Of a DNA stretch of 64,000 bases, positions 1-64,000 are shown piece after piece. How positions within the stretch are numbered: the stretch's first letter is position 1; the number at the start of each line of letters is the position of its first letter. The notes below the pieces were generated by a model. It saw only the letters and a list, made by a program, of their open reading frames with translations, was not told the origin of the DNA and searched no databases. This stretch comes from Mesorhizobium sp. WSM3859 (lineage in GTDB: Bacteria > Pseudomonadota > Alphaproteobacteria > Rhizobiales > Rhizobiaceae). A program made the translations under genes and the position numbers. The stretch spans positions 62,001 through 126,000 of the forward strand of contig NZ_NSGG01000008.1 of NCBI RefSeq assembly GCF_002295065.1, read 5' to 3'.

Positions 1-253
1 CGTGGATCTGGTGACCGAGCCGAACCCCAAGGACGACCATATCGAGCGCGATGGCGCGCATGTCTATGTCGCGCCGGAGGCCGCGCTCTTCCTGTTCGGC
101 ACTGAAATGGATTTCGAGCAGACGACGCTGCGCACCGGCTTCACCTTCAAGAACCCGAACCAGAGTTCGGCCTGCGGCTGCGGCGAATCCGTCGAACTGA
201 AGCCGGCCGATCTTAAGGCGTTGGCCGAGGCGCGCGCTTCAAGCGCTGCTTAG
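1..253 (+). CDS. sufA: Iron-sulfur carrier SufA/IscA family, 5' end missing
   Basis: C-terminal 83 codons of an A-type Fe-S carrier (HesB family); the start lies before the window. Such proteins take Fe-S clusters from the SUF scaffold and deliver them to apoproteins in the cytoplasm. The paired-cysteine signature CGCGES at visible residues 58-63 gives two of the three cluster ligands; the first Cys, usually about 64 residues earlier, falls just outside the window. The stop TAG is followed directly by the GTG of the next gene, so the two may be cotranscribed. SufA rather than IscA is inferred because rhizobia normally use a SUF operon, which would lie to the left. Confidence 0.85.
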   Translation, partial: VDLVTEPNPKDDHIERDGAHVYVAPEAALFLFGTEMDFEQTTLRTGFTFKNPNQSSACGCGESVELKPADLKALAEARASSAA

Positions 254-778
254 GTGAGCGCTGAGGCATATCGTTGGCGATGTGCCTGCTGTGATCAGGA
301 ATATACCGGGCTTCCCACAGACATGGCGTTCGGCGCGCCGGTGAACCTGGAAGCGCTTGACGAAGTGGCTCGATCGACCTTCCGCAAGAACGACGATTTT
401 TGTGTTGTGACCTACGCTACGGGGCAAACAGACCGGTTCATTCGTTGCCTGCTGCCTTTGCCCGTGCCTCAGTTGTCCGAAGAGTTCTGTTTCGGCGTTT
501 GGATGTCGGTCTCGGAAAGAAGCTGGAATGTCTATCGGGACGGATATGACACGGGCGAGTATGGGGATGACCTCTGCTTCGGTTATCTGATGCACGACAT
601 TCCCGAGTATCCAAGCTCGATGCACCTCCATGCCAATGTTGTGTTCCAACCTGGCAATCAGCGTCCCAGGGTGTTTCTGCATGATGCAGACCATCCCCTG
701 GTGGTCGCGCAGCGCGAAGGAGTGGATGTGACGCAGATCGAGCGCTGGGTTGCGCTTACGCATCGCCCTGAAGCCTAG
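254..778 (+). CDS. DUF2199 domain protein
   Basis: 174-residue protein matching the DUF2199 family: an N-terminal cysteine-rich start (W8, C10, C12, C13, then GLP) followed by an acidic and aromatic-rich body. The paired cysteines suggest a small metal site, but no function is known for the family. It starts with GTG immediately after the sufA stop with zero spacing, so translation is probably coupled to the SUF operon. Its base composition is somewhat lower in GC than its neighbours. Function unassigned. Confidence 0.75.
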   Translation: MSAEAYRWRCACCDQEYTGLPTDMAFGAPVNLEALDEVARSTFRKNDDFCVVTYATGQTDRFIRCLLPLPVPQLSEEFCFGVWMSVSERSWNVYRDGYDTGEYGDDLCFGYLMHDIPEYPSSMHLHANVVFQPGNQRPRVFLHDADHPLVVAQREGVDVTQIERWVALTHRPEA

Positions 779-779
779 G

Positions 780-1277
780 CTAATCGACCCACATGCCCGT
801 GCGTTTGTGCCAGTCGGCGATCGATTCCTCGGGATAGACGTCGAAAACCTTGTCCTTCTTGCCGACCACCGGCTCGACCCAGTTCGCCTTGTATTTCAGC
901 ATCAGATGCACCTTTTCCGGCGGTTTCGGCAGGTCGGTGTCGATCGCCGAGGCGAAGGGATGCACGAGATCCGGCCAGGTCGGGTCGTAGAGCCAGAGCG
1001 CTGAGCCGCATTCGCGGCAGAAATTGCGTTCGCCGGTCGAGACCTCGCAGTGCGGATGCTCGTCATCCTCGATTTCGGCGCGATAGACGCCGAGGCTGCG
1101 CTTGCCCGTGATTTTCAAAGTCTCGTAGTCGGCGCCGAGATTGATGGCAGAACCGCCGCCGCCCTGCTGCTTGCGGCAGATCGAGCAGTAACAGAGCATG
1201 AACGGCACCGGCGTGTGGCTTTCCACTTCGAAGCGGACGACGCCGCAGCGGCAGGAGCCTTTGAGCAGGACAGGCAT
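780..1277 (-). CDS. GFA family zinc protein
   Basis: 165-residue protein of the GFA family (glutathione-dependent formaldehyde-activating enzyme-like, a small zinc-binding beta fold). Three cysteine clusters are visible: KGSCRCG near the N-terminus, CYCSIC about 25 residues later, and FCRECG near residue 100. The ATG at 1277 was chosen because a GGAG lies 7 nt upstream; an upstream in-frame ATG has no such site. It is convergent with the DUF2199 gene, whose stop is one base away. Members are usually annotated as S-glutathionyl-hydroxymethyl handling or unknown; the real substrate cannot be told here. A second GFA gene lies at 56242. Confidence 0.8.
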   Translation of the reverse strand: MPVLLKGSCRCGVVRFEVESHTPVPFMLCYCSICRKQQGGGGSAINLGADYETLKITGKRSLGVYRAEIEDDEHPHCEVSTGERNFCRECGSALWLYDPTWPDLVHPFASAIDTDLPKPPEKVHLMLKYKANWVEPVVGKKDKVFDVYPEESIADWHKRTGMWVD

Positions 1278-1366
1278 GACGGAACTCCATTTTCCGGGTC
1301 TCAACCTGTCAGCATGCTTTTGGTTGCGGCGATGACAAGGCTGATAACGGATGAGATGATTGCGGC

Positions 1367-1690
1367 ATGGACAATGAACGCCTTGAAGAACTGTTCGAAA
1401 GCCTGGGGCCGATCAGCATCCGCAAACTGTTCGGCGGCAAGGGTATCTATTGCGACGGCGTTATCGTCGCGGTCGTCGTGCGCAACGAACTGATGCTGAA
1501 GGCGGACGAGCAACGTGCGCCGGCCTTCGAGGCAGCGGGCTGCAGGCAGTGGGCATATACGGGCTCGCGCCACGGCAAGACGGTGGCGATGCCCTATTGG
1601 AGCGTGCCGGACGAGGCGTTCGACGATCCCGACGAGATGGCCGTGTGGGCGCGGCGGGCCTATGAGGCGGGAAGACGGGCGGGGAAGTGA
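1367..1690 (+). CDS. TfoX/Sxy N-terminal domain protein
   Basis: 107-residue protein consisting only of the TfoX N-terminal domain: the early pattern LFESLGPISIRKLFGGKG is typical, followed by a beta-rich core and the Y/W-rich end. In gammaproteobacteria full-length TfoX/Sxy activates competence genes; the short alphaproteobacterial proteins with only this domain have no established role. It stands alone between a minus-strand GFA gene and a repeat element. Family assignment is firm; a role in competence is not implied. Confidence 0.8.
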   Translation: MDNERLEELFESLGPISIRKLFGGKGIYCDGVIVAVVVRNELMLKADEQRAPAFEAAGCRQWAYTGSRHGKTVAMPYWSVPDEAFDDPDEMAVWARRAYEAGRRAGK

Positions 1691-1729
1691 TTTTGAGCTG
1701 CTGACAATGTGAAGGGCACTTCGAGGCCG

Positions 1730-1881
1730 CCCCCTCATCCGGCCGCTTCGCGGCCACCTTCTCCCCGTTGGGGAGAAGAGGTTGGCGCAGGCGGCGGCGC
1801 GCCTCCTCTCCCCTCGGGGAGAGGTCGGATTACCCCGAATTGCTCTTCGCAATTCGGCCTTGGCAATCCGGGTGAGGGGGC
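1730..1881. repeat. Inverted-repeat intergenic element (CCTTCTCCCC type), copy 1
   Basis: Intergenic block whose two ends are inverted copies of each other: CCCCCTCATCCGG on the left and its complement (CCGGGTGAGGGGG) on the right. It contains several short hairpins, including CTCCCCGTTGGGGAG near 1760 and GAATTGCTCTTCGCAATTC near 1840. It belongs with the copies at 33596, 56645 and 62158. No coding potential; it fills the gap between the TfoX-N gene and psuG. Confidence 0.6.
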
Positions 1882-1895
1882 TTCGCCGCGGGTCT

Positions 1896-2813
1896 CTACA
1901 GCGCCTTCGCGATCTCCGCCGCCAGCCGGGCATTGTTCTCGACCAGCGCGATGTTGGTCTTCAGGCTGCGGCCGCCGGTCAGTTCGAGGATCTTCGACAG
2001 CAGGAACGGCGTCACCGCCTTGCCGGTCACATTCTGCGCCTCGGCCGCCTTCTGCGCGGCGTCGATATAGCCGGCCATTTCGTCGGCCGGGATCTCGTCA
2101 TTGTGCGGCACCGGATTGGCGACCAGAATGCCGCCGCCCAGACCCAGCGCCTGGCGCGTGCGGTAGAAATGGGCGATGTCTTCAGGCGCATTGAGCGTCA
2201 GCGGTGCGCGGAAGGGCGATTGCCTGGACCAGAAGGCGGGCATGGTTTCGCTGCCGTGGCCGATGACAGGCACGCCGCGCGTTTCGAGCACCTCCAGCGT
2301 CTTTTCGATGTCGAGGATCGCCTTGGCGCCGGCCGAGACGACGATGACCGGCGTGCGCGCCAGCTCGTCGAGATCAGCCGATATGTCGAAGCTTTTCTCG
2401 GCGCCCTTGTGGACACCGCCGATACCGCCGGTGGCAAACACTTTTATGCCGGCCATATGCGCGGCGATCATCGTGGCCGCGACGGTGGTGCCGCCCGTGC
2501 GCTTTTGAGCGACGGCAAAGCCGATGTCGGCGCGAGACAGCTTCATGGCGTCGCCGGTCATGGCGAGCGATTCGCGTTCGCCATCGGACAGGCCGATCTT
2601 AATGCGGCCGTCGACCACGGCGATCGTCGCCGGCACCGCGCCGGCATCGGCGATGATCTGCTCGACCTTGGCCGCCATCGCGCCATTGTCGGGGTAGGGC
2701 ATGCCGTGGGTGATGATGGTCGATTCCAGCGCCACCACCGGCCGGCCGGCGGCAAGCGCCTCCGCCACGGGCGGGTGGATGTCAATAAAGGGGCGGGCGG
2801 TCTCGGGCGTCAT
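1896..2813 (-). CDS. psuG: Pseudouridine-5'-phosphate glycosidase
   Basis: 305 residues, full length for PsuG/IndA. The enzyme reversibly splits pseudouridine 5'-phosphate into uracil and ribose 5-phosphate, letting the cell recycle the modified nucleoside. Active-site positions known from E. coli PsuG (E31, H137, K166) correspond here to E30 in ALESTIITHG, H135 in GGIGGVHKG and K164 in SAGAKAILD. It lies 38 bp downstream of the PfkB-type kinase psuK on the same strand, the usual two-gene pathway. The start ATG at 2813 keeps the family's typical N-terminal length. Confidence 0.93.
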   Translation of the reverse strand: MTPETARPFIDIHPPVAEALAAGRPVVALESTIITHGMPYPDNGAMAAKVEQIIADAGAVPATIAVVDGRIKIGLSDGERESLAMTGDAMKLSRADIGFAVAQKRTGGTTVAATMIAAHMAGIKVFATGGIGGVHKGAEKSFDISADLDELARTPVIVVSAGAKAILDIEKTLEVLETRGVPVIGHGSETMPAFWSRQSPFRAPLTLNAPEDIAHFYRTRQALGLGGGILVANPVPHNDEIPADEMAGYIDAAQKAAEAQNVTGKAVTPFLLSKILELTGGRSLKTNIALVENNARLAAEIAKAL

Positions 2814-2851
2814 GGCTGTCTCCGCAAGGAGGAACTGGATGGTTGGTGGCC

Positions 2852-3805
2852 CTATGCCACCTCCCGTGCCTCCGGCACAAGGGCAAGCGCCTGCGTGAAG
2901 TTGGCGATCGTGAAGGACGGCACGGCCTCCGGGCTCTCGATGGCGAGCATGGCCGCCGCGACGCCCTCGCGCAGCGCTGCGCGCAGCGGCAGGCCGCGCA
3001 GCAGGGCGGCGACCGTCGTGCCGGTCAGCGCATCGCCGGCGCCGGTCACATCGGCAACCCGGCGCGGCGCAGGCGGGTCGAGCTCGAAGACGCCGGTGTC
3101 GTCATAGCCCAGCACCGGAGCGCTGCCGGCCGTGACCACGCCGGCATTCAGGCCAACCTGCCTGAGCGCGTCGACAAGGGTTTTCCCGGACATTTCGGCG
3201 CCGACCAGCGCGGCGGCTTCGCGGCGGTTCATGAAGAGCAGCGACAGCCTGTCGAGCAGCGGCGTCAGCCGAACGACCTTGGCCGGCGAAACGGCGATGG
3301 AGAAGACCGGGCGGCCGCCGGCAAGCGCCACCAGGCGTTCCAGCGCCGTCGTCGGCAGGTTGGCGTCGCACAGGATCGCATCGGCGGCGGCGATCGCCTC
3401 GCGCACCTTGGAACGCCTGATCTGCTTGGGAAAGGCGAGGTCATAAAGCGCCATGTCGGCCAGCCCGACGATCAATTCGCCCTCGGCGTCGATCAGCGCC
3501 GTGTAGCTCGGCGTCGTGCGGTCGAGGAACACCACCGAGAGATCCGTTATCCCGGCGTTGTCGATCGCCGAGGCGACCGTGTCCGCCGCCGCGTCGCCGC
3601 CGCGCACCGAGATCAGCGAGGCCGACACGCCGCGCTTCACCACGCTGCGCAGCGCGTTGAAAACCACGCCGCCGACATCCTCGCGCATCATGCCGGGATT
3701 TGAGGCGGCTGGCACATAAGTGCCGGAGACCTGGCCGCGCCGGTCGATATGGGCGCCGCCCAAAGCCAGGATCGTTGGGGCCAGGATAGTTGGGGATGTC
3801 GGCAT
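2852..3805 (-). CDS. psuK: Pseudouridine kinase, PfkB family
   Basis: 317-residue PfkB-family sugar/nucleoside kinase. The N-terminal glycine motif LALGGAHIDRRG and the C-terminal PfkB signature DVTGAGDALTG (catalytic Asp in GAGD) are both present. The position directly upstream of psuG indicates pseudouridine as substrate: the kinase makes the 5'-phosphate that PsuG cleaves. The ATG at 3805 is preferred over an upstream in-frame ATG at 3985 because the intervening residues are low-complexity and unlike the family; the ribosome binding site is weak. Kinase family certain, substrate from context. Confidence 0.85.
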   Translation of the reverse strand: MPTSPTILAPTILALGGAHIDRRGQVSGTYVPAASNPGMMREDVGGVVFNALRSVVKRGVSASLISVRGGDAAADTVASAIDNAGITDLSVVFLDRTTPSYTALIDAEGELIVGLADMALYDLAFPKQIRRSKVREAIAAADAILCDANLPTTALERLVALAGGRPVFSIAVSPAKVVRLTPLLDRLSLLFMNRREAAALVGAEMSGKTLVDALRQVGLNAGVVTAGSAPVLGYDDTGVFELDPPAPRRVADVTGAGDALTGTTVAALLRGLPLRAALREGVAAAMLAIESPEAVPSFTIANFTQALALVPEAREVA

Positions 3806-4088
3806 TTCGGGTCGGTGACTTTCATTGATCGTGCGGCTGCGCACACTAGGTTTCCTCAGGTCGCCCTGCAATCGGGGTCGCGATTCGGGATGGCTGAACG
3901 GCGAAGACTCTTCCGGCGCGGTGACTCCAGAACGCGCCGAACACATGTCCGAACGGGCTAGCCCGGATGTGTCCCGTTGAAGCATCAGGCAAGGACGCCA
4001 TCAGGTCAGCATCCTCCCGCGACCCGCCGCCGTCGTAAGAGCGCGGCCATCAGGCTGAATTCCATTTGGAAACATGTCATGGTGGGCG

Positions 4089-4880
4089 ATGCTAAATCAT
4101 GCGCTTGTTTATTACTGCGTTTATGGCGGCGATCCGTTCTACGAGTGTCTCCGCATCTCACTGGATTCACTGCTGCGCATCGGCGGCTACACCGGCGCCG
4201 TCGGTGTCGCATGCGATCGCTCGAAGGCCGATCTGCTGCCTTATATCCCGGAAGCGATGCATGCTCGGCTGATCGTGGCGCCTGCGACACGCGAGCGCGG
4301 CTGGTTCAACCGCTATGACATCGGTCACGGCCGCTTCGACCAGTTCAGCCCTGTCGTGTATGCCGATATCGATGTGGTGTTCGACCGGGACGTCAGTCCG
4401 GTGCTGATGATGCCGCTCTTGCGGCGCAAGGTGTTCCTCGCCACCGAGCAGCTGGATTTCGCCAACCTCCCGCCAACCAGATGGCCGGAATATTCGGGCG
4501 ATTTCTTCGGGAGGTATCTGTATCTCGCCGACCTCTGGCCACCTCTGCCAATGCCGCTTGGCAACTCCGGTTTGCTAGGCTTCGAAGATATCGATCTGGT
4601 GAAACCATTGTTTGCCGCGGTCTCGGAACTGGCCGACAAACAGAGCGCCGAACGATTGCGTGTTTTCGGCGACCAGCCGATCCTCAACTTCCTGCTTCAG
4701 AAGATGTATCTCGGCGATTTCGACAGGATGAACCGTCATGTCCGCATCGCGCGAAGTATTGCCGAAGTTCCTGTCGAAGCGCGGCAAGGCGTCGTGCACT
4801 TCAATGTCTTTACCACTGAAGCGAAGATCAAGGCGATGCGGGCCTATCTCGACGGCATCAGCTTGTCCGCGGCCAGATGA
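4089..4880 (+). CDS. Glycosyltransferase-like protein (GT8-type DxD)
   Basis: 263 residues from ATG 4089; an alternative ATG at 4074 adds five residues. A GGTGGG sits just before 4089. The pattern resembles nucleotide-sugar glycosyltransferases of the GT8 kind: an N-terminal YYCVYGGDPFYECLRISLDS stretch, then PVVYADIDVVFDRD with a DxD-like ADID metal/sugar-nucleotide motif, and later LGNSGLLGF and a GDQPILN segment like the DQ motif of these enzymes. No signal peptide or membrane segment is obvious. It stands alone between psuK and recA; sugar donor and acceptor are unknown. Confidence 0.6.
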   Translation: MLNHALVYYCVYGGDPFYECLRISLDSLLRIGGYTGAVGVACDRSKADLLPYIPEAMHARLIVAPATRERGWFNRYDIGHGRFDQFSPVVYADIDVVFDRDVSPVLMMPLLRRKVFLATEQLDFANLPPTRWPEYSGDFFGRYLYLADLWPPLPMPLGNSGLLGFEDIDLVKPLFAAVSELADKQSAERLRVFGDQPILNFLLQKMYLGDFDRMNRHVRIARSIAEVPVEARQGVVHFNVFTTEAKIKAMRAYLDGISLSAAR

Positions 4881-5074
4881 CCGAAGTGTCGTCCGGCAGC
4901 TCGGCGCCGGTGTGGATCGCCTGGCGGCGGCGATAAGCCGAGACGCTGGACGGCACACCGCGACTAGGCGAAGGCAGTCGGGCGAAACCTTTTTGATTCG
5001 TATTTGACTAGTGGCTGGCCTTTCGCTCAACGACTGCATGTTCGGACGGGATACGTCCGGCGCTAGACATGGTA

Positions 5075-5089
5075 GTACAAAAATAGAAC
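5075..5089 (+). promoter_or_regulatory. LexA (SOS) box candidate, upstream
   Basis: GTAC-N7-GAAC with an A-rich spacer. The alphaproteobacterial LexA operator is GAAC-N7-GAAC (or GTTC-N7-GTTC); this site differs at one base in the left half. It lies about 125 bp before the recA start. Confidence 0.5.
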
Positions 5090-5140
5090 AGATCGAGATG
5101 TTGATTATTTTTCAAATTGTTGATACCTCTTGCCAAATGA

Positions 5141-5155
5141 GAACAAAAAAGGTAC
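5141..5155 (+). promoter_or_regulatory. LexA (SOS) box candidate, proximal
   Basis: GAAC-N7-GTAC, one base from the alphaproteobacterial direct-repeat LexA box, 59 bp upstream of the recA ATG in AT-rich promoter-like DNA. Position and sequence fit SOS control of recA. Confidence 0.6.
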
Positions 5156-5214
5156 AAATCGGGCAGGGATCACGGATTGTCCGGCCTTCATTGACGACCA
5201 CGGGGTGATGTATC

Positions 5215-6312
<1,098 letters not shown>

Positions 6313-6452
6313 GGCTGGCCCAGGAAGATCGCGCAGCGGTTTCCTGTTCGGGATTGAGCGCGAGCAATTCGTCGGCTTAGCCGGAGTTCGGCCACAATCC
6401 TGGTCTATTGGGTTATGCTTATGTAATCGAGTTCTTGAGTACTGCGTACCCG

Positions 6453-6480
6453 AACCGCCGGCCTTCGCGCCGGCGGTTTT
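6453..6480 (+). terminator. Rho-independent terminator of recA
   Basis: Perfect 10-bp stem AACCGCCGGC / GCCGGCGGTT with a 6-nt loop, running into four T. About 140 bp after the recA stop. Confidence 0.85.
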
Positions 6481-6526
6481 GCGTTTCGGGGTAGCGCCGC
6501 GTGGCCGGCGGATCGTTTAATTGGTC

Positions 6527-6633
6527 TAAAGCGCGTCGCGATCCTTCGGATTCGCTCCGTGCGCTTTAGGTCTTTGGTTTTACGCATGTCTTCATCCCGA
6601 AACCGGTTCCCACTTTCGGGAGACATGCTTTAA
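6527..6633. repeat. RIME-like two-hairpin repeat, copy A1
   Basis: About 107 bp. First palindrome opens TAAAGCGCG and closes GCGCTTTA; a short TCTTTGGTTTTACG linker follows; second palindrome opens GCATGTC and closes GACATGC around AAACCGGTTCCC. Closely related to 9417-9521 and more distantly to the GCAATTCC copies. No coding potential. Confidence 0.75.
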
Positions 6634-6749
6634 CTCCGTGTTTCTGGACAGGCTCAAGAGCTATCGCTAAAAGGCCCATCTATCTTCTGAAACACCAAGC
6701 CCATCAGCCGCCGGCAACGCCGGCGGTTCTCGTGAAAAGGCAGTATGCA

Positions 6750-9419
6750 ATGAGTGGCGTGAACGACATCCGGTCGACATTCCTCGACTACTTCCGCAAG
6801 GAGGGCCACGAGATCGTCGCCTCCAGCCCGCTGGTGCCGCGCAACGATCCGACACTGATGTTCACCAACGCCGGCATGGTGCAGTTCAAGAACGTCTTCA
6901 CCGGCCTGGAGAAGCGTCCCTATTCGCGGGCGTCTACTGCGCAGAAGAGCGTGCGTGCCGGCGGCAAGCACAACGACCTCGACAATGTCGGCTACACCGC
7001 GCGCCATCTCACCTTCTTCGAGATGCTCGGCAATTTCTCGTTTGGCGACTATTTCAAGGAGCGCGCGATCGAGCTTGCCTGGAACCTGATCACCAAGGGT
7101 TTTGGCCTGAATAAGGACAAGCTGCTCGTTACCGTCTATCACACCGACGACGAGGCGGCGGCTTACTGGAAGAAGATCGCCGGTTTTTCCGACGACCGCA
7201 TCATCCGCATCCCGACCTCGGACAATTTCTGGGCGATGGGCGACACCGGCCCCTGCGGTCCATGCTCGGAAATCTTCATCGACCGCGGCGAGCATATCTG
7301 GGGCGGCCCGCCCGGCAGCCCCGAAGAAGACGGCGACCGGTTCCTGGAATTCTGGAACCTGGTGTTCATGCAGTATGAGCAGGTGACCAAGGAAGAGCGC
7401 ATCGACCTGCCGCGTCCCTCGATCGACACCGGCATGGGCCTGGAGCGCATGGCGTCGATCCTGCAGGGCGTCGACAGCGTCTTCGAGACCGACCTGTTCA
7501 AGCACCTGATCGATGCCGCGTCGTCGGCGCTCGGCCAGGGGCCGAACCAGGAGAACGTCGCGTCCTACCGTGTGATCGCGGATCATCTGCGCTCGTCCTC
7601 CTTCCTGGTGGCCGACGGCGTGCTGCCTTCCAATGAGGGCCGCGGCTATGTGCTGCGCCGCATCATGCGCCGCGCCATGCGCCACGCGCAGCTGCTCGGC
7701 GCAAAGGAGCCCTTGATGTGGCAGCTGGTGCCGGCGCTGGTGCGCGAGATGGGCCAAGCCTATCCCGAGCTGGTGCGCGGCGAAGCGCTGATCACCGAAA
7801 CGCTGAAGCTCGAGGAAACACGCTTCCGCAAGACGTTGGTGCGCGGCCTCGGCCTGCTTTCGGACGCCACCGAGACGCTGCATGCCGGCGACATGCTGGA
7901 CGGCGAGACGGCGTTCAAGCTCTACGACACTTATGGCTTCCCGCTGGACCTGACGCAGGATGCACTGCGCCAGCGCAGCATCTCGGTCGATATCGCGGGT
8001 TTCGCCAACGCGATGGAGCGGCAGAAGGCAGAGGCGCGCGCGCATTGGGCGGGCTCGGGCGAAGCCGCGACCGAGACGGTCTGGTTCTCGGTGCGCGAAA
8101 AGACCGGCGCGACCGAATTCCTCGGCTACGAGACTGAGGCTGCGGAAGGCATCGTCCAGGCGCTGGTCAAGGACGGCAAGACCATCGACAGCGCCGGCCA
8201 GGGCGATGCGGTCGCCGTGGTTGTCAACCAGACGCCGTTCTATGGCGAATCCGGCGGCCAGATGGGCGACACTGGCGTGATCTCGGGTGACGGTTTCTCG
8301 ATCGAGGTTTCCGACACGCAGAAGAAAGCCGACGGTCTGTTCGTTCACATCGGCAAGGTGGCTAAAGGCACGGTGAAGACGGGTGCCGCCGTCGAGCTCA
8401 AGGTCGACCATGCGCGCCGCTCGAAGCTGCGCGCCAACCATTCCGCGACGCACCTCATCCACGAGGCGCTACGCGAGGTGCTGGGCACCCATGTCGCGCA
8501 GAAGGGCTCGCTGGTCGCGCCCGACCGCCTGCGCTTCGACATTTCGCACAACAAGCCCATCTCCGCGGAAGACCTTGAAGAGGTCGAGCGCATGGCGAAC
8601 GAGATCGTCGTGCAGAACAGCCCGGTGACGACGCGGCTGATGTCGGTCGACGACGCGATCGCCGAGGGCGCGATGGCGCTGTTCGGCGAGAAATACGGGG
8701 ACGAGGTGCGTGTCGTGTCAATGGGCACCGGCCTGCATGGCGCCAAGGCCAATCGTCCTTATTCGGTCGAGCTGTGCGGCGGCACCCATGTCAGGTCGAC
8801 CGGCGACATAGGCCTGGTGCGCATTCTGTCGGATAGCGCGGTGGCGGCGGGCGTGCGCCGCATCGAGGCGCTGACGGGCGAGGCTGCCCGCAGGCATCTC
8901 GACGAACAGGACAAGCGCCTGAAGGCCGCGGCGGCGACGTTGAAGATCTCGCCGGCCGATGTGCCGTCGCGCGTCGAAGCGCTGCTCGAAGAGCGCAAGA
9001 AGCTCGAAAAGGAGCTTACCGAGGCGCGCAAGAAGCTGGCGCTGGGCGGCGGCTCGGCCGTTGCCGATGCCCCGGCCGCGAACGAGACGGTCGCCGGCGT
9101 CGGCTTCCTCGGCAAGGCGGTCAGCGGTGTGGCGCCGAAGGACCTGAAGCCGCTTGCCGATGCCGGCAAAAAGACGCTCGGCTCAGGCGTGGTGGTCTTC
9201 GTCGGCGCCGGCGAGGACAACAAGGCAAGCGTGGTCGTCGGCGTCACCAACGACCTGACCGGCCGCTTCAGCGCCGTCGATCTGGTCCGCGTCGCGTCGG
9301 CCGCGCTTGGCGGGCAGGGCGGCGGCGGGCGTCCCGACATGGCGCAGGCCGGCGGCCCAGATGCATCCAAGGCAAACGACGCGATCGCGGCGGTGAAAGC
9401 GGCGCTGGAGGCGGCTTAA
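6750..9419 (+). CDS. alaS: Alanyl-tRNA synthetase
   Basis: 889 residues from ATG 6750 (AAGG 9 nt upstream; an upstream ATG at 6732 adds six residues). Charges tRNA-Ala and edits mischarged Ser/Gly. In order: class II catalytic domain beginning [13 protein letters not shown], with [17 protein letters not shown] and [15 protein letters not shown]; tRNA-recognition region; editing domain with the zinc ligands in NHSATHL and CGGTHV; a coiled region rich in Lys/Glu; and a C-terminal DHHA1-like domain ending in a Gly-rich [16 protein letters not shown] segment. The TAA stop is the first triplet of the repeat at 9417. Confidence 0.98.
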
Positions 9420-9521
9420 AGCGCGTCGCGCTGAACCGGATTCAGGCGCCGCGCTTTAAGCCTTTGTTTTGATGCATGTCGTTGCCCCAGAACCGGTGAC
9501 ACTTCTGGGCGACATGCATTA
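9417..9521. repeat. RIME-like two-hairpin repeat, copy A2
   Basis: About 105 bp with the same plan as 6527-6633: TAAAGCGCGTCGCG ... GCGCTTTA, linker CCTTTGTTTTGAT, then GCATGTC ... GACATGC. It begins with the alaS stop codon and ends at the last codons of convergent coq7, so it occupies the whole gap and may serve as a bidirectional transcription stop. Confidence 0.75.
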
Positions 9522-10112
9522 GATCGGGGTGCCAGGAAGCTTTGCCGCTTTCAGAGCGCGCGCCATTCTCACGGAGTCGCCCCAGGTGGACAGCCAGATG
9601 AGGCAATCCGTGGCGACAGCGATTGTTGAGCGCAGGAGGTGCACCAGCGGACCTGGTGCAGTCAGCTGCTCCTCGGCGTGGTGGAGATGGGCCAGCTCTT
9701 CCTTGCGGATCGACAGGATGATGGCGTGCAGGGCGCGATCACGCTCGAGAAGGTAGTGGAGCTGGTCGTCGAGGTGGCGGTGCACTGTCGCTTCGACGGC
9801 GGCGGTGCATGCCCAGATGCCTTGCCGGCCGAGCAGGGCGGTGCAAAAGCCCAACAGCCAGCCACCCCAACTCCAAAATTGCATCACACGGCACGGACGC
9901 GATTTTCGCGCCGGCATAGCGGCACGGAAAGCGGCGCAATGCTGGCGCTCGTGTCCCAGCATTTCCGTCAAAGACGGCACGCAATCTGGTGAGAGGTACC
10001 TGGCGACGAGGATTTGCGCCGAATAGATCCTGATCGCTCCAAATTCGCCGGCGTGGTTGACCCGGACGATTCTGGCCACGGTCAGCGCTTCGCGGCGAGG
10101 AAGCTCATCCAT
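9519..10112 (-). CDS. coq7: Demethoxyubiquinone hydroxylase, COQ7 family
   Basis: 197-residue di-iron carboxylate protein of the COQ7 family, which adds the last ring hydroxyl in ubiquinone synthesis at the membrane. Metal ligands appear as E in VNHAGEFGA, E and H in LGHERQH, E in AAVEATVHRHL and E/H in EELAHLHHAEE. The start at 10112 is chosen because its ATGGATGA overlaps the stop of the upstream GST gene, indicating translational coupling. Hydrophobic stretches in the middle fit membrane association. UbiL/UbiF-type enzymes can do the same step in other bacteria; the ligands here favour COQ7. Confidence 0.85.
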   Translation of the reverse strand: MDELPRREALTVARIVRVNHAGEFGAIRIYSAQILVARYLSPDCVPSLTEMLGHERQHCAAFRAAMPARKSRPCRVMQFWSWGGWLLGFCTALLGRQGIWACTAAVEATVHRHLDDQLHYLLERDRALHAIILSIRKEELAHLHHAEEQLTAPGPLVHLLRSTIAVATDCLIWLSTWGDSVRMARALKAAKLPGTPI

Positions 10113-10719
10113 TGGAGAAGCTTGCTCGCTTGGCGATACGATCCCACCAATCCTGCAAGTCGGGGAAGCGGGCAAACAGCTTCTGCCCTTCCGCGACCTT
10201 CAGGAAGTAAGCAATAATCGGCGCCGCATGCAGGTCGGCCAGCGTCAGTTGCTCACTAAGCAGCCAGGGCCCTTTTGCCTTCAGCGATGTCAAAACCTTC
10301 AGCATTGTCTCAGCCTGAGCGAGACCGCCGGCGATCAGCGCCTCATCCGGCGGCGTCTTTTCGAGCCGCTCGACGGCGACGTCCCAGACCATGGCGCGGT
10401 AGCCATAGGCGTCGAGCATGCCGATGATCTGGGTCATCCTGGCGCAGCCGCGGGCGTCGACCGGCTGCAGGGCAGGGCCATCAAAAGCTTCGTCGACATA
10501 GCGCGCGATGGCGACTGTCTCGAACAGACGGAAACCGTCATGCTCGAAGGCCGGGATGCGGCCGAACGGGTGAAGCTCCAGATACCAGGCCGGAATGCCT
10601 TCGGCGGCGAAGATATCGAGCGGCACGAGTTCATAGTCGACGCCCTTTTCCCGCAACGCCATCCGCGCGATGCGCACATAGACGCTGTAGTCGGAGCCGT
10701 AGAGAGTTGGCCTGGCCAT
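10105..10719 (-). CDS. Glutathione S-transferase family protein
   Basis: 204 residues with a thioredoxin-like N-terminal domain (PTLYGSDYSVYVR with the catalytic-site Ser/Tyr region, FGRIPAFEHDGFRLFET containing the cis-Pro and glutathione-binding ET) and an all-helical C-terminal domain with the N-capping LTLADLHAAP pattern. Likely conjugates or reduces small electrophiles with glutathione in the cytoplasm. It is upstream of and overlaps coq7 by 8 bp, so the two form an operon; a link to quinone chemistry is only a guess. Confidence 0.85.
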   Translation of the reverse strand: MARPTLYGSDYSVYVRIARMALREKGVDYELVPLDIFAAEGIPAWYLELHPFGRIPAFEHDGFRLFETVAIARYVDEAFDGPALQPVDARGCARMTQIIGMLDAYGYRAMVWDVAVERLEKTPPDEALIAGGLAQAETMLKVLTSLKAKGPWLLSEQLTLADLHAAPIIAYFLKVAEGQKLFARFPDLQDWWDRIAKRASFSNG

Positions 10720-10744
10720 CGATCAGCTCTTTTGCTTACCCTAG

Positions 10745-10774
10745 AAAAAACGAAGGCTCCTTTCGGAGCCTTCG
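10745..10774 (-). terminator. Rho-independent terminator of icd
   Basis: Perfect 10-bp hairpin CGAAGGCTCC / GGAGCCTTCG with a 4-nt loop, followed on the minus strand by six T. It lies about 105 bp beyond the icd stop and before the GST/coq7 pair. Confidence 0.85.
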
Positions 10775-10879
10775 ACATAAGGGACTTTGTCACACGGCCC
10801 AGCCCTACGCTATGGCTCCGGGCGTTCGTCGCTTGAAAAGCCCATGTGGGGACTTTTCATGCGCTTCGCGCACCGCTTC

Positions 10880-12091
10880 TCACCCCATGGCCTTCTGCAA
10901 GTTCTCGTCGATCTTGTCGAGGAAGCCGGTCGTCGAGAGCCAGGGCTGGTCGGGGCCGATCAGCAGCGACAGGTCCTTGGTCATGAAGCCGCTCTCGACG
11001 GTCTGGATGCAGACTTTCTCCAGCGTCTCGGCGAAGCGCTTCAGCTCGGCATTGTCGTCCAGCTTGGCGCGGTGGGCGAGGCCGCGCGTCCAGGCGAAGA
11101 TCGAGGCGATCGAATTGGTCGAGGTTTCCTCGCCCTTCTGGTGCTGCCGATAGTGGCGGGTCACGGTGCCGTGGGCGGCTTCCGCCTCCACCGTCTTGCC
11201 GTCCGGCGTCATCAGCACGGAGGTCATCAGGCCGAGCGAACCGAAGCCTTGCGCCACGGTGTCCGACTGCACGTCGCCGTCATAGTTCTTGCAGGCCCAG
11301 ACATAGCCGCCGGACCATTTCAGGCTGGAGGCGACCATGTCGTCGATCAGGCGGTGCTCGTACCAAAGTTTCCGCGCCTTGAACTCAGCCTCGAATTCCT
11401 TCTCGTAGACCTCCTGGAAGATGTCCTTGAAGCGGCCGTCATAGGCCTTGAGGATGGTGTTCTTGGTCGATAGGTAGACCGGGAAATTGCGCAACAGGCC
11501 ATAGTTCAGCGAGGCGCGGGCAAATTCGCGGATCGACTCGTCGAGATTGTACATGGCCATGGCCACGCCGGAGCCCGGCGCATCATAGACCTCGTGCTCG
11601 ATCACCTGGCCGTCCTCGCCGACGAACTTGATCGTCAGCTTGCCCTTGCCGGGGAAGCGGAAATCGGTGGCGCGATACTGGTCGCCGAAGGCGTGACGGC
11701 CGACGACGATCGGTTTGGTCCAGCCCGGCACCAGGCGCGGCACGTTCTTCATGATGATCGGCTCGCGGAAGATGGTGCCGCCGAGGATGTTGCGGATGGT
11801 GCCGTTGGGCGACTTCCACATCTTCTTCAGCTTGAACTCCTCGACGCGCGCCTCGTCGGGGGTGATCGTCGCGCATTTCACGCCGACGCCCCATTTCTTG
11901 ATGGCGTTGGCGGAGTCGATCGTCACCTGGTCGTTGGTGGCGTCGCGGTGCTCGATGCCGAGGTCGTAATATTCAAGCTTCAGGTCGAGATAGGGGTGGA
12001 TCAGCTTGTCCTTGATGAACTGCCAGATGATGCGGGTCATCTCGTCGCCGTCGAGTTCGACGACCGGGTTCGCCACCTTGATCTTCGCCAT
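10880..12091 (-). CDS. icd: Isocitrate dehydrogenase, NADP-dependent
   Basis: 403-residue homodimeric eukaryote-like NADP isocitrate dehydrogenase (class II), not the 416-residue E. coli type. It oxidatively decarboxylates isocitrate to 2-oxoglutarate in the TCA cycle, giving NADPH. Typical segments: [16 protein letters not shown] at the N-terminus, the substrate-binding [19 protein letters not shown], and [16 protein letters not shown] for the cofactor. An ATG at 12091 gives the family's usual start. Divergent from trmJ with about 208 bp between; strong terminator at 10745. Confidence 0.98.
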
Positions 12092-12299
12092 GGAAAGAGT
12101 GCCTCGTTGCTGGGGGATCTGGACGGCCTTGCCCGCATGGTTTCGGCCGGGGATGCGGAGCGTATATCAAAGGCTTTTTCGCCGCGCAAACCACGATCCG
12201 CGCCGGGATGGACGTGTGCCGCTGTTGTGAATGCTTCATTTTCCGGTCCGGATATGGCAGGGGACGCCGAAACGCCGCAAACCCCGGTTACCCACAGCC

Positions 12300-13148
12300 A
12301 TGCCAGTCACCGAAGATAGAGCAAACACTGCCTCCGCCGGACCGGCGATCATCCTGGTCGAGCCGCAGCTCGGCGAGAATATCGGCATGGTTGCGCGCGC
12401 GATGGCGAATTTCGGCCTGTCCGAGCTCAGGCTCGTCAATCCGCGCGACGGCTGGCCGAGCGAGAAGGCGCGCGCGGCAGCCAGCCGCGCCGATCATGTC
12501 ATCGACGCTACCCGCGTCTTCGACGATCTGGCGTCGGCGGTTGCCGATCTCAACTTTGTCTTCGCCACGACGGCGCGCGAGCGTGACGGCTTCAAGCCGG
12601 TGCGCGGGCCGGTGGAAGCGGGCAGGGCGCTCCGGGCGCGCGCCGAGGCCGGACTGCGCACCGGCATCCTGTTCGGCCGCGAGCGCTTCGGCCTCTATAA
12701 TGACGAGGTCGGGCTCGCCGACGAGATCGTCACCTTTCCAGTGGATCCCGGCTTTTCCTCGCTCAACATCGCGCAGGCGGTGCTTTTGATGTCCTATGAG
12801 TGGATGAAGTCCGGCCTCGCCGACGAAACCCAGACCAATTTCTCCGGGCCGGAGCTGGCGCCGGCGACCAAGGAGCAGCTGCACAGCCTGTTCGCCTATC
12901 TCGAGAACGCGCTGGAAGCACGAGGCTACTTCCGCCCGGAAGAGAAGAAACCGAAGATGGTCGACAATCTGCGCGCCGTGCTGACGCGTGCGGGCTTCGC
13001 CGAACCCGAGCTCAAGGTTCTACGCGGCATCATCTCGTCCCTGGACAGGTTCTCGCCGGCCATGCCACGCGGCGACGGCTCGCCGGGAGACGATCCGAGA
13101 CGGTTGCCGGCGGGTGCGCGCAGTCGTGCCAAAGACGAAGAAAGTTAA
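12300..13148 (+). CDS. trmJ: tRNA/rRNA 2'-O-methyltransferase TrmJ-like (SpoU family)
   Basis: 282 residues. N-terminal SPOUT knot: IILVEPQLGENIGMVARAM is motif 1, then LFGRERFGLYNDEV (motif 2) and PGFSSLNIAQAV (motif 3), the AdoMet-binding trefoil. These match TrmJ, which methylates the ribose at tRNA position 32. The C-terminal extension beyond about residue 165 is the helical tail of TrmJ-type proteins. The ATG at 12300 fits the family; no strong ribosome binding site is seen. Interestingly position 32 is also the target of ttcA (17937). Target specificity inferred by family only. Confidence 0.88.
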   Translation: MPVTEDRANTASAGPAIILVEPQLGENIGMVARAMANFGLSELRLVNPRDGWPSEKARAAASRADHVIDATRVFDDLASAVADLNFVFATTARERDGFKPVRGPVEAGRALRARAEAGLRTGILFGRERFGLYNDEVGLADEIVTFPVDPGFSSLNIAQAVLLMSYEWMKSGLADETQTNFSGPELAPATKEQLHSLFAYLENALEARGYFRPEEKKPKMVDNLRAVLTRAGFAEPELKVLRGIISSLDRFSPAMPRGDGSPGDDPRRLPAGARSRAKDEES

Positions 13149-13229
13149 AATCGATAAGCTGTGAGCATTTGAAGTAACCGAATTTTATTCGGTTGTGCCT
13201 CATCCTTGCTGCAATAATGGGGGTGGCAC

Positions 13230-13829
13230 ATGTTTGCGTCCAATATTGGTCGACTGCGCTTTTTCCTTTACTCTCTCGGTCTCGCCGTCGCCGAAACCGT
13301 GGTGATCGTTGTCTGCATTGTCGGTACAATCGGTTTTGAGGGACTGATCAATTCGGGACCTGGCCCGGCGCGTCAGGGCATGGCAGGCGCGGTTCTGATC
13401 GCCTCGCTTATCTTTGTCGCCTTGCGCGGCAACATCGCCTCGCGCCGCGTCCGCGACGCCAACGGGCGCCGCTGGATCCTGTGGGCCTACATCGCCCTTT
13501 CCGCCGTCTACGCCCTTTTGCAGGCGGGCGTGCTGCTTGTCGTCAAGTTCGGCGATCCCGATAGCATTCCGGGCGGGCTGAACCTGCTCGGACTTTCGAT
13601 ATTCGGCCTCTGGTGCACAATCCTGTGGGCGAAACCCGTCGCGGGCAGCAACATCGACGAGTTGACGGATGTGTTCGACTTCGACGGTCCGCTGCCGGCA
13701 TCGACGCGCACTGCACGCACCGCCGCGCCGGCCGCTCCACGCGCCGCGGTCTCATCCGCACGCGTTCCGCCCGCGCCGCAGCCCTTCGGCAGGCCGCGCC
13801 CTGCAGGCTTCGGCAAGCGCGGCATATGA
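13230..13829 (+). CDS. Small integral membrane protein, Pro/Ala-rich tail
   Basis: 199 residues, family not recognised with certainty (DUF805-like at best). Four hydrophobic segments are visible at about 11-37, 50-65, 82-107 and 118-133, followed by a 65-residue tail very rich in Ala, Pro and Arg that should lie in the cytoplasm or periplasm as a disordered region. Preceded by an 8-bp hairpin (13176-13194) after trmJ. No catalytic motif seen and no functional partner suggested by the neighbours. Confidence 0.7.
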   Translation: MFASNIGRLRFFLYSLGLAVAETVVIVVCIVGTIGFEGLINSGPGPARQGMAGAVLIASLIFVALRGNIASRRVRDANGRRWILWAYIALSAVYALLQAGVLLVVKFGDPDSIPGGLNLLGLSIFGLWCTILWAKPVAGSNIDELTDVFDFDGPLPASTRTARTAAPAAPRAAVSSARVPPAPQPFGRPRPAGFGKRGI

Positions 13830-13897
13830 GCGAGCCTACGAAACAGCTGCGCAAAAGCTGCTCGCATTCGCCTCTTCAAGACCACGATCATTCGCGA

Positions 13898-13995
13898 TAG
13901 AAGCGCCTGCGGTCCAATCACGGACCTGCCGCCTCTCTTTGTTTTGACGCAATTCCGGACGGAAAACCGTTTCACACTTTTCCTGGAATTGCTCT
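13898..13995. repeat. RIME-like two-hairpin repeat, copy B1
   Basis: First palindrome starting TAGAAGCGCC is degenerate; linker CTCTCTTTGTTTTGAC; second palindrome GCAATTCC ... GGAATTGC encloses GGACGGAAAACCG. Its last CTCT abuts the first possible murI start codons. Confidence 0.7.
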
Positions 13996-14009
13996 ATGAC
14001 CGGATGACA

Positions 14010-14810
14010 ATGAGCGATCGATCAAGCCAGCGCCCGATCCTGATATTCGATTCCGGTGTCGGTGGCCTGACCGTGCTGCGCGAGGCGCGCGTGCTGATGC
14101 CCGACCGCCGCTTCGTCTATGTCGCCGACGACGCGGCTTTTCCTTATGGCGCCTGGGAAGAGCCGGCGCTCAAGGACCATATCCTCACGCTGTTCGGCAA
14201 ATTGCTCGACCGGCTGCAGCCGGCGATTTCGGTCATTGCCTGCAACACAGCCTCGACTCTGGTGATCGATGCGCTGCGCGACAAATTCCCCGGACATCCC
14301 TTTGTCGGCACCGTGCCGGCGATCAAGCCGGCCGCCGAACGCACGCGCTCCGGCCTCGTCTCCGTGCTGGCGACTCCGGGCACGGTGAAGCGTCAGTACA
14401 CGCGCGACCTGATCAGCAAATGGGCGCAGAAATGCCATGTCCGCCTGGTCGGCAGTGACCGGCTGGCGGGGCTCGCCGAGATCTATATGCGCCAGGGTTT
14501 CGTCGACGAGGAAGCGGTGCGCGCCGAGATCGCCCCCTGTTTCCTCGAACGCGAGGGCAATCGCACCGACATCGTCGTGCTTGCCTGCACGCATTATCCG
14601 TTTCTGGTCAACCGCATGCGCAAGACCGCCCCCTGGCCGGTCGACTGGATCGATCCCGCCGAGGCGATCGCACGGCGCGCCATGTCGCTGCTCGAACCGG
14701 TCGGAGAAACATCCAGCGAGAGCGAGCCCGATCTCGCCGTCTTCACCTCGGGCATGGTGGATTTCGCAACGAGGCGGCTGATCCAGGGGTTTGGACTTAC
14801 TGCACCTTAG
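14010..14810 (+). CDS. murI: Glutamate racemase
   Basis: 266 residues. Interconverts L- and D-glutamate, supplying D-Glu for peptidoglycan. Both catalytic cysteines are present: C78 in VIACNTAST and C193 in VLACTHYPF; the N-terminal [11 protein letters not shown] loop is typical. ATG 14010 is chosen because GGA lies 5 nt upstream; ATG 14004 in the same frame is an alternative. The gene begins almost at the border of the upstream repeat, so its promoter must lie in or before that repeat. Convergent with the RNB nuclease, stops 3 bp apart. Confidence 0.96.
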
Positions 14811-14813
14811 CGC

Positions 14814-16196
14814 TCAAGCGGATTCGAAGACGATGCTGCGCTGATCCGGATCGGCCAAGACCAGCTTTAGCGTCAGGCCGGCGCCTTGCCTGAGCCCGGA
14901 GGCCTTCACGTTGGCAACGACAGGCATATCGGCGAGCTGCACGCGCACGCCGTGATCGACGAAGTCGGTGACGACGGCCTTGAACGTTTCCCCCTCATGT
15001 CCCTTGAGCATCACCGCCTCGGCAAGGTCGATGGCCGCGTGGTTGATCTGCGAAGCGCGGGCGTCCGAGCGCCCCATCACCTTCGGCAATCTGGCGAAGG
15101 CTTCGCTGACGGCCTGCGGCACGGGCTGGCCGTTGGCGATTGCCAGCGCGCAGCGCACGACATAGCGGTCGGCCAGCCGCCTGAGTGGCGCGGTGGCATG
15201 CGCATAGGTCGCGGCCATCGCCTCATGCCAGGGGACGACGCCCTCCTGATAGGGCTGGTAGGACGCCCCATTGCCTGCGCGGCGAATCTCCAGCATCAAC
15301 GCCGCCTGTTGCGGATCGGCCGGATCGAGCGTGCGCTGATAGTCGCGCAGGCTGGTGGAGGCCGGCCAGGACAGGCCGAGCGCCTGCGCCGCGTTGCGCA
15401 GCCGTTGCACCTTGGCAGCACCCGGCCCCGACATCACCCGGAACAGTCCGGTCTTGTGCGCCAGCATGGCGTCGGCGATCGCCATATTGGCGGCCAGCGA
15501 TAGCGCGGCATTGTCCTGCTCGGATTGCAGCAGCGGCCTGAACGAAAGCCGGAACGTGCCGTCGGCCTGCCTTTCCACCTCCTGTTCGGGCGGATCGACG
15601 CGCGAAGCGCCGCGGCGCTGTTCGTTTGCCGCCATGCGCCGTGCCAGTTCGGCGAAGCCGGCCGGAACATCCGAAGCCTTGACACTGTCATAGGCGAGCT
15701 TGGCGCGGCTTTGGATGATGGCGCGCTCCGCGCCATCCAATTTCACCGCGCCGTCCCCGGCAACCCGAACCGTGAAGATGACCGCTGGGCGCGGTCCATC
15801 GGGCAACAGGCTCGCCGCGGCCTCGGCAAGCCCTGGCGGGTAGAGCTCGGCCTTGCCGTCCGGCAAATAAAGCGTCTCACCCCGGTTCCAGGCTTCGAGA
15901 TCAATCGCGTCGCCGTCCTGAACGAACCAGGCCACGTCGGCAATGGCGTAATGCAAGAGGAGGTCGCCGCCGCTCGCCTCGATCGAGAACGCCTGATCAA
16001 GATCGGTGGAGCTCGCCGGATCGAGCGTGACGAAGGGGATCGCGGTGCGATCGGCATGCTGGCTGGGTACACGCTTTGCTGCCGCTTCCGCCGTAGCCGC
16101 TACCTCCGGCGGAAATCCATCCGGCACGTGGAATTCGGTGCGGATTTTCGCGAGGCCGGTGGAGAGGGCCTGTGACGGATCGGTCAGCGATTTCAT
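14814..16196 (-). CDS. RNB-domain ribonuclease, short form
   Basis: 460 residues, much shorter than RNase R or RNase II because the N-terminal cold-shock domains are missing; the RNB domain starts near residue 53 and fills most of the protein, with a short S1-like tail. The catalytic loop reads LDPASSTDLDQAF (residues 58-70): three of the four conserved aspartates (D59, D65, D67) are kept but the fourth is Q68. This sequence occurs in a family of short bacterial RNB proteins, so it may still degrade RNA 3' to 5'. Substrate unknown; not RNase R proper. See finding. Confidence 0.85.
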   Translation of the reverse strand: MKSLTDPSQALSTGLAKIRTEFHVPDGFPPEVAATAEAAAKRVPSQHADRTAIPFVTLDPASSTDLDQAFSIEASGGDLLLHYAIADVAWFVQDGDAIDLEAWNRGETLYLPDGKAELYPPGLAEAAASLLPDGPRPAVIFTVRVAGDGAVKLDGAERAIIQSRAKLAYDSVKASDVPAGFAELARRMAANEQRRGASRVDPPEQEVERQADGTFRLSFRPLLQSEQDNAALSLAANMAIADAMLAHKTGLFRVMSGPGAAKVQRLRNAAQALGLSWPASTSLRDYQRTLDPADPQQAALMLEIRRAGNGASYQPYQEGVVPWHEAMAATYAHATAPLRRLADRYVVRCALAIANGQPVPQAVSEAFARLPKVMGRSDARASQINHAAIDLAEAVMLKGHEGETFKAVVTDFVDHGVRVQLADMPVVANVKASGLRQGAGLTLKLVLADPDQRSIVFESA

Positions 16197-16271
16197 GCCG
16201 TCGTCCTACAACGGGGTTCCGGACACGGGAAGTCTGCCAACGAAGATCAGGCTTCCGGGGATTGAGCTGCT

Positions 16272-16368
16272 GACGCCGGAACTGCCGCCGAAGCGCGGCG
16301 TTTCTACTCTATCTGATTGACGCAATTCCTGAGGGAAAACCGTTTTACACTTTTCCTGGAATTGCTCT
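16272..16368. repeat. RIME-like two-hairpin repeat, copy B2
   Basis: Degenerate first palindrome (GACGCCG ... CGGCGTTTC), linker, then GCAATTCCTGAGGGAAAACC ... GGAATTGCTCT. Lies between the RNB gene start and the DUF3008 gene, whose ribosome binding site follows within 10 bp. Confidence 0.65.
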
Positions 16369-16388
16369 CCAGCAAAGGAGAAACGAAC

Positions 16389-16571
16389 ATGCCCGCCACA
16401 TCGCAAGCCCAGCAAAAGGCAGCCGGCGCAGCGCTTTCGGCCAAGCGCGGCGAGATCAAGAAGAGCGAACTCAAGGGTGCTTCGCGTGAAATGTATGAAT
16501 CGATGAGCGAGAAGCAGCTCGAGGAATTCGCGGAGACCAAACGCAAGGATCTGCCCAGCAAGAAGTCATAA
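16389..16571 (+). CDS. DUF3008 family small protein
   Basis: 60-residue hydrophilic protein beginning MPATSQAQQKAAGAALSAK, the hallmark of DUF3008, and ending in a Lys-rich tail. AGGAG lies 8 nt before the ATG, a very good start; longer in-frame extension would run into the repeat and is rejected. Function unknown; composition (Ala, Lys, Ser, Glu; no Cys or Trp) suggests an unstructured or helical cytoplasmic protein. Confidence 0.85.
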   Translation: MPATSQAQQKAAGAALSAKRGEIKKSELKGASREMYESMSEKQLEEFAETKRKDLPSKKS

Positions 16572-16637
16572 GATCGGTCGAATGAAGGCCCGAGGCGTTG
16601 GCCGCGGGCCCGCGTCAATCCGTTGCTGCGCGATAGG

Positions 16638-16841
16638 CTAGTAGCGCCACCAGCAGTGCTTGGTCTTGTAGCGGACGACGTAGCGGTGGCCGTGGCGCCA
16701 GACCACTTTTTTCTTCACCACGACGCGGCAGACCTGCTTGTGGCCATACCAATGCCTTGCCATGGCCGGTTCAGGCGTCATGACCGCCATCGACGCGGCC
16801 AAGACGGCGGCTCCGGTCAGGGTCAGGAAGAACTTCTTCAT
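16638..16841 (-). CDS. Small exported basic protein
   Basis: 67 residues: signal peptide MKKFFLTLTGAAVLAASMAV with a likely cleavage near AMA-RH at residues 26-28, leaving a 39-residue mature peptide rich in His, Lys, Arg, Trp and Tyr with two cysteines (C38 and C63) that could form a disulfide. No family recognised with confidence; peptides of this sort are common in Mesorhizobium. Could be envelope-bound or metal-binding given the His content, but this is not shown. Confidence 0.65.
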   Translation of the reverse strand: MKKFFLTLTGAAVLAASMAVMTPEPAMARHWYGHKQVCRVVVKKKVVWRHGHRYVVRYKTKHCWWRY

Positions 16842-17210
16842 GGGAATTCGGACTCCTCTGCTCTAGTCCCTTCATCAATGCCGAGCGTTTACGTTCGAAG
16901 ACGTCGCATCCGCCCCGACGGCGCCGGCGTGCAACTTTCCGCCACATCCAGCATCGCATGCAACGCAGGGACGATAACGGTTTGCCCCTGACGTCGCCAG
17001 CCACAAGCTTGACAGCGGTTAAATCTGTGTTTAACAGGCCCACCAACACCGGGTGGCGACGCCCGGTGGTTTCTTTTGACGTGTCCCGTGGGTTTCCGTC
17101 GCTTTGCGTGGAAAACCCTGTCAGGTCTCGAAAACGGAGGCCAGAGGAGGGCGCGTTTCCTTCGCCCGGAGCCATGGGGTCCCGGGTATATTGTTTTGAA
17201 AGGGAATGCG
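16842..17210. other. rpsD upstream region and leader
   Basis: 369 bp without a gene. The first half is GC-rich spacer upstream of the small exported protein. A TTGACA at 17009-17014 is a fair -35 box with a poorer TTAACA/TAACAG about 17 bp on, placing a transcript start near 17040. A terminator-shaped hairpin (17047-17075) would then lie at the very start of the rpsD leader of about 170 nt. Confidence 0.5.
17047..17075 (+). promoter_or_regulatory. Hairpin with T-rich tail in the rpsD leader
   Basis: 7-bp stem CACCGGG / CCCGGTG with an 8-nt loop, followed by GTTTCTTTT. No plus-strand gene upstream needs a terminator here, so it may act as an attenuator in the rpsD leader. It could alternatively end an unseen upstream transcript. 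Confidence 0.45.
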
Positions 17211-17828
17211 ATGAGCAAGCGCGAATCCGCGAAATACAAGATCGACCGCCGCCTTGGCGAAAACATCTGGGGCCGCCCGAAGTCCCCGGTCAACAAGCGT
17301 GAATACGGCCCCGGCCAGCATGGCCAGCGCCGCAAGGGCAAGCTTTCCGACTTCGGCCTGCAGCTGCGCGCCAAGCAGAAGCTGAAGGGTCACTATGGCG
17401 ACGTTTCGGAAAAGCAGTTCCGCAAGGTCTATGAAGAGGCCAACCGCCGCAAGGGCGACACCTCCGAAAACCTGATCGGTCTGCTGGAGTCGCGCCTCGA
17501 CGCGATCGTCTACCGCGCCAAGTTCGTACCGACCATCTTCGCCGCCCGTCAGTTCGTCAACCACGGCCATGTCAACGTAAACGGCAGGCGCACCAACATC
17601 GGTTCGTATCGCTGCAAGCCGGGCGACCTCATCGAGGTGCGCGAGAAGTCGAAGCAGCTCGTGATCGTGCTGGAATCGGTCGCTCTCGCCGAGCGCGACG
17701 TCCCGGACTACATCGAAGCCGACCACAACAAGATGACCGCGACCTTCGCGCGGGTTCCGGGCCTCTCGGACGTTCCGTTCGCCGTGCAGATGGAGCCGAA
17801 CCTGGTCGTCGAATTCTACTCGCGCTGA
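17211..17828 (+). CDS. rpsD: 30S ribosomal protein S4
   Basis: 205 residues, standard length for bacterial S4. A primary 16S rRNA-binding protein that nucleates assembly of the 30S body. Begins [14 protein letters not shown]; the S4 RNA-binding domain is visible around residues 95-155 with [12 protein letters not shown] and [14 protein letters not shown]. It is alone here, not with rpsK/rpoA, as usual in alphaproteobacteria. The leader carries a possible attenuator and a clear terminator follows at 17854. Confidence 0.99.
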
Positions 17829-17853
17829 TCGAACTCAATCAGCCGCAACATCC

Positions 17854-17880
17854 AAGGCCGCCCCTCGAGGCGGCCTTTTC
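17854..17880 (+). terminator. Rho-independent terminator of rpsD
   Basis: Perfect 9-bp stem AAGGCCGCC / GGCGGCCTT with a 6-nt loop and a TTTTCTTTG tail, 26 bp past the stop codon. Confidence 0.9.
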
Positions 17881-17936
17881 TTTGTTCGCTATGTCCGGTA
17901 AGCCGTGCGCCAACAGGACCCGTGGGCACCAGCGCC

Positions 17937-18833
17937 ATGAACATGCTGCCAGATGTGAAATCCCTAGAGCCGATCGACGATGAGGCCGATGGCGGCTTCC
18001 ATCCGCTGTTTCGCGACGTGCCGTCCTCGGTCGAATTCAACAAGCTGCGCAAGCGGCTGTTGAGGCTCACCCGCCAAGCGATCGACGATTTCGCCATGGT
18101 CAAGCCCGGCGAGCGCTGGCTCGTGGCGCTCTCGGGCGGCAAAGACTCCTACGGCCTGCTGGCGCTTCTGCTCGACCTCAAATGGCGCGGCCTGCTCCTC
18201 GTGGATCTGCTTGCCTGCAATCTCGACCAGGGCCAGCCGAATTTCCCGAAACATATCCTGCCCGACTATCTCAACGCCAACGGCATCGCGCATCGCATCG
18301 AATACCAGGACACCTATTCGGTGGTGACCGACAAGCTGCCGGAAGGCAGCACCTATTGCTCGCTCTGTTCGCGGTTGCGGCGCGGTCATCTCTATCGCAT
18401 CGCGCGCGAGGAGGGGTGCTCGGCGCTGGTGCTCGGCCACCACCGCGAGGACATCCTCGAGACCTTCTTCATGAACCTGCTCCATGGCGGTCGCCTTGCC
18501 GCCATGCCGCCCAAGCTCCTCAATGACGAGGGCGACGTCATGGTGCTGCGGCCGCTCGCCTACAGCGCCGAGGCTGATCTCGAAAAATTCGCCAACGCGA
18601 TGAAATTCCCGATCATTCCGTGCGACCTGTGCGGCAGCCAGGAAGGGCTGCAGCGCAACGCCATGAAGGCGATGCTCGACGACATCGAGAAGCGCATGCC
18701 GGGCCGCAAGGATACGATGATCCGCGCCATGACCAATGTGCGGCCCTCGCACCTGCTCGACCGAAAACTGTTCGATTTCGCTGCGCTCAATGCGCGCCTC
18801 ACCACAGGGCAAGACATTTCCGATGACATTTGA
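17937..18833 (+). CDS. ttcA: tRNA 2-thiocytidine(32) synthetase TtcA
   Basis: 298 residues. The ATP-PPase loop SGGKDS at residues 66-71 activates the base, and CSLC (in [13 protein letters not shown]) plus the later PCDLC give the cysteines that hold the Fe-S cluster used in sulfur transfer; together these define TtcA, which thiolates C32 of some tRNAs. Start uncertain: GTG 17922, ATG 17937 or ATG 17943. The last 11 bp overlap the following phosphatase gene, so the two are translated from one message. Confidence 0.93.
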
Positions 18834-19650
18834 CGATCGCGCGATCGACTGGCTGGCCGACCTTCTTGCCGATGCAGCCAGGGTTGAAATCATGCCGCGT
18901 TTCCGGCGGCTCAGCGAGGGCGACGTTCGCCAGAAGAGCTCCGCCGCCGACCTCGTCACCGAGGCGGACGTCAATGCCGAGAGGCTGATCACTGCCCGGC
19001 TGCGCGAGCGCTATCCAGACGCCATGGTGGTCGGCGAGGAGGCCTGCTCCGACAATCCGGCGCTGCTGTCGGGCCTTGGCGATGCCGCGCTTGCCTTCGT
19101 CATCGATCCGGTCGACGGCACCTTCAATTTCGCCTCCGGCGTGCCGCTATTCGGCGTCATGGCCGCTGTCGTCGTCAATGGCGAGACCGTCGCCGGCATC
19201 ATCCACGATCCGGTCGGCAAGGACTGGCTGATCGGCGCCAAGGGCGCCGACAGCCATATCCGCCACGCGCATGGCGCGCTGGAGAAGGTTCGCGTCGCGG
19301 CGCCGGTGCCCATGGCGCAGATGACCGGCGCCGTTTCCTGGCAGTTCCTCCAAGAGCCTGAACGCTCGCGGCTCGCCCGCAACCAGACCAAGACGCTGTC
19401 GCAATTCGCCTATCGCTGCGCGGCGCATGAATACCGGCTGCTTGCGAGCGGTCACGCCCATTTCGTGCTCTACAACAAGCTGATGCCCTGGGATCATCTC
19501 GCCGGCGCGCTGATCCATCAGGAAGCCGGCGGCCATGTCGCGCGCGTCGATGGCAGCGCCTATCTGCCGTCGCATGTCGATGGCGGTCTTCTGGTCGCGC
19601 CGGACAAGCCAACCTGGGACGAGTTGCGCCGCGAGCTCTGGGCTGAATAA
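18823..19650 (+). CDS. Inositol monophosphatase family protein
   Basis: 275 residues of the Mg-dependent FIG/IMPase superfamily: [16 protein letters not shown] (metal-site Glu/Asp region), EEACSD, the signature [13 protein letters not shown] and, near the end, [18 protein letters not shown]. These enzymes remove phosphate from inositol phosphate, histidinol phosphate or 3'-phosphoadenosine compounds; the substrate is not evident. ATG 18823 sits inside the end of ttcA (11-bp overlap), indicating an operon. An inositol phosphatase is the default reading. Confidence 0.88.
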
Positions 19651-19689
19651 GCCGCGCCCAGGCCGGCGGTCTGCCGGCTAGGCGGCAAT

Positions 19690-21018
19690 CTAGTGCAGAT
19701 CGGTGACGTGCCCCGAAACAGGGGGATTGTGGGGCTGGAACATCCTGCCCCGCTCGGCGATCAGGATCATCAGCAAGGCCGCGACCGAGACGCTGCAGAA
19801 GCCGGCGGCCAGAGGCGTGACCGTGCCGTTATAGGCCTGGCCGATCGCCGCGCCGATCAGAGCACCGAGAAAAGTCTGCATGAAGCCCAGGATGGATGCC
19901 GCCGTGCCGGCGAGTTCGCCGAGCGGCTCCATGGCCAGAGCGTTGAAATTCGCGCCCAGCCCGCCGAATGGCAGCATCGCGCCGGCAAAGAAGGTGACGA
20001 AGAGCCAGAGCGGCATCTGCATCTCCAGCGAGACCACCAGCCAGGCAAGGCTGATGCACAGGAAGATGAGTAGCGCGCCCTGCGACAGGCGGCGCATGCC
20101 AATTTGGCCGACCAGCCGCGAATTGAGATAGTTGGAGAAGGCAAGCACGCCTGCGACGCCGGCGAAGATCAGCGGGAACAATTCGCCGACATGGAAGATG
20201 TCGATGTAGATCTGCTGCGCCGAACTGATGAAGCCGAACATGGCGGCGAAGATGAACGTGCTGGCAAAGGCATAGCAAAGCGTGAGCCGGTTGGTGAGCA
20301 CGATGCGGAAGCCGCCGAGCACGGATCCTACCGTGAGCGAGCGGCGATATTCGGGATGCAGCGTCTCCGGCAGGCGCAGCAGAGCCCAGGTCGAAACGAT
20401 CAGCGCGCCGATAGCCATGGTGACGAAAATCCAGTGCCAGCTGGCGAACAGCATGACGAACTGGCCGATGCTGGGCGCGATGACCGGGATGGCCATGAAC
20501 ACCATGAAGATCAGCGACATCACCTCGGCCATACGCCGGCCTTCGAACGTGTCGCGCACGATCGAGACGGCGATGACGCGGGTTGCGGCCGCGCCGATGC
20601 CCTGGATGAGACGCCAGGTCAGCAACAGAGCGAAACTGGGCGCCATGGCGGCGGCAGCCGCAGCCACGACATAGACAACCAGGCCAAAGACCAGTGGCGC
20701 GCGGCGTCCGAAGCGATCCGAAATGGGCCCAAAGAAAAGCTGTCCGCCGCCGAAGCCGAGCATATAGGCGGTGATGACATATTGGCGGTGGTTCTCGCTC
20801 TCGACGCCGAGCGAGGCGCCGATCTGCTGCAGCGCCGGCAGCATGATGTCGATGGCCAGGGAGTTGAGCGCCATCAGCGCTGCGCATAGCGCGATGAATT
20901 CCCAGCGCGGAATGGGCAAGCTGCTTGCCCGTTGCGACGCTTCCACCTGCTTGTCCACGGCAAAGTCCGATCTTTCAACGAACAAGCGCCGGCTGGCCGG
21001 CGCGCTGGTTCGTCTCAT
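19690..21018 (-). CDS. Bcr/CflA family drug efflux MFS transporter
   Basis: 442 residues with 12 predicted membrane helices starting after a 36-residue cytoplasmic tail. The motif QLFFGPISDRFGRR between helices 2 and 3 is the MFS loop signature, and MLPALQQIGASLGV with QYVITAYMLGF fits the Bcr/CflA drug:proton antiporter subgroup. It likely exports a small toxic compound across the inner membrane. Single gene, convergent with the inositol phosphatase; no regulator adjacent. An internal Met could give a shorter N-terminal tail. Confidence 0.88.
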   Translation of the reverse strand: MRRTSAPASRRLFVERSDFAVDKQVEASQRASSLPIPRWEFIALCAALMALNSLAIDIMLPALQQIGASLGVESENHRQYVITAYMLGFGGGQLFFGPISDRFGRRAPLVFGLVVYVVAAAAAAMAPSFALLLTWRLIQGIGAAATRVIAVSIVRDTFEGRRMAEVMSLIFMVFMAIPVIAPSIGQFVMLFASWHWIFVTMAIGALIVSTWALLRLPETLHPEYRRSLTVGSVLGGFRIVLTNRLTLCYAFASTFIFAAMFGFISSAQQIYIDIFHVGELFPLIFAGVAGVLAFSNYLNSRLVGQIGMRRLSQGALLIFLCISLAWLVVSLEMQMPLWLFVTFFAGAMLPFGGLGANFNALAMEPLGELAGTAASILGFMQTFLGALIGAAIGQAYNGTVTPLAAGFCSVSVAALLMILIAERGRMFQPHNPPVSGHVTDLH

Positions 21019-21115
21019 CCCCGCGATGCGGGTTCATGATTGCCGAGGTGGGGGCGGCCCCGGGCGATGCCTGCCGGCCGAAGGGTTAGCCTTCGCGCCG
21101 GCGAGCAAGATTGAA

Positions 21116-21451
21116 TCAGGCCGCGCCTTTGACGCTGACGCCCTTTTCGACCAGGAAGTCCTGCAACTCGCCGGCCTGGAACATTTCACGCACGATGTCG
21201 CAACCGCCGACGAATTCGCCCTTCACATAGAGCTGCGGGATGGTCGGCCAGTTGGAATAATCCTTGATGCCCTGGCGCAGTTCGGCCGAGTCGAGCACGT
21301 TGACGCCTTTGTAGTCGGCCCCGATGTAATCGAGGATCTGCACCACCTGGCCGGAAAAGCCGCATTGCGGAAAGCCGGGGGTGCCCTTCATGAAGAGCAC
21401 GACGTCGTTGCTCTTCACTTCATTGTCGATGTAGTCGCTGATGCCGGTCAT
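21116..21451 (-). CDS. grxD: Monothiol glutaredoxin GrxD
   Basis: 111 residues. Monothiol CGFS glutaredoxin: C30-G-F-S33 after KGTPGFPQ, then [18 protein letters not shown], the glutathione-binding cis-Pro and GG region. Carries and transfers [2Fe-2S] clusters, typically with BolA. ATG 21451 has AGGA 7 nt upstream. bolA lies about 250 bp upstream on the same strand, separated by a RIME-like repeat, consistent with joint function. Confidence 0.95.
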
Positions 21452-21585
21452 GGACGATCCTTTCACGCCTGTGGGAGTCAGGCTCGAAGCATGTCCATCA
21501 AATAAACCCATAGGGTGGCTGAAACAAGACGTTAGCCGAGACACTGGCCCAATGGGCAAGGGATAACGCGATTTTGGGCCAAGGC

Positions 21586-21687
21586 TAGAACGGTTCACCG
21601 TATCAAGGTAACGCCGAACCGCTCTATCTCTTTGTTTTACGCAATTCCGGACGGAAAACCGTTACACACTTTTCCTGGAATTGCTCT
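21586..21687. repeat. RIME-like two-hairpin repeat, copy B3
   Basis: Complete copy: TAGAACGGTTCACCG ... GAACCGCTCTA, linker TCTCTTTGTTTTAC, then GCAATTCCGGACGGAAAACC ... GGAATTGCTCT. Between bolA and grxD. Confidence 0.8.
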
Positions 21688-21702
21688 GGGTGGCGATAGC
21701 GC

Positions 21703-21936
21703 TCAGTCCGGGACGCTGGTCTGCAGCGCCAGCGCATGCAGCACGCCGCCCATATTGCCCTTCAATGCGTCATAGACCATCTGGTGCTGCTGGACACGGC
21801 TCTTGCCCCGAAAACTCTCCGCAACAACCTCGGCAGCGTAATGGTCGCCGTCGCCGGCGAGGTCACGGATCGTCACCTTGGCGTCCGGAATGCCTTCCTT
21901 GATCAGTTTTTCGATGTCGTGGGCATCCATTGCCAT
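21703..21936 (-). CDS. bolA: BolA family protein
   Basis: 77 residues. BolA-like fold with the conserved FRGKSRVQQHQMVYDAL helix-turn region containing the His ligand used when BolA binds a CGFS glutaredoxin [2Fe-2S] cluster. The start MAMDAHDIEK at 21936 has AGGA 8 nt upstream; ATG 21930 is possible. Its neighbour grxD is the usual partner, so a role in Fe-S trafficking or iron regulation is likely. Lies downstream of purL and a membrane protein gene. Confidence 0.92.
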   Translation of the reverse strand: MAMDAHDIEKLIKEGIPDAKVTIRDLAGDGDHYAAEVVAESFRGKSRVQQHQMVYDALKGNMGGVLHALALQTSVPD

Positions 21937-22046
21937 GGCAAAATCCTGTCTCGTGCGCGGGCAGCTAGGCAGCACCGGTATGGTCTGACTCGGGAGCCTA
22001 AAGCCTTTCCGGCCCGGATTGAAGCCGTTCCGTCCGTGACAGCGGC

Positions 22047-22601
22047 CTAAGAATTATCCCGCTTCGAATGGACCACGCCGTCTTCAGTGACGTCATCGCG
22101 GGTCGAGAAGGCCCGGCCAAGGCTGAAGGTCAGTATATAGAGCGGGATGTTGATCAGCAGGCCGACGATCGGAAGATAGCTCGTCATTCGCCAGGCGGAC
22201 GAGAAGAAGGGTTGGCCATAGCCGTCGCAGACCAGGGACGAGCCATAGTCCCAAGTCGTTCCGATGATCGCGGCAACGACGAAGAGCTTGATGCAGGTCG
22301 CGACATGCCGTGCCCGCGCCGGCTCCGGGGCGAGCCTGTCCCACAGCACCAGGCAGACGACCGGAACCGCGTAGATCAGGGTCTGCAAGACGAGCATCGG
22401 CAAAGCGGCATTGGCCCCGGCAAGGAACTCGGCGCGGGTTTCCAGCCGTGGGCACACCTCGCTCGAGGTCGTCGACAGCAACAAGAAAACGAACGGGCCG
22501 AGAAACCAGAAGAAGAACAGCGAAGGCCAGAAGACGACTGCGACCAGGGCCCTGGCGGTAAGCCTCGTCAACTGGCCTGGTCCATGAAGCGCGGGAACCA
22601 A
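22047..22601 (-). CDS. Hypothetical integral membrane protein
   Basis: 184 residues, no family recognised. Hydrophobic segments at about 15-42, 65-85, 100-122 and 140-162 suggest four membrane helices; the C-terminal 20 residues are charged. The called start lies 34 bp inside the end of purL; a TTG right at the purL stop is an alternative and would shorten the protein by about 10 residues. The overlap suggests cotranscription with purL. Confidence 0.65.
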
Positions 22602-24799
22602 CCTTCATGGGCAGCCTTCAACTCGCTCACCGGGATCGCACGGGCGTCGCCGAGTTTCAGCGTGCTGCCGCCCGTGGTGCCGATCCAGGGCGCGAAGATG
22701 CCAAGCTTCTCCTGCTCCTGGCGGATCCGGTCCCATTCGCCGCTTTGAGGGTCGATCGACAGCGTCAGCAGGTAGCGGCCCTGGTCTTCGCCGAACCAGA
22801 CTGGAATCGGGTCGGTGCCGGTCAGCCCCGGGATGGTGGCGCCAACGCCGGAGGCCATCGCCATTTCCGCCAGTGCTATCGCCAGGCCGCCGTCCGAAAC
22901 GTCGTGCGCGGCGGTGACGATGCCGGACGAGATCAGCGAGCGCACATGGTCGCCGACGCGCTTTTCATGCGCGAGGTCGATCGGCGGCGGCGGACCGTCG
23001 GCGCGGCCATGGATGTCGCGCATATAGATGGACTGGCCGAGATGGCTGCCCCAGCTCGGTGGCGCGCCGACCAGCACGATCATCTGGTCTTCGGCGGCAA
23101 AGCCGATGCGCGCCATCTTCGACCAGTCTACGATCAGCCCGACGCCGCCGATGGTCGGCGTCGGCAGGATGCCGCGGCCATTGGTTTCGTTGTAGAGCGA
23201 GACATTGCCGGAGACGATCGGGAAGCCCAGCGCCCGGCAGGCATCGCCGATGCCCTTAACGGCGCCGACGAACTGGCCCATGATCTCGGGCCGCTCCGGA
23301 TTGCCGAAATTGAGGTTGTCGGTGGCGGCGAGCGGCAGCGCGCCGGTGGCGGTCAGGTTGCGCCAGCATTCGGCCACGGCCTGCTTGCCGCCTTCGTAAG
23401 GGTCGGCCTCGCAGTAGCGCGGCGTGACGTCGGAAGAGAAGGCGAGCGCCTTGGTCGGATGGCCTTCGACACGCACCACGCCGGCATCGCCGCCAGGAAG
23501 CTGCAGCGAATTGCCCTGGATCAGCGTGTCGTACTGCTCCCACACCCAGCGGCGCGAGGAGAGGTCCGGCCCACCCAGCATCTTGAGCAGCGCGTCGGCG
23601 ATATCCGCCTTCGGCGCATCATTCGCTGCCAGTGGTGCCGGCTTCTTCGCCTCGACCCAGGGACGGTCATATTCCGGCGCCTGGTCGCCCAGTTCCTTGA
23701 TCGGAAGGTTGGCGACTTCGTCGCCCTGGTGGATGACACGGAAGCGCAGGTCGTCGGTGGTCTTGCCGACAATGGCGAAGTCGAGCCCCCATTTGCGGAA
23801 GATCGCTTCGGCTTCCTCTTCCTTCTCGGGGCGCAGCACCATCAGCATGCGCTCCTGGCTTTCCGACAGCATCATCTCATAGGCGCTCATGCGCTCCTCG
23901 CGCACCGGCACCTTGTCGAGGTCGAGCTCGATGCCGAGATCGCCCTTGGCGCCCATCTCGACGGCCGAGCAGGTCAGGCCGGCCGCGCCCATGTCCTGGA
24001 TGGCGATGACGGCGCCCGACGCCATCAGCTCGAGGCAGGCTTCCAGCAGGCATTTTTCGGTGAAGGGATCCCCGACCTGCACGGTCGGGCGCTTCTCCTC
24101 GATCTTGTCGTCGAACTCGGCCGAGGCCATGGTGGCGCCGCCGACGCCGTCGCGTCCAGTCTTGGCGCCGAGATAGACGACCGGCAAGCCGACGCCCTTG
24201 GCCTGCGACAGGAAGATGGCATTGGTCTTGGCAAGGCCAGCCGCAAAGGCGTTGACCAGGATGTTGCCGTTGTAGCGGGCGTCGAAATTGACCTCGCCGC
24301 CGACGGTCGGCACACCGAATGAATTGCCGTAACCGCCGACGCCGGAAACCACGCCGGCGACCAGATGCCGGGTCTTGGGATGGTCCGGCGCGCCGAAGCG
24401 CAGCGCGTTCATCGCCGCGACCGGCCGCGCGCCCATGGTGAAGACGTCGCGCAGGATGCCGCCGACGCCGGTCGCCGCGCCCTGATAGGGCTCGATGTAG
24501 GAGGGATGGTTGTGGCTCTCCATCTTGAAGACGACGCAGTCGCCGTCGCCGATGTCGACCACGCCGGCATTCTCGCCTGGACCCTGGATGACTTGCGGCC
24601 CGGTCGTCGGCAGGGTGCGCAGCCATTTCTTGGACGACTTGTAGGAGCAGTGCTCGTTCCACATCGCCGAGAAGATGCCGAGCTCGGTGAAGCTCGGCTC
24701 GCGGCCAACCAGATCCAGGATGCGCTGGTATTCGTCGGGCTTCAGTCCATGCGCGGCGACGAGCTCGGGGGTGATCGGCACGGAATTGGAAATGGTCAT
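22568..24799 (-). CDS. purL: Phosphoribosylformylglycinamidine synthase II
   Basis: 743 residues, the small PurL form that works with PurS and PurQ. It makes FGAM from FGAR, ATP and glutamine-derived ammonia in purine synthesis. Visible: [13 protein letters not shown] near residue 48, the ATP/Mg motifs [12 protein letters not shown] and [12 protein letters not shown], the second-half repeat [11 protein letters not shown] and [14 protein letters not shown] 24799 was chosen over an upstream in-frame ATG because family N-termini begin near MTISN. purQ and purS lie upstream at 27.9-29.7 kb. Confidence 0.98.
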
Positions 24800-24946
24800 G
24801 AGCGGCGATTTTTGTCCGTGGGAGAGGGGAGGTTCTTTGAGTCTCGTCTTATCGCAAGCTTTCGCGCGATACACCCCCACCAGATAGGGAAAACGCCGGA
24901 AAACTGCCACTCCGGTGACGCTTAGGGTCGGGGCTTTCAGGCTTGA

Positions 24947-26353
24947 TCAGGAAAAACTGTCGTAACCGGCGCGGCCTTCGTCGAGCAGGCGGCGGATGAC
25001 GGCGACGCCGCCGGCGACATCCTTGCTTTGCCGCGGTTGCGATACGCCGAAGCGCACGCCGTGAAAGACCTGCTCGGAGCGTCCGGCCTTGAACTCGTCC
25101 TCGTCGTCGATAAGCACGCCTTGCGCCAGGCAGGCGTTCTTAAAGGTGCCGGACAGCCAGGGGTCCGGCAAGGTCAGCCAGACGAAGGGCACGTTGTCCC
25201 TTGCCTTGAAGTCGAACCCCGCCAGCACGTCGCGCACGACAGCGAGGCGCGCCTGGATTTCGGCAATGCAGCGCTTACGGATATCGCCCGCCTGGCCGGA
25301 CATCACCAGCCGCGTGCCGACCTCGGCCAGCAGGAAGGGCAGGCCGCCGGTCATCATCTTGTGCGCGACACGGATGCGGTGGCGGTAGGCCGGCGCGCAG
25401 GAAAGCCAGCCGCCGCGCACCCCGGCGGCGACCGACTTCGAAAGGCCGCCGGCGACAATGGTGCGCTCGGGCGCATATTCGGCCAGCAGCGGTGTCGGGT
25501 CGTCGGTGAGCTCGCCGTAAAGGTCGTCCTCGATCAGCGCGACGTTGTACTCGCGCGCAATCTTTGCGATCGCCTGGCGTCGCTCCGCCGACAGCGTCAC
25601 CAGCGTTGGATTCTTCGCGGTCGGCATCAGGAACATCACCTTTGGATGTTTCTGCGCGCAGACGCGCTCGAAATCATCCGGGTCGATGCCGTTGTCGTCA
25701 GTCGAGACCAGAGCGATGCGTCGCCCGATCAGCCCGGCGCTGCGGGCGATCTGCGAATAGGTGAGGTGCTCGAAGACGACGTAGTCGCCGGGCATGGTCA
25801 GCGCCGCGATCGCCGCCATGACCGCGGCATGCGTGCCCAGCGTCGGCACGATCGAATCGGGCGAGGGGCGGAAGGAATTGCGCGCCAGCCAGCGGCTGCC
25901 CGCCTCATACCAGCGTTCGGGAAAATCACGCGTGTAGCTCGAAATATCGTACGGATGTTCCTGCGCGGTACGCGCCAGGATATCGGCGATCACCGCGCCC
26001 TGGCCGACATCGGGCGCGGCAGTGCTGTCGAAGCGCAGCTTGCCGCTCGGCGCGTCGATGGGGCGCGTGCCTTGCAAGCCGGGTTCGACGGGCCTTGGGG
26101 CTTCGGCGCGCTGGCCGAGCACATAGGTGCCGCGACCGACCTCGCCGCTCACCAGGCCACGTTCGCGCAGCAGCTGATAGGCCCTGCCGATGGTGCCGAC
26201 GGTCGTGCCGATGTCATAGGCGAGGTCGCGCTGCGGTGGCAGTTTTGCACCGGCATCGATGACGCCCTTGTCGATATCTGACTCAATGCTGTCAGCAAGA
26301 CGCTGGTATAGCGGACCGGAGCCAGAGGAGAGGTCAGGGAGCCAATTTGTCAT
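24947..26353 (-). CDS. MocR/PdxR-type transcriptional regulator
   Basis: 468 residues: N-terminal GntR winged-helix domain (about 12-80, GPLYQRLADSIESDIDKG ... KLPPQRDLAYDIG ... RGLVSGEVGRGTYV) fused to a fold-type I aminotransferase-like domain. The PLP-binding lysine is in GGLSKSVAAG. MocR proteins use PLP or an amine-PLP adduct as effector rather than for catalysis. Divergent from a DUF1127 gene, with an inverted repeat and several ACAAT-type repeats in the 91-bp gap. Target probably that gene, itself, or both; effector unknown. Confidence 0.88.
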   Translation of the reverse strand: MTNWLPDLSSGSGPLYQRLADSIESDIDKGVIDAGAKLPPQRDLAYDIGTTVGTIGRAYQLLRERGLVSGEVGRGTYVLGQRAEAPRPVEPGLQGTRPIDAPSGKLRFDSTAAPDVGQGAVIADILARTAQEHPYDISSYTRDFPERWYEAGSRWLARNSFRPSPDSIVPTLGTHAAVMAAIAALTMPGDYVVFEHLTYSQIARSAGLIGRRIALVSTDDNGIDPDDFERVCAQKHPKVMFLMPTAKNPTLVTLSAERRQAIAKIAREYNVALIEDDLYGELTDDPTPLLAEYAPERTIVAGGLSKSVAAGVRGGWLSCAPAYRHRIRVAHKMMTGGLPFLLAEVGTRLVMSGQAGDIRKRCIAEIQARLAVVRDVLAGFDFKARDNVPFVWLTLPDPWLSGTFKNACLAQGVLIDDEDEFKAGRSEQVFHGVRFGVSQPRQSKDVAGGVAVIRRLLDEGRAGYDSFS

Positions 26354-26377
26354 GGTGACAATTTTCTATATTGCACC
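26354..26377. promoter_or_regulatory. Putative operator for the MocR-type regulator
   Basis: Imperfect inverted repeat GGTGACAAT ... ATTGCACC directly before the regulator start codon in the divergent promoter. Further TACAAT/GACAAT repeats follow to 26470. Confidence 0.4.
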
Positions 26378-26444
26378 GCTCGATGAGTCAATCCATATCG
26401 AGGCGGCGGTTGTAAAGGTACAATCGAGACAAGGCAGAACGACA

Positions 26445-26693
26445 ATGAATACAATTGAGACAATTCGCTACGCTCACCCAGCTTTTGGCGCGCAGACCGA
26501 GCCCTTGGCCCATCGCGGCTTTGTCGGCCGGATGGTGGCTATGCTCCGTTCCATCGCCACGCAGATCGGCCGCATGCTGGAGCGCCGGCGCGGCCGCCTC
26601 GCATTGCTGGAGATGACGGACGAGCAACTCAAGGATATCGGCGTATCGCGCTGCGATGCCCATCGCGAAGGCATCAGGTCGTTCTGGGAGTGA
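26445..26693 (+). CDS. DUF1127 (YjiS-like) small protein
   Basis: 82 residues. The C-terminal half carries the DUF1127 motif: RRRGRLALLEMTDEQLKDIG, followed by VSRCDAHREG. Small DUF1127 proteins in rhizobia bind RNA and affect phosphate, carbon or stress responses; which applies here is unknown. The start at 26445 lies 91 bp from the divergent MocR gene and within a region of repeated ACAAT motifs, so regulation by that protein is likely. A second, weaker DUF1127-like gene is at 46048. Confidence 0.85.
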   Translation: MNTIETIRYAHPAFGAQTEPLAHRGFVGRMVAMLRSIATQIGRMLERRRGRLALLEMTDEQLKDIGVSRCDAHREGIRSFWE

Positions 26694-26698
26694 TGATC

Positions 26699-26793
26699 TA
26701 GTGCGTTTTCACAGAAACGGTGAAACGCACTATCTCCTTGTTTTTGCGCAATTCCGGACGGAAAACAGCTCACACTTTTCCTGGAATTGCTCT
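26699..26793. repeat. RIME-like two-hairpin repeat, copy B4
   Basis: TAGTGCGTTTCACC-type first palindrome (TAGTGCGTTTTCACAG ... GAAACGCACTA), linker CTCCTTGTTTTTGC, then GCAATTCC ... GGAATTGCTCT. It begins 5 bp after the DUF1127 stop and overlaps the stop codon of the convergent membrane gene. Confidence 0.8.
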
Positions 26794-27454
26794 ATCGGCG
26801 GCCCGATTGGACGCGGGTTGCGGGTTTCCCCCGCACCCGGCCGATGCCGTGATCGACTAGCACGGCAAGCACGCTCAATCCGATGAACAGCGCCGTGACG
26901 CCCACAGCCGAAACGGCGACGCTGGCCGAGCCGTTCTTGACGACGTCGAGGAACGGGTAGGGTACTTCGCCAGCGAAGGGCGCGCGGATCAGCGCGTAGG
27001 CGAGGTAGGCGAGCGGATAGATCATCCACCAGGAGATATCGCGCCAGCGCGTCGAGCCATCCGCGCCGGCAATGAGCCACCACAGCACGAAGATCAGCGG
27101 CGTGACATAGTGGAGCAGGATGTCGCATAGCAGGAACAGGCCCTGCGGTTGCCACAGGCCCGACAGGACGGTCGCATAGACGATGAAGACCAGCGTGATG
27201 GCGACCGCGACGCCGGCCCGCATGCGCTGCCCGGCGAAGGCCGGGAACCAGGCATAGCCGGTGGGCGATAGCAGCGAAGCATGCACCATCACAGCGGCGA
27301 TGTTGGTCAAGATGGTGAAGAAGCTGAAAAGAAAGACGATCGAGCCAAGCAGGCTGCGCCCGGCCGCCATCGACGCCGGAATGGTGATCGCGGCTTGCAG
27401 GACGAGCCCGATAAGCCCGATAACCAGTCCCGCCATCTGCAGGAACCGGCTCAT
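26792..27454 (-). CDS. Pr6Pr family membrane protein
   Basis: 220 residues with about six membrane helices, e.g. LVIGLIGLVLQAAITI, SIVFLFSFFTILTNIAAVMV, VAVAITLVFIVYATVLSG, and a conserved LLHYVTPLIFVLWWLI segment. This pattern fits the Pr6Pr family (distantly related to AIG1/FAR-17a six-helix proteins), of unknown function in bacteria. Start ATG 27454, nearly abutting the upstream lipoprotein gene. Ends in the repeat at 26699. Confidence 0.7.
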   Translation of the reverse strand: MSRFLQMAGLVIGLIGLVLQAAITIPASMAAGRSLLGSIVFLFSFFTILTNIAAVMVHASLLSPTGYAWFPAFAGQRMRAGVAVAITLVFIVYATVLSGLWQPQGLFLLCDILLHYVTPLIFVLWWLIAGADGSTRWRDISWWMIYPLAYLAYALIRAPFAGEVPYPFLDVVKNGSASVAVSAVGVTALFIGLSVLAVLVDHGIGRVRGKPATRVQSGRR

Positions 27455-27461
27455 GGCAGGT

Positions 27462-27872
27462 TCACGCGGCAGCCGCGCAGGACGGATTGCCGGCCTGCCA
27501 GCGGGCAATATCGGAGCCGATGCGCGCGCCGAGCGGCTCGTTCATCAGCGGCCCGAACACGTCGACGCGGCTGGAATTGCCCTGCGCCTGCACCACCAGC
27601 AGCGGCTTGCCGCCATAATGCTTGGCGGGCACGAGCAGGAAGCGCGGCGTGCCGCTGTAGGAATTGAGCTCATTGGCCATCTGGTAGGCCTTGAAGGCCG
27701 GATCCTTGCTGGCGATCCAGCATTTATGCGCCGAGATGGCGACCTGTTCCATGGCCAGCAGCGAGGCGCTTTTGCCTGATGGAACCGGCGTCGTCTTAGG
27801 GCTGGATTGGCAGGAAGCCAAGGCAAGCCCGCTGGCGGCCAAGAGAGCAAGGCGAGCAATCGTCGGTCTCAT
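27462..27872 (-). CDS. Putative lipoprotein
   Basis: 136 residues. Signal peptide MRPTIARLALLAASGLALAS followed by the lipobox ALASC with the lipidated Cys at residue 21. The mature part has a pair of Cys (C52, C132) and no recognisable domain. Likely anchored to the inner or outer membrane on the periplasmic side. Located between purQ and the Pr6Pr gene on the same strand; only 7 bp separate it from the latter, so these two may be cotranscribed. Confidence 0.7.
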   Translation of the reverse strand: MRPTIARLALLAASGLALASCQSSPKTTPVPSGKSASLLAMEQVAISAHKCWIASKDPAFKAYQMANELNSYSGTPRFLLVPAKHYGGKPLLVVQAQGNSSRVDVFGPLMNEPLGARIGSDIARWQAGNPSCAAAA

Positions 27873-27910
27873 CGTCAGTCCGCCCCGCGTCCCGATAGGA
27901 TGTTAAAGGA

Positions 27911-28579
27911 TCAAGCCGCGATGCCGAGCGCGCTTTCGAACAGCGCGCGACCGTCATTGCCGCCATGCGCTGCCTCGATCAGGTTTTCGGGGTGCGGCAT
28001 CAGACCGAGCACATTGCCCTTGTCGTTGACGATGCCGGCGATGTCGTTGATCGAGCCGTTGGGGTTGGTGCCTTCCGCGTAGCGGAACACCACCTGGCCT
28101 TCGCCTTCGAGCCGGGCGAGCGTTTCAGCATCGGCGAAATAATTGCCGTCGTGATGCGCTACTGGCGAGCGGATGATCTGTCCCGGCTGGTAGCCGCGGG
28201 TGAACATGGTGTTGGCATTGGCGATCTCAAGCTTGACCTGCCGGCAGACGAATTTCAGTGAGGCGTTGCGCATCAGCGCGCCGGGCAGCAGTCCTGCCTC
28301 GACCAGGATCTGGAAGCCGTTGCAGACGCCGATGAGGGTGACGCCCTTGGCGGCCTTTTCGGCCACCGCCCGCATCACCGGCATGCGCGCCGCGATCGCG
28401 CCGCAGCGCAGATAGTCGCCGAAGGAGAAGCCTCCGGGGATCGCGATCAGGTCGACATCGGGGATTTCGGTGTCGGTCTGCCACACCGTCGCCGGCGCCT
28501 GGCCGGATATCTTGGTCAGCGCCGCGATCATGTCGCGGTCGCGGTTTAGGCCAGGCAGGAGGACGACGGCTGATTTCAT
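27911..28579 (-). CDS. purQ: Phosphoribosylformylglycinamidine synthase, glutaminase subunit
   Basis: 222 residues. Class I glutamine amidotransferase that frees ammonia from glutamine for PurL. The nucleophile is C86 in LIGVCNGFQ; the His/Glu of the triad are in [20 protein letters not shown] is the family marker. Its start overlaps the end of kptA by 4 bp (ATGA), so it is translated from the purS-kptA message. Acts as the PurL-PurQ-PurS complex. Confidence 0.97.
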
Positions 28580-29127
28580 GGCAGTTCCCGTTCACTGATG
28601 TCACGCAGATACCGGGGCGGCACGCTATCGGTCAACCAGACGCCATTGTCGGAAAGAAAGAAAATCAGCCCATCCCCGGCCATGGCCGCCGAGTCGACCT
28701 GAAGGATAACATCTTTTCCCTTGCGGCGCCGCGCGACGCTGCTAGCGGTCTCGATATCATTCGACAGATGCACATGCTGGCGCGATTGGCTGGTGAGGCC
28801 TTCGCGCAGGATCGCCGGAAGAAATTCTTCCTTGGTGCCATGATAGAGCAACTCCGGTGGCGCGCTCGATGCCAGCCCGAGGTCGATGTCGACGCTGTGG
28901 CCCTGCACGGCGCGGATGCGGCTGCCCTCGATGGCAAACCGCTTCTTAGGGTTCTCCGCGACAACGCGCGCGACATCGGCGGGCGAGGCGCCGAATTTCC
29001 GCTCGATCACCGCGCAGAGCGCACCGAGATCGGCCCAGCCGTTTTTGTCCAGAACAAGCCCCGCTTCCTGCGGCGCATGCCGCAGCACGAGGCTCATGAA
29101 TTTCGAGATCTGCATGTCGTTCGGCAT
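28576..29127 (-). CDS. kptA: RNA 2'-phosphotransferase, KptA/Tpt1 family
   Basis: 183 residues. KptA/Tpt1 removes an internal RNA 2'-phosphate by moving it to NAD, giving ADP-ribose 1'',2''-cyclic phosphate. Winged-helix N-terminus starts [17 protein letters not shown] (the family's S-K-x-L-S-x-x-L-R-H); the NAD site shows [28 protein letters not shown] and [15 protein letters not shown]. Start is ambiguous among GTG 29142, ATG 29127 and ATG 29115. Overlaps purQ by 4 bp, inside the pur gene group, which is odd; see finding. Natural substrates in bacteria are unclear. Confidence 0.9.
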
Positions 29128-29156
29128 GAGTTGCAGTTTCACATGCCGAACCAGCG

Positions 29157-29411
29157 TTATTTCGGCTCAAAAGGCTTTTGTGCCTCAGCGAGTTCACGCA
29201 ATTCGAGGCGTTGCTCTATCCGTTCAAGACGTTGATCGATGCGACCCGTTATCGCGTAGATGTTGCTGACATCCGTTTGTGTGCCCAACGCCTGCAACCT
29301 GACCGCAACGATCTCGTGCCTGACCTCGCCGAGACCATCCTCAAGCCGGTCCATTCGTGAATGGATTTTCTTGAGGAGTTCGTACATCAGCTCGTTCGTC
29401 ACTTCAGGCAT
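29157..29411 (-). CDS. Small coiled-coil protein
   Basis: 84 residues, all helical in appearance: heptad-like MYELLKKIHSRMDRLEDGL and, near the end, RIDQRLERIEQRLELREL suggest coiled coil and oligomerisation. No Cys, no catalytic motif. Similar short proteins are scattered through rhizobial genomes, sometimes near toxin genes, but no role is established. It sits between purS and kptA on the same strand. Start at 29411 preferred; 29426 also in frame. Confidence 0.6.
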   Translation of the reverse strand: MPEVTNELMYELLKKIHSRMDRLEDGLGEVRHEIVAVRLQALGTQTDVSNIYAITGRIDQRLERIEQRLELRELAEAQKPFEPK

Positions 29412-29430
29412 CAGCCGCTCCGGCACAACC

Positions 29431-29670
29431 TCAGGTAAGCGTCACACTATAGTTCTCAATCACCGTGTTCGCCAGAAGCTTGTCGCACATGGCCTTGAGA
29501 TCGGCTTCGGCCTTGGCCTTGTCGGTTCCGTTGAGCTCAATGTCGAACACCTTGCCCTGGCGCACCTGGCCGACACCGTCGAAGCCCAATCCGGAGAGCG
29601 CATGCTCGATCGCCTTGCCCTGCGGGTCGAGGACGCCGTTCTTGAGGGTCACGGTGATGCGGGCTTTCAT
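29431..29670 (-). CDS. purS: Phosphoribosylformylglycinamidine synthase subunit PurS
   Basis: 79 residues, the small bridging subunit of the three-part FGAM synthase, needed for channelling ammonia from PurQ to PurL. Begins MKARITVTLKNGVLDPQGKA and contains VRQGKVFDIEL, both diagnostic. Lies 62 bp downstream of purC and just upstream of the coiled-coil gene and kptA. Confidence 0.96.
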   Translation of the reverse strand: MKARITVTLKNGVLDPQGKAIEHALSGLGFDGVGQVRQGKVFDIELNGTDKAKAEADLKAMCDKLLANTVIENYSVTLT

Positions 29671-29732
29671 CGATACTCCTAAATGACGGATCTGGCGGTG
29701 GACCTGCCATTACCCGGCAGGCCCGTTAGTAT

Positions 29733-30527
29733 TCAGTGCTTCAGGCCCTTGGGCGCATCGGAAGAGGCGACGAGGACCGGACCTGTCGGGCGCGGCGGCT
29801 CGTTCTCATTGATGATGCCGAGACGGCGGGCGACTTCCTGATACGCCTCGACCAGGCCGCCCATGTCGCGGCGGAAGCGGTCCTTGTCGAGCTTGTCCTG
29901 CGTGGCGACATCCCACAGCCGGCAGGAATCCGGTGAAATCTCGTCGGCGACGACGATGCGCATCATGTCGCCCTCGAACAGGCGGCCGCATTCGATCTTG
30001 AAGTCGACAAGCTGGATGCCGACGCCGAGGAACAGGCCGGACAGGAAGTCGTTGACGCGGATGGCCAAGGCCATGATGTCGTCGATTTCCTGCGGGCTCG
30101 CCCAGCCGAAGGCGGTGATGTGCTCTTCCGACACCATCGGATCGTCGAGCGCGTCGGCCTTGTAGTAGAATTCGATGATCGAGCGCGGCAGCACCGTGCC
30201 TTCCTCGATGCCCAGGCGCTTGGACAGCGAGCCGGCGGCGACGTTGCGCACGACGACCTCGAGCGGGATGATCTCGACTTCCTTGATCAACTGCTCGCGC
30301 ATGTTGAGCCGGCGGATGAAGTGGGTCGGAATGCCCATGCGGTTCAAGTGGTTGAAGATGTGCTCGGAAATGCGGTTGTTGAGCACGCCCTTGCCATCGA
30401 CCACTTCGTGTTTCTTCTTGTTGAAGGCGGTGGCGTCATCCTTGAAGAACTGGATCAGCGTGCCCGGCTCAGGTCCCTCATAGAGGATCTTGGCCTTGCC
30501 TTCGTAAATGCGGCGGCGATTTTTCAT
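29733..30527 (-). CDS. purC: SAICAR synthetase
   Basis: 264 residues. Joins aspartate to CAIR with ATP to make SAICAR in purine synthesis. [21 protein letters not shown] at the N-terminus, [17 protein letters not shown] and [10 protein letters not shown] / [12 protein letters not shown] are the signature segments. First gene of the minus-strand purC-purS-(coiled coil)-kptA-purQ run; its promoter should lie in the 275-bp gap shared with the divergent zeta subunit gene. Confidence 0.98.
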
Positions 30528-30802
30528 TTGATTTTTTCTCTGGGTCTGCGGGCAGGCGGCAAGTGACCGGTTCCTGTCCGTCTGCCTAAATTAGTATGGC
30601 GACGGCGGTGTTCAATGCCGGTGTTATCGCAATCGCCTGGTTTGCTCAATCGCCAAATCCGGCGAATCAACCGCTTTCGGGACTGAAATGCCGCAGCGCA
30701 GCATGCGACGAAGTATATTGACCGGGTCGCAGCCTTTTGATTTGTGCTTGCCCACCACACATATTCACCGCGAACGCGAATCGGATTGATCGGAGGGACG
30801 TC

Positions 30803-31123
30803 ATGAGCAGCATGAAAGACCGCGAAGAGGGCTTTGAGCGCAAATTCGTCTTCGACGAGGAACTTCGCTTCAAGGCCGCGGCGCGGCGCAACAAGGCGCT
30901 TGGCCTGTGGGCCGCCGAGAAGCTGGGCAAATCCGGCGCCGATGCCGAAGCCTATGCCAAGGAAGTGGTGGTCTCCGATATCGAGGAGGCGGGCGACCAC
31001 GATGTCTTCCGCAAGATTCGCAAGGATTTCGATGCCGCCGGCGTCAACCAGTCCGACCATCAGATCCGCCGCACCATGGACGAGTTGATGGCGCAAGCGA
31101 TCGAGGAGATCAAGAATGCCTGA
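30803..31123 (+). CDS. ATP synthase inhibitor zeta subunit (DUF1476)
   Basis: 106 residues. DUF1476 proteins are the zeta subunit of alphaproteobacterial F1F0-ATP synthase (first found in Paracoccus), which blocks ATP hydrolysis by inserting its N-terminal helix. The segment REEGFERKFVFDEELRFKA near residue 6 and the ARRNKALGLWAAEKLG core are typical. ATG 30803 has GGAGG 6 nt upstream. Terminator at 31149. Functional strength as inhibitor varies among rhizobia and cannot be told here. Confidence 0.9.
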   Translation: MSSMKDREEGFERKFVFDEELRFKAAARRNKALGLWAAEKLGKSGADAEAYAKEVVVSDIEEAGDHDVFRKIRKDFDAAGVNQSDHQIRRTMDELMAQAIEEIKNA

Positions 31124-31148
31124 GGCCGGGCTCTAGCTGGACCAATCG

Positions 31149-31176
31149 ACCGCCCGGCCAAACCGGGCGGTTTTTC
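31149..31176 (+). terminator. Rho-independent terminator after the zeta subunit gene
   Basis: Perfect 9-bp stem ACCGCCCGG / CCGGGCGGT with a 5-nt loop, followed by TTTTTCTTT. Confidence 0.9.
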
Positions 31177-31233
31177 TTTGCCTTTGCCGTCGTTTCCGGC
31201 TGAAACTGCGGATTGTCATCAAGGAAAAGTTCG

Positions 31234-32007
31234 ATGTCGCTCAAGTCCCGCCTGGCCGCCGACGAAACGCTGTTCACCGCCTGGTCTGGAGTGCCGGACG
31301 CGCTGACGGTGGAAATCATCGCCAAGCAGGGTTTTGACGCCGTCACCCTCGACATGCAGCATGGCGGCCATCATGAAGATAGCGTGCTGCGCGGCCTGGT
31401 GCCGGTGCTGGCCGCCAGCAAGCCGGCGCTGGTGCGCATTCCGGTCGGGCGCTTCGACATGGCAAGCCGCGCGCTCGATTTCGGCGCCGAGGCAGTGATC
31501 GCGCCGATGGTGAACTCGGTGGCCGACGCAAGGCAGTTCGCCGCCGCGATGAAATATCCGCCGCTGGGCGAGCGCTCCTGGGGGCCGACTTACGCGTTCC
31601 CGCGCCACGGCAAGGGCGACCACGCCGAATGGTTGCGCGACTCGAACCAGCGCACCATGGCCTTCGCGATGGTCGAGACGCGGGCGGCGTTCGAGGCGCT
31701 CGACGGCATCCTCGATACACCCGGCATCGACGGCATCTTCGTCGGTCCGTCGGATTTCTCGATCGCCTGGTCGAACGGAACGACCGTCAATTCGACGCTG
31801 GAAAGCATGATGGAGACGGTCGCGTCGATCGCCGAGCGGACGCGCAAGGCCGGAAAGCATGCGGCGATCTACGTCATCGAGCCGGCGGTCGCCGGCCGGG
31901 TCGTGTCGATGGGCTATCGGCTGCTGGCCATGGGTTCGGACCACACGCTGATCTCGCTTGGCGCGAAGACGCTGCTGAAAAGCATGCGGGATTCGATCGG
32001 CGCTTGA
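31234..32007 (+). CDS. HpcH/HpaI family aldolase
   Basis: 257 residues, (beta/alpha)8 class II aldolase of the HpcH/HpaI/citrate-lyase family, cleaving 4-hydroxy-2-oxo acids (such as 2-keto-3-deoxy sugar acids) with a divalent metal. Conserved stretches: GFDAVTLDMQHG, LVRIPVGRFDMASRALDFGAEAVIAPMV, and ETRAAFEALDGILDTPGIDGIFVGPSDFS. ATG 31234 has AAGGA upstream. Convergent with the next gene. Substrate unknown. Confidence 0.88.
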   Translation: MSLKSRLAADETLFTAWSGVPDALTVEIIAKQGFDAVTLDMQHGGHHEDSVLRGLVPVLAASKPALVRIPVGRFDMASRALDFGAEAVIAPMVNSVADARQFAAAMKYPPLGERSWGPTYAFPRHGKGDHAEWLRDSNQRTMAFAMVETRAAFEALDGILDTPGIDGIFVGPSDFSIAWSNGTTVNSTLESMMETVASIAERTRKAGKHAAIYVIEPAVAGRVVSMGYRLLAMGSDHTLISLGAKTLLKSMRDSIGA

Positions 32008-32014
32008 GGTCGGC

Positions 32015-32572
32015 CTAGGGCTGCTTCAGCTCAGTCAGAAATTTGGCGAAGGTCATCGAACCTTCCGGCCACGGGCCGAAGCCGGCATCGTGGTTGAGAT
32101 GACCTGCCTCGCCGGCGTCGATGAAGAGCGACCCCCAGGCGGCGGCGAGATCCTCGGCGATCTCGAAGGCGCAGAACGGGTCGTTGCGGCTGGCGATGAC
32201 GATCGACGGGAAGGGCAGCGGATCGCGCGAATAAGGGCCAAAGGTCATCAGATGTTTCGGCCTGATTTCCGGGTTCGAGACATCCGGCGGCGCGACGAAG
32301 AAAGCGCCGGCGACTGGCTTCTTGAATTGCGGGATGGCCTGCACCGCCGCCGCGACGCCAAGCGAATGCGCAACGAGCACCACCGGGCGTTCGGCCTCGT
32401 TCACGGCGTTCGCCACGCTCGCCGTCCAGTCCTCGCGCACGGGCTTCGTCCATTCCGCCTGCTCGACCCGGCGCGCCGTCGACAGTTTCGACTGCCAGCG
32501 GGTCTGCCAGTGCTCGGGGCCGGAATTGGTGTAGCCCGGCACGATCAGGATATCTGCGTCTTTGACTTTCAT
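32015..32572 (-). CDS. Alpha/beta hydrolase, RBBP9/YdeN family
   Basis: 185 residues. Small serine hydrolase: the opening ILIVPGYTNSGPEHWQTRW is the RBBP9/YdeN hallmark; nucleophile Ser is in AHSLGV (G-x-S-x-G variant), Asp in SRNDPFC and His in AGHLNHDAGFG. Cytoplasmic; substrate unknown. Start at 32572 chosen; an ATG at 32620 would add 16 residues. Convergent with the aldolase gene, 7 bp apart. Confidence 0.88.
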   Translation of the reverse strand: MKVKDADILIVPGYTNSGPEHWQTRWQSKLSTARRVEQAEWTKPVREDWTASVANAVNEAERPVVLVAHSLGVAAAVQAIPQFKKPVAGAFFVAPPDVSNPEIRPKHLMTFGPYSRDPLPFPSIVIASRNDPFCAFEIAEDLAAAWGSLFIDAGEAGHLNHDAGFGPWPEGSMTFAKFLTELKQP

Positions 32573-32761
32573 GGCGCCGATGTAGCGAGCGGCTTTGCCG
32601 GCTGCAACCCTGTCGGACATATCGATACGATCACAATCGTGAACAACTTGTTCGATTCTTGCTGTCTTGTGTGAACGATCGCAATGGACGATCTGAGGGA
32701 AGAAGAGCCGGTTGCCTGGAATCCTATATTGGGAACCAGCGTCTGCCGGATGGAGAACTTG

Positions 32762-33574
32762 ATGAGCGAACTGCCTTTTGCCGCGACCACCCCCGTCAGC
32801 GTTTCGCGTGTCGGCCTGAAGGCACGCGACGCCGAGAGCCTGGCCGCCTATTACCGCGCCGTTGTTGGTCTGCAGGAACTGAGCCGCGCCGACGGCGCCA
32901 TCACGCTCGGCGCCGCCAACCGCCCGCTGCTGGTGCTTGAACAGGATGCTTCGGCGAAGCCCGACGATCCACGCAGCGCCGGGCTCTTCCACACCGCTTT
33001 CCTGTTGCCGTCGCGCGCCGATCTTGGCCGCTGGATCAGCCACGCCGCTGCCAACCGCATCGGCATCGAGGGCGCGTCCGACCATCTGGTCAGCGAGGCG
33101 CTCTATCTGACCGATCCGGAAGGCAATGGCATCGAGATCTATGCCGACCGCCGCCCGCAGGACTGGAAATGGAACGGCGGCAGAATAGCCATGGCGACCG
33201 AGCGGCTGAACCTGCCGGCGGTGGTGGGCAGCGTGCCGGCGGGCGATGCCGGATGGCAGGGCGCGCCAGAAAACACCATTGTCGGCCATGTGCATCTGCG
33301 CGTCGGCCGGCCGGAAGATGCGGAGGCCTGGTGGCACGACCAGTTCGGCTTCGACACCGTCGCCAAATATGGCAGCCAGGCGGTGTTCCTGTCGTCCGGC
33401 CATTACCATCACCATATCGGCGCCAATGCCTGGCAGAGCGCCGGCGCCGGCCGTCGCGATCCGTCTCGCGCGGGCCTCGCCTGGGTCCAGATGCGCTCGG
33501 ATAGTGTGAAGGATGAGACTTCGCGGGAAGACCCGTGGGGCACGGTGATCAGGACTGTGCCGGGGAAGGCTTGA
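32762..33574 (+). CDS. VOC family protein, catechol 2,3-dioxygenase (CatE/YfiE)-like
   Basis: 270 residues with two glyoxalase/VOC repeats (about 12-130 and 170-270). FYLTDPEGNGIEIYADRR-type metal motif is seen as LTDPEGNGIEIYADR near residue 122, and HVHLRVGRPEDAEAWWHDQF opens the second domain with YHHHIGANAWQS. This pattern matches bacterial CatE-like extradiol dioxygenases, yet ring cleavage is not proven. ATG 32762 has GGAGA 6 nt upstream. Divergent from the RBBP9 hydrolase. Confidence 0.82.
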   Translation: MSELPFAATTPVSVSRVGLKARDAESLAAYYRAVVGLQELSRADGAITLGAANRPLLVLEQDASAKPDDPRSAGLFHTAFLLPSRADLGRWISHAAANRIGIEGASDHLVSEALYLTDPEGNGIEIYADRRPQDWKWNGGRIAMATERLNLPAVVGSVPAGDAGWQGAPENTIVGHVHLRVGRPEDAEAWWHDQFGFDTVAKYGSQAVFLSSGHYHHHIGANAWQSAGAGRRDPSRAGLAWVQMRSDSVKDETSREDPWGTVIRTVPGKA

Positions 33575-33595
33575 GCCGGCGTCGGTGACAGCGTC

Positions 33596-33768
33596 TTTCT
33601 CCCCGTCACTATACGGGGAGAAATGCCCGGCAGGGCAATGAGGGGCAGCGCCGAGGTTGCGAAGTTATCGTTCTTGTAAAATAGGATAAGTGGCATTACG
33701 GCCGAGGTCGGCGCCGCCCCTCATCCGCCCTTCGGGCACCTTCTCCCCGTCTAGAGACGGGGAGAAGG
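33596..33768. repeat. Inverted-repeat intergenic element (CCTTCTCCCC type), copy 2
   Basis: About 173 bp: ends are inverted copies of roughly 60 bp (TTTCTCCCCGTC hairpin, then GGCA/GGGC, then ATGAGGGGCAGCGCCGA on the left; the complement on the right ending GGGGAGAAGG), enclosing about 50 bp of AT-richer unique sequence. Non-coding. Directly abuts the 3' end of purB. Confidence 0.7.
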
Positions 33769-33775
33769 AAAGACC

Positions 33776-35083
33776 TCAAGCTTCCCCAAAAACCCGCTTG
33801 AAGATCGTGTCGACATGCTTGGTGTGGTAGCCGAGGTCGAATTTCTCGCGGATCTCGGCTTCGGAGAGGGCCGCGGTCACGTCCTTGTCAGCCAGCAGTT
33901 CCTCCAGGAAATCGGCGCCGTGCTCCCAGACTTTCATGGCGTTGCGCTGCACAAGGCGGTAGGCGTCCTCGCGTGACAGGCCGGCCTGGGTCAGTGCGAG
34001 CAGCACGCGCTGCGAATGCACCAGGCCTCTGAACTTGTTGAGGTTCTTCTCCATATTCTCGGGATAGACGAGCAGCTTGTCGACGACGCCGGTGAGGCGC
34101 GCCAGCGCGAAATCCAGAGTCACCGTCGCGTCCGGCCCGATCATGCGTTCGACCGAGGAATGCGAAATGTCGCGCTCGTGCCAGAGCGCCACGTCTTCCA
34201 TGGCAGGCAGCGCCATCGAACGCACCATCCGGGCAAGGCCGGTGAGGTTTTCGGTCAACACCGGGTTGCGCTTGTGCGGCATGGCCGACGAGCCCTTCTG
34301 GCCCGGCGAGAAATACTCTTCCGCTTCCAGCACTTCGGTGCGCTGCAGATGGCGGATCTCGACGGCGAGGCGCTCGACCGACGAGGCGATGACGCCCAGC
34401 GTGGCAAAGAACATGGCATGCCGGTCGCGCGGAATGACCTGGGTCGACACCGGCTCCGGCTTCAGCCCGAGCTTTGCCGCCACATGCTCTTCGACATAGG
34501 GCTCGATGTTGGCGAAGGTGCCGACCGCGCCGGAGATCGCACATGTTGCAATGTCCTCCCGCGCGTGCACCAGTCGCTCGCGGCAGCGCGAGAACTCGGC
34601 ATAGGCCTGTGCCAGCTTGACGCCGAAGGTGGTCGGCTCGGCATGGATGCCATGGCTGCGGCCGATGGTGACGGTGTCCTTGTGCTCGAAGGCGCGGCGC
34701 TTCAGGGCGCCAAGCAGCGCATCGATGTCGGCGAGCAGGATGTCGCTGGCGCGCGTCAGCTGCACGGCAAGGCAGGTGTCGAGCACGTCCGACGAGGTCA
34801 TGCCCTGGTGGATGAAGCGGGCGTCCGGTCCGACGAATTCGGCGAGATGGGTCAGGAAAGCGATAACGTCATGCTTGGTGACACGTTCGATCTCGTCGAT
34901 CTTGGCGACGTCGAACTTGGCCGCGCCGCCTTTTTCCCAGATCGTCCTTGCCGCTTCCTTCGGGATGACGCCCAGCTCGGCCAGCGCATCGCAGGCATGC
35001 GCCTCGATCTCGAACCAGATGCGGAAGCGGGTTTCGGGCGACCAGTTGGCGACCATTTCCGGCCGGGAATAGCGAGGGATCAT
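33776..35083 (-). CDS. purB: Adenylosuccinate lyase
   Basis: 435 residues. Removes fumarate from SAICAR and from adenylosuccinate, two steps of purine synthesis. The fumarase/aspartase superfamily signature GSSAMPHKRNP is present, with TSSDVLDTCLAVQL and TIGRSHGIHAEP also diagnostic. ATG 35083 gives MIPRYSRPEM, the usual N-terminus. About 4.5 kb upstream in transcription from purC, with non-purine genes in between. Confidence 0.98.
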   Translation of the reverse strand: MIPRYSRPEMVANWSPETRFRIWFEIEAHACDALAELGVIPKEAARTIWEKGGAAKFDVAKIDEIERVTKHDVIAFLTHLAEFVGPDARFIHQGMTSSDVLDTCLAVQLTRASDILLADIDALLGALKRRAFEHKDTVTIGRSHGIHAEPTTFGVKLAQAYAEFSRCRERLVHAREDIATCAISGAVGTFANIEPYVEEHVAAKLGLKPEPVSTQVIPRDRHAMFFATLGVIASSVERLAVEIRHLQRTEVLEAEEYFSPGQKGSSAMPHKRNPVLTENLTGLARMVRSMALPAMEDVALWHERDISHSSVERMIGPDATVTLDFALARLTGVVDKLLVYPENMEKNLNKFRGLVHSQRVLLALTQAGLSREDAYRLVQRNAMKVWEHGADFLEELLADKDVTAALSEAEIREKFDLGYHTKHVDTIFKRVFGEA

Positions 35084-35146
35084 CCGTTTTTCAGTTCCTG
35101 CTTGGGAGAAGCGTCGGCCGCGTCCTAACAGAGGCGGGCCCAATGC

Positions 35147-35275
35147 TCAACGCCGCTGCCGCGCAAACCAGATGCTTGTCGCGACAAGTGCCGCGAAACC
35201 CAGCTGAAAATAGAGCCGGACGCCAAGCGGGAGGAACTGGTAGAGCGCGGTGAGCAGCGCGAAGGTGTGAATTCA
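35147..35275 (-). pseudogene. Remnant of a membrane protein gene
   Basis: Open stretch of 41 codons with no start codon, ending at TGA 35147: residues FALLTALYQFLPLGVRLYFQ and GFAALVATSIWFARQRR look like the last two membrane segments of a protein. An in-frame stop at 35273 cuts it off. Interpreted as a truncated gene fragment in the 305-bp gap between purB and DUF2171. Family not recognised. Confidence 0.4.
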
Positions 35276-35388
35276 TATCTATCACGCCATGGTGAACGAG
35301 ACGTGCGGTGCGATGCATCCAATCCGGCGTTCATTTGTTATTGTCGGCCGTCTCGCATCCGAAGGGGCACATCCAGCGGAGAACCAGC

Positions 35389-35646
35389 ATGAGCACCGAC
35401 ATCAGCAAGATACGCGGACATATGGAAGTGATCGGCGCCGACGGCGTCCATATCGGCGCCGTCGACAAGGTTGAGGGTGACCGGATCAAGCTGACCAAGG
35501 CCGACAGCGGCATGGGCTCGCACAAGGGACATCACCATTACATTTCGCTCGCCCTGGTCGCGGAGATCGACGGGCAGAAGGTCTGGCTTTCCGCGAATTC
35601 CGATGTCGCGGTCACCTTCGAGGAAGAGAAATCCGATCCGACCTGA
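35389..35646 (+). CDS. DUF2171 domain protein
   Basis: 85 residues. DUF2171 (PRC-barrel-like small beta protein): IRGHMEVIGADGVHIGAVD, DRIKLTKADSG and HHHYISLALVAEIDGQKVWLS. Such proteins are soluble, often stress-associated, function unknown. ATG 35389 has GGAG 8 nt upstream. Convergent with the P1 peptidase gene. Confidence 0.85.
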   Translation: MSTDISKIRGHMEVIGADGVHIGAVDKVEGDRIKLTKADSGMGSHKGHHHYISLALVAEIDGQKVWLSANSDVAVTFEEEKSDPT

Positions 35647-35661
35647 TCGGCGCCGACGCGA

Positions 35662-36678
35662 TCAGCGCGACGCCCATACCGGGAACAGATCGCCGTCGGC
35701 CGGTGTCGCGGCATGGACGCCGCGGCTGATGGCCCGCGCCATGGTCGCGCCGGCCGCCGCGAACAGGTCGATCGCGGCATCGGCACCGAGCTCGATGCCG
35801 CTTCTGCCGGTCGCCAGGGCAAACACCAGATCGCCGTCGGCCGGCGTATGCGTAGGCCAGATGGCGCGGGCGAAGCCGTCATGCGCCGAAATCGCCAGCC
35901 GCTTGGCCGCCGCTTTGGTGAGGACGGCGTCCGTGGCGATGACGGCGATGGTGGTGCTACCGGCTTCCCCATGTCCGCCAACATGCCTGTCGCGGTATTT
36001 CAGCAGGATCTTCCTGGCATCTTCGGGCAGCGGATCGGGGTAACCCAAGCCGCCGAACTCGTCGCCGATCTCGAAAGGCGCTGCCCAGAAATGGCGGCTG
36101 CCGCCGACCGTCACCGAGCCGGTGGGATTGACGGCGGCGAGCGCGCCGATGGTGACGCCGCTGTCGAGCAAGGTCGAAGCCGAACCCAGTCCGCCTTTCA
36201 GGCCGGAGGTCAGAGCGCCGGTGCCGGCGCCCGCCGTGCCGATGGCGAAATCGGCGGTTGCCGCCTGCACGGCCTCATAGCCAAGCTCGCGATAGGGCGG
36301 ATAACGACCCCAATCCTTGTCGCCGCCATTGCGCAGGTCAAACAGGATCGCAGCCGGCACGATCGGCACGCGGAAGCCGCCGACCTCGACGCCGATGTTC
36401 TTCTCGCGCAGCGCCGCCTGCACGCCCGAGGCGGCGTCGAGGCCGAAGGCAGAGCCGCCCGACAGTACCACGGCATGGATCGTTGCGATCGAATTCTGCG
36501 GCTCGAGCAGGTCGGTCTCGCGCGTGCCCGGCGCGCCGCCCAGCACCTGAATGCCGGCCACGGCAGGTTCATCACACAGCACCACCGAGACGCCGGATTT
36601 CAGCCTTGGGTCGGTGGCATTGCCAACACAGAGGCCCGCAACGTCGGTGATCAGATTGCGCGGACCGGTGCGGAACAT
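35662..36678 (-). CDS. P1 family peptidase (DmpA/BapA-like)
   Basis: 338 residues. N-terminal-nucleophile aminopeptidase of the DmpA/S58 family. These are made as one chain and self-cleave before a serine that becomes the nucleophile; here the expected G-S is at 240-241 in HGEAGSTTIAVIATD. LITDVAGLCVGNATD at the N-terminus and VVLSGGSAFGLDAASG are family motifs. The ATG overlaps the stop of the upstream binding-protein gene (TGATG), so the two are coupled. Likely hydrolyses small peptides or beta-amino amides. Confidence 0.92.
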   Translation of the reverse strand: MFRTGPRNLITDVAGLCVGNATDPRLKSGVSVVLCDEPAVAGIQVLGGAPGTRETDLLEPQNSIATIHAVVLSGGSAFGLDAASGVQAALREKNIGVEVGGFRVPIVPAAILFDLRNGGDKDWGRYPPYRELGYEAVQAATADFAIGTAGAGTGALTSGLKGGLGSASTLLDSGVTIGALAAVNPTGSVTVGGSRHFWAAPFEIGDEFGGLGYPDPLPEDARKILLKYRDRHVGGHGEAGSTTIAVIATDAVLTKAAAKRLAISAHDGFARAIWPTHTPADGDLVFALATGRSGIELGADAAIDLFAAAGATMARAISRGVHAATPADGDLFPVWASR

Positions 36679-37748
36679 CACTTGTCCTCCAGCGGTACGA
36701 AATGCGTGCCGTCGAAGCGGAAGACGCGGAACGGGTTCTGGCCGAGGTCGCCCTTGTCGTCGAAGCGGATGGTGCCGATCGCTGTCGTGAAATCATGGCC
36801 GGTCAGCGCCTCGCCGAGCGGCCGGCCGGAGCTTTCCGCGCTGGTCAGCGCGGCCTTGGCGATCTCGACCGCGGCATAGGACGGCAGCGTGTAGCCGTCC
36901 GGCACGATGTTTTTTGCGCCGAAGGCCTGCACGATCTTGGGGTCGGCGACTTCCGACCATTCCGGCGGTGCGATCATCAGCGTGCCGACGGCGTAAGGCA
37001 CATCGCCCGGCGGCGTGCGCAGGTTCTCGCCGCCGGCGAAGGCGATGCCGGCGTCGAGGGAGGCGGCGTCGCGGCCCATGATGGCGACGTCATCGCCGTC
37101 GCCGCCGGCGAACACCTTGGTCGCGCCGGCCTTCTTCAGCCGGCCGACCAACCCGATCTGGTTGTCGAGCTGCGGCCGGAACGTGTCGACGAAGACCGGC
37201 TTCAGCGCCGCCTGCTCGGCCGCGGCGCGGAAGGTCTCGGCCATTTCGCGGCCATAGATGGTGCCGTCATCGACGATGGCGAACAAGTCGTCGCGCCACA
37301 GCTGGGTAAGCCTGGCCGCAACCGCGTTGCGCTCATCGTCGCCGCGCGGACCGAGCCGGTATACCGGCCAGCCGGTCTTGGCGCGCCGGTCGGTGAGGCT
37401 TTCGGCGCGCACGCCGACCGTGATCACCGGAATGTTGGCACCTTTAAGGATCGGCAGCGCGGCCTCGATCGCCTCGGTGCAGAGAAATCCCACCACGACA
37501 TTGACCTTGGCGTCGACGAATTCCTTTGCCGCCGTGGCGCCGCCGTCGGCCGTGCAGGCATCGTCGACGGCCTTGATTGCAATGCTGTTGGCCTCTGCAG
37601 CCAGGCCGGCGCCAGCCTCGACCTGCTTGCCTAGGATCGCCGACGGACCGGAAAGCGGCGCCGCAACGCCGACCAGCGTCTCGGCATCGGCGCTCGAGGC
37701 CAGCGGCAGCCAGAGCAGCACGGCTGATGTCGTCGTGAGAAGACGCAT
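36678..37748 (-). CDS. ABC transporter periplasmic amino-acid binding protein (LivK-like)
   Basis: 356 residues. Signal peptide MRLLTTTSAVLLWLPLASSA, then a two-lobed periplasmic binding fold of the Leu/Ile/Val type: VGVAAPLSGPSAILGKQVEAG, and FAIVDDGTIYGREMAETF. It has two Cys (in DDACTAD and FLCTEA). No permease or ATPase genes are next to it. Translationally coupled to the P1 peptidase (TGATG), suggesting it captures peptides or amides that the peptidase handles. Start 37748 fits the signal peptide; 37769 also in frame. Confidence 0.85.
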   Translation of the reverse strand: MRLLTTTSAVLLWLPLASSADAETLVGVAAPLSGPSAILGKQVEAGAGLAAEANSIAIKAVDDACTADGGATAAKEFVDAKVNVVVGFLCTEAIEAALPILKGANIPVITVGVRAESLTDRRAKTGWPVYRLGPRGDDERNAVAARLTQLWRDDLFAIVDDGTIYGREMAETFRAAAEQAALKPVFVDTFRPQLDNQIGLVGRLKKAGATKVFAGGDGDDVAIMGRDAASLDAGIAFAGGENLRTPPGDVPYAVGTLMIAPPEWSEVADPKIVQAFGAKNIVPDGYTLPSYAAVEIAKAALTSAESSGRPLGEALTGHDFTTAIGTIRFDDKGDLGQNPFRVFRFDGTHFVPLEDK

Positions 37749-37881
37749 TCGGGCTAAGAGATCCTCCATGCCGGGAATACAGTCCCGACACTATTCCAAG
37801 AAATGCCTAAAGGCTGGCTAAGCGCCGCGCAACACGCGAATTTGCGGATTGCGGTCAAGCACTTCGCCCATGCCAGGTAAC

Positions 37882-37910
37882 TTGTGGCGTGCAATATGCC
37901 GCCATATATA
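37882..37910 (+). promoter_or_regulatory. Putative sigma-70 promoter of the flavin reductase gene
   Basis: TTGTGG at 37882-37887 and TATATA at 37905-37910, 17 bp apart, in a locally AT-rich stretch. Predicts a transcript start near 37917. Confidence 0.5.
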
Positions 37911-37940
37911 ACGGGCTTGTTCTGACAGGTGGATTATCGC

Positions 37941-38435
37941 GTGCTGAAGATCAATGACATCGGGCCGCAGCACTATCGCGATGCGATGGCGCATTTTGCC
38001 GGCCATGTGCATGTGGTGACCACGGACGGGCCGGGTGGCAAACGCGGCGCTACGGTGATCGCCGCCTGTTCGGTTTCGGACACGCCGCCGACGGTCCTAG
38101 TCTGTCTTAATCGCGAAAACGCCAAGAACGAGGCTTTCGTCAAAAACGGCAGGTTCGCGCTCAACACGCTCGCCTCGGACCAGGAAGCCGTCTCGGTCGG
38201 CTTTTCCGGTGCCACCGGGTTGCCGGCGGACGAACGCTTCGCGCTTGCCGAGTGGGATGTGATCTCTACCGGCGCTCCGACCCTGAAAGGCGCCCTTGCC
38301 GTGTTCGACTGCGAGATCATCGATAGCAAGGACCTTGCCACTCACCGTGTGCTTTTTGGCAAGGTGACAGGCCTGCGCATCGGCGATAATTTGCGGCCGC
38401 TGATCTATCACAACCGCGGCTACCATTTTCTTTGA
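37941..38435 (+). CDS. Flavin reductase family protein (RutF-like)
   Basis: 164 residues from GTG 37941, chosen because AGGTGG lies 8 nt upstream; GTG 37929 would add four residues but lies only 12 nt from the predicted transcript start. FMN-binding split barrel of the HpaC/RutF type: YRDAMAHFAGHVHVVTTDG, then GATVIAACSVSDTPPTVLVC and NTLASDQEAVSVGFSG. Such enzymes supply reduced flavin to two-component monooxygenases or reduce flavins directly. No partner oxygenase is seen nearby; cox-like genes follow in the same direction. Confidence 0.85.
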   Translation: MLKINDIGPQHYRDAMAHFAGHVHVVTTDGPGGKRGATVIAACSVSDTPPTVLVCLNRENAKNEAFVKNGRFALNTLASDQEAVSVGFSGATGLPADERFALAEWDVISTGAPTLKGALAVFDCEIIDSKDLATHRVLFGKVTGLRIGDNLRPLIYHNRGYHFL

Positions 38436-38464
38436 AACGTGCAAGCGGGATCCACGGAGACGAG

Positions 38465-39388
38465 ATGACCGCGCCGCGCCCAGCGCCGAAGTCGATCGAC
38501 GAAACGCTCGAACTTTTGACCGGCGCGGATTATGTCGCGGACCGTTCGCTGGCGACCGTGCTGTTTCTTTCACTGCGCATGAAGCGGCCCTTGTTCCTCG
38601 AAGGCGAGGCGGGCGTCGGCAAGACCGAGATCGCCAAGGTGCTGGCCGACGCGCTCGGTCGCCGGCTGATCCGCCTGCAGTGTTATGAAGGGCTCGACGT
38701 TTCCTCGGCCGTTTATGAGTGGAATTATGCCGCGCAGATGATCGAGATCCGCATGGAGGAGGCGGCCGGCAAGGTCGTGCGCTCCGACATGGAGCGCAAC
38801 GTCTTTTCCGAAAAATACCTGATCCGCCGCCCGGTGCTCGATGCGCTGACCGGCAAGGCCGGTGCCGCGCCGGTGTTCCTGATCGATGAGCTTGACCGCA
38901 CCGACGAAGCCTTTGAGGCGTTCCTGCTTGAGATCCTGTCGGACTTCCAGGTCACGGTTCCCGAGCTTGGCACGATAAAGGCTGAAGAGCCGCCGATCGT
39001 CATCATCACCACCAACCGCACGCGCGAGATCCACGATGCGCTGAAGCGGCGCTGCCTCTATCACTGGGTCGATTATCCGAACGCTGAGCGCGAGCTGGAG
39101 ATCGTTCGGCGCAAGGTGCCGCAGGCGAACCGCCGGCTGTCGGCGGAGGTCGTGTCCTTCATCCAGAAGCTTCGCCAGGTCGAACTGTTCAAGGCGCCAG
39201 GCGTTGCCGAAACCATCGATTGGGCCGGTGCGCTGACCGAACTCGACAAGGTGGCGCTCGATCCGGAGACCGTGTCGGACACGATCGGCGTGCTTTTGAA
39301 ATACCAGGACGACATCGCCCGTATCGGCGAAGGCGAGGGCCGGCGCATCCTCAATGAGGTGAAGGCCGAGCTTTCGGCGGCGGAGTAA
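38465..39388 (+). CDS. coxD: MoxR/CoxD-type AAA+ ATPase
   Basis: 307 residues. MoxR-family AAA+ with Walker A GEAGVGKT at 47-54, Walker B FLIDELDRTDEAF near 140 and sensor 1 in PPIVIITTNRTREIHDAL. CoxD of Oligotropha is a MoxR chaperone needed to build the Cu-S-Mo site of CO dehydrogenase. Context (VWA gene 5 bp downstream, XdhC-like genes further on) supports the CoxD assignment, though the client enzyme is not encoded in the window. GGAG upstream supports ATG 38465. Confidence 0.85.
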   Translation: MTAPRPAPKSIDETLELLTGADYVADRSLATVLFLSLRMKRPLFLEGEAGVGKTEIAKVLADALGRRLIRLQCYEGLDVSSAVYEWNYAAQMIEIRMEEAAGKVVRSDMERNVFSEKYLIRRPVLDALTGKAGAAPVFLIDELDRTDEAFEAFLLEILSDFQVTVPELGTIKAEEPPIVIITTNRTREIHDALKRRCLYHWVDYPNAERELEIVRRKVPQANRRLSAEVVSFIQKLRQVELFKAPGVAETIDWAGALTELDKVALDPETVSDTIGVLLKYQDDIARIGEGEGRRILNEVKAELSAAE

Positions 39389-39393
39389 GTGCG

Positions 39394-40644
39394 ATGCCCG
39401 TGCCGCGTCCGGAACCCAAAGAGGCGGTCGCCGATGGGCGTATTGCCGACAACATTGTCTATTTCGCCCGTGCCTTGCGCAAGGCCGGCATGCGCGTCGG
39501 GCCGGCTTCGGTAAAGGATGCCATCGAGGCGGTGCTGGCCGCCGGCATCGGCTCGCGCGACGATTTCTACTGGACGCTGCATGCGGTGCTGGTCTCGCGG
39601 CACGAGGACCATCCGGTCTTCGACGAGGCCTTCCGCCTGTTCTGGAAATCGCGCGAGCTGATCGAGAAGCTGCTGGCAATGTTCTCGCCGGTCGCGCCGG
39701 ACAACGCTGAAAAGCAGAAGCCGCGGGCGGCCGAGAACCGCGTCAGCCAGGCGATGTTCGAGGGCCACCAGAAAAATCAGCCGGCGCGGGAAGTGCCGGA
39801 GATCGAGGTCGATGCGCGGATGACTTTTTCCGGCAACGAGGTGCTGCGCGGCAAGGATTTCGCCCAGATGGACGCCGGCGAAATAGCCGAGGCCAAAAAG
39901 GCGATCATGGCCTTGCAACTTCCCTTCGATCTTGTCCGCACACGGCGCTTCAAGGGCGATGCGCAGGGGCGCCGCATCGATCCGCGCGCCATGATGCGCT
40001 CGGCCGCGCGCACCGGCGGTGAGCTTATCCTGCCGAAATTCCGCTCGCAGCGCGAAGTGCATCCGCCGCTGGTGGTGCTTGCCGACATTTCCGGCTCGAT
40101 GAGCCAGTACACGCGCATCTTCCTGCATTTCCTGCATGCGCTGACCGAAAAGCGCCGGCGCGTGCACGCCTTCGTCTTCGGCACGCGGCTCACCAATCTG
40201 ACCCGCCAGATGCGCCATCGCGATCCCGACGAGGCGCTGGCCGAATGCTCGGCGGCGGTGAAGGACTGGTCGGGCGGCACCCGCATCGGCGACACGCTCG
40301 CCGAATTCAACCGGTTGTGGTCAAGGCGCGTGCTCGGGCAGGGCGCCGTGGTGCTTTTGATCACCGACGGGCTGGAGCGCGACGACGTCACCGGCCTGTC
40401 GCAGGAGATGGAGCGGCTGCATAAATCATGCCGGCGGCTGATCTGGCTTAATCCGCTGTTGCGCTTCGACGGCTTCGAGGCGCGGGCCCGTGGCGTGAAG
40501 GCGATGCTACCCTATGTCGACGAGTTTCGGGCAGTGCATAATCTCGACGCGCTGGCCGATCTTTGCGCCTCTCTCGACCAGCGGCCGGCGGCCTCGGTCG
40601 ATCCGCGCCGCTGGTTGCAAACTGGCGGGAGGCGTGCCGCGTAG
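39394..40644 (+). CDS. coxE: VWA domain protein, CoxE-like
   Basis: 416 residues. The C-terminal VWA domain contains the MIDAS motif DISGS at 231-235, with later Thr and Asp in SGGTRIG and LLITDGLERDD. CoxE works with the MoxR ATPase CoxD in maturing CO dehydrogenase-type molybdenum enzymes. Starts 5 bp after the ATPase stop, so clearly an operon. The long hydrophilic N-terminal half has no other recognised domain. Confidence 0.85.
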   Translation: MPVPRPEPKEAVADGRIADNIVYFARALRKAGMRVGPASVKDAIEAVLAAGIGSRDDFYWTLHAVLVSRHEDHPVFDEAFRLFWKSRELIEKLLAMFSPVAPDNAEKQKPRAAENRVSQAMFEGHQKNQPAREVPEIEVDARMTFSGNEVLRGKDFAQMDAGEIAEAKKAIMALQLPFDLVRTRRFKGDAQGRRIDPRAMMRSAARTGGELILPKFRSQREVHPPLVVLADISGSMSQYTRIFLHFLHALTEKRRRVHAFVFGTRLTNLTRQMRHRDPDEALAECSAAVKDWSGGTRIGDTLAEFNRLWSRRVLGQGAVVLLITDGLERDDVTGLSQEMERLHKSCRRLIWLNPLLRFDGFEARARGVKAMLPYVDEFRAVHNLDALADLCASLDQRPAASVDPRRWLQTGGRRAA

Positions 40645-40701
40645 CCATATGCTCTGCCAGGGAATGTCCCGGCGGGAAAACAGACTTTGCGAGAAGCGAC
40701 G

Positions 40702-41040
40702 ATGGATGAGAGCATTTATCTCGATGAGGCCCGCGATCCCCTGATCATCGCGGAAGGCTGGATGAAGGACGGCAAGGATGTCGCCATCGCGACCGTGGTC
40801 GAGACCTGGGGTTCGGCGCCGCGTCCGATCGGCAGCCATCTTGTCATCGACGCCGAAGGGAATTTCCACGGCTCTGTCTCCGGCGGCTGCGTCGAGGGCG
40901 CCGTGGTGACGGAGGCGATGGACGTCATCGGCTCGGGCAAGGCCAGGATGCTGGAGTTCGGCGTCGCCGACGAAACGGCCTGGCAGGTGGGGCTGTCCTG
41001 CGGCGGCCGCATCAAGGTCTATGTCGAAAGGCTGGGCTGA
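40702..41040 (+). CDS. XdhC/CoxI family protein, N-terminal half
   Basis: 112 residues covering only the XdhC_CoxI domain: VAIATVVETWGSAPRPIGSH, GSVSGGCVEGAVV and VGLSCGGRI with the conserved cysteines. XdhC proteins bind and sulfurate the molybdenum cofactor before insertion into hydroxylases. The Rossmann half is encoded by the next gene 5 bp downstream. Start ATG 40702. Confidence 0.85.
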   Translation: MDESIYLDEARDPLIIAEGWMKDGKDVAIATVVETWGSAPRPIGSHLVIDAEGNFHGSVSGGCVEGAVVTEAMDVIGSGKARMLEFGVADETAWQVGLSCGGRIKVYVERLG

Positions 41041-41045
41041 CCGCA

Positions 41046-41750
41046 GTGGATCCGTACGTTCTAAAGACCATCAATGAAGAACGCCGCGCCCGCCGCGCCG
41101 CGGTGCTTGTCACCGATCTCGGCGACGGGCGGGATCGCATCGTGCGCGAAGGCGACCCTGTCGCGGGCGATCTTGGAACAGCGATCGCCAATGCGTTCCG
41201 CACCGGCAATTCAGGGTCTGTGGAGGCGGAAGGGCGGACTTTCTTTCTCAACGCGCATCTGCCGCGCCCGCGCCTCGTGGTGATCGGCGCCGTGCATATC
41301 AGCCAGGCGCTGGCGCCGATGGCCAGGATCGCCGGCTATCCCGTCGAGATCATCGATCCGCGCACCGCCTTCGCCACGCCGGAACGCTTTCCCGACGTCG
41401 CGCTGCATGCCGAATGGCCGGAGGATGTGCTGAAGCGCGCGCCGCTCGACGGCTACACCGCGCTTGCGGCCGTCACCCACGACCCGAAGATCGACGATTT
41501 CGCGCTGAAGGCGGCGCTCGACGCCCGCTGCTTCTATGTCGGGGCGCTCGGCAGCCGCAAGACCCACGCCAAGCGTGTCGAGCGCCTGCTGGCGCTCGGC
41601 GCCGGCGCCGACCAGATCGCCCGCATCCATGCGCCGATCGGCCTCGACATCGGTGCGGCAAGTCCGGCCGAGATCGCTGTCGCCGTCCTTGCGCAGACCA
41701 TCCACGCCTTCCGCTCGCGCGGCCTCGAAACAAAAGGCGCAGTGGCGTGA
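41046..41750 (+). CDS. XdhC family protein, Rossmann-domain half
   Basis: 234 residues. The C-terminal part matches the XdhC Rossmann domain: LVVIGAVHISQALAPMARIAG (nucleotide-binding Gly motif, with an altered GAVHIS in place of GAGHIG), AAVTHDPKIDDFAL, FYVGALGSRKTHAKR and APIGLDIGAASPAEIAVAVLA. The first 75 residues are unlike the preceding gene. Starts with GTG; the last 4 bp overlap the following gene (GTGA). Acts with the upstream small XdhC half. Confidence 0.85.
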   Translation: MDPYVLKTINEERRARRAAVLVTDLGDGRDRIVREGDPVAGDLGTAIANAFRTGNSGSVEAEGRTFFLNAHLPRPRLVVIGAVHISQALAPMARIAGYPVEIIDPRTAFATPERFPDVALHAEWPEDVLKRAPLDGYTALAAVTHDPKIDDFALKAALDARCFYVGALGSRKTHAKRVERLLALGAGADQIARIHAPIGLDIGAASPAEIAVAVLAQTIHAFRSRGLETKGAVA

Positions 41751-43363
41751 AATTCGGACCGGTTCCGATCGACGAGGCTGAAGGGGCGGTGCTGGCGCAT
41801 GCGACGGCCGCGGGCGAAAAGCGGTTCCGCAAGGCGCACCGGCTGAGCCGCGAGGATATCGCGGCGCTCAAGGCGGCGGGCATCGGCGAAGTCGTCGCAG
41901 CAGTTCTTGACCGGGACGATCTCGGCGAGGATGCCGCCGCCGCGAAGATCGCGTCCGCCATGAGCCACCGCAATATCGAGGTCAAGCCGGCCGCCACCGG
42001 ACGGGTGAACCTGCATGCAGCCGCCTCGGGCGTGTTTACCGTCGATGCCGGGATGATCGATGCCATCAATGCCGTCGATCCGGCGATCACCATCGCGACG
42101 CTGGCGCAGCATGCACCGGTCGAGAAAGGCCAGATGGTCGCGACGGTGAAGATCATCCCCTTTGCCGTCGCCGCAAGCCTGGTGGACAGCGTGGTGAGAA
42201 TCTGCGCCGGCCGCGAGATCTTTGCGGTCAACGCCTACCGCCCGATCAATGTCGGCGTCATTCAGACGGTGCTTCCCGGCGTGAAGCCGAGCGTGCTGGA
42301 CAAGACGCTGCGCGTCACCGAGGCGCGGCTGGCGCGTTCCGGCGGCCGGCTGACGGCCGAGCGGCGCACGCCGCATGAGGTGGCGCCCGTCGCCGCGGCC
42401 GCGACCCAGCTGGCGCGCGACAACGACATGGTGGTGATCTTCGGCGCCTCGGCGATGAGCGATTTCGCCGATGTCGTGCCGGCCGCGATCGAGCGTGCCG
42501 GGGGTACCGTCGTCCGCGCGGGCATGCCGGTCGATCCCGGCAATCTGCTGGTGCTCGGAACACTCGACGGCAAGCGCGTCGTCGGCGCACCCGGATGCGC
42601 GCGCAGCCCGAAGGAGAACGGCTTCGACTGGGTGCTCGATCGCCTGATTGCCGGGCTCGATGTGACGGCCCGCGATATTGCCGGCATGGGTGTCGGCGGG
42701 CTTCTGATGGAAATTGCGACCAGGCCGCAGCCGCGCGAGCCGGCGCCGCAGCCGACAAGGTTGGCGCTGAAGGTCGATATCGTGCTTCTGGCCGCCGGCC
42801 GCTCGAGCCGCATGGGCGGCCCGAATAAGCTTCTGGCGCTGTTCGACGGCGAACCTTTGGTGCGCCGCACCGTCGGGCGCGCACTGGGCTCGAAGGCCGC
42901 CACTACCATCGTCGTCACCGGTCATCAGCGTGAGCGGGTACGTTCCGCGCTTGGAGGCCTTGAGGTGAAACTAGCCGACAATCCCGATTTCGCCGATGGC
43001 CTGGCCTCGTCCTTGAAGGCGGGCATTGCGAGGGTCGCGCCTGACGCGGCCGGCGCCATGATCGTGCTCGGCGACATGCCCGGCGTTTCGTCGAATGACC
43101 TCGACAGCCTGATCGATGCGTTCCGCCGTTCCGGCGGCCATGCGGTCGTGCGCGCCTCGCACCAGGGCAAGCGGGGCAATCCGGTGCTTTTGCCGCGATC
43201 GCTTTTCGCGGCGGTCGCGCAGCTCGAGGGCGATACAGGCGCGCGCCATCTGGTCGAAGCCGAGGGTCACTACGTCATCGATGTCGAGATCGGGCAGGGC
43301 GCCTCGATCGATGTCGACACGCGCGAGGCGCTGGAAGGGGCTGGCGGCGTGCTGCAGGATTGA
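41747..43363 (+). CDS. Molybdopterin-binding / MobA-like nucleotidyltransferase fusion
   Basis: 538 residues, two domains. Residues 1-330 resemble MoeA/MoCF molybdopterin-binding proteins (VFTVDAGMIDAIN, VVIFGASAMSDFADVVPAAI); residues about 342-538 are a MobA/MocA-like nucleotidyltransferase with LLAAGRSSRMGGPNK near 348-361. In MCD-type hydroxylases, MocA adds CMP to the cofactor, so this fusion probably loads and cytidylates Mo-cofactor. Starts at GTG overlapping the XdhC gene by 4 bp. Encoded last in the coxDE-xdhC run. Confidence 0.85.
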   Translation: MKFGPVPIDEAEGAVLAHATAAGEKRFRKAHRLSREDIAALKAAGIGEVVAAVLDRDDLGEDAAAAKIASAMSHRNIEVKPAATGRVNLHAAASGVFTVDAGMIDAINAVDPAITIATLAQHAPVEKGQMVATVKIIPFAVAASLVDSVVRICAGREIFAVNAYRPINVGVIQTVLPGVKPSVLDKTLRVTEARLARSGGRLTAERRTPHEVAPVAAAATQLARDNDMVVIFGASAMSDFADVVPAAIERAGGTVVRAGMPVDPGNLLVLGTLDGKRVVGAPGCARSPKENGFDWVLDRLIAGLDVTARDIAGMGVGGLLMEIATRPQPREPAPQPTRLALKVDIVLLAAGRSSRMGGPNKLLALFDGEPLVRRTVGRALGSKAATTIVVTGHQRERVRSALGGLEVKLADNPDFADGLASSLKAGIARVAPDAAGAMIVLGDMPGVSSNDLDSLIDAFRRSGGHAVVRASHQGKRGNPVLLPRSLFAAVAQLEGDTGARHLVEAEGHYVIDVEIGQGASIDVDTREALEGAGGVLQD

Positions 43364-43384
43364 CAAAGCAGAGCCGAATTTCGC

Positions 43385-44287
43385 ATGCCTCTCGGCATGT
43401 CATTGCGCTTCCTCTTCGCCCTGCTCGTTGCAACCGGTCTTACCGTCCAGGCTGCCCATAGCCAGACGCTTTCGCTAAAACCGTTCAAGGACGACCTCTT
43501 CGCCTATCCGGCGGCGCTGTCCACCGGCGACAACGGCGCCTACACGGTGCTCGACTATCATGAGATGCGCGACATCAACCAGCGCGACGAGGTGCCGGAA
43601 AAGCGCGTTCGCGCCCAATACACCGATCCCGGCGTGCGCAAGGTGCAGCAGGACCTGATGTTGAAGACCGACGCCGGCGACATCAGGCATGTGGCGGTCG
43701 GCCGGACGGAAGGCGCTTCCATCATCGTGCTCTACCTGCACGGGCAAGGCGGCAGCCGCAAGCAAGGCGTCGACGATTTTACTTTCGGCGGCAACTTCAA
43801 CCGCATCAAGAACCTGATGGCCGCCAACAACGGTCTTTATCTCTCGCCTGATTTTCCCGATTTCGGTGACAAGGGCGCGGCGCAGGTCGCTGCATTGATC
43901 GATCACTATGCCCAGACATCGCCGGGCGCGAAAATCTTCGTCGCCTGCGGCTCGATGGGCGGCATGATCTGCTGGAAGCTCGCCGCGCGCAACGATACCG
44001 GACGGCGCATAAACGGGCTGCTGCTGCTCGGCTCGCTGTGGGACGAGAGCTTTTTCTCGAGCCCTGCTTTCAGGCGCCATGTGCCGGTTTTCTTCGGACA
44101 GGGCAGCCATGATGTGGTTTTTCCGGTGGAGAAGCAGGAGGCTTTCTTCCGCTCCGTCATCGCCAAATCGAAAGCCTATCCGTATCCGACCCGCTTCGTG
44201 CGCTTCGAGACCGGCACGCATGGCACGCCGATCCGCATGGTGGACTGGCGCGGCACGCTGAACTGGATGCTGACGAAGGCGCCGTGA
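43385..44287 (+). CDS. Exported alpha/beta hydrolase
   Basis: 300 residues from ATG 43385; ATG 43397 (four codons later) gives a cleaner signal peptide MSLRFLFALLVATGLTVQAA. Serine hydrolase fold: oxyanion-type LYLHGQGGSRKQG, nucleophile S in VACGSMGGM and the His in TGTHGTPIRM. Likely periplasmic esterase or peptidase-like hydrolase; no close family recognised. 22 bp after the Mo-cofactor fusion gene, possibly same operon, although function appears unrelated. Confidence 0.75.
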   Translation: MPLGMSLRFLFALLVATGLTVQAAHSQTLSLKPFKDDLFAYPAALSTGDNGAYTVLDYHEMRDINQRDEVPEKRVRAQYTDPGVRKVQQDLMLKTDAGDIRHVAVGRTEGASIIVLYLHGQGGSRKQGVDDFTFGGNFNRIKNLMAANNGLYLSPDFPDFGDKGAAQVAALIDHYAQTSPGAKIFVACGSMGGMICWKLAARNDTGRRINGLLLLGSLWDESFFSSPAFRRHVPVFFGQGSHDVVFPVEKQEAFFRSVIAKSKAYPYPTRFVRFETGTHGTPIRMVDWRGTLNWMLTKAP

Positions 44288-44299
44288 CCTTCCGAGGAA

Positions 44300-45349
44300 T
44301 TATGGCGCGGTGTTGTAGTCGATGATCGTCTGCGGATTGATCTCGCCGTCATAGGAAGCATCGACGTCGTACTGGACGAGCGAGAAGTCACCGTTGCGGA
44401 ACAGATAGGTCCCCGATGACGAGGCATCGCCGACACCACGCCATTTGTCGGATGTGGTGATGGTTTTCGTATTCTCGTCATAGTCCGAGTTGGTCGCCCA
44501 GCCGCTGGTCTTGAAACCTATGATGTGGATCGACTCGACCTTGCCTTCGCTGTTGTTGTTCTCGTAGCGGATATCGAGATCCGGCTCGGTGAACTGCAAC
44601 TGGGTCACGCCGTTGACGTCGTCAGCGATGTAGTAGACCGCCGTCTCGTTGTAGGCGGCCATCGAGCAGAAGAAGCGGAACAACCGCGTCTCGCGCTCCG
44701 GGTCGGCGGCTTGAGCGTCCTTGTCCTTGTAGTGGATCGAATGGGCCTCGGGCTCACCGATCGGCTTGCCGTCGGGATCCTGTTTGTCGCACTGCCCGCC
44801 ATAAGTGGCGAGAAACGCCTTCCTGGCCTGTTCCAGCGCTTCGTCCTTCTTCGGCGGTGGCGGGCCGTCGCCGCAGCTTGCCGGCACGGCGCTGTCGAAA
44901 TCCTCCGTCGACGGCTTCAGCGCGCCCTTGTCGATGAACATCGGTTGGAAAGGCGGCTCCTGGACCTGCGCATTGACCTGGCGGACCGTGTAGCAGCCGG
45001 CGAAAACCTTGGCCTCGCCCTTCTTGTCGGTCGCCTGGATGGCGACCGGGACGCTGTAATAGATGCTGCCGGCGGCACCTTCGTCCGATACAGCGCCGGT
45101 CTTGACTTCAACGGTATCGGTGCCGTCGTAGCCTTTCACGAAAGCGTTGAAATCCTTAGCCGGCTTCGTATCGCCGAAATAACCCCAGGCGCGGGCGAAT
45201 TCGTGGCGATTGATGGCGCTGTAAAGCGAGCGGATGACGGCGTCGGCGCTGGACCTGTCGTCGATATAGGGGGCGTCCGCCGCAGGTGCGGAATGCGCGA
45301 AGCCGGCCAGTGAGAGAATGACGATCGCTGCGAAAACGGCTCTTTTCAT
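44300..45349 (-). CDS. DUF1176 domain exported protein
   Basis: 349 residues. Signal peptide MKRAVFAAIVILSLAGFAHS, then an N-terminal SnoaL/NTF2-like-looking half (residues 30-120, with IRSLYSAINRHEFARAWGYF) and a C-terminal DUF1176-like beta-rich half, including DFDSAVPASCGDG and RFFCSMAAYNET. The pairing of Cys suggests a periplasmic protein. Function unknown. Convergent with the hydrolase gene. Confidence 0.7.
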   Translation of the reverse strand: MKRAVFAAIVILSLAGFAHSAPAADAPYIDDRSSADAVIRSLYSAINRHEFARAWGYFGDTKPAKDFNAFVKGYDGTDTVEVKTGAVSDEGAAGSIYYSVPVAIQATDKKGEAKVFAGCYTVRQVNAQVQEPPFQPMFIDKGALKPSTEDFDSAVPASCGDGPPPPKKDEALEQARKAFLATYGGQCDKQDPDGKPIGEPEAHSIHYKDKDAQAADPERETRLFRFFCSMAAYNETAVYYIADDVNGVTQLQFTEPDLDIRYENNNSEGKVESIHIIGFKTSGWATNSDYDENTKTITTSDKWRGVGDASSSGTYLFRNGDFSLVQYDVDASYDGEINPQTIIDYNTAP

Positions 45350-45491
45350 CGAATCCTCCGCTCGGTAACAAAAATACTACCACGGCGATTGCGGCGGCGC
45401 GGTGACGCGGAGGGTATCACCACTTGAAGAATCCTGGCCGGAAGCGCTAGTTCACGGCCCGCGGCGCTGGGGCCGCCTGGGGAGATTATCG

Positions 45492-45998
45492 GTGACCATT
45501 TCCATGTACGACATATCGGTTGGCGTCTTTTCCGCCCGGCTGAAGGCGCTGGCCAGCGTGCTGACGGCGGCGGAGCAGAATGCCAGCGAGCGCAAGATCG
45601 ATCCGCAGGTGTTCCTCACGGCGCGGCTGGCGCCGGACATGTTTGCGCTGGCCAGACAGGTCCAGATCGCCACCGACCATGCCAAGGGCGCGCCGTCGCG
45701 GCTCGCCGGCCGCGAGGTGCCGAAATATGAGGATAATGAAGCGAGCTTTGCCGAGCTGCAGGCCCGAATCGCCAAGACGCTCGATCATCTGGCGACGTTC
45801 GCGGCGGCCGATCTGGAAGCTTCGGAGGACCGGACGATCGAATTAAGGCTTGGCGGGCGCGAAACCACGCTGCCCGGCCTGCAGTACCTGCTGCATGTCG
45901 CGATGCCGAATTTCTATTTCCACGTCACGACCGCCTACGACATCCTGCGCCACAACGGCGTGCCGCTCGGCAAGCAGACATTTTTGGGAAATCGCTGA
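45492..45998 (+). CDS. DUF1993 family protein
   Basis: 168 residues. DUF1993 (DinB-like four-helix bundle): VTISMYDISVGVFSARLKAL at the start and LRLGGRETTLPGLQYLLHVAMPNFYFH with the last His motif typical of the family; these may bind a metal at the bundle core. GTG 45492 is preferred because GGGGAG lies 8 nt upstream. Function unknown; a thiol transferase role is suggested for relatives. Confidence 0.82.
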   Translation: MTISMYDISVGVFSARLKALASVLTAAEQNASERKIDPQVFLTARLAPDMFALARQVQIATDHAKGAPSRLAGREVPKYEDNEASFAELQARIAKTLDHLATFAAADLEASEDRTIELRLGGRETTLPGLQYLLHVAMPNFYFHVTTAYDILRHNGVPLGKQTFLGNR

Positions 45999-46047
45999 CT
46001 TTTTGATGACTTTGAGGTTTCCCGGCAGCCCGGGAAACCTCTTTGGT

Positions 46048-46212
46048 TCAGCGGGCCGACATCTCGCGCGCGATGCGCGGAAAATCCGCTGGCTTGATGC
46101 CGATATCGGCGCGGTCGGCATTGCTCATCGCGTTCAGAAGCGCGAGCGCCGCGCGGTAGCGCTGGTGCTCCTGCGGCCGTGGCCGAGCGAACATTTCAGT
46201 GAAGAACCCCAT
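46048..46212 (-). CDS. Small DUF1127-like protein
   Basis: 54 residues. Contains the DUF1127-like ending (RYRAALALLNAMSNADRADIGIKPADFPRIA) after a short Phe-rich start MGFFTEMFARPRPQE. AGGGG lies upstream of ATG 46212. Such small proteins occur in many copies in rhizobia and may act on RNA. On the minus strand, opposite a plus-strand orphan terminator region at 46414. Confidence 0.65.
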   Translation of the reverse strand: MGFFTEMFARPRPQEHQRYRAALALLNAMSNADRADIGIKPADFPRIAREMSAR

Positions 46213-46413
46213 GACAGTTGCCCCTGTTGGTCCTCCCGACAACAAAATATAATCGATTTGTTAAAATTGTGCAGTGCAGCAATTGCATGGCTGCCATGCC
46301 GCATCAGATTTTTCGGACACAATCGATTTTTCGTGAAACTTTCCGGTGGGCTCGACCGTAGGGGCCTATGCCGGCCCATGGCTGGCTTTTTCCTCGCCAC
46401 TCCTGGCGACCTT

Positions 46414-46448
46414 GCCGGACTGCACGAAAATGCGGTCCGGCTTTTTTA
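46414..46448 (+). terminator. Strong orphan rho-independent terminator
   Basis: 11-bp stem GCCGGACTGCA / TGCGGTCCGGC (one G-T pair) with a 6-nt loop, followed by six T. The nearest plus-strand gene upstream stops 416 bp away, so it likely ends a small RNA transcript from about 46214-46414. Confidence 0.8.
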
Positions 46449-46528
46449 CTTGATGGCTCCGGCAGGCAAAATGCCTGCAATTGTTAACGTCGCCAGAAGT
46501 CATTTTTAACGAGGGCGCCCTATTTTCA

Positions 46529-47056
46529 GTGGCATCAACGCACGCCGTCACGAGGGAGGCTGAGATCGGCACCGGTAACAAGCTCGATTTCGCTTCGTTG
46601 CTCGACGAACTGATCGTCGCCTCGGAAAAAGGCGAGGAAGAGGGGGCCCGGCCGTCTATCCCGTTCGACTATCTGTCCGTTGCCGATGAACTTCATTCCG
46701 GCCGCATCAAGGTCGCGAGCGAAAGTGTCGCCGCCGAATATCGCGAGTCCGCCGCCGACCTTGCCGCGGAGTTCACAGCACTTCTCGACCAGGCAAAGCT
46801 GTCGCTCGCGGGTGAAGAGCATCGACCTCAGGAGCAGCTGCCGTCGATCGATCCCGAAGCAATTGCCGGCGAGCTCGGCCTCGACCGCCCGGCTAAAAAT
46901 GCCGATTTCGGCCGCATCCGGCGCAATTTCGCTTTCGCCAACCATCCAGATCGGGTCGCGCCGCATCTGCGCCAGCGCGCCATGATCCGCATGCAGGTCG
47001 CCAACATGCTGATCGACGAGGCCAAGCGGCGGGCCTTGGCCGCCACCCGTCGATAA
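46529..47056 (+). CDS. J-domain-like protein of unknown function
   Basis: 175 residues from GTG 46529; TTG 46481 (16 residues longer) is possible. The N-terminal 120 residues are acidic and hydrophilic. The C-terminal end looks like helices II and III of a J domain: FGRIRRNFAFANHPDR with the HPD tripeptide and RMQVANMLIDEAKRRA. J domains stimulate Hsp70 (DnaK). No G/F or zinc region is present. Start codon uncertain. See finding. Confidence 0.6.
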   Translation: MASTHAVTREAEIGTGNKLDFASLLDELIVASEKGEEEGARPSIPFDYLSVADELHSGRIKVASESVAAEYRESAADLAAEFTALLDQAKLSLAGEEHRPQEQLPSIDPEAIAGELGLDRPAKNADFGRIRRNFAFANHPDRVAPHLRQRAMIRMQVANMLIDEAKRRALAATRR

Positions 47057-47164
47057 CAGTCACGCAAAAGTCGAAGACAGCGGGCTTGGAGAAGCCCAAG
47101 CCTTTGCTTTATGCTTGACTTTCCTCCCCGCGCTGTCCGCGCAACCTCCCGCCGGAGAAATCCC

Positions 47165-48232
47165 ATGCATAAACGCCGCCTCGGTCGGACCGACCTCCTT
47201 GTTTCGCAAATCTGCCTCGGCTCGATGACCTGGGGTCAGCAGAACACCGAAGCGGAGGGCCACGCGCAGATGGATCTGGCGTTCTCACGCGGCGTGAATT
47301 TCATCGACACCGCGGAGCTTTACCCGATCCCGCCCAAGGCGGAGACGCAAGGGCGGACCGAGAAGACCATCGGCAGCTGGATGAAGGCCAATCGCAACCG
47401 CGACAAGGTCATCCTTGCCTCTAAGGTGGTCGGCCGCACGGCCAACACATGGTTTCGCGGCGATCGTCCGTCGAAGCTGGTGCGCGCCGACATTTTCGAC
47501 GCGGTCGAGAAATCGCTGGCCAAGCTCGGCACCGATTATATCGACCTCTACCAGATCCACTGGCCGGACCGGGACATTCCGTGGGGCTCGAATCCGACGC
47601 GCGTCGGGGCGGTGGCGCGCCGGCCCGACGCCGCGGGCACGCCCGACGACGAGACGCCGATAGCCGAAACGCTCGCCGTTTTCGAGGAACTGGTGAAAGC
47701 CGGAAAGATCCGCCATCTCGGCCTCTCTAACGAAAGCTCCTGGGGCGTCATGCGCTTCGTCTTCGAAGCCGAAAAGGGCGCGGGTCCGCGCGTCGCCTCG
47801 CTGCAGAACGCCTATAACCTCGTCAACCGGACCTTCGAAGTGAACCTTGCCGAAGTCTGCGAGCGCGAGCAGATCGCGTTCCTTCCCTATTCGCCGCTAG
47901 CCCAGGGCTATCTCACCGGCAAATACGATCATGGCGCGCGGCCGCAGGGTTCGCGCTCGCAGCTCTTCAACCGCGGTCAGCGCTACGAGACGCCGAATGC
48001 GGCGGAAGTGCTGCTTCAATACAATGAGCTGGCGCGCTCGTTCGGCATGGAGCCGGCGCTTTTCGCCAATGCCTATGTGACAAGCCGGCGCTTCGTCACC
48101 GCGAACATCGTCGGCGCGACCACGACAGCGCAGCTCGAGACGGCGCTGTCCTCGGCCGACATCATCTGGACGGAAGAGATGCAGAAGGCAGTCGACGCCA
48201 TCCACCAGTGCGTCGGCAATCCGTGTCCGTGA
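47165..48232 (+). CDS. Aldo/keto reductase, Tas-like
   Basis: 355 residues. AKR TIM barrel: catalytic Asp and Tyr in FIDTAELY, Lys in LASKVV, His in YQIHWPD; C-terminal VGATTTAQLETALSS is the NADPH site. The KRRLGRTDLLVSQICLGSMTWG opening and the ELYPIPPKAETQG insert match the Tas/YgdS subgroup. ATG 47165 has GGAG 8 nt upstream. Reduces aldehydes or ketones with NADPH; true substrate unknown. Confidence 0.9.
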   Translation: MHKRRLGRTDLLVSQICLGSMTWGQQNTEAEGHAQMDLAFSRGVNFIDTAELYPIPPKAETQGRTEKTIGSWMKANRNRDKVILASKVVGRTANTWFRGDRPSKLVRADIFDAVEKSLAKLGTDYIDLYQIHWPDRDIPWGSNPTRVGAVARRPDAAGTPDDETPIAETLAVFEELVKAGKIRHLGLSNESSWGVMRFVFEAEKGAGPRVASLQNAYNLVNRTFEVNLAEVCEREQIAFLPYSPLAQGYLTGKYDHGARPQGSRSQLFNRGQRYETPNAAEVLLQYNELARSFGMEPALFANAYVTSRRFVTANIVGATTTAQLETALSSADIIWTEEMQKAVDAIHQCVGNPCP

Positions 48233-48267
48233 GCGAGAATCGATTGAAAAACAAAAGGGTGGAGAGG

Positions 48268-49536
48268 ATGGCAGAGTTTCCGATCGAGGCCGTGCGCGGC
48301 AGATTTCCGGCGCTTTCGCTGACCGATAAAGGGCGCCGGCGCATCTATCTCGACAATCCGGCCGGCACGCAGGTGCCGCAGGCCGTGGCGGATGCGGTGT
48401 CGCGCTGCCTGCTCTCGACCAACGCCAATCTCGGCGGCTTCTTCGAAACGACGGTCGCGGCGCAGCAGGTGGTCGATGGGGCGCATGCCGCGATGGCCGA
48501 TTTCCTCAACGCCGCCAGCCCCGAGGAGATCGTCATCGGCGCCAATATGACGACGCTGACCTACCACATGTCGCGGACGCTTGGCCGCATGATGACGCCG
48601 GGCGACGAGATCATCGTCACGCGCATGGATCACGAGAGCAATGTCTCGCCCTGGCTGCAGCTCGCCGAGGATCTTGGCCTGGTCGTGCGCTTCCTGCCGT
48701 TCGACGAGCGGAGCTGGCAGGTGGAGGAGGCAGCGCTGAAGGCGCTGCTTTCGGACAAGACGCGGCTCGTGGCGTTGAACTATGCCTCGAACCTCACCGG
48801 CTCGATCAATCGTGTGCAGGCCCTGACCGCAATCGCCAGGCAGGCCGGCGCGCTGGTCTATGTCGACGCCGTGCAGTTCGCGCCGCACGGACTGATCGAC
48901 GTGCAGGCGCTCGGCTGCGATTTCCTGATCTGCTCGGCCTATAAATTCTTCGGGCCGCATATGGGCATATTGTGGGGGCGCCGCGACGTCATCGACGGCC
49001 TTAAACCTTACAAATGCCGCTGTTCGTCGAACGGGCTGCCGGAGCGGTTCGAGCTCGGCACGCCGCAGATCGAGCTGATGGCCGGGCTGACAGCGGCCAT
49101 CGACTATTTCGCCGATCTCGGCGCGGCCGCCGGCGAGGGCGGGTTGCGGCGGCAGCTGATTGCCAAGGCTTTCGACGTGTCGATCGCTTACGAGAATAGG
49201 CTTGCCCGGCAATTAATCGAAGGCCTTTCCGATATCGAGGGCCTGGTCATCCGCGGCATCACCGATCCGCAACGCCTCGCCGAGCGGGTACCAACCGTTT
49301 CCTTCACCGTCGTGGGCATCGCGCCGGAAACGATCGTGCGGCAGATGAACGCCGAAAACATCTTCCTGTGGTCGGGCCATAATTATGCGTGGGAGATCGT
49401 CCACCAGCTCGGCATACCGGCCGAGCAGGGCGTCGTGCGCATCGGCATTGCCCACTACAACACGGCAGCCGAGATCGAGGAGACGCTGGAGAGCGTCCAC
49501 CGCGTGATCGCGATGCTTAGGCAGCAGCGACCTTGA
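48268..49536 (+). CDS. Cysteine desulfurase-like PLP enzyme (no catalytic Cys)
   Basis: 422 residues. Class V aminotransferase of the cysteine-desulfurase-like group (VC1184-type, TIGR01976). PLP-binding Lys in SAYKFFGPHMG; phosphate site ANMTTLTYH; YVDAVQFAPHG is the Asp/His region. The loop that carries the persulfide Cys in SufS (GHHCAQ) reads GHNYAW here with Tyr373, so it should not desulfurate like SufS. Probably a Cys-independent lyase or aminotransferase. ATG 48268 follows GGTGGAGAGG. 35 bp after the AKR gene. Confidence 0.85.
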   Translation: MAEFPIEAVRGRFPALSLTDKGRRRIYLDNPAGTQVPQAVADAVSRCLLSTNANLGGFFETTVAAQQVVDGAHAAMADFLNAASPEEIVIGANMTTLTYHMSRTLGRMMTPGDEIIVTRMDHESNVSPWLQLAEDLGLVVRFLPFDERSWQVEEAALKALLSDKTRLVALNYASNLTGSINRVQALTAIARQAGALVYVDAVQFAPHGLIDVQALGCDFLICSAYKFFGPHMGILWGRRDVIDGLKPYKCRCSSNGLPERFELGTPQIELMAGLTAAIDYFADLGAAAGEGGLRRQLIAKAFDVSIAYENRLARQLIEGLSDIEGLVIRGITDPQRLAERVPTVSFTVVGIAPETIVRQMNAENIFLWSGHNYAWEIVHQLGIPAEQGVVRIGIAHYNTAAEIEETLESVHRVIAMLRQQRP

Positions 49537-49537
49537 G

Positions 49538-50566
49538 TTAGCGCTGCTTACCGCCGAAGCCGGTCAGGAACGCGGTGAGGTTGTCGCCGAGCGCATCGCA
49601 GAGATAGCCGCCTTCCTGGACGATGACGGTCGGCAGTCCCAGCCCAGCAATCGCTTCGCCGATGCGCGAGAAGCCTGGGGTCGTCACCGACAGGCCGCCG
49701 AACGGATCGCCCTCGAAAGCGTCGAGGCCGAGCGCCACTACAAGCGCCTCTGGCGCGAAGGCTTGGATGCGCTGGAAAGCCGTCGCCAGCGCTTCGAGGA
49801 AGGCCGCGTCGCCTGATTTGCGCGGCAGCGGCAGGTTGAGATTGTAGCCGAGACCGGGGCCTTCGCCGCGTTCGTCGGCATAGCCCCAGAAGAAGGGATA
49901 GAAGCGCACCGGATCGGCGTGCAGCGAGACGGTCAGCACGTCGGGGCGGGCGTAGAAGATGCCTTGCGTGCCGTTGCCGTGATGCAGGTCGACATCGAGG
50001 ATGGCGACACGGGCGGCGCTTTTCCGGAGCACCTGCGCCGCGACCGCTGAATTGTTGATGAAGCAGAAGCCGCCGGCGACATCGGCGAAGGCATGGTGGC
50101 CGGGCGGCCGGCAGAGCGCATAGGCCGAAGGCGCGCCGGCCATCACCGCTTCAGCGGCTTCAACCGCGCTCCAGGCGCTCCACTGCGCGCTCTCCCAGGT
50201 TTCGGCCGAGATCGGGCAGGCGGTGTCGGCCATGTGGTAGCCTGCCTGGCCGACCGCCGAGGCCGGATAGGAGCCGTTGCGGGCGATCGGGTGGATGTTC
50301 GGAATGACTTCCGCCGAAGCGCCTTCGATGCGCTGCCAGCGCGAAAAGATGTGCTCGAGGAAGTCGAGATATTCAGGCGTATGCACCGCCGCGATCGGGC
50401 CAAGCCCATGATTGCTCGGACGTTCGACCGTCAAGCCGGCCGATCTTGCGCCGGATAACAATCTCTCGATCCGCTCCGGCTTTTCCGGGTTGGGCTGCGG
50501 CGCGCCGCTGGAGAGAAAAGCCTTGGGATCGTGGCGTTTCTGCTCCTCGGCATAGAAGGCTTTCAT
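49538..50566 (-). CDS. Histone deacetylase-like amidohydrolase
   Basis: 342 residues of the HDAC/acetylpolyamine amidohydrolase superfamily (zinc). Visible: CRPPGHHA, VAILDVDLHHGNGTQ (metal-binding D-x-H), LHADPVRFYPFF, GLDAFEGDPFG and the terminal IVQEGGYL. In bacteria such enzymes deacetylate polyamines or similar N-acetyl amines. ATG 50566 has GGAGG 8 nt upstream and overlaps the stop of the GNAT gene (ATGA). Last gene of the five-gene minus operon. Confidence 0.9.
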   Translation of the reverse strand: MKAFYAEEQKRHDPKAFLSSGAPQPNPEKPERIERLLSGARSAGLTVERPSNHGLGPIAAVHTPEYLDFLEHIFSRWQRIEGASAEVIPNIHPIARNGSYPASAVGQAGYHMADTACPISAETWESAQWSAWSAVEAAEAVMAGAPSAYALCRPPGHHAFADVAGGFCFINNSAVAAQVLRKSAARVAILDVDLHHGNGTQGIFYARPDVLTVSLHADPVRFYPFFWGYADERGEGPGLGYNLNLPLPRKSGDAAFLEALATAFQRIQAFAPEALVVALGLDAFEGDPFGGLSVTTPGFSRIGEAIAGLGLPTVIVQEGGYLCDALGDNLTAFLTGFGGKQR

Positions 50567-51072
50567 CGTCGTTCCTCCGGCGCGTCGGCAAAGGCGAAGA
50601 AGGCGTCGCCGACGATCTTGTGCACCTGTTCGTAACTCGACCAGCCGATGCCCAGTCTCTCGTAGAAGGCCTTGGCCGTCTCGTTGTCGGTGTCGACGGA
50701 CAGCCTCAGATAAACGCCGCCCGCCGCGCGGCATTCCTTCGCGACGCGCCGCAGCAGCCTTTCGCCGATCCGGCGGCCGCGAAAACGGTCCTCGACATAA
50801 AGGTCCTGCACATAGACGCCGGGACGGCCCATCCAGGTCGAGAAGATCGGGAAATGCAGGCAAAGGCCGGCGAACTCGCCGCCGACCTCGGCGATGAGCG
50901 TCGAGAAGGCGGGTTTGTCGCCAAAGCCGTAGCGACGCAGATCGTCGGCGGTGGATTTGATCTCCTGGTGGGCGCCGATATGGGTGCTGAGGCGGAGTAG
51001 AGCGGCGTAGATCACTTCGACGTCGTCGATGGTGCCGGGGCGGAGCAGAATGTCGGTGGCCTGCTGCCGCAT
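50563..51072 (-). CDS. GNAT family N-acetyltransferase
   Basis: 169 residues. GNAT fold with the acetyl-CoA loop DRFRGRRIGERLLRRVAKE (RxxGxxR-like) around residue 100, then TDNETAKAFYERLGI. Resembles diamine/spermidine acetyltransferase-like members (PGVYVQDLYVED). Its stop overlaps the HDAC start; 2 bp separate it from the upstream DUF523 stop. Having an acetyltransferase next to a deacetylase suggests an acetylated amine intermediate. Substrate unknown. Confidence 0.88.
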   Translation of the reverse strand: MRQQATDILLRPGTIDDVEVIYAALLRLSTHIGAHQEIKSTADDLRRYGFGDKPAFSTLIAEVGGEFAGLCLHFPIFSTWMGRPGVYVQDLYVEDRFRGRRIGERLLRRVAKECRAAGGVYLRLSVDTDNETAKAFYERLGIGWSSYEQVHKIVGDAFFAFADAPEERR

Positions 51073-51074
51073 GG

Positions 51075-51584
51075 TCAGTCCGCATGTCCGGCGGCATTGG
51101 AGCCGGTCAACACATCGTCAAGCTCGCCGATCCTGTCTTCGGAAAAGACACGGATACCGTTTTCCTCGAGCAGCGCGGTGGTCGTGCCTTGGCCAGCCAC
51201 GCGGGCCCCTGAAAAGCTCCCGTCATAAATGAAGTTGCTGCCACAGGACGGGCTGCCATCCGTCAATACGGCATAGCGGCATCCGGTTTCCCGGGCGAGG
51301 TCGAGCGCCAGTTGCCCGGCTTCGCGGTAAAGGTGGGTGACATCGCTGCCGGTTTGCTCGATCACTCTGCCATGGCCCTGCAGGACCGCATGGCCGTCGC
51401 CCGCGCTCTGGATTTCCGCCGGCGGACGCGGCGTCGAAAAACCGGCCGCAACCTCTGGACAGATCTGCACGATCCGGCCTTCCGACTGCCACCGCGCCAG
51501 TACGGGATGGTGGTCGAGCCGAAACGAGCCGTTGTAGCGCACCTTGCTGCCGAGCAGGCAGGCCGAGACAAGCACTCTCTCCAT
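51075..51584 (-). CDS. DUF523 domain protein
   Basis: 169 residues. DUF523/YbbK: VLVSACLLGSKVRYNGS, QICPEVAAGFSTPRPPAEI and AVLTDGSPSCGSNFIYDG carry conserved Cys residues typical of the family (C9, C42, C114). Function unknown; a thiol or metal role is guessed from the cysteines. In the operon: 24 bp after the aminotransferase stop and 2 bp before the GNAT gene. Confidence 0.88.
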   Translation of the reverse strand: MERVLVSACLLGSKVRYNGSFRLDHHPVLARWQSEGRIVQICPEVAAGFSTPRPPAEIQSAGDGHAVLQGHGRVIEQTGSDVTHLYREAGQLALDLARETGCRYAVLTDGSPSCGSNFIYDGSFSGARVAGQGTTTALLEENGIRVFSEDRIGELDDVLTGSNAAGHAD

Positions 51585-51608
51585 ATCGGCTCCTCCCTTG
51601 GCGAGGGC

Positions 51609-52976
51609 TCAGTGATTGACCGGCAGGTCAAGTTCGGCGGCAAGTGCCTCCAGCGTATCGCCAAGTACCGCGATAATCTCGCCAATCTGTTCGCGGGTTG
51701 TGATCAAAGGCGGGCAGACCATGAAATTATCACTCACCGGCCCGCCGCGCACGCGCCGCGAGTAGATGATGAGTCCACGCTCGAAGGCCAGATCGATGAG
51801 CCGCAAATTGGCGTTGAGATTCTGTGGCAATGGCGTCCTGGCCAAGGGGTCGGCGTAGAGCTCCGCGCCCATGAACAGCCCCTTGCCCCGCACGTCGGCA
51901 ATGAAAGGAAAGCGACCCGCCAGCGCTTCGAGTTCGCCCCTCAGCACTTCGCCCATGACGGCGGAATTCTCGACCAGGCCAAGGCGGTCGACCTCGCCGA
52001 GAACGGCAACGCCGGCCGCGCAGGCGACAGGATTGCCGCCATAGGTGTGGCCATGCAGGAAGCCGCCAGCCGCAACGACCGGCCCGACGATCCTCTCTGT
52101 CGCGGCAAGCGCCCCCAAGGGCGCATAGCCGGAACTCAACCCCTTCGACAGCGCGACGATATCCGGCCGGCAGCTCCAATGGTCGCCGCCCAGGAACCTG
52201 CCTGTGCGTCCGATGCCGGTCATCACCTCGTCGTGGATCAGCAGGATGCCGTAGCGGTCGCAGATCTCGCGGATCCGGGCAAAATAGCTGTCGGGCGGCA
52301 CCAGCGCGGCGGTCGCCGCGCCGCCGATCGGCTCCATGATGAAAGCCAAAACGCTTTCGGGCCCTTGCTCCAGGATTTTTTCCTCAAGCATATCAGCGTA
52401 GCGGATGCCGCGCTCTTGCAGCGACAGATTATCTTGGTCGCGATGAACAAACGGGGTCGGCACCAACGGCATCGGCCGTCCGATCGAGTCGAATGGCTTG
52501 GTCAGGACATCGTCGCCGGTGACGGCGAGCGTGCCGAGCGTGACGCCGTGATAGGAGGGCATGCGACCTATTATTTTCCAGCGCTTGTCCTGGCCAGTCG
52601 CGACCGCCCATTGGCGCGCGAGCTTGAGGCAGGCCTCGACCGCCTCGGAACCGCCGGAAACGAGATAAATGCGTTCGAGCCCGTTCGGAAGCCGATCGGC
52701 AAGCTCCCGCGCCAGCGTGACGGCCTGTTCGTTCTCGAATTGAAAGATGTAGGCGAAGCTGACGCGGTCGAGCTGCCGCTTCATCGCATCGATGACGTTG
52801 CGATTGCCGTGACCGACATTGACATTGACCGCGCCGCTCGATCCATCGATGTAGCGGCGGCCGCTCTTGTCCCACAGATAGATGCCGTCGGCGCGATCCA
52901 CCATCGGCCGGGGCCGGCGTGTGAAGTGGAAAAGGTTCGGCCGGCTGACGGTTTCGATGGACTGCGCAGTGCTCAT
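51609..52976 (-). CDS. Class-III PLP aminotransferase
   Basis: 455 residues. Omega-aminotransferase-type: SSGAVNVNVGHGN near the start, LVSGGSEAVEACLKLARQW (phosphate cup), LLIHDEVMTGIGRTGRFLG (D ligand) and PLP lysine in VALSKGLSSGYAPLGA. Probably transfers an amino group between an amine or omega-amino acid and a 2-oxo acid. Starts within the stop of the DMFase-like gene (ATGA), so coupled. Second gene of the five-gene operon. Confidence 0.92.
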   Translation of the reverse strand: MSTAQSIETVSRPNLFHFTRRPRPMVDRADGIYLWDKSGRRYIDGSSGAVNVNVGHGNRNVIDAMKRQLDRVSFAYIFQFENEQAVTLARELADRLPNGLERIYLVSGGSEAVEACLKLARQWAVATGQDKRWKIIGRMPSYHGVTLGTLAVTGDDVLTKPFDSIGRPMPLVPTPFVHRDQDNLSLQERGIRYADMLEEKILEQGPESVLAFIMEPIGGAATAALVPPDSYFARIREICDRYGILLIHDEVMTGIGRTGRFLGGDHWSCRPDIVALSKGLSSGYAPLGALAATERIVGPVVAAGGFLHGHTYGGNPVACAAGVAVLGEVDRLGLVENSAVMGEVLRGELEALAGRFPFIADVRGKGLFMGAELYADPLARTPLPQNLNANLRLIDLAFERGLIIYSRRVRGGPVSDNFMVCPPLITTREQIGEIIAVLGDTLEALAAELDLPVNH

Positions 52977-54625
52977 TCGCCCCTCTCGTCTCGGCCGAGA
53001 TAGCGGTCGAGAACATTTTTGGTCACGCGTTCGACCATCGCGTCCTGCCTTAGCAGGCCGGCGACCCATTCGCAGCTTCCGGCATGGAACACTTCGCCCT
53101 TGCCGCGCGGGAAATTGACGATCATGCCGTTGCCGCGCTTGACCTTGTCGAGATTTGCGTCGCTAGGCTCGCCGAACAAGGTCTCGGCGGTGAAGCGACC
53201 GTCCTCGTCGGTGAGGAACTGGTCCTCGATCGGGATGTCGGCGCTTTCCTCAACCTGGCTTGCCATGCCGACGGCCAACACCTGCAGGCCGTCCGGCGCG
53301 CCGCTCTCCGCAGTCGGGTAGGGCAGGCCGCCGCGTATCTCGAAATCGAGGCCGTCGACCTCATAGCCGTAGACATGGCTGTCGGCGCCGAGCAGGTCGC
53401 CGTAGTAGATGCCGGTGCCGGCGAAGGCCCAGTGCTCGGGGCGGTAGACCGGGAAGCCGCGCACGCCGCGCGGCGCGCAGCCGCCCCAGCCGGCATAGAC
53501 GCCTCGCGTCGCATTGAGGCCGAAGGTGGCGCTGCCCGGACGTCCGATCTCGGGCGCTTCCCAGGAATTGGTGGCGCGGGTGACGTCACCGGCGCGATAG
53601 GTCGGGTCTTGTGCGCGCGCCTTGTATTTGTAGCAGACCTGGCGGCGGCCTTCGTCCTCCAGCCTCGTCTGCCACATGAAATTGCCGGCGAAGCGCGCCG
53701 CATGTCCGCCGCGCTCGACATAGTTGTCGACGGCGTCGCGCATCTCCCAGGTCCAGTATTCATCGTGCCCGACGAAGACGACGCAGTCGTAACCGTCGAG
53801 GATTTCGGGCGAGAAATGGAGCTCGTGCTGGCTGGCGAGATCGACCTGGTAGCCGGCGCGTTCGGCGAAGCGGAAGAAGTGACTGTCATAGCTCGCCCAG
53901 CCGGAGGAGGCATATTTCTTCGAATGTCCGGTGGCGAAGGCCCATTCCATATGCGGATAGCGCGGCACGGTTTTCGGCGGCACCGCGACTTCGAGCGGCA
54001 CGCGGGGCGCGTTCTTGGGCAGCACGACGAAGCCGCGGCACCAGGGACGCTGCGTAGACACCATCGTCGCGTACTGATCGCGGTTCGGGCCGGTGATGCC
54101 TTGATAGTGGTTCGAGCCGCCCCAGGTGTTGTAGGCAAGCCAGGTGCCGGTCGCGGCCACCTGCAGCAGACGGCCGGGTTTCTTGCCGGGCAGGGGCGCG
54201 ACGATGAAGAGATGGTGGCTGCGGATCGGATTGCCGTCACGGCCTTCGGCCGAGAGCGCGATGCGATAGGCGCCCGACCGCCAGTCGTCGCCGACACGGA
54301 ATTCGAACGAAGCTTCCCAGCCGCAGCCGTCGACCGAGCATTGGTCGGGCGTGTCCTGCCAGCGCGCCGGCAGGCCCGATCCCTCGAAGACCTTGGTTTC
54401 GCCGTCGCCGTCGCGGATGACGGCAAGGCTGAAGTGCGGCGCCGACGAACTGACGAAAAGCGTGACTATCTCGCCCGGACGATAGGAAAACCGGTCGCTG
54501 TAGCCCCAAATCTCACCGCGCTCACCATCCATCCCCGGCCATTCGTAATAATGGCCGCGTACCGCCTCGCGGCGCTGCTCGGGCGTCAGCCCGAAATCGG
54601 GAAATTCGGTGGGCAATTGCGTCAA
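52973..54625 (-). CDS. N,N-dimethylformamidase large-subunit-like protein
   Basis: 550 residues. Matches the N,N-dimethylformamidase beta-subunit family: an N-terminal beta-rich part (FSYRPGEIVTLFVSSSAPHFS), then VVFVGHDEYWTWEMRDAVDNY typical of the glutamine-amidotransferase-like core, and a C-terminal tail. No small alpha subunit gene adjacent. First gene of the five-gene operon; likely hydrolyses an N-alkyl amide, but iron-ligand residues cannot be mapped confidently here. Divergent from the ParB-N gene. Confidence 0.85.
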   Translation of the reverse strand: MTQLPTEFPDFGLTPEQRREAVRGHYYEWPGMDGERGEIWGYSDRFSYRPGEIVTLFVSSSAPHFSLAVIRDGDGETKVFEGSGLPARWQDTPDQCSVDGCGWEASFEFRVGDDWRSGAYRIALSAEGRDGNPIRSHHLFIVAPLPGKKPGRLLQVAATGTWLAYNTWGGSNHYQGITGPNRDQYATMVSTQRPWCRGFVVLPKNAPRVPLEVAVPPKTVPRYPHMEWAFATGHSKKYASSGWASYDSHFFRFAERAGYQVDLASQHELHFSPEILDGYDCVVFVGHDEYWTWEMRDAVDNYVERGGHAARFAGNFMWQTRLEDEGRRQVCYKYKARAQDPTYRAGDVTRATNSWEAPEIGRPGSATFGLNATRGVYAGWGGCAPRGVRGFPVYRPEHWAFAGTGIYYGDLLGADSHVYGYEVDGLDFEIRGGLPYPTAESGAPDGLQVLAVGMASQVEESADIPIEDQFLTDEDGRFTAETLFGEPSDANLDKVKRGNGMIVNFPRGKGEVFHAGSCEWVAGLLRQDAMVERVTKNVLDRYLGRDERGE

Positions 54626-54772
54626 GGAACACCTGAGATCACGAAGCCGTCATTGAGACCATCGGCCGGCCAAGCGTCAAATGGAAAGCATCGGGCCAGC
54701 GCCCTTGCGCTTGGCGATATCCGGCAAACGGACTATTCAGCTTCAGGCGAGGTTTCAACGCCAGGAGCCGAC

Positions 54773-55021
54773 ATGCTGCGTGTGCAAAAGGTCAAGGTCG
54801 ACGACATCTACGTGCCGACGGCGCGCCGCAAGACACTGCATCCCGAAACCGTGCGCCATCTTGCCGAGGATATTCTCGAGAACGGCATGAAGACGCCGAT
54901 CCAGGTGCGGCACGACGGCAAACGCCACATCCTGGTCGAGGGGCTGCACCGGCTCGAAGCCGCCAAATGGCTGGGAGAGACCATGATCGACGCCTATCTC
55001 GTCCAGGCCAAGCGCCATTGA
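54773..55021 (+). CDS. Stand-alone ParB N-terminal domain protein
   Basis: 82 residues. A ParB/Srx (sulfiredoxin-like) N-terminal domain alone: VDDIYVPTARRK, ETVRHLAEDILENGMKTPIQV and ILVEGLHRLEAAKWLGE, the nucleotide-binding GxxRxxA-like region with H replacing R in GLHR. No helix-turn-helix follows, so not a partition ParB. ATG 54773 has AGGAG 6 nt upstream. Role unknown; CTP or ATP binding is possible. Confidence 0.8.
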   Translation: MLRVQKVKVDDIYVPTARRKTLHPETVRHLAEDILENGMKTPIQVRHDGKRHILVEGLHRLEAAKWLGETMIDAYLVQAKRH

Positions 55022-55022
55022 T

Positions 55023-56057
55023 TCAAGAGGCCTTGGCCCGTCGCGGCTGGCGCAGATGCCTGACGCCGCTCATTTCGACGAATTTCGTCGCCGTGTCCCA
55101 GAGATAGTCGCCATAAAGGAACGGCTCGAAGGGCTCGGCGCCCTTGAGCGACAGCGGCGCGATCTCGGCGTCGACGCGCGGCTCATAGAAGAACGGGATC
55201 GAGAAGCGCGCCTGTTTGGGCGCGATCACCCGATGCCTGGTCGCCCGCACCCTGCCGGCGGTCCAGCGCTCCAGCAACTGGCCGAAATTGACGGCGAGCG
55301 TGTTGTCTGCCGGCGGCACGTCGATCCACTCACCGGCAAGGTTTTTTGCCTGCAGGCCTTCGACACCGTCCTGCGCCAGCAGGGTGACGAAACCGGAATC
55401 GGCATGCTCGCGGCCGATGATGGTCCGCATCTCGCCCTTGTGAATCACGGAGAAGTCGGGGCCGCTGAGGTCGACGCCGCCGTTCGGGTCACGCAGCGGG
55501 TAGCGGATCAGGCGCAATGTCGAGATGCCGCCTTCGAAATCCTTATCGAAAATGGTCTCGGTCAGCCCAAGGCCGCGCGCGACCGAGCGCAGCAGCGCGT
55601 TGCCGACCGTCTCCATCGCCTTGTAGTAGCCGGCGGCAGCCTGGCGCCAGCCGGGTAGGGCGCTTTCCGGCGGGAGCGGCGTGACCTCGCAGAGAGGATC
55701 GCCGGCATCAAGCCCTGAGGGCGCGGCGCCCGCCTCGGCGATGTCCGGCCCCATGTCGATGCCTTCCTTATAAGAGACCGCGCCCGGCTGCAGCGGAAAC
55801 CAGCCGCGATAGACATTTTGTTTGGTGCGGTCGAAATTCCAGCGCAGCAGCTTCTGCTTTTCAGCCTCGGGCAGCGAAAAGATCGCCAGCAGCCGCGCCC
55901 GGTTCCGCGGCGTCAGCCAATCGTCGCCGGGAAAGTCGCGGATCGCCATGAAGCCGATGCCCGACGCCGCGGCCATGATCCTCGAGTCGGTCTGGTCGCG
56001 GGCAGGCGAGGGCGGACCGAACAAGGGTGCAATCGCGATCGTGTCGATGTCGGCCAT
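55023..56057 (-). CDS. 2OG-Fe(II) oxygenase, isopenicillin N synthase-like
   Basis: 344 residues. Fe(II)/2-oxoglutarate dioxygenase of the IPNS/ACC oxidase family: HxD in GREHADSGFVTLL, distal His in RVRATRHRVIAP and the Arg-x-Ser in RFSIPFFYEP that binds the oxoacid. N-terminal DIDTIAIAPLF and ALLRSVARGLGL are usual. Hydroxylates or desaturates an unknown small molecule. Convergent with ParB-N, 1 bp apart; divergent from the GFA gene. ATG 56057. Confidence 0.9.
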   Translation of the reverse strand: MADIDTIAIAPLFGPPSPARDQTDSRIMAAASGIGFMAIRDFPGDDWLTPRNRARLLAIFSLPEAEKQKLLRWNFDRTKQNVYRGWFPLQPGAVSYKEGIDMGPDIAEAGAAPSGLDAGDPLCEVTPLPPESALPGWRQAAAGYYKAMETVGNALLRSVARGLGLTETIFDKDFEGGISTLRLIRYPLRDPNGGVDLSGPDFSVIHKGEMRTIIGREHADSGFVTLLAQDGVEGLQAKNLAGEWIDVPPADNTLAVNFGQLLERWTAGRVRATRHRVIAPKQARFSIPFFYEPRVDAEIAPLSLKGAEPFEPFLYGDYLWDTATKFVEMSGVRHLRQPRRAKAS

Positions 56058-56241
56058 CAATCTTCCTCCCGTCGGACGCTGCAAGCAGGGCGCAGCGGCC
56101 GGCGATTGTCAATCGCGGGCGAGGACACGTCATTCGGCCACCCGTATCAGCGCTGGCGATCGTATCCCATCAATGTTTTTTGTTTGACCCAGTCAGGCCG
56201 GCCACTACCTTGCCGACATTTCTTCGAAACGGGTGTCGGCG

Positions 56242-56637
56242 ATGGCGAAATATCAGGGTGGGTGCCTGTGCGGCGCGGTGCGTTACGGGGCAGAGGCCGC
56301 GCCGATCAACGAGCGCGTCTGCCATTGCCGGATCTGCCAAAGGGCAATCGGCGCGGCCTTCAACGCCCGCCTGCTCTTCCGCATCGACGACGTGACCATT
56401 GAAGGGCCGGTGGCGACGATCAATTCCACGCCGGACCTCCAGCGCGGCTTCTGCCCGGCTTGCGGCACAACCCTGTTTTCGCGCCGCGATTCCAGAAACA
56501 TTCTCGGCGTCACTTCGGGCTCGCTCGACGATCCGTCGCTGTTCAAGCCAGACATGCATTTCTGGACCGCTTCGAAGCAGCCCTGGCTGATGCTCGACGA
56601 CGGCCTGCCGCAATATGAAGGCGCGCCGCCGGCGTAG
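56242..56637 (+). CDS. GFA family zinc protein
   Basis: 131 residues. Second GFA-like protein of the window, with GGCLCGAVRY, ERVCHCRICQRA and GFCPACGTTLFSRR as the zinc-cysteine sets. Role uncertain (glutathione adducts or unknown small thiol chemistry). ATG 56242 preferred over GTG 56233, since the family begins shortly before GGCLCG. The C-terminal YEGAPPA is typical of many members. Confidence 0.85.
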   Translation: MAKYQGGCLCGAVRYGAEAAPINERVCHCRICQRAIGAAFNARLLFRIDDVTIEGPVATINSTPDLQRGFCPACGTTLFSRRDSRNILGVTSGSLDDPSLFKPDMHFWTASKQPWLMLDDGLPQYEGAPPA

Positions 56638-56644
56638 CGTTTTA

Positions 56645-56789
56645 CCTTCTCCCCTTGTGGGAGAAGGTGGATCGGCGCGATAGCGCCGAGACGGATGAGG
56701 GGTGTTCCAGCGGAGTGAGACGCTGGCTTTCCCTGGAGCACCCCTCATCCGTCGCCTTCGGCGACACCTTCTCCCACAAGGGGAGAAGG
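56645..56789. repeat. Inverted-repeat intergenic element (CCTTCTCCCC type), copy 3
   Basis: About 145 bp, almost fully self-complementary: CCTTCTCCCCTTGTGGGAGAAGG at the left end and the inverse at the right, with ATGAGGGGTG and CACCCCTCAT facing each other around a short unique core (GTGAGACGCTGG). The same arms appear at 62158 in opposite orientation. No coding sequence. Confidence 0.75.
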
Positions 56790-56910
56790 CAAAGGGGCCT
56801 GCACAAAAATTTCATCTCCGCCGCACGCAATAGCCGGCAAAGCGTCATTGGCGGGCCATCATTGGCTGCCTATCTAAGCGCCATGCGGGCAGGCAGTGAG
56901 GAGGCGACGG

Positions 56911-57123
56911 ATGAGCGAGAGCATCAACACCCTGGACGAGCTTTTGAACGACCCGATGATCCAGCTCGTGATGGAACGCGACCGGGTGCGCCCGGCCGAG
57001 CTTCGTCTGCTCCTGGAAAAGGCGCGCGACAGGGCCGGCGACGATGCCCGCATCGACCAGGCTTCAGTGCCGCCTGCGCATATAGTGGCAAGAAGCTGCT
57101 TGAAGCAGTGGCTGCACCGCTGA
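56911..57123 (+). CDS. Small hypothetical protein
   Basis: 70 residues, no family known. Helical, hydrophilic, opening MSESINTLDELLNDPMIQLV, with RPAELRLLLEKARDR and one Cys near the end. GAGGAGG sits 7 nt before ATG 56911, a very strong ribosome binding site, which is why it is accepted as real. Similar short proteins of Mesorhizobium have the NDPMIQLVMxRD pattern. Role unknown. Convergent with the acetyltransferase gene. Confidence 0.7.
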   Translation: MSESINTLDELLNDPMIQLVMERDRVRPAELRLLLEKARDRAGDDARIDQASVPPAHIVARSCLKQWLHR

Positions 57124-57138
57124 GGCTATTCCGGGAAA

Positions 57139-58071
57139 TCAGCTCGAATGGGCCGGCAGGTAACTATAGTGACTGCGTGAATAGGCGAGCTTGAAGCCGA
57201 GCCGGTCGTAGTTGCGATAGGCCGGTCCGTCGCGGTCGGGGAGCGGCGCCTCGATATCGGCGACAAACAGCTTCGCGCCGGCCGCAATGCCGTCGCGAAC
57301 CAGCCTTTCTCCGAGCATCGCATCCAGATCGAAGCTTGGCGCCATGATGCCGGGCACCGGCGCGTCGATACCGCTCCAGGCAGCGCCGTCAGGGCCGATG
57401 AAAAGCGAGCGAACCGCGGCGACCGCGCCGCCACGTTTCAGCATGTAGTGGCGCCAGCCCTTGCGGCCGACAAGCGCGGTGAGCCAGGGCGAGGTGGGGA
57501 GCCTGTATTTGGCATCGATGAAGGATGCCCATTCCGAAGCCGTCCTGGGGGTGACCTCCTCGATCACTGGATCGTCTACCGGGATCAGCGGGTCGCCCGG
57601 GAAGAGCGGTTCGGCTGGCAGCGGTGTCGCGTCGCGATAGATGCGCTCCCAGCCGCCCTGATGCTGCAGGCCACGCGCTTCCAGCCAGCATCTCAGCCGC
57701 GCCGGCTCGGTGTGCGGACTGGTATAGAACCACGGCCGCATGATGCCGGCATCGCGATAATGCGCGAGCAACGCGTCGAGCTGGTCTTCTGTCGCCGGCC
57801 CATCGACGCCGATATTCTTCACGCAGTTGAAATGGATGAACGGGATTGTCGTGCAGGTGGTCCAGAGCAGATCGCCCTCGCTCGCGATCGACAGCCCTTG
57901 GCGTGCCGCGAAATCGGCGGGCGCCGCTTCGTAAAGGTCGCGCCAGGCCGCCACTTCGGCGCGCTCGATGGCGCGGCTGAAGTCACGCGATACCTCCTCG
58001 ATCGCGATTTCCGGGACATGGGTTTCCGGCGGCACGAGGGGCTCGAGTTCCGAGAGGGCGGCGGTCGACAT
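57139..58071 (-). CDS. GNAT-type acetyltransferase-like protein
   Basis: 310 residues, two-domain GNAT look: N-terminal region to about residue 150 (PWFYTSPHTEPARLRCWLEARGLQ) and a C-terminal GNAT-like half ending YRNYDRLGFKLAYSRSHYSY, where the usual GF near the end of the fold is seen. The acetyl-CoA loop itself is poor, so activity is not certain. ATG 58071 is preceded by GGAGGAG. A perfect TetR-type operator (58091-58103) lies in its promoter. Confidence 0.75.
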   Translation of the reverse strand: MSTAALSELEPLVPPETHVPEIAIEEVSRDFSRAIERAEVAAWRDLYEAAPADFAARQGLSIASEGDLLWTTCTTIPFIHFNCVKNIGVDGPATEDQLDALLAHYRDAGIMRPWFYTSPHTEPARLRCWLEARGLQHQGGWERIYRDATPLPAEPLFPGDPLIPVDDPVIEEVTPRTASEWASFIDAKYRLPTSPWLTALVGRKGWRHYMLKRGGAVAAVRSLFIGPDGAAWSGIDAPVPGIMAPSFDLDAMLGERLVRDGIAAGAKLFVADIEAPLPDRDGPAYRNYDRLGFKLAYSRSHYSYLPAHSS

Positions 58072-58090
58072 AACATGCTCCTCCGATGTG

Positions 58091-58103
58091 CCTTACAGTG
58101 TAA
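58091..58103. promoter_or_regulatory. TetR-type operator candidate
   Basis: CTTACAGTGTAAG, a perfect 13-nt inverted repeat with one central base, located 20 bp upstream of the GNAT-like gene start and just before its ribosome binding site. Such sites are bound by TetR-family repressors; none is encoded nearby. Confidence 0.5.
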
Positions 58104-58275
58104 GATTAGAGGAGGATAATATGGCGTAGCCTGTTGTCAAGCAGGATTAGCGGCACCTTACAAATCCGTGAGTTGGAATCACGCTATCGTGAGGCTAAGC
58201 CTCTCCAGAGGGGCTTTTCGAAAACGGTTCACTTTTGCCTCCGACAAGGATCGGAGCGCAGGGAAAAGGGTTGAG

Positions 58276-59148
58276 ATGACCGACGTCTGCACTCAAGGGT
58301 TGGATACCGGCTTTGTCGGCCTGGGCTATGCCAAAGTGGCGTTCCTCGGCATCGTGCAAGGCATCACCGAATTGCTGCCGATCTCGTCCACGGCGCATAT
58401 GCGCATCGTGCCGGCCGTGCTCGGCTGGCAGGACCCCGGCTCGGCCTTCTCGGCCGCCATGCAGCTGGCGGCGCTCGCGGCGGTGATCAGCTATTTCTGG
58501 AGCGATGTCAGGGACGTACTGTTCGGATCGATCTCGGCGATCGCGCGCCGCGATTTCGGTGACCGCTATTTCCGCCTCGCGATCAGCATCGTGCTAGCCA
58601 CCGTCCCGATCGTCATTGTGGGCCTGGCGCTTTCCGGCGTGCTCAACGCCTGCAATTCGCCGCTGCGCGGGCTCGCCGTCATCGGCTGGGCCTGTATCGC
58701 CATGGCGATCCTTTTGGCGCTCGCCGAGATCTTCGCCAGCCACAAGCTGATGCTGCGCCAGGCGTCGATCCTCGACGCGCTGCTGGTGGGCGTTGCCCAG
58801 GTCGGCGCGCTTATTCCCGGCGTCTCGCGCTCGGGCTCGACGCTGACGGCGGCGATGGGGCTGGGCTTCGCCCGGCCGGAGGCGGCGCGCCTCTCCTTCC
58901 TGCTCGGCCTGCCGGCAATCGCGCTGGCCGGCCTCAAGGAGCTTTATGAACTGCACAAGGTGCATCTCGACGCGCATGGCTGGTCGATCCTGGCCTTAGG
59001 CCTCGTCGTCGCCTCGATCTCGGCCTTTTTCGCGATATGGGGTCTGATGCGGGTGCTCGAACGCTTCTCCGCCTGGCCGTTCGTGATCTATCGCGGCCTG
59101 CTCGGCGTGGTGCTGCTGATCAGCGTCGCGGCCGGATGGCTTACCTGA
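58276..59148 (+). CDS. uppP: Undecaprenyl-diphosphate phosphatase
   Basis: 290 residues with about eight membrane segments. UppP/BacA recycles undecaprenyl diphosphate to the monophosphate lipid carrier for cell wall and polysaccharide synthesis, and overexpression gives bacitracin resistance. Key motifs: GIVQGITELLPISSTAH near residue 25 and PGVSRSGSTLTAAMGLGF near residue 180. ATG 58276 has AAGGG 6 nt upstream. A terminator-like hairpin lies in its leader at 58197. Single gene, followed by an inverted repeat copy at 59149. Confidence 0.95.
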   Translation: MTDVCTQGLDTGFVGLGYAKVAFLGIVQGITELLPISSTAHMRIVPAVLGWQDPGSAFSAAMQLAALAAVISYFWSDVRDVLFGSISAIARRDFGDRYFRLAISIVLATVPIVIVGLALSGVLNACNSPLRGLAVIGWACIAMAILLALAEIFASHKLMLRQASILDALLVGVAQVGALIPGVSRSGSTLTAAMGLGFARPEAARLSFLLGLPAIALAGLKELYELHKVHLDAHGWSILALGLVVASISAFFAIWGLMRVLERFSAWPFVIYRGLLGVVLLISVAAGWLT

Positions 59149-59212
59149 CGCAATCCAGGAAATCCGCGCAGCGGCTTCCGTCCTGAATTCGCGTAAAAGC
59201 AAAGAGTTAGAG
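59149..59212 (-). repeat. RIME-like repeat half, degenerate and inverted
   Basis: On the minus strand it reads CTCTTTGCTTTTACGCGAATTC, then AGGACGGAAGCCGCTGCGCGG, then ATTTCCTGGATTGCG: the second half of the B-type element in worn form, placed right after the uppP stop. Partial; the first palindrome is not visible. Confidence 0.5.
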
Positions 59213-59258
59213 GTCTCGACCGAATCCGCTATATCGACGCTGACCCTCGGGGGCGCTG

Positions 59259-60044
59259 ATGGATCTTGTGACTCTGCTGCAATCTGTGCCGTTGCTGGCC
59301 ACACTGGTGAAATCGGCGGTGCCCGCCGCCGTTGGCGCGGGCATGGGGCTTGGTCAATGGCTGGCGGCGCTGCCGCCTTGCCGCAACCAGACTTTCGAGA
59401 ACGCCGTCTATCTGGTCTGCGAGGCCGATCCGAAGGATTTTTCCATCGAGCTGTTCTGGAAGAACAAGGATGGCGAACTCTACCGGTCGCTGCACAATCT
59501 GCGCAACGCACAGCAGGCGGCAGGGCGCAGCATGCTCTTCGGCATCAACGCCGGCATGTATCACCCGAACCTCGCGCCGGTCGGGCTCTATGTCGAACGC
59601 GGCGAGCAGGTCACGCCGGCGAAGACCGGATCGGGAAGCGGCAATTTCTCCATGCAGCCCAACGGCATCTTTTACCTCAGCGCCGGCAAGGCAGGTGTTC
59701 GCGCGACCAAGGATTATCTGAAGCGTCCGCCGCGCGTCGATTACGCCACGCAGTCCGGACCGATGCTGGTCATCGACGGCAAGCTGCATCCGAAATTCCA
59801 TGCGGACGGCACCTCGCGCAAGATACGCGATGGCGTCGGCGTACGCGCCGACGGCGTCGCGGTTTTCGCGATCTCGGACGATGTCGTCACCTTCCACGAA
59901 TTCGCGCGGCTGTTCCGCGACCAGCTCGGCTGCCCGAACGCGCTTTTCCTCGACGGTTCAGTTTCGAGCCTCTATGCGCCCGGCATAGGCCGCAATGACG
60001 ATTTCTGGAATCTCGGGCCGATGATCGGCGTGTTCAGGCGCTAG
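59259..60044 (+). CDS. Phosphodiester glycosidase domain protein (NAGPA-like)
   Basis: 261 residues. The NAGPA/phosphodiester glycosidase domain: LFGINAGMYHPNLAPVGLYVERGE, NGIFYL, ATQSGPMLVIDGKLHP and LFLDGSVSSLYAPG, which match known bacterial members. A hydrophobic stretch at the N-terminus may anchor or export it. These enzymes may cleave sugar-phosphate diesters of the cell envelope. Positioned between uppP and a GH25 lipoprotein, so a cell-surface role fits. Confidence 0.87.
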   Translation: MDLVTLLQSVPLLATLVKSAVPAAVGAGMGLGQWLAALPPCRNQTFENAVYLVCEADPKDFSIELFWKNKDGELYRSLHNLRNAQQAAGRSMLFGINAGMYHPNLAPVGLYVERGEQVTPAKTGSGSGNFSMQPNGIFYLSAGKAGVRATKDYLKRPPRVDYATQSGPMLVIDGKLHPKFHADGTSRKIRDGVGVRADGVAVFAISDDVVTFHEFARLFRDQLGCPNALFLDGSVSSLYAPGIGRNDDFWNLGPMIGVFRR

Positions 60045-60195
60045 CTGGGGGGCGCTTCGACAGCGTCGCGAATCGCCTGGCCGCGCCAAAGGTAAATTTT
60101 GATTCAAACTTTGTTGGTAATTTCTCATTAGGAATGGAGTTTCCGGCGGCGCTGTTCCTGCCTTCGGTCTGTTTTGTCTTGCGTACAGGTCAAAG

Positions 60196-61338
60196 ATGCG
60201 GATTTTTGGCGTCGTCAGTTTCGTGCTCGCAGCGCTTTGCCTTGCCGGTTGCTCGTCCACGTCGGGCGTCGATGCCTTGCAGATGCCGTCCAACGAGACG
60301 ACGAGCTCGGTCGTGCGGCCGAGCGCGCCGGTGTCGAAGGGCTTGAAGACGGCAGTGACGGAGAAAACCGTCGAGACCGCGTCGATGTCGGGCGCGACGC
60401 GTTTCACGCCGCCGGCGCCGCTGCTCGACGACGAGAACGCAAGCTCCGACGACGAAAATTCGCGCCCCGGCGACGAAAATTCGCGCCCGTTCGGCCTGGC
60501 CGAGGAGGAGACGGTGAATTTTCCTCCGCAGGGCCTTCCTGACAGCGTCGAGCCGCCGGTGCAGGAGGCAGCGCTTGTCTCGCCGCCGAAGCGGCTCTCG
60601 CGCGCCGCGCCCGCGATGCTGGCCGGCCCTGTCACCCGCTATGCCTTCCGCGACGCCAAGCCGATCAATTTCGGCCGCGCCTCGCCCCGCCATCTGGCCG
60701 TCCACGGCGTCGACGTGTCGCGCTGGCAAGGCAACATCAACTGGGAAAAGCTGCGCGCCCAGGGCGCCAATTTCGCCTATATCAAGGCGACCGATGGCGG
60801 CGACCATCTCGACCCGATGTTCATGAAGAACTGGCGCAACGCCGATGCCGCCGGGCTGAAGCGCGGCGCCTATCATTTCTTCTACTGGTGCCGCACCGCC
60901 GGCGAGCAGGCCGACTGGTTCATCCGCAACGTGCCGAAGGTCGACGGCGCGCTGCCGCCGGTGATCGACGTCGAGTGGAACGGCGAATCCTCCTGCAGGC
61001 GCAAGCCCTCGCGCGAAAAGGTGCTGGAGAAGATGCAGGTGTTCATGGACGAGTTGGAGCGTCATTACGGCCAGCGTCCGATCATCTACACCAGCCCCGA
61101 TTTCTATCGCGACAATCTGCGCGGCGCCTTCCCGGATTACCCATTCTGGCTGCGCGCCGTGGCGGCGCACCCGTCGAAGGTCTATCCGGGCCGCAACTGG
61201 CTGTTCTGGCAGTATTCGGGCTCCGGCCTGTCGCATGGCGTGAGCGGTCGTATCGACCTCAACGTCTTCCATGGCGATGAGCGGCAATGGCGCGCCTGGC
61301 TGGGCGGCGGCGGGCAGATGATAGCCGACGCGGACTGA
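60196..61338 (+). CDS. GH25 family muramidase-like lipoprotein
   Basis: 380 residues. Signal with lipobox LAGC (lipidated C19), then a disordered linker to about residue 165 with a short acidic repeat (DDENASSDDENSRPGDENSRP), and a GH25 lysozyme domain: HGVDVSRWQGNINWEKL, PPVIDVEWNGES with the catalytic Asp/Glu, YTSPDFYRDNL and NWLFWQYSGSG. GH25 cuts the muramic acid-N-acetylglucosamine bond of peptidoglycan. It is likely outer-membrane or periplasm anchored. The stop TGA lies in the left end of the palindrome at 61337. Confidence 0.9.
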   Translation: MRIFGVVSFVLAALCLAGCSSTSGVDALQMPSNETTSSVVRPSAPVSKGLKTAVTEKTVETASMSGATRFTPPAPLLDDENASSDDENSRPGDENSRPFGLAEEETVNFPPQGLPDSVEPPVQEAALVSPPKRLSRAAPAMLAGPVTRYAFRDAKPINFGRASPRHLAVHGVDVSRWQGNINWEKLRAQGANFAYIKATDGGDHLDPMFMKNWRNADAAGLKRGAYHFFYWCRTAGEQADWFIRNVPKVDGALPPVIDVEWNGESSCRRKPSREKVLEKMQVFMDELERHYGQRPIIYTSPDFYRDNLRGAFPDYPFWLRAVAAHPSKVYPGRNWLFWQYSGSGLSHGVSGRIDLNVFHGDERQWRAWLGGGGQMIADAD

Positions 61339-61479
61339 GGTGTGCCGACATTCAGGTGAGGTCGGCCTGCAAACGGCGGCTTCCTGCGCTTCTGGTGCTC
61401 ACGTACTTAAGTACGCTCCGCTCCGGTTTTCGGAAGCCACTGTTTTCGACTCGGCCTGACCCGAATCTCGACACACCTC
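61337..61479. repeat. 143-bp imperfect palindrome with perfect 14-bp core
   Basis: The two arms can be aligned end to end: GAGGTGTG ... GGCTTCC ... CGTACTTAAGTACG ... GGAAGCC ... CACACCTC. The centre CGTACTTAAGTACG at 61402-61415 is exactly symmetric. It overlaps the GH25 stop codon and could form a long hairpin in RNA or a cruciform in DNA. Confidence 0.75.
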
Positions 61480-61602
61480 AAAGCTCGTCGCAGCGATCTG
61501 CAGCAATTTCCGCATTTCCCTAACCAAGCGCTCACCCTGTCCCTTAGCGGTACGGCAACGGCCTTCCGGTAACGTGTCCGTGATCGCGTTTGGAGGGGTT
61601 CG

Positions 61603-62145
61603 ATGCGCAATCCGGTCGTGGCAATCGTTTTCGCCGCAGCTCTCGGCTACGGGTTTGTCAACACGCTCTGGCACATGCCGAGCAACAAGCCCGTCGCCAT
61701 TCCGGAAGCCACGCCCGGCGCTTCGCAGGCGGCGCCGCGCCCGATCAAGGAGAACGTCGTCGCCTACTATACCGGCGACAAGGCGATGCAGAACGCCAAG
61801 ACCAAGGGGCATGCGACGTTGCCTCGCTTCCATGAACTCATGGCTGCCGGCACGCCCGGCACCTATACCGTGAAATTCCCGCTGACGCAGAACGGCGCCA
61901 CCGAGCATATCTTGCTGCAGCTTGTCGGTTATAGCGAAGGCCATTTCGTCGGCCTGCTCGCCGACGTGCCAGTCAACGGCAACCAGTACAAGATGGGCGA
62001 CCGCATGAGCGTGGCGGAAGCGGACGTCGAGGACTGGATGATCCGCAACGGCGGCGACGTCTATGGCGGCTATACCGTGCGCCAGGCGTTTGCGGACATG
62101 TCGAAGGAACAGGCCGCGAAATACCGGATTACGTTCAAGGATTGA
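61603..62145 (+). CDS. DUF2314 domain protein, membrane-anchored
   Basis: 180 residues. Short N-terminal hydrophobic stretch (residues 5-22: VVAIVFAAALGYGFVNTL) then a DUF2314 domain: AYYTGDKAMQNAKTKGHATLPRF, TYTVKFPLTQNGATEHI, FVGLLADVP and YGGYTVRQAFADMS. DUF2314 proteins (YegJ-like) have no fixed function. Probably on the periplasmic side. Starts after the palindromic element; ends just before repeat copy 4. Confidence 0.82.
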   Translation: MRNPVVAIVFAAALGYGFVNTLWHMPSNKPVAIPEATPGASQAAPRPIKENVVAYYTGDKAMQNAKTKGHATLPRFHELMAAGTPGTYTVKFPLTQNGATEHILLQLVGYSEGHFVGLLADVPVNGNQYKMGDRMSVAEADVEDWMIRNGGDVYGGYTVRQAFADMSKEQAAKYRITFKD

Positions 62146-62157
62146 GGGCCGACTTCA

Positions 62158-62326
62158 CCTTCTCCCCTTGTGGGAGAAGGTGTCGCCGAAGGCGACGGAT
62201 GAGGGGTGCTCCAGGGAATGCTGACCTTCGCCAGCGACGGCATCGCCAACGCCTCACTCCGCTGGAGCACCCCTCATCCGTCTCGGCGCTGCGCGCCGAT
62301 CCACCTTCTCCCACAAGGGGAGAAGG
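62158..62326. repeat. Inverted-repeat intergenic element (CCTTCTCCCC type), copy 4
   Basis: About 169 bp with the same arms as copy 3 but reversed: starts CCTTCTCCCCTTGTGGGAG, ATGAGGGGTGCTCCAGGGAA, then a longer core (TGCTGACCTTCGCCAGCG) and ends CACCCCTCATCC ... CCACAAGGGGAGAAGG. Confidence 0.75.
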
Positions 62327-62340
62327 AGAGGGCGCGCCTG

Positions 62341-62712
62341 TCACCCCTCGTTGATCATCGCCTCGATATTGTAACCGTCGGGATCAAGCACGAAGCAGGC
62401 GTAGTAATTTTCCGCATAGTCCGGCCGCGGCCCGGGCGCGCCATTGTCCGCGGCGCCCGCCTCTATCGCCGCCCGATGGAACGCGTCGACCTCCGCCTTG
62501 CTCTTCACCCGGAAGGCGACATGCAGATGGGTGAGCGGCGGATTCTCGCCCGTGCTCTGGATCTCGAACAAGCAGCCATTGCCGACGTCGAAGGCCCAGA
62601 AGATGCCTTCCTTGCCGAAGGCGAGGCTGTAGCCTAGAGGTGCAAATGCCTTTTCGTAGAAGAGCTTGCTCTTGCCGAGATCGCTCACTTCGATGGTGAT
62701 GTGATCGATCAT
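62341..62712 (-). CDS. VOC family protein
   Basis: 123 residues, single glyoxalase-fold domain: MIDHITIEVSDLGKSKLFYE, THLHVAFRVKSKAEVDAFHR and CFVLDPDGYNIEAMINEG, the D-P-D-G-x-x-x-E metal motif. Might be a glyoxalase/bleomycin-resistance-like enzyme; substrate unknown. ATG 62712 begins the conserved MIDH start. Last high-GC gene before the composition change at about 62750. Confidence 0.85.
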   Translation of the reverse strand: MIDHITIEVSDLGKSKLFYEKAFAPLGYSLAFGKEGIFWAFDVGNGCLFEIQSTGENPPLTHLHVAFRVKSKAEVDAFHRAAIEAGAADNGAPGPRPDYAENYYACFVLDPDGYNIEAMINEG

Positions 62713-62801
62713 GTCATATGTCCTAGAGTTGCCTAATTTGCGTCCATGCAAGCTGGCCACAGGTAATATTTGATAAGATTAAGTAATAAATATCCAGTGT
62801 G

Positions 62802-64000
62802 TTAAATATCCTCCAGAATTTTTTCGACTACTTCTTCCATTCCGCTAGGTCTAAATCCAGCGTCACTCATTCGAGCTACAATGGAATCCCTGAAAGCTTC
62901 ATAAGGAAGCCCCCGCAAGAACTTACCTGCAAAATGCTTTAAGATGTCTCGCCCCGGAATTCCGTACGCCAAGCCCCACTGCCGAGTGCAGCGGTCAGTT
63001 CGTTCTCCCAACCGTCTTTGAGATTTTTCAGCCTGTCCTGAGACAATTCAGCTGCTACTTTCTCACCTAATCGAAGGTGGAGCCGATCAATTGCAGCGCT
63101 TAATTCTGTTATGTTGTCACTAGCATTGCGGTTTGTCCGTAAATCGAGACTTCGCCGCAAAATCTCGTTGACGTGGGAAATGAGCTTGTGACTCAGCAGT
63201 GGCCCTAGGGTCTCACCGGCGGACGACCGCAAAGCGTTCTCGATCTCGCCATCAGTCATTGGGTCGGCAAAGTGGGGGTTGTCCCTCAGAACTTTACCTA
63301 TAAAACTTGGCTCTAAAAGATAGTTCTCGATATGATAGGCATCCCAAGTGAAGATACGAGCGGTAGAGACGTTCCTACTTATTGCGTCATCTGCATCCCT
63401 ATCGACAATGGCATATACTTTGGCGGGTAAGTTTATTTTTGGTATTGCTTTTTCGAGCGCGTGATATAGCTGCTTCACACTATGCTTGTCATCGCCAGAT
63501 ATAGTATTTGTTTGACCAGCAAACTCAGGAAACAGTCGCTTGGTAACCATCGAATCAAAATTGGCACTTTCGCTACTCTCAAATAGCACTAGTTTGCTGC
63601 CCGGTCTGTAGCCGGCAATATCTCCGACCATCTCGATTACCGCTCGATCCACCTCACTTGTTGAAGAAATCGCAACTGCTTGGTTGTCTCTATTTGGAGA
63701 AAGCGACGCTGGGGTCATGTGGAAAAGAGAAAAGCCCCCTGCTTTAAATGCGTCTCGTAGAAAGGCATCCGAATGGGTAACCATCCAAATCTGATTGTGA
63801 AGACTTGACCCTAAGTGCATTCGGTAGAAGTTTGGTAGCCCGACGATTATTCGAGGATTTAGATGTAATTCTGGCTCGTCGAGGAGTATTATTGAATTAT
63901 AAGGGGCAGTATTTCTTAGTCGAAGGTATCCGTAGGCCAGTTCCTTTTCGCCTGAACTCAAGTCATCGATATCGTGCTCACCGCCGGTATCAAGCTCGAT
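62802..64000 (-). pseudogene. AAA ATPase with DUF4435-like domain, frameshifted and cut by window end
   Basis: Continuous coding from 64000 down to TAA at 62939 (no start in view): ABC-type signature LSSGEKELA, Walker B IILLDEPELHLNP, H-loop MVTHSDAF, then TOPRIM/DUF4435-like VYAIVDRDADDAISRN and WDAYHIENYLL. The true C-terminus, IPGRDILKHFAGKFLRGLPY ... VVEKILEDI, is in the -1 frame and ends at 62802; the switch falls near 62955-62971 (a single missing base after the Trp codon restores it). AT-rich codons, unlike the rest of the window. Possible defence-type ATPase/nuclease; Walker A lies outside the window. Confidence 0.7.

Follow-up and report, generated by a model that had tools for sequence, protein, structure and literature searches.

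The window, i.e., the whole stretch of 64,000 nucleotides that was analysed, carries five consecutive minus-strand genes. On rechecking the coordinates, the initial annotation of these genes as joined by ATGA overlaps or by gaps of 2-24 bp proved real. The genes for the DMFase-like amidohydrolase (DMFA) and the class-III aminotransferase (AT3) overlap at 52976-52973, and those for the GNAT acetyltransferase and the deacetylase at 50566-50563; gaps of 24 bp (51608-51585, AT3/DUF523) and 2 bp (51074-51073, DUF523/GNAT) separate the others. Judging from this spacing, the five genes presumably lie on a single transcript. The features of the locus are as follows.

55023-56084, minus strand: 2OG oxygenase, starting 0.4 kb upstream of the operon
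54773-55021, plus strand: ParB_N-like small ORF (PF02195, 9.3e-6, 26.0 bits, just below the cut-off of 26.3)
52973-54625, minus strand: DMFase-like amidohydrolase, DMFA (550 aa, TTG start, PF20254 1.4e-69)
51609-52976, minus strand: class-III aminotransferase, AT3, divergent allele A (455 aa, PF00202 5.3e-88)
51585-51608, minus strand: 24 bp separating AT3 from DUF523; relatives have here a gene for a BKACE (beta-keto-acid cleavage enzyme) of about 309 aa
51075-51584, minus strand: DUF523, TudS-like, of the 2-thiouracil desulfurase family (169 aa, PF04463 8.8e-41)
50563-51072, minus strand: GNAT acetyltransferase (169 aa, PF00583 2.6e-15)
49538-50566, minus strand: HDAC-fold zinc deacetylase, acetylpolyamine-hydrolase-like (342 aa, PF00850 6.9e-77)
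48208-49536, plus strand: cysteine-desulfurase-like gene, convergent (TIGR01976, 601 bits, cut-off 352)

To study the conservation of the operon we used 67 Mesorhizobium-type loci fetched around AT3. The sample comprised 72 genomes of the genus, of which six without fetched loci were left out (G007, G014, G019, G024, G039 and G067). The cysteine-desulfurase-like gene, 1 bp from the stop of the deacetylase gene, marks the 3' edge of the operon and is an opposite-strand neighbour in 60 of the 67 loci; the ParB_N-like ORF, also on the opposite strand and nearby in 65, marks the upstream edge. The 2OG oxygenase does lie 0.4 kb beyond the operon, as had been noted, but this opposite-strand ORF intervenes and the oxygenase is near in 30 of the 67 loci, so we excluded it from the operon. 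No repeats of at least 10 bases were found at either gap region.

DMFA, GNAT and the HDAC-like deacetylase were found beside AT3, always on the same strand, in 65, 63 and 64 of the 67 loci, respectively. Their clustering is therefore not due to chance. All four genes occur together in 62 loci; the absence of GNAT and deacetylase in G029 and G055 is uninformative, as these loci end at contig ends. The proposal of a conserved, co-directional and uncharacterised operon with an acetyltransferase/deacetylase pair is thus borne out, and titles and abstract openings in the open-access literature revealed no account of it. The genes are not scattered in relatives as far as these four are concerned, but DUF523 does not share this cohesion, being near AT3 in 11 of the 67 loci and, among the matches listed, in none of the 67 loci outside Mesorhizobium. 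Nor does its description as an unknown protein hold: PF04463 is now named 2-thiouracil desulfurase, and the protein aligns nearly full length with TudS (PDB 6z92, 1.3e-35), keeping the three aligned Cys that in TudS are cluster ligands. Desulfurase activity is predicted from sequence, and here, in contrast to TudS, the protein is the product of a variable passenger gene of the operon; as an unknown core enzyme it was rejected.

The window's exact gene set (DUF523 present, BKACE absent) recurs in 4 of the 67 loci (G000, G035, G031 and G047). BKACE is near AT3 in 47 of the loci (e.g., L064, 6350-7279, minus strand, PF05853 1e-107), and is missing from the window and 19 others. The operon BKACE has been lost in the lineage of the window, whose operon is also without thioesterase, transporter and LysR genes. 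The nearest BKACE paralogue of this genome (61%) is on another contig (C31), where inspection by eye of its neighbourhood (L219) showed no linked pathway genes. In relatives, BKACE is labelled by NCBIfam as a 3,5-dioxohexanoate enzyme, with a score over the model's cut-off. The substrate groups of BKACE are set out in PMC4922564, the accessible part of which gave no usable residue key for placing an enzyme in one of them. A second change concerns AT3, which is replaced in place by the divergent allele A in 10 of 66 genomes, that of the window included (AT3 was counted in 66 of the 67 loci, the G016 copy being too short for the filter). Only in the AT3 tree does allele A form a clade (support 1.0). 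By these sequences, the aminotransferase has apparently been exchanged within an operon of otherwise different inheritance.

We then considered a wider sample of 80 named loci around AT3, the best 80 of at least 580. Among these best 80, AT3 was linked in relatives to an enzyme using beta-keto acids, either BKACE (49 loci) or a CoA-transferase (14), never both; the 17 loci with neither within 6 kb include some short contigs. The deacylating enzymes of the best 80 loci show a similar pattern, with an APAH-like deacetylase in 57, an M20 deacylase in 15, both in 1 and neither in 9. BKACE is paired with the APAH-like enzyme in 47 of 49 of these loci, and the CoA-transferase with the M20 deacylase in 13 of 14. 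The AT3 tree (63 loci) requires four or more switches of cassette type, and for this reason the two cassettes look like functional equivalents. This count comes from one FastTree tree with a midpoint root, and is safer than Fisher p-values, which shared ancestry inflates. Among the same best 80 loci, GNAT was found in 43 of the 57 of APAH type and 4 of the 14 of CoA-transferase type, and not found in 30 of the 80.

The 21 listed NCBIfam matches of the window's GNAT were all below cut-off and included no beta-lysine acetyltransferase model. AT3 best matched PRK07483 (416 bits) and PRK06917 (406 bits), both below cut-off, and another aminotransferase of the same genome scored 408 bits with PRK06917. 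In the other cassette, the M20 deacylase scored 324 bits with PRK06915, and fits PRK06837 better (621 bits). We take PRK06917 and PRK06915 to be the families of Bacillus yodT and yodQ, respectively.

The exclusion pattern of the cassettes suggests a route in which a substrate would be acetylated, transaminated, cleaved and deacetylated. In the pathway drawn in the initial annotation, the pairing of acetyltransferase and deacetylase stands, but the order of steps passes over the most defining reaction of the route, the cleavage of a beta-keto acid by BKACE. Our reading of gene content, linkage, cassette exclusion and pocket residues gives the following reactions, order and candidate substrate. 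DMFA would hydrolyse an amide or N-acyl conjugate and free an amino acid, whose distal amine GNAT would acetylate, preventing later intermediates from cyclising on it. AT3 would then remove the beta-amine by transamination, leaving a beta-keto acid (3-keto-6-acetamidohexanoate in the case of beta-lysine). With acetyl-CoA, BKACE would convert this into acetoacetate and an acyl-CoA (4-acetamidobutyryl-CoA), a CoA-transferase and a thiolase performing the equivalent reaction in other lineages. Finally, a thioesterase would free the acid and the HDAC-fold enzyme would remove the acetyl group (4-acetamidobutyrate to GABA). In the lineage of the window, either the 61% paralogue might serve in place of the operon BKACE, or the substrate might have shifted along with the replaced aminotransferase.

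In its general form, in which an N-acyl beta-amino acid becomes a beta-keto acid and then an acyl-CoA, this scheme is in our view probably correct. That the operon is a trimmed, genus-specific form of a widespread alphaproteobacterial set for a beta-amino acid with a second amine has, we estimate, a nearly even chance of being right. Fuller sets, with transporter, LysR and thioesterase genes, are found in a Shinella plasmid, in Ensifer (L164 and L200) and in Brucella tritici (L180). In a Nitratireductor MAG (L140), a gene for GABA transaminase (PRK07495, 796 bits, cut-off 724) begins no more than about 0.1 kb beyond the deacetylase gene, on its downstream side; it thereby points to a four-carbon product, in one of the best 80 loci. 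Counting against the proposed reading are the missing BKACE, thioesterase, transporter and LysR genes of the window, the loci in which GNAT was not found, the 3,5-dioxohexanoate label of BKACE, and the DAO, RidA, alanine racemase (alr) and DgcA/DgcN-like neighbours in some loci, which it does not explain.

Our best guess for the substrate is L-beta-lysine or its N6-acetyl form, and we name beta-lysine itself tentatively, as a candidate that is less likely than not. A linked lysine 2,3-aminomutase would be expected if the same cell made beta-lysine from lysine. Queries with two members of this family found none in the best 80 neighbourhoods, and of the 47 host genomes that were searched among the 80, 8 had family members above the cut-off, so this enzyme is unsupported as a local source of substrate and beta-lysine would have to be imported. 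Transporters of polyamine type occur in 27 and of amino-acid type in 20 of the best 80 loci. Ectoine transport was discarded, since the transporter of L039 scored below the cut-offs of the EhuA/B/C models. The same chemistry might instead act on another beta-amino acid (e.g., 3,5-diaminohexanoate, 3,5-diaminopentanoate, or an N-acyl beta-amino acid without a second amine), or on a compound derived from D-amino acids in the lineages with DAO, RidA or a racemase. Such accessory genes vary by lineage (DAO in 18, RidA in 11 and alr in 7 of the best 80 loci), L163 has DgcA/DgcN-like genes, of which cluster mates are found in L201, and the loci in which GNAT was not found would also fit. Yet without a second amine there is little reason for a GNAT and a deacetylase to share an operon, and the four-carbon product suggested by L140 also argues against this alternative, which we regard as rather unlikely.

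A rival to our preferred route replaces its substrate, a beta-amino acid, by a polyamine. In that case GNAT would acetylate a polyamine, AT3 would be a polyamine transaminase, and the HDAC-like protein a true acetylpolyamine amidohydrolase. In the PDB, the deacetylase indeed best matches proteins named acetylpolyamine hydrolases, the closest being 3men (6.7e-105), and it aligns over its full length with 3q9b of M. ramosa (2.8e-82). AT3 matches the polyamine:pyruvate transaminase 9j4z (5.8e-69), and the polyamine-type transporters of the 27 loci mentioned above, among the best 80, include a potD-type binding protein. The window's enzyme keeps the zinc ligands, the His pair and the Tyr: H158, H159, H197 and D284 of 3q9b are kept in all 57 operon deacetylases, and D195 and Y323 in 56. 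The pocket differs. Relative to 3q9b, the window's enzyme has E17 replaced by F17, E106 by V105, E117 by A116 and E223 by R221. In 3q9b numbering, position 17 is F or Y and position 117 is A or S in 57 of 57 operon sequences, while a non-acidic residue occupies position 106, and Arg position 223, each in 56 of 57; these sequences are mutually related and do not represent 57 independent events. The PIS motif is mostly P-F-x. We assume that Glu17 and Glu117 have roles in the polyamine-binding pocket of acetylpolyamine hydrolases. Solved polyamine hydrolases vary at positions 106 (E/H/D), 117 (E/G/D, with G in 9gkz) and 223 (E/F/L), and the acid E17, common to 3q9b, 9gkz and 6phr of P. aeruginosa, is the only pocket position separating them from the operon enzymes. 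The other APAH of the same genome (L002) also keeps E17, its residues at 117 and 223 being G and V, respectively. On the other hand, 3men has no acid at 17, 106 or 117 (Y, L and S), with N at 223. The accessible part of PMC11532494 describes a salt bridge of Glu106 and a negative active site, but also PsApaH, a polyamine deacetylase despite its His at 106; the loss of Glu106 is thus not decisive. No names of pocket residues were found in the accessible part of PMC4784309.

The operon enzyme thus resembles acetylpolyamine amidohydrolases in fold and catalytic residues, but has F or Y for the acid at 17, Arg at 223 and the P-F-x motif. Because the acid at 17 is lost throughout and an Arg gained in all but one sequence, it is probably not a polyamine hydrolase. 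Moreover, acetylpolyamine breakdown leaves BKACE, or the CoA-transferase and thiolase, unaccounted for, as we know of no place for them in it. By these residues, an acetylpolyamine role of the deacetylase is disfavoured, and we consider the polyamine route as a whole unlikely.

The place of DMFA in the preferred beta-amino acid route would be more peripheral. Its predicted model (pTM 0.75, mean pLDDT 64.9) has as its top nine fold matches N-acetyl-(R)-beta-phenylalanine acylase (8i5a, 8huy) and the DMFase large subunit (6lvb), at 1.5e-17 to 2.6e-15, with TM scores (normalised by query length) of 0.44-0.56; the match that follows is at 1.5e-5. The acylase among them acts on an N-acyl beta-amino acid, in keeping with the preferred route. 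This predicted likeness concerns the fold of the catalytic domain and three active-site residues; DMFA is, however, shorter (550 aa vs 723-776) and the sequence match is weak (3.7e-11 at best). According to the accessible part of PMC7686228, DMFase has a 2-Tyr-1-carboxylate iron site (Y399, Y440 and E521) and a catalytic H519. Y399, H519 and E521 align to Y165, H287 and E289 of DMFA, each kept in at least 97% of 71 sequences. Y440 is not covered by the alignment, and residues 160-177 and 195-245 are poorly modelled, which leaves the second Tyr ligand unplaced. None of the five operon genes is a separate gene for a DMFase small subunit. Among the matches listed, 6 of 67 modules outside Mesorhizobium have DMFA; it is not between the transporter and AT3 in the Shinella plasmid, does not adjoin AT3 in a Phyllobacterium plasmid, and also occurs elsewhere without such an aminotransferase among the genes listed (gene tables of plasmids being incomplete). 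We propose that DMFA is accessory to the core. The route first suggested, in which DMFA opens a DMF-type N-alkyl amide before acetylation and transamination, would agree with the three kept residues and with the near-constant presence of DMFA in the genus, but the rarity of DMFA and its position outside the genus, its occurrence elsewhere without such an aminotransferase among the genes listed, and the unexplained beta-keto-acid enzymes make it very improbable.

By analogy, the closest known chemistry to the proposed beta-amino acid route would be the degradation of L-beta-lysine in Pseudomonas B4, reportedly described biochemically by the Barker laboratory in about 1979-81. It proceeds by an N6-acetyltransferase, an N6-acetyl-beta-lysine transaminase, a CoA-dependent cleavage of 3-keto-6-acetamidohexanoate, a thioesterase and a 4-acetamidobutyrate deacetylase, and we know of no gene for it. 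The transaminase and the deacetylase are presumably EC 2.6.1.65 and EC 3.5.1.63, both of which we take to be orphan activities. Taken jointly, our claims would describe an aerobic beta-lysine catabolism with an acetyl protecting group, in which AT3 is EC 2.6.1.65 and the Arg-pocket HDAC-fold enzyme EC 3.5.1.63, and which the AT3-only swap and the partial loss of BKACE retune to another beta-amino acid in Mesorhizobium; we put this forward as a speculative proposal. If true, it would provide genes for a pathway known to us only as chemistry, show a histone-deacetylase-fold enzyme unmasking a small molecule, and explain what the "histone deacetylase family protein" genes adjoining AT3 in soil and marine Alphaproteobacteria do. 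The two pairwise exclusive cassettes and the exchanged aminotransferase in an otherwise differently inherited operon would provide a natural experiment.

The reaction families of the Pseudomonas B4 route match the steps proposed for the operon, but the window has no genes for the cleavage enzyme and the thioesterase. The other system to compare is the kamA-yodPQRST cluster of B. subtilis, which we believe to encode a GNAT, an M20 deacylase, the subunits of a CoA-transferase and a class-III aminotransferase. This content resembles the second alphaproteobacterial cassette (CoA-transferase/M20), but there was no match to kamA in the best 80 neighbourhoods, and operons of the window's type have BKACE and an HDAC-fold deacetylase in place of the CoA-transferase and the M20 deacylase. 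In B. subtilis, kamA (BSU19690) and yodT (BSU19740) have close locus tags and are both SigE-dependent, according to the accessible part of PMC6522883.

The operon's five genes lie where the initial annotation had placed them in this 6.6-Mb genome, joined by two ATGA overlaps and, at the remaining two junctions, by gaps of 24 bp and 2 bp:

54625-52973, minus strand, DMFase-like amidohydrolase (DMFA; Pfam DMFA2_C, 1.4e-69)
52976-51609, minus strand, class-III aminotransferase (AT3; Pfam Aminotran_3, 5.3e-88)
51584-51075, minus strand, DUF523 (Pfam PF04463 2-thiouracil desulfurase, 8.8e-41)
51072-50563, minus strand, GNAT (Pfam GNAT, 2.6e-15)
50566-49538, minus strand, HDAC-like deacetylase (Pfam Hist_deacetyl, 6.9e-77)
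1 bp downstream of the deacetylase, convergent, cysteine-desulfurase-like gene
54773-55021, plus strand, small ParB_N-like ORF upstream of DMFA

The 2OG oxygenase, which lies further upstream, was rejected as an operon member because the operon is flanked by the convergent gene downstream and by the plus-strand ParB_N-like ORF upstream. DUF523 had been called unknown, which no longer holds because its PF04463 match is to 2-thiouracil desulfurase; its alignment to TudS (6z92) covers residues 2-160 of the 169 and takes in three cysteines.

The 72 same-genus genomes searched have the DMFase-like gene or relatives of it; loci fetched from 66 of them make up, with the window, 67 Mesorhizobium-type loci. 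Beside AT3 and on its strand we found DMFA in 65 of these 67 loci, GNAT in 63 and the deacetylase in 64, all three together in 62. The earlier view of a real, catabolic-looking and uncharacterised operon stands. Four of the five families thus stay together, and DUF523 does not (11 of 67 loci). A gene of about 309 aa, present in 47 of the 67 loci between AT3 and either GNAT or DUF523, encodes a beta-keto acid cleavage enzyme (BKACE; PF05853, 1e-107). It is absent from the window and 19 other loci, and the window's exact gene set (DUF523, no BKACE) is that of four of the 67. Near AT3, an extra block of 4HBT thioesterase, LysR and polar-amino-acid ABC transporter genes occurs in 18 to 20 loci, gene by gene, with all four markers in 17; the ParB_N-like ORF, found near the operon on the opposite strand in 65 of the 67 loci, is in 17 of these parted from DMFA by this block, by more than 4 kb. 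The operon AT3 of genome G016 (locus L054, 5886-9451) may be broken, because its match spans only 307 of 455 residues and lies 1.6 kb from GNAT.

Scanning with the AT3 alignment, one genome per species, gave at least 580 relatives, of which the best 80 loci were retained; 67 of these best 80 are not titled Mesorhizobium, most titles being other Alphaproteobacteria. Around AT3, these best 80 of at least 580 loci carry one of two cassettes: the first has BKACE, often GNAT, and a deacetylase resembling acetylpolyamine amidohydrolases (APAH), the second CoA-transferase A/B, an M20 deacylase of ArgE/DapE type and frequently a thiolase (9). In the same best 80, BKACE occurs in 49 loci and CoA-transferase in 14 (both in none, neither in 17), APAH-like enzymes in 57 and M20 in 15 (both in one, neither in nine), a LysR gene in 48, and a binding protein of polyamine type in 27 and of amino-acid type in 20. 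More than one split lies behind this exclusion, yet it is clustered by descent, since among the 63 classifiable of the best 80 loci the cassette type changes at least 4 times on the AT3 tree, against a mean of 12.9 with shuffled labels. An annotated Shinella plasmid agrees with the module (transporter, AT3, BKACE, GNAT, deacetylase, LysR, thioesterase), and one of Sinorhizobium medicae carries DMFA alongside the CoA-transferase/M20 cassette. On a Roseomonas marmotae plasmid (L227, 8965-15570) the context differs: after a related aminotransferase come a binding protein, a DMFase-like gene of greater length (11961-14141), then genes for a metal-dependent hydrolase and a GNAT.

As families, BKACE and CoA-transferase/thiolase have one type of function in common, the conversion of a beta-keto acid to acyl-CoA, and APAH-like and M20 enzymes both take an acyl group off an amine. 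These shared functions are our main argument for a beta-keto-acid pathway. The initial annotation had proposed a pathway for an N-substituted amine; given the BKACE and CoA-transferase cassettes, the operon is better explained by protected beta-amino-acid catabolism, of which the window would hold a trimmed version. In the scheme, every step of which we infer, a distal amine would be acetylated, the compound transaminated to a beta-keto acid and cleaved to acyl-CoA, and the product hydrolysed and deacetylated.

The AlphaFold model of DMFA (pTM 0.75, mean pLDDT 64.9) had as its top nine fold matches chains of N-acetyl-(R)-beta-phenylalanine acylase and DMFase (E 1.5e-17 to 2.6e-15; TM 0.44-0.56 by query length, rmsd 7.9-9.8). 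As modelled, DMFA is of the same fold family, loosely superposed. The DMFase active-site residues named in PMC7686228, Y399, H519 and E521, align with DMFA Y165, H287 and E289, all three of which fall among 302 positions where at least 97% of 71 sequences agree. DMFA is dispensable for the module, since only six of the 67 loci outside Mesorhizobium (from the best 80 of at least 580) have it. One ORF adjoins transporter permeases in six loci (L146, L148, L159, L162, L169, L183); we take it to resemble creatininase-family amidohydrolases, and it is possibly another amide hydrolase in DMFA's place.

The best solved relatives of the deacetylase are named acetylpolyamine hydrolases. In 3q9b (M. ramosa), whose numbering we use, Glu106 pairs with the polyamine through a salt bridge, and such enzymes have a negatively charged active site, but PsApaH works with His106 (PMC11532494). 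We compared 57 deacetylases, the window's and 56 from 55 named loci (among the best 80 of at least 580): catalytic residues are retained, E17 is replaced by F/Y and E117 by A/S in all 57, and E106 by a non-acidic residue and E223 by Arg in 56. In alignments, E17 is common to 3q9b, 9gkz and 6phr, which have E/H/D at 106, E/G/D at 117 and E/F/L at 223. On this comparison, the firm differences are that E17 is lost and that Arg stands at 223 in nearly every sequence; those at 106 and 117 are weak. The closest solved relative, 3men, has Y, L, S and N at 17, 106, 117 and 223, so the loss of the acids extends beyond this operon; the window genome's other, unlinked APAH has E17, D106, G117 and V223. 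We consider the operon deacetylase unlikely to be an acetylpolyamine hydrolase. Judging by its place two residues before Phe225, which presumably has a tunnel role, position 223 would lie at the pocket, and the simple reading of its Arg is a carboxylate-bearing substrate.

In the AT3 tree (n=66), the window groups with nine other genomes in a single clade (support 1.0). The smallest split holding all ten takes in 35 extra genomes in the DMFA tree (support 0.76) and 44 in the deacetylase tree (0.77); in the BKACE tree, the smallest split with the six of the ten that keep BKACE takes in 26 others (0.87), so that this allele and BKACE loss are not strictly coupled. Between the window's genome and genome G044, identity is 67% for AT3 but 96% for DMFA and 95% for the deacetylase. 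These comparisons indicate that 10 of the 66 genomes had AT3 alone exchanged in place for a divergent allele, its operon neighbours following other trees. Judging the direction from identity, we take this allele as derived because it is the more distant from Ensifer and Brucella tritici (66-67%, against about 75% for the other). It differs at 13 positions, among them Y17H, M50V and V51N, whose conservation reaches 90% or more in the 56 other AT3s and 80% or more in 64 sequences from named loci (among the best 80 of at least 580); going by other class-III transaminases, positions such as 17, 50 and 51 presumably face the substrate.

Several findings speak against beta-lysine as the substrate. 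Lysine 2,3-aminomutase had no match in the 80 AT3 neighbourhoods (best 80 of at least 580) and passed the cut-off in 8 of 47 host genomes searched. GNAT was found in only 50 of the best 80 of at least 580 loci. Accessory genes of D-amino-acid type (DAO, RidA, alanine racemase, DgcA/DgcN-like) are present in some loci. PRK06917 matches a second aminotransferase of the window's genome as well as it matches AT3, and the NCBIfam name for this BKACE is that of a 3,5-dioxohexanoate enzyme. 

After the deacetylase, L163 (7122-9180) has DgcA- and DgcN-like genes under NCBIfam cut-offs, and L201 (10963-11994) has members of the same ORF clusters; this pair is associated with D-glutamate use. Elsewhere in the window's genome (L220, contig C12, 8880-12872), a second class-III aminotransferase has as its neighbour a distant BKACE-like gene, which scores 127.5 bits against the Kce model (under cut-off); inspection by eye alone suggests that an RpiR-type regulator and a transporter for amino acids are there too.

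By analogy, L-beta-lysine is a candidate substrate: an acetyltransferase, a deacetylase and a putative beta-keto-acid route together resemble its degradation as characterised biochemically in one Pseudomonas. There, N6 is reportedly acetylated and the product transaminated and cleaved with acetyl-CoA to 4-acetamidobutyryl-CoA and acetoacetate, the former then being hydrolysed and deacetylated to GABA. In a Nitratireductor MAG (L140, one of the best 80 of at least 580), a GABA transaminase passing two NCBIfam cut-offs starts 41 bp past the deacetylase at its first possible start codon, or about 0.1 kb by family match. The kamA-yodT region of B. subtilis is a parallel; kamA (BSU19690) and yodT (BSU19740) are both SigE-dependent (PMC6522883).
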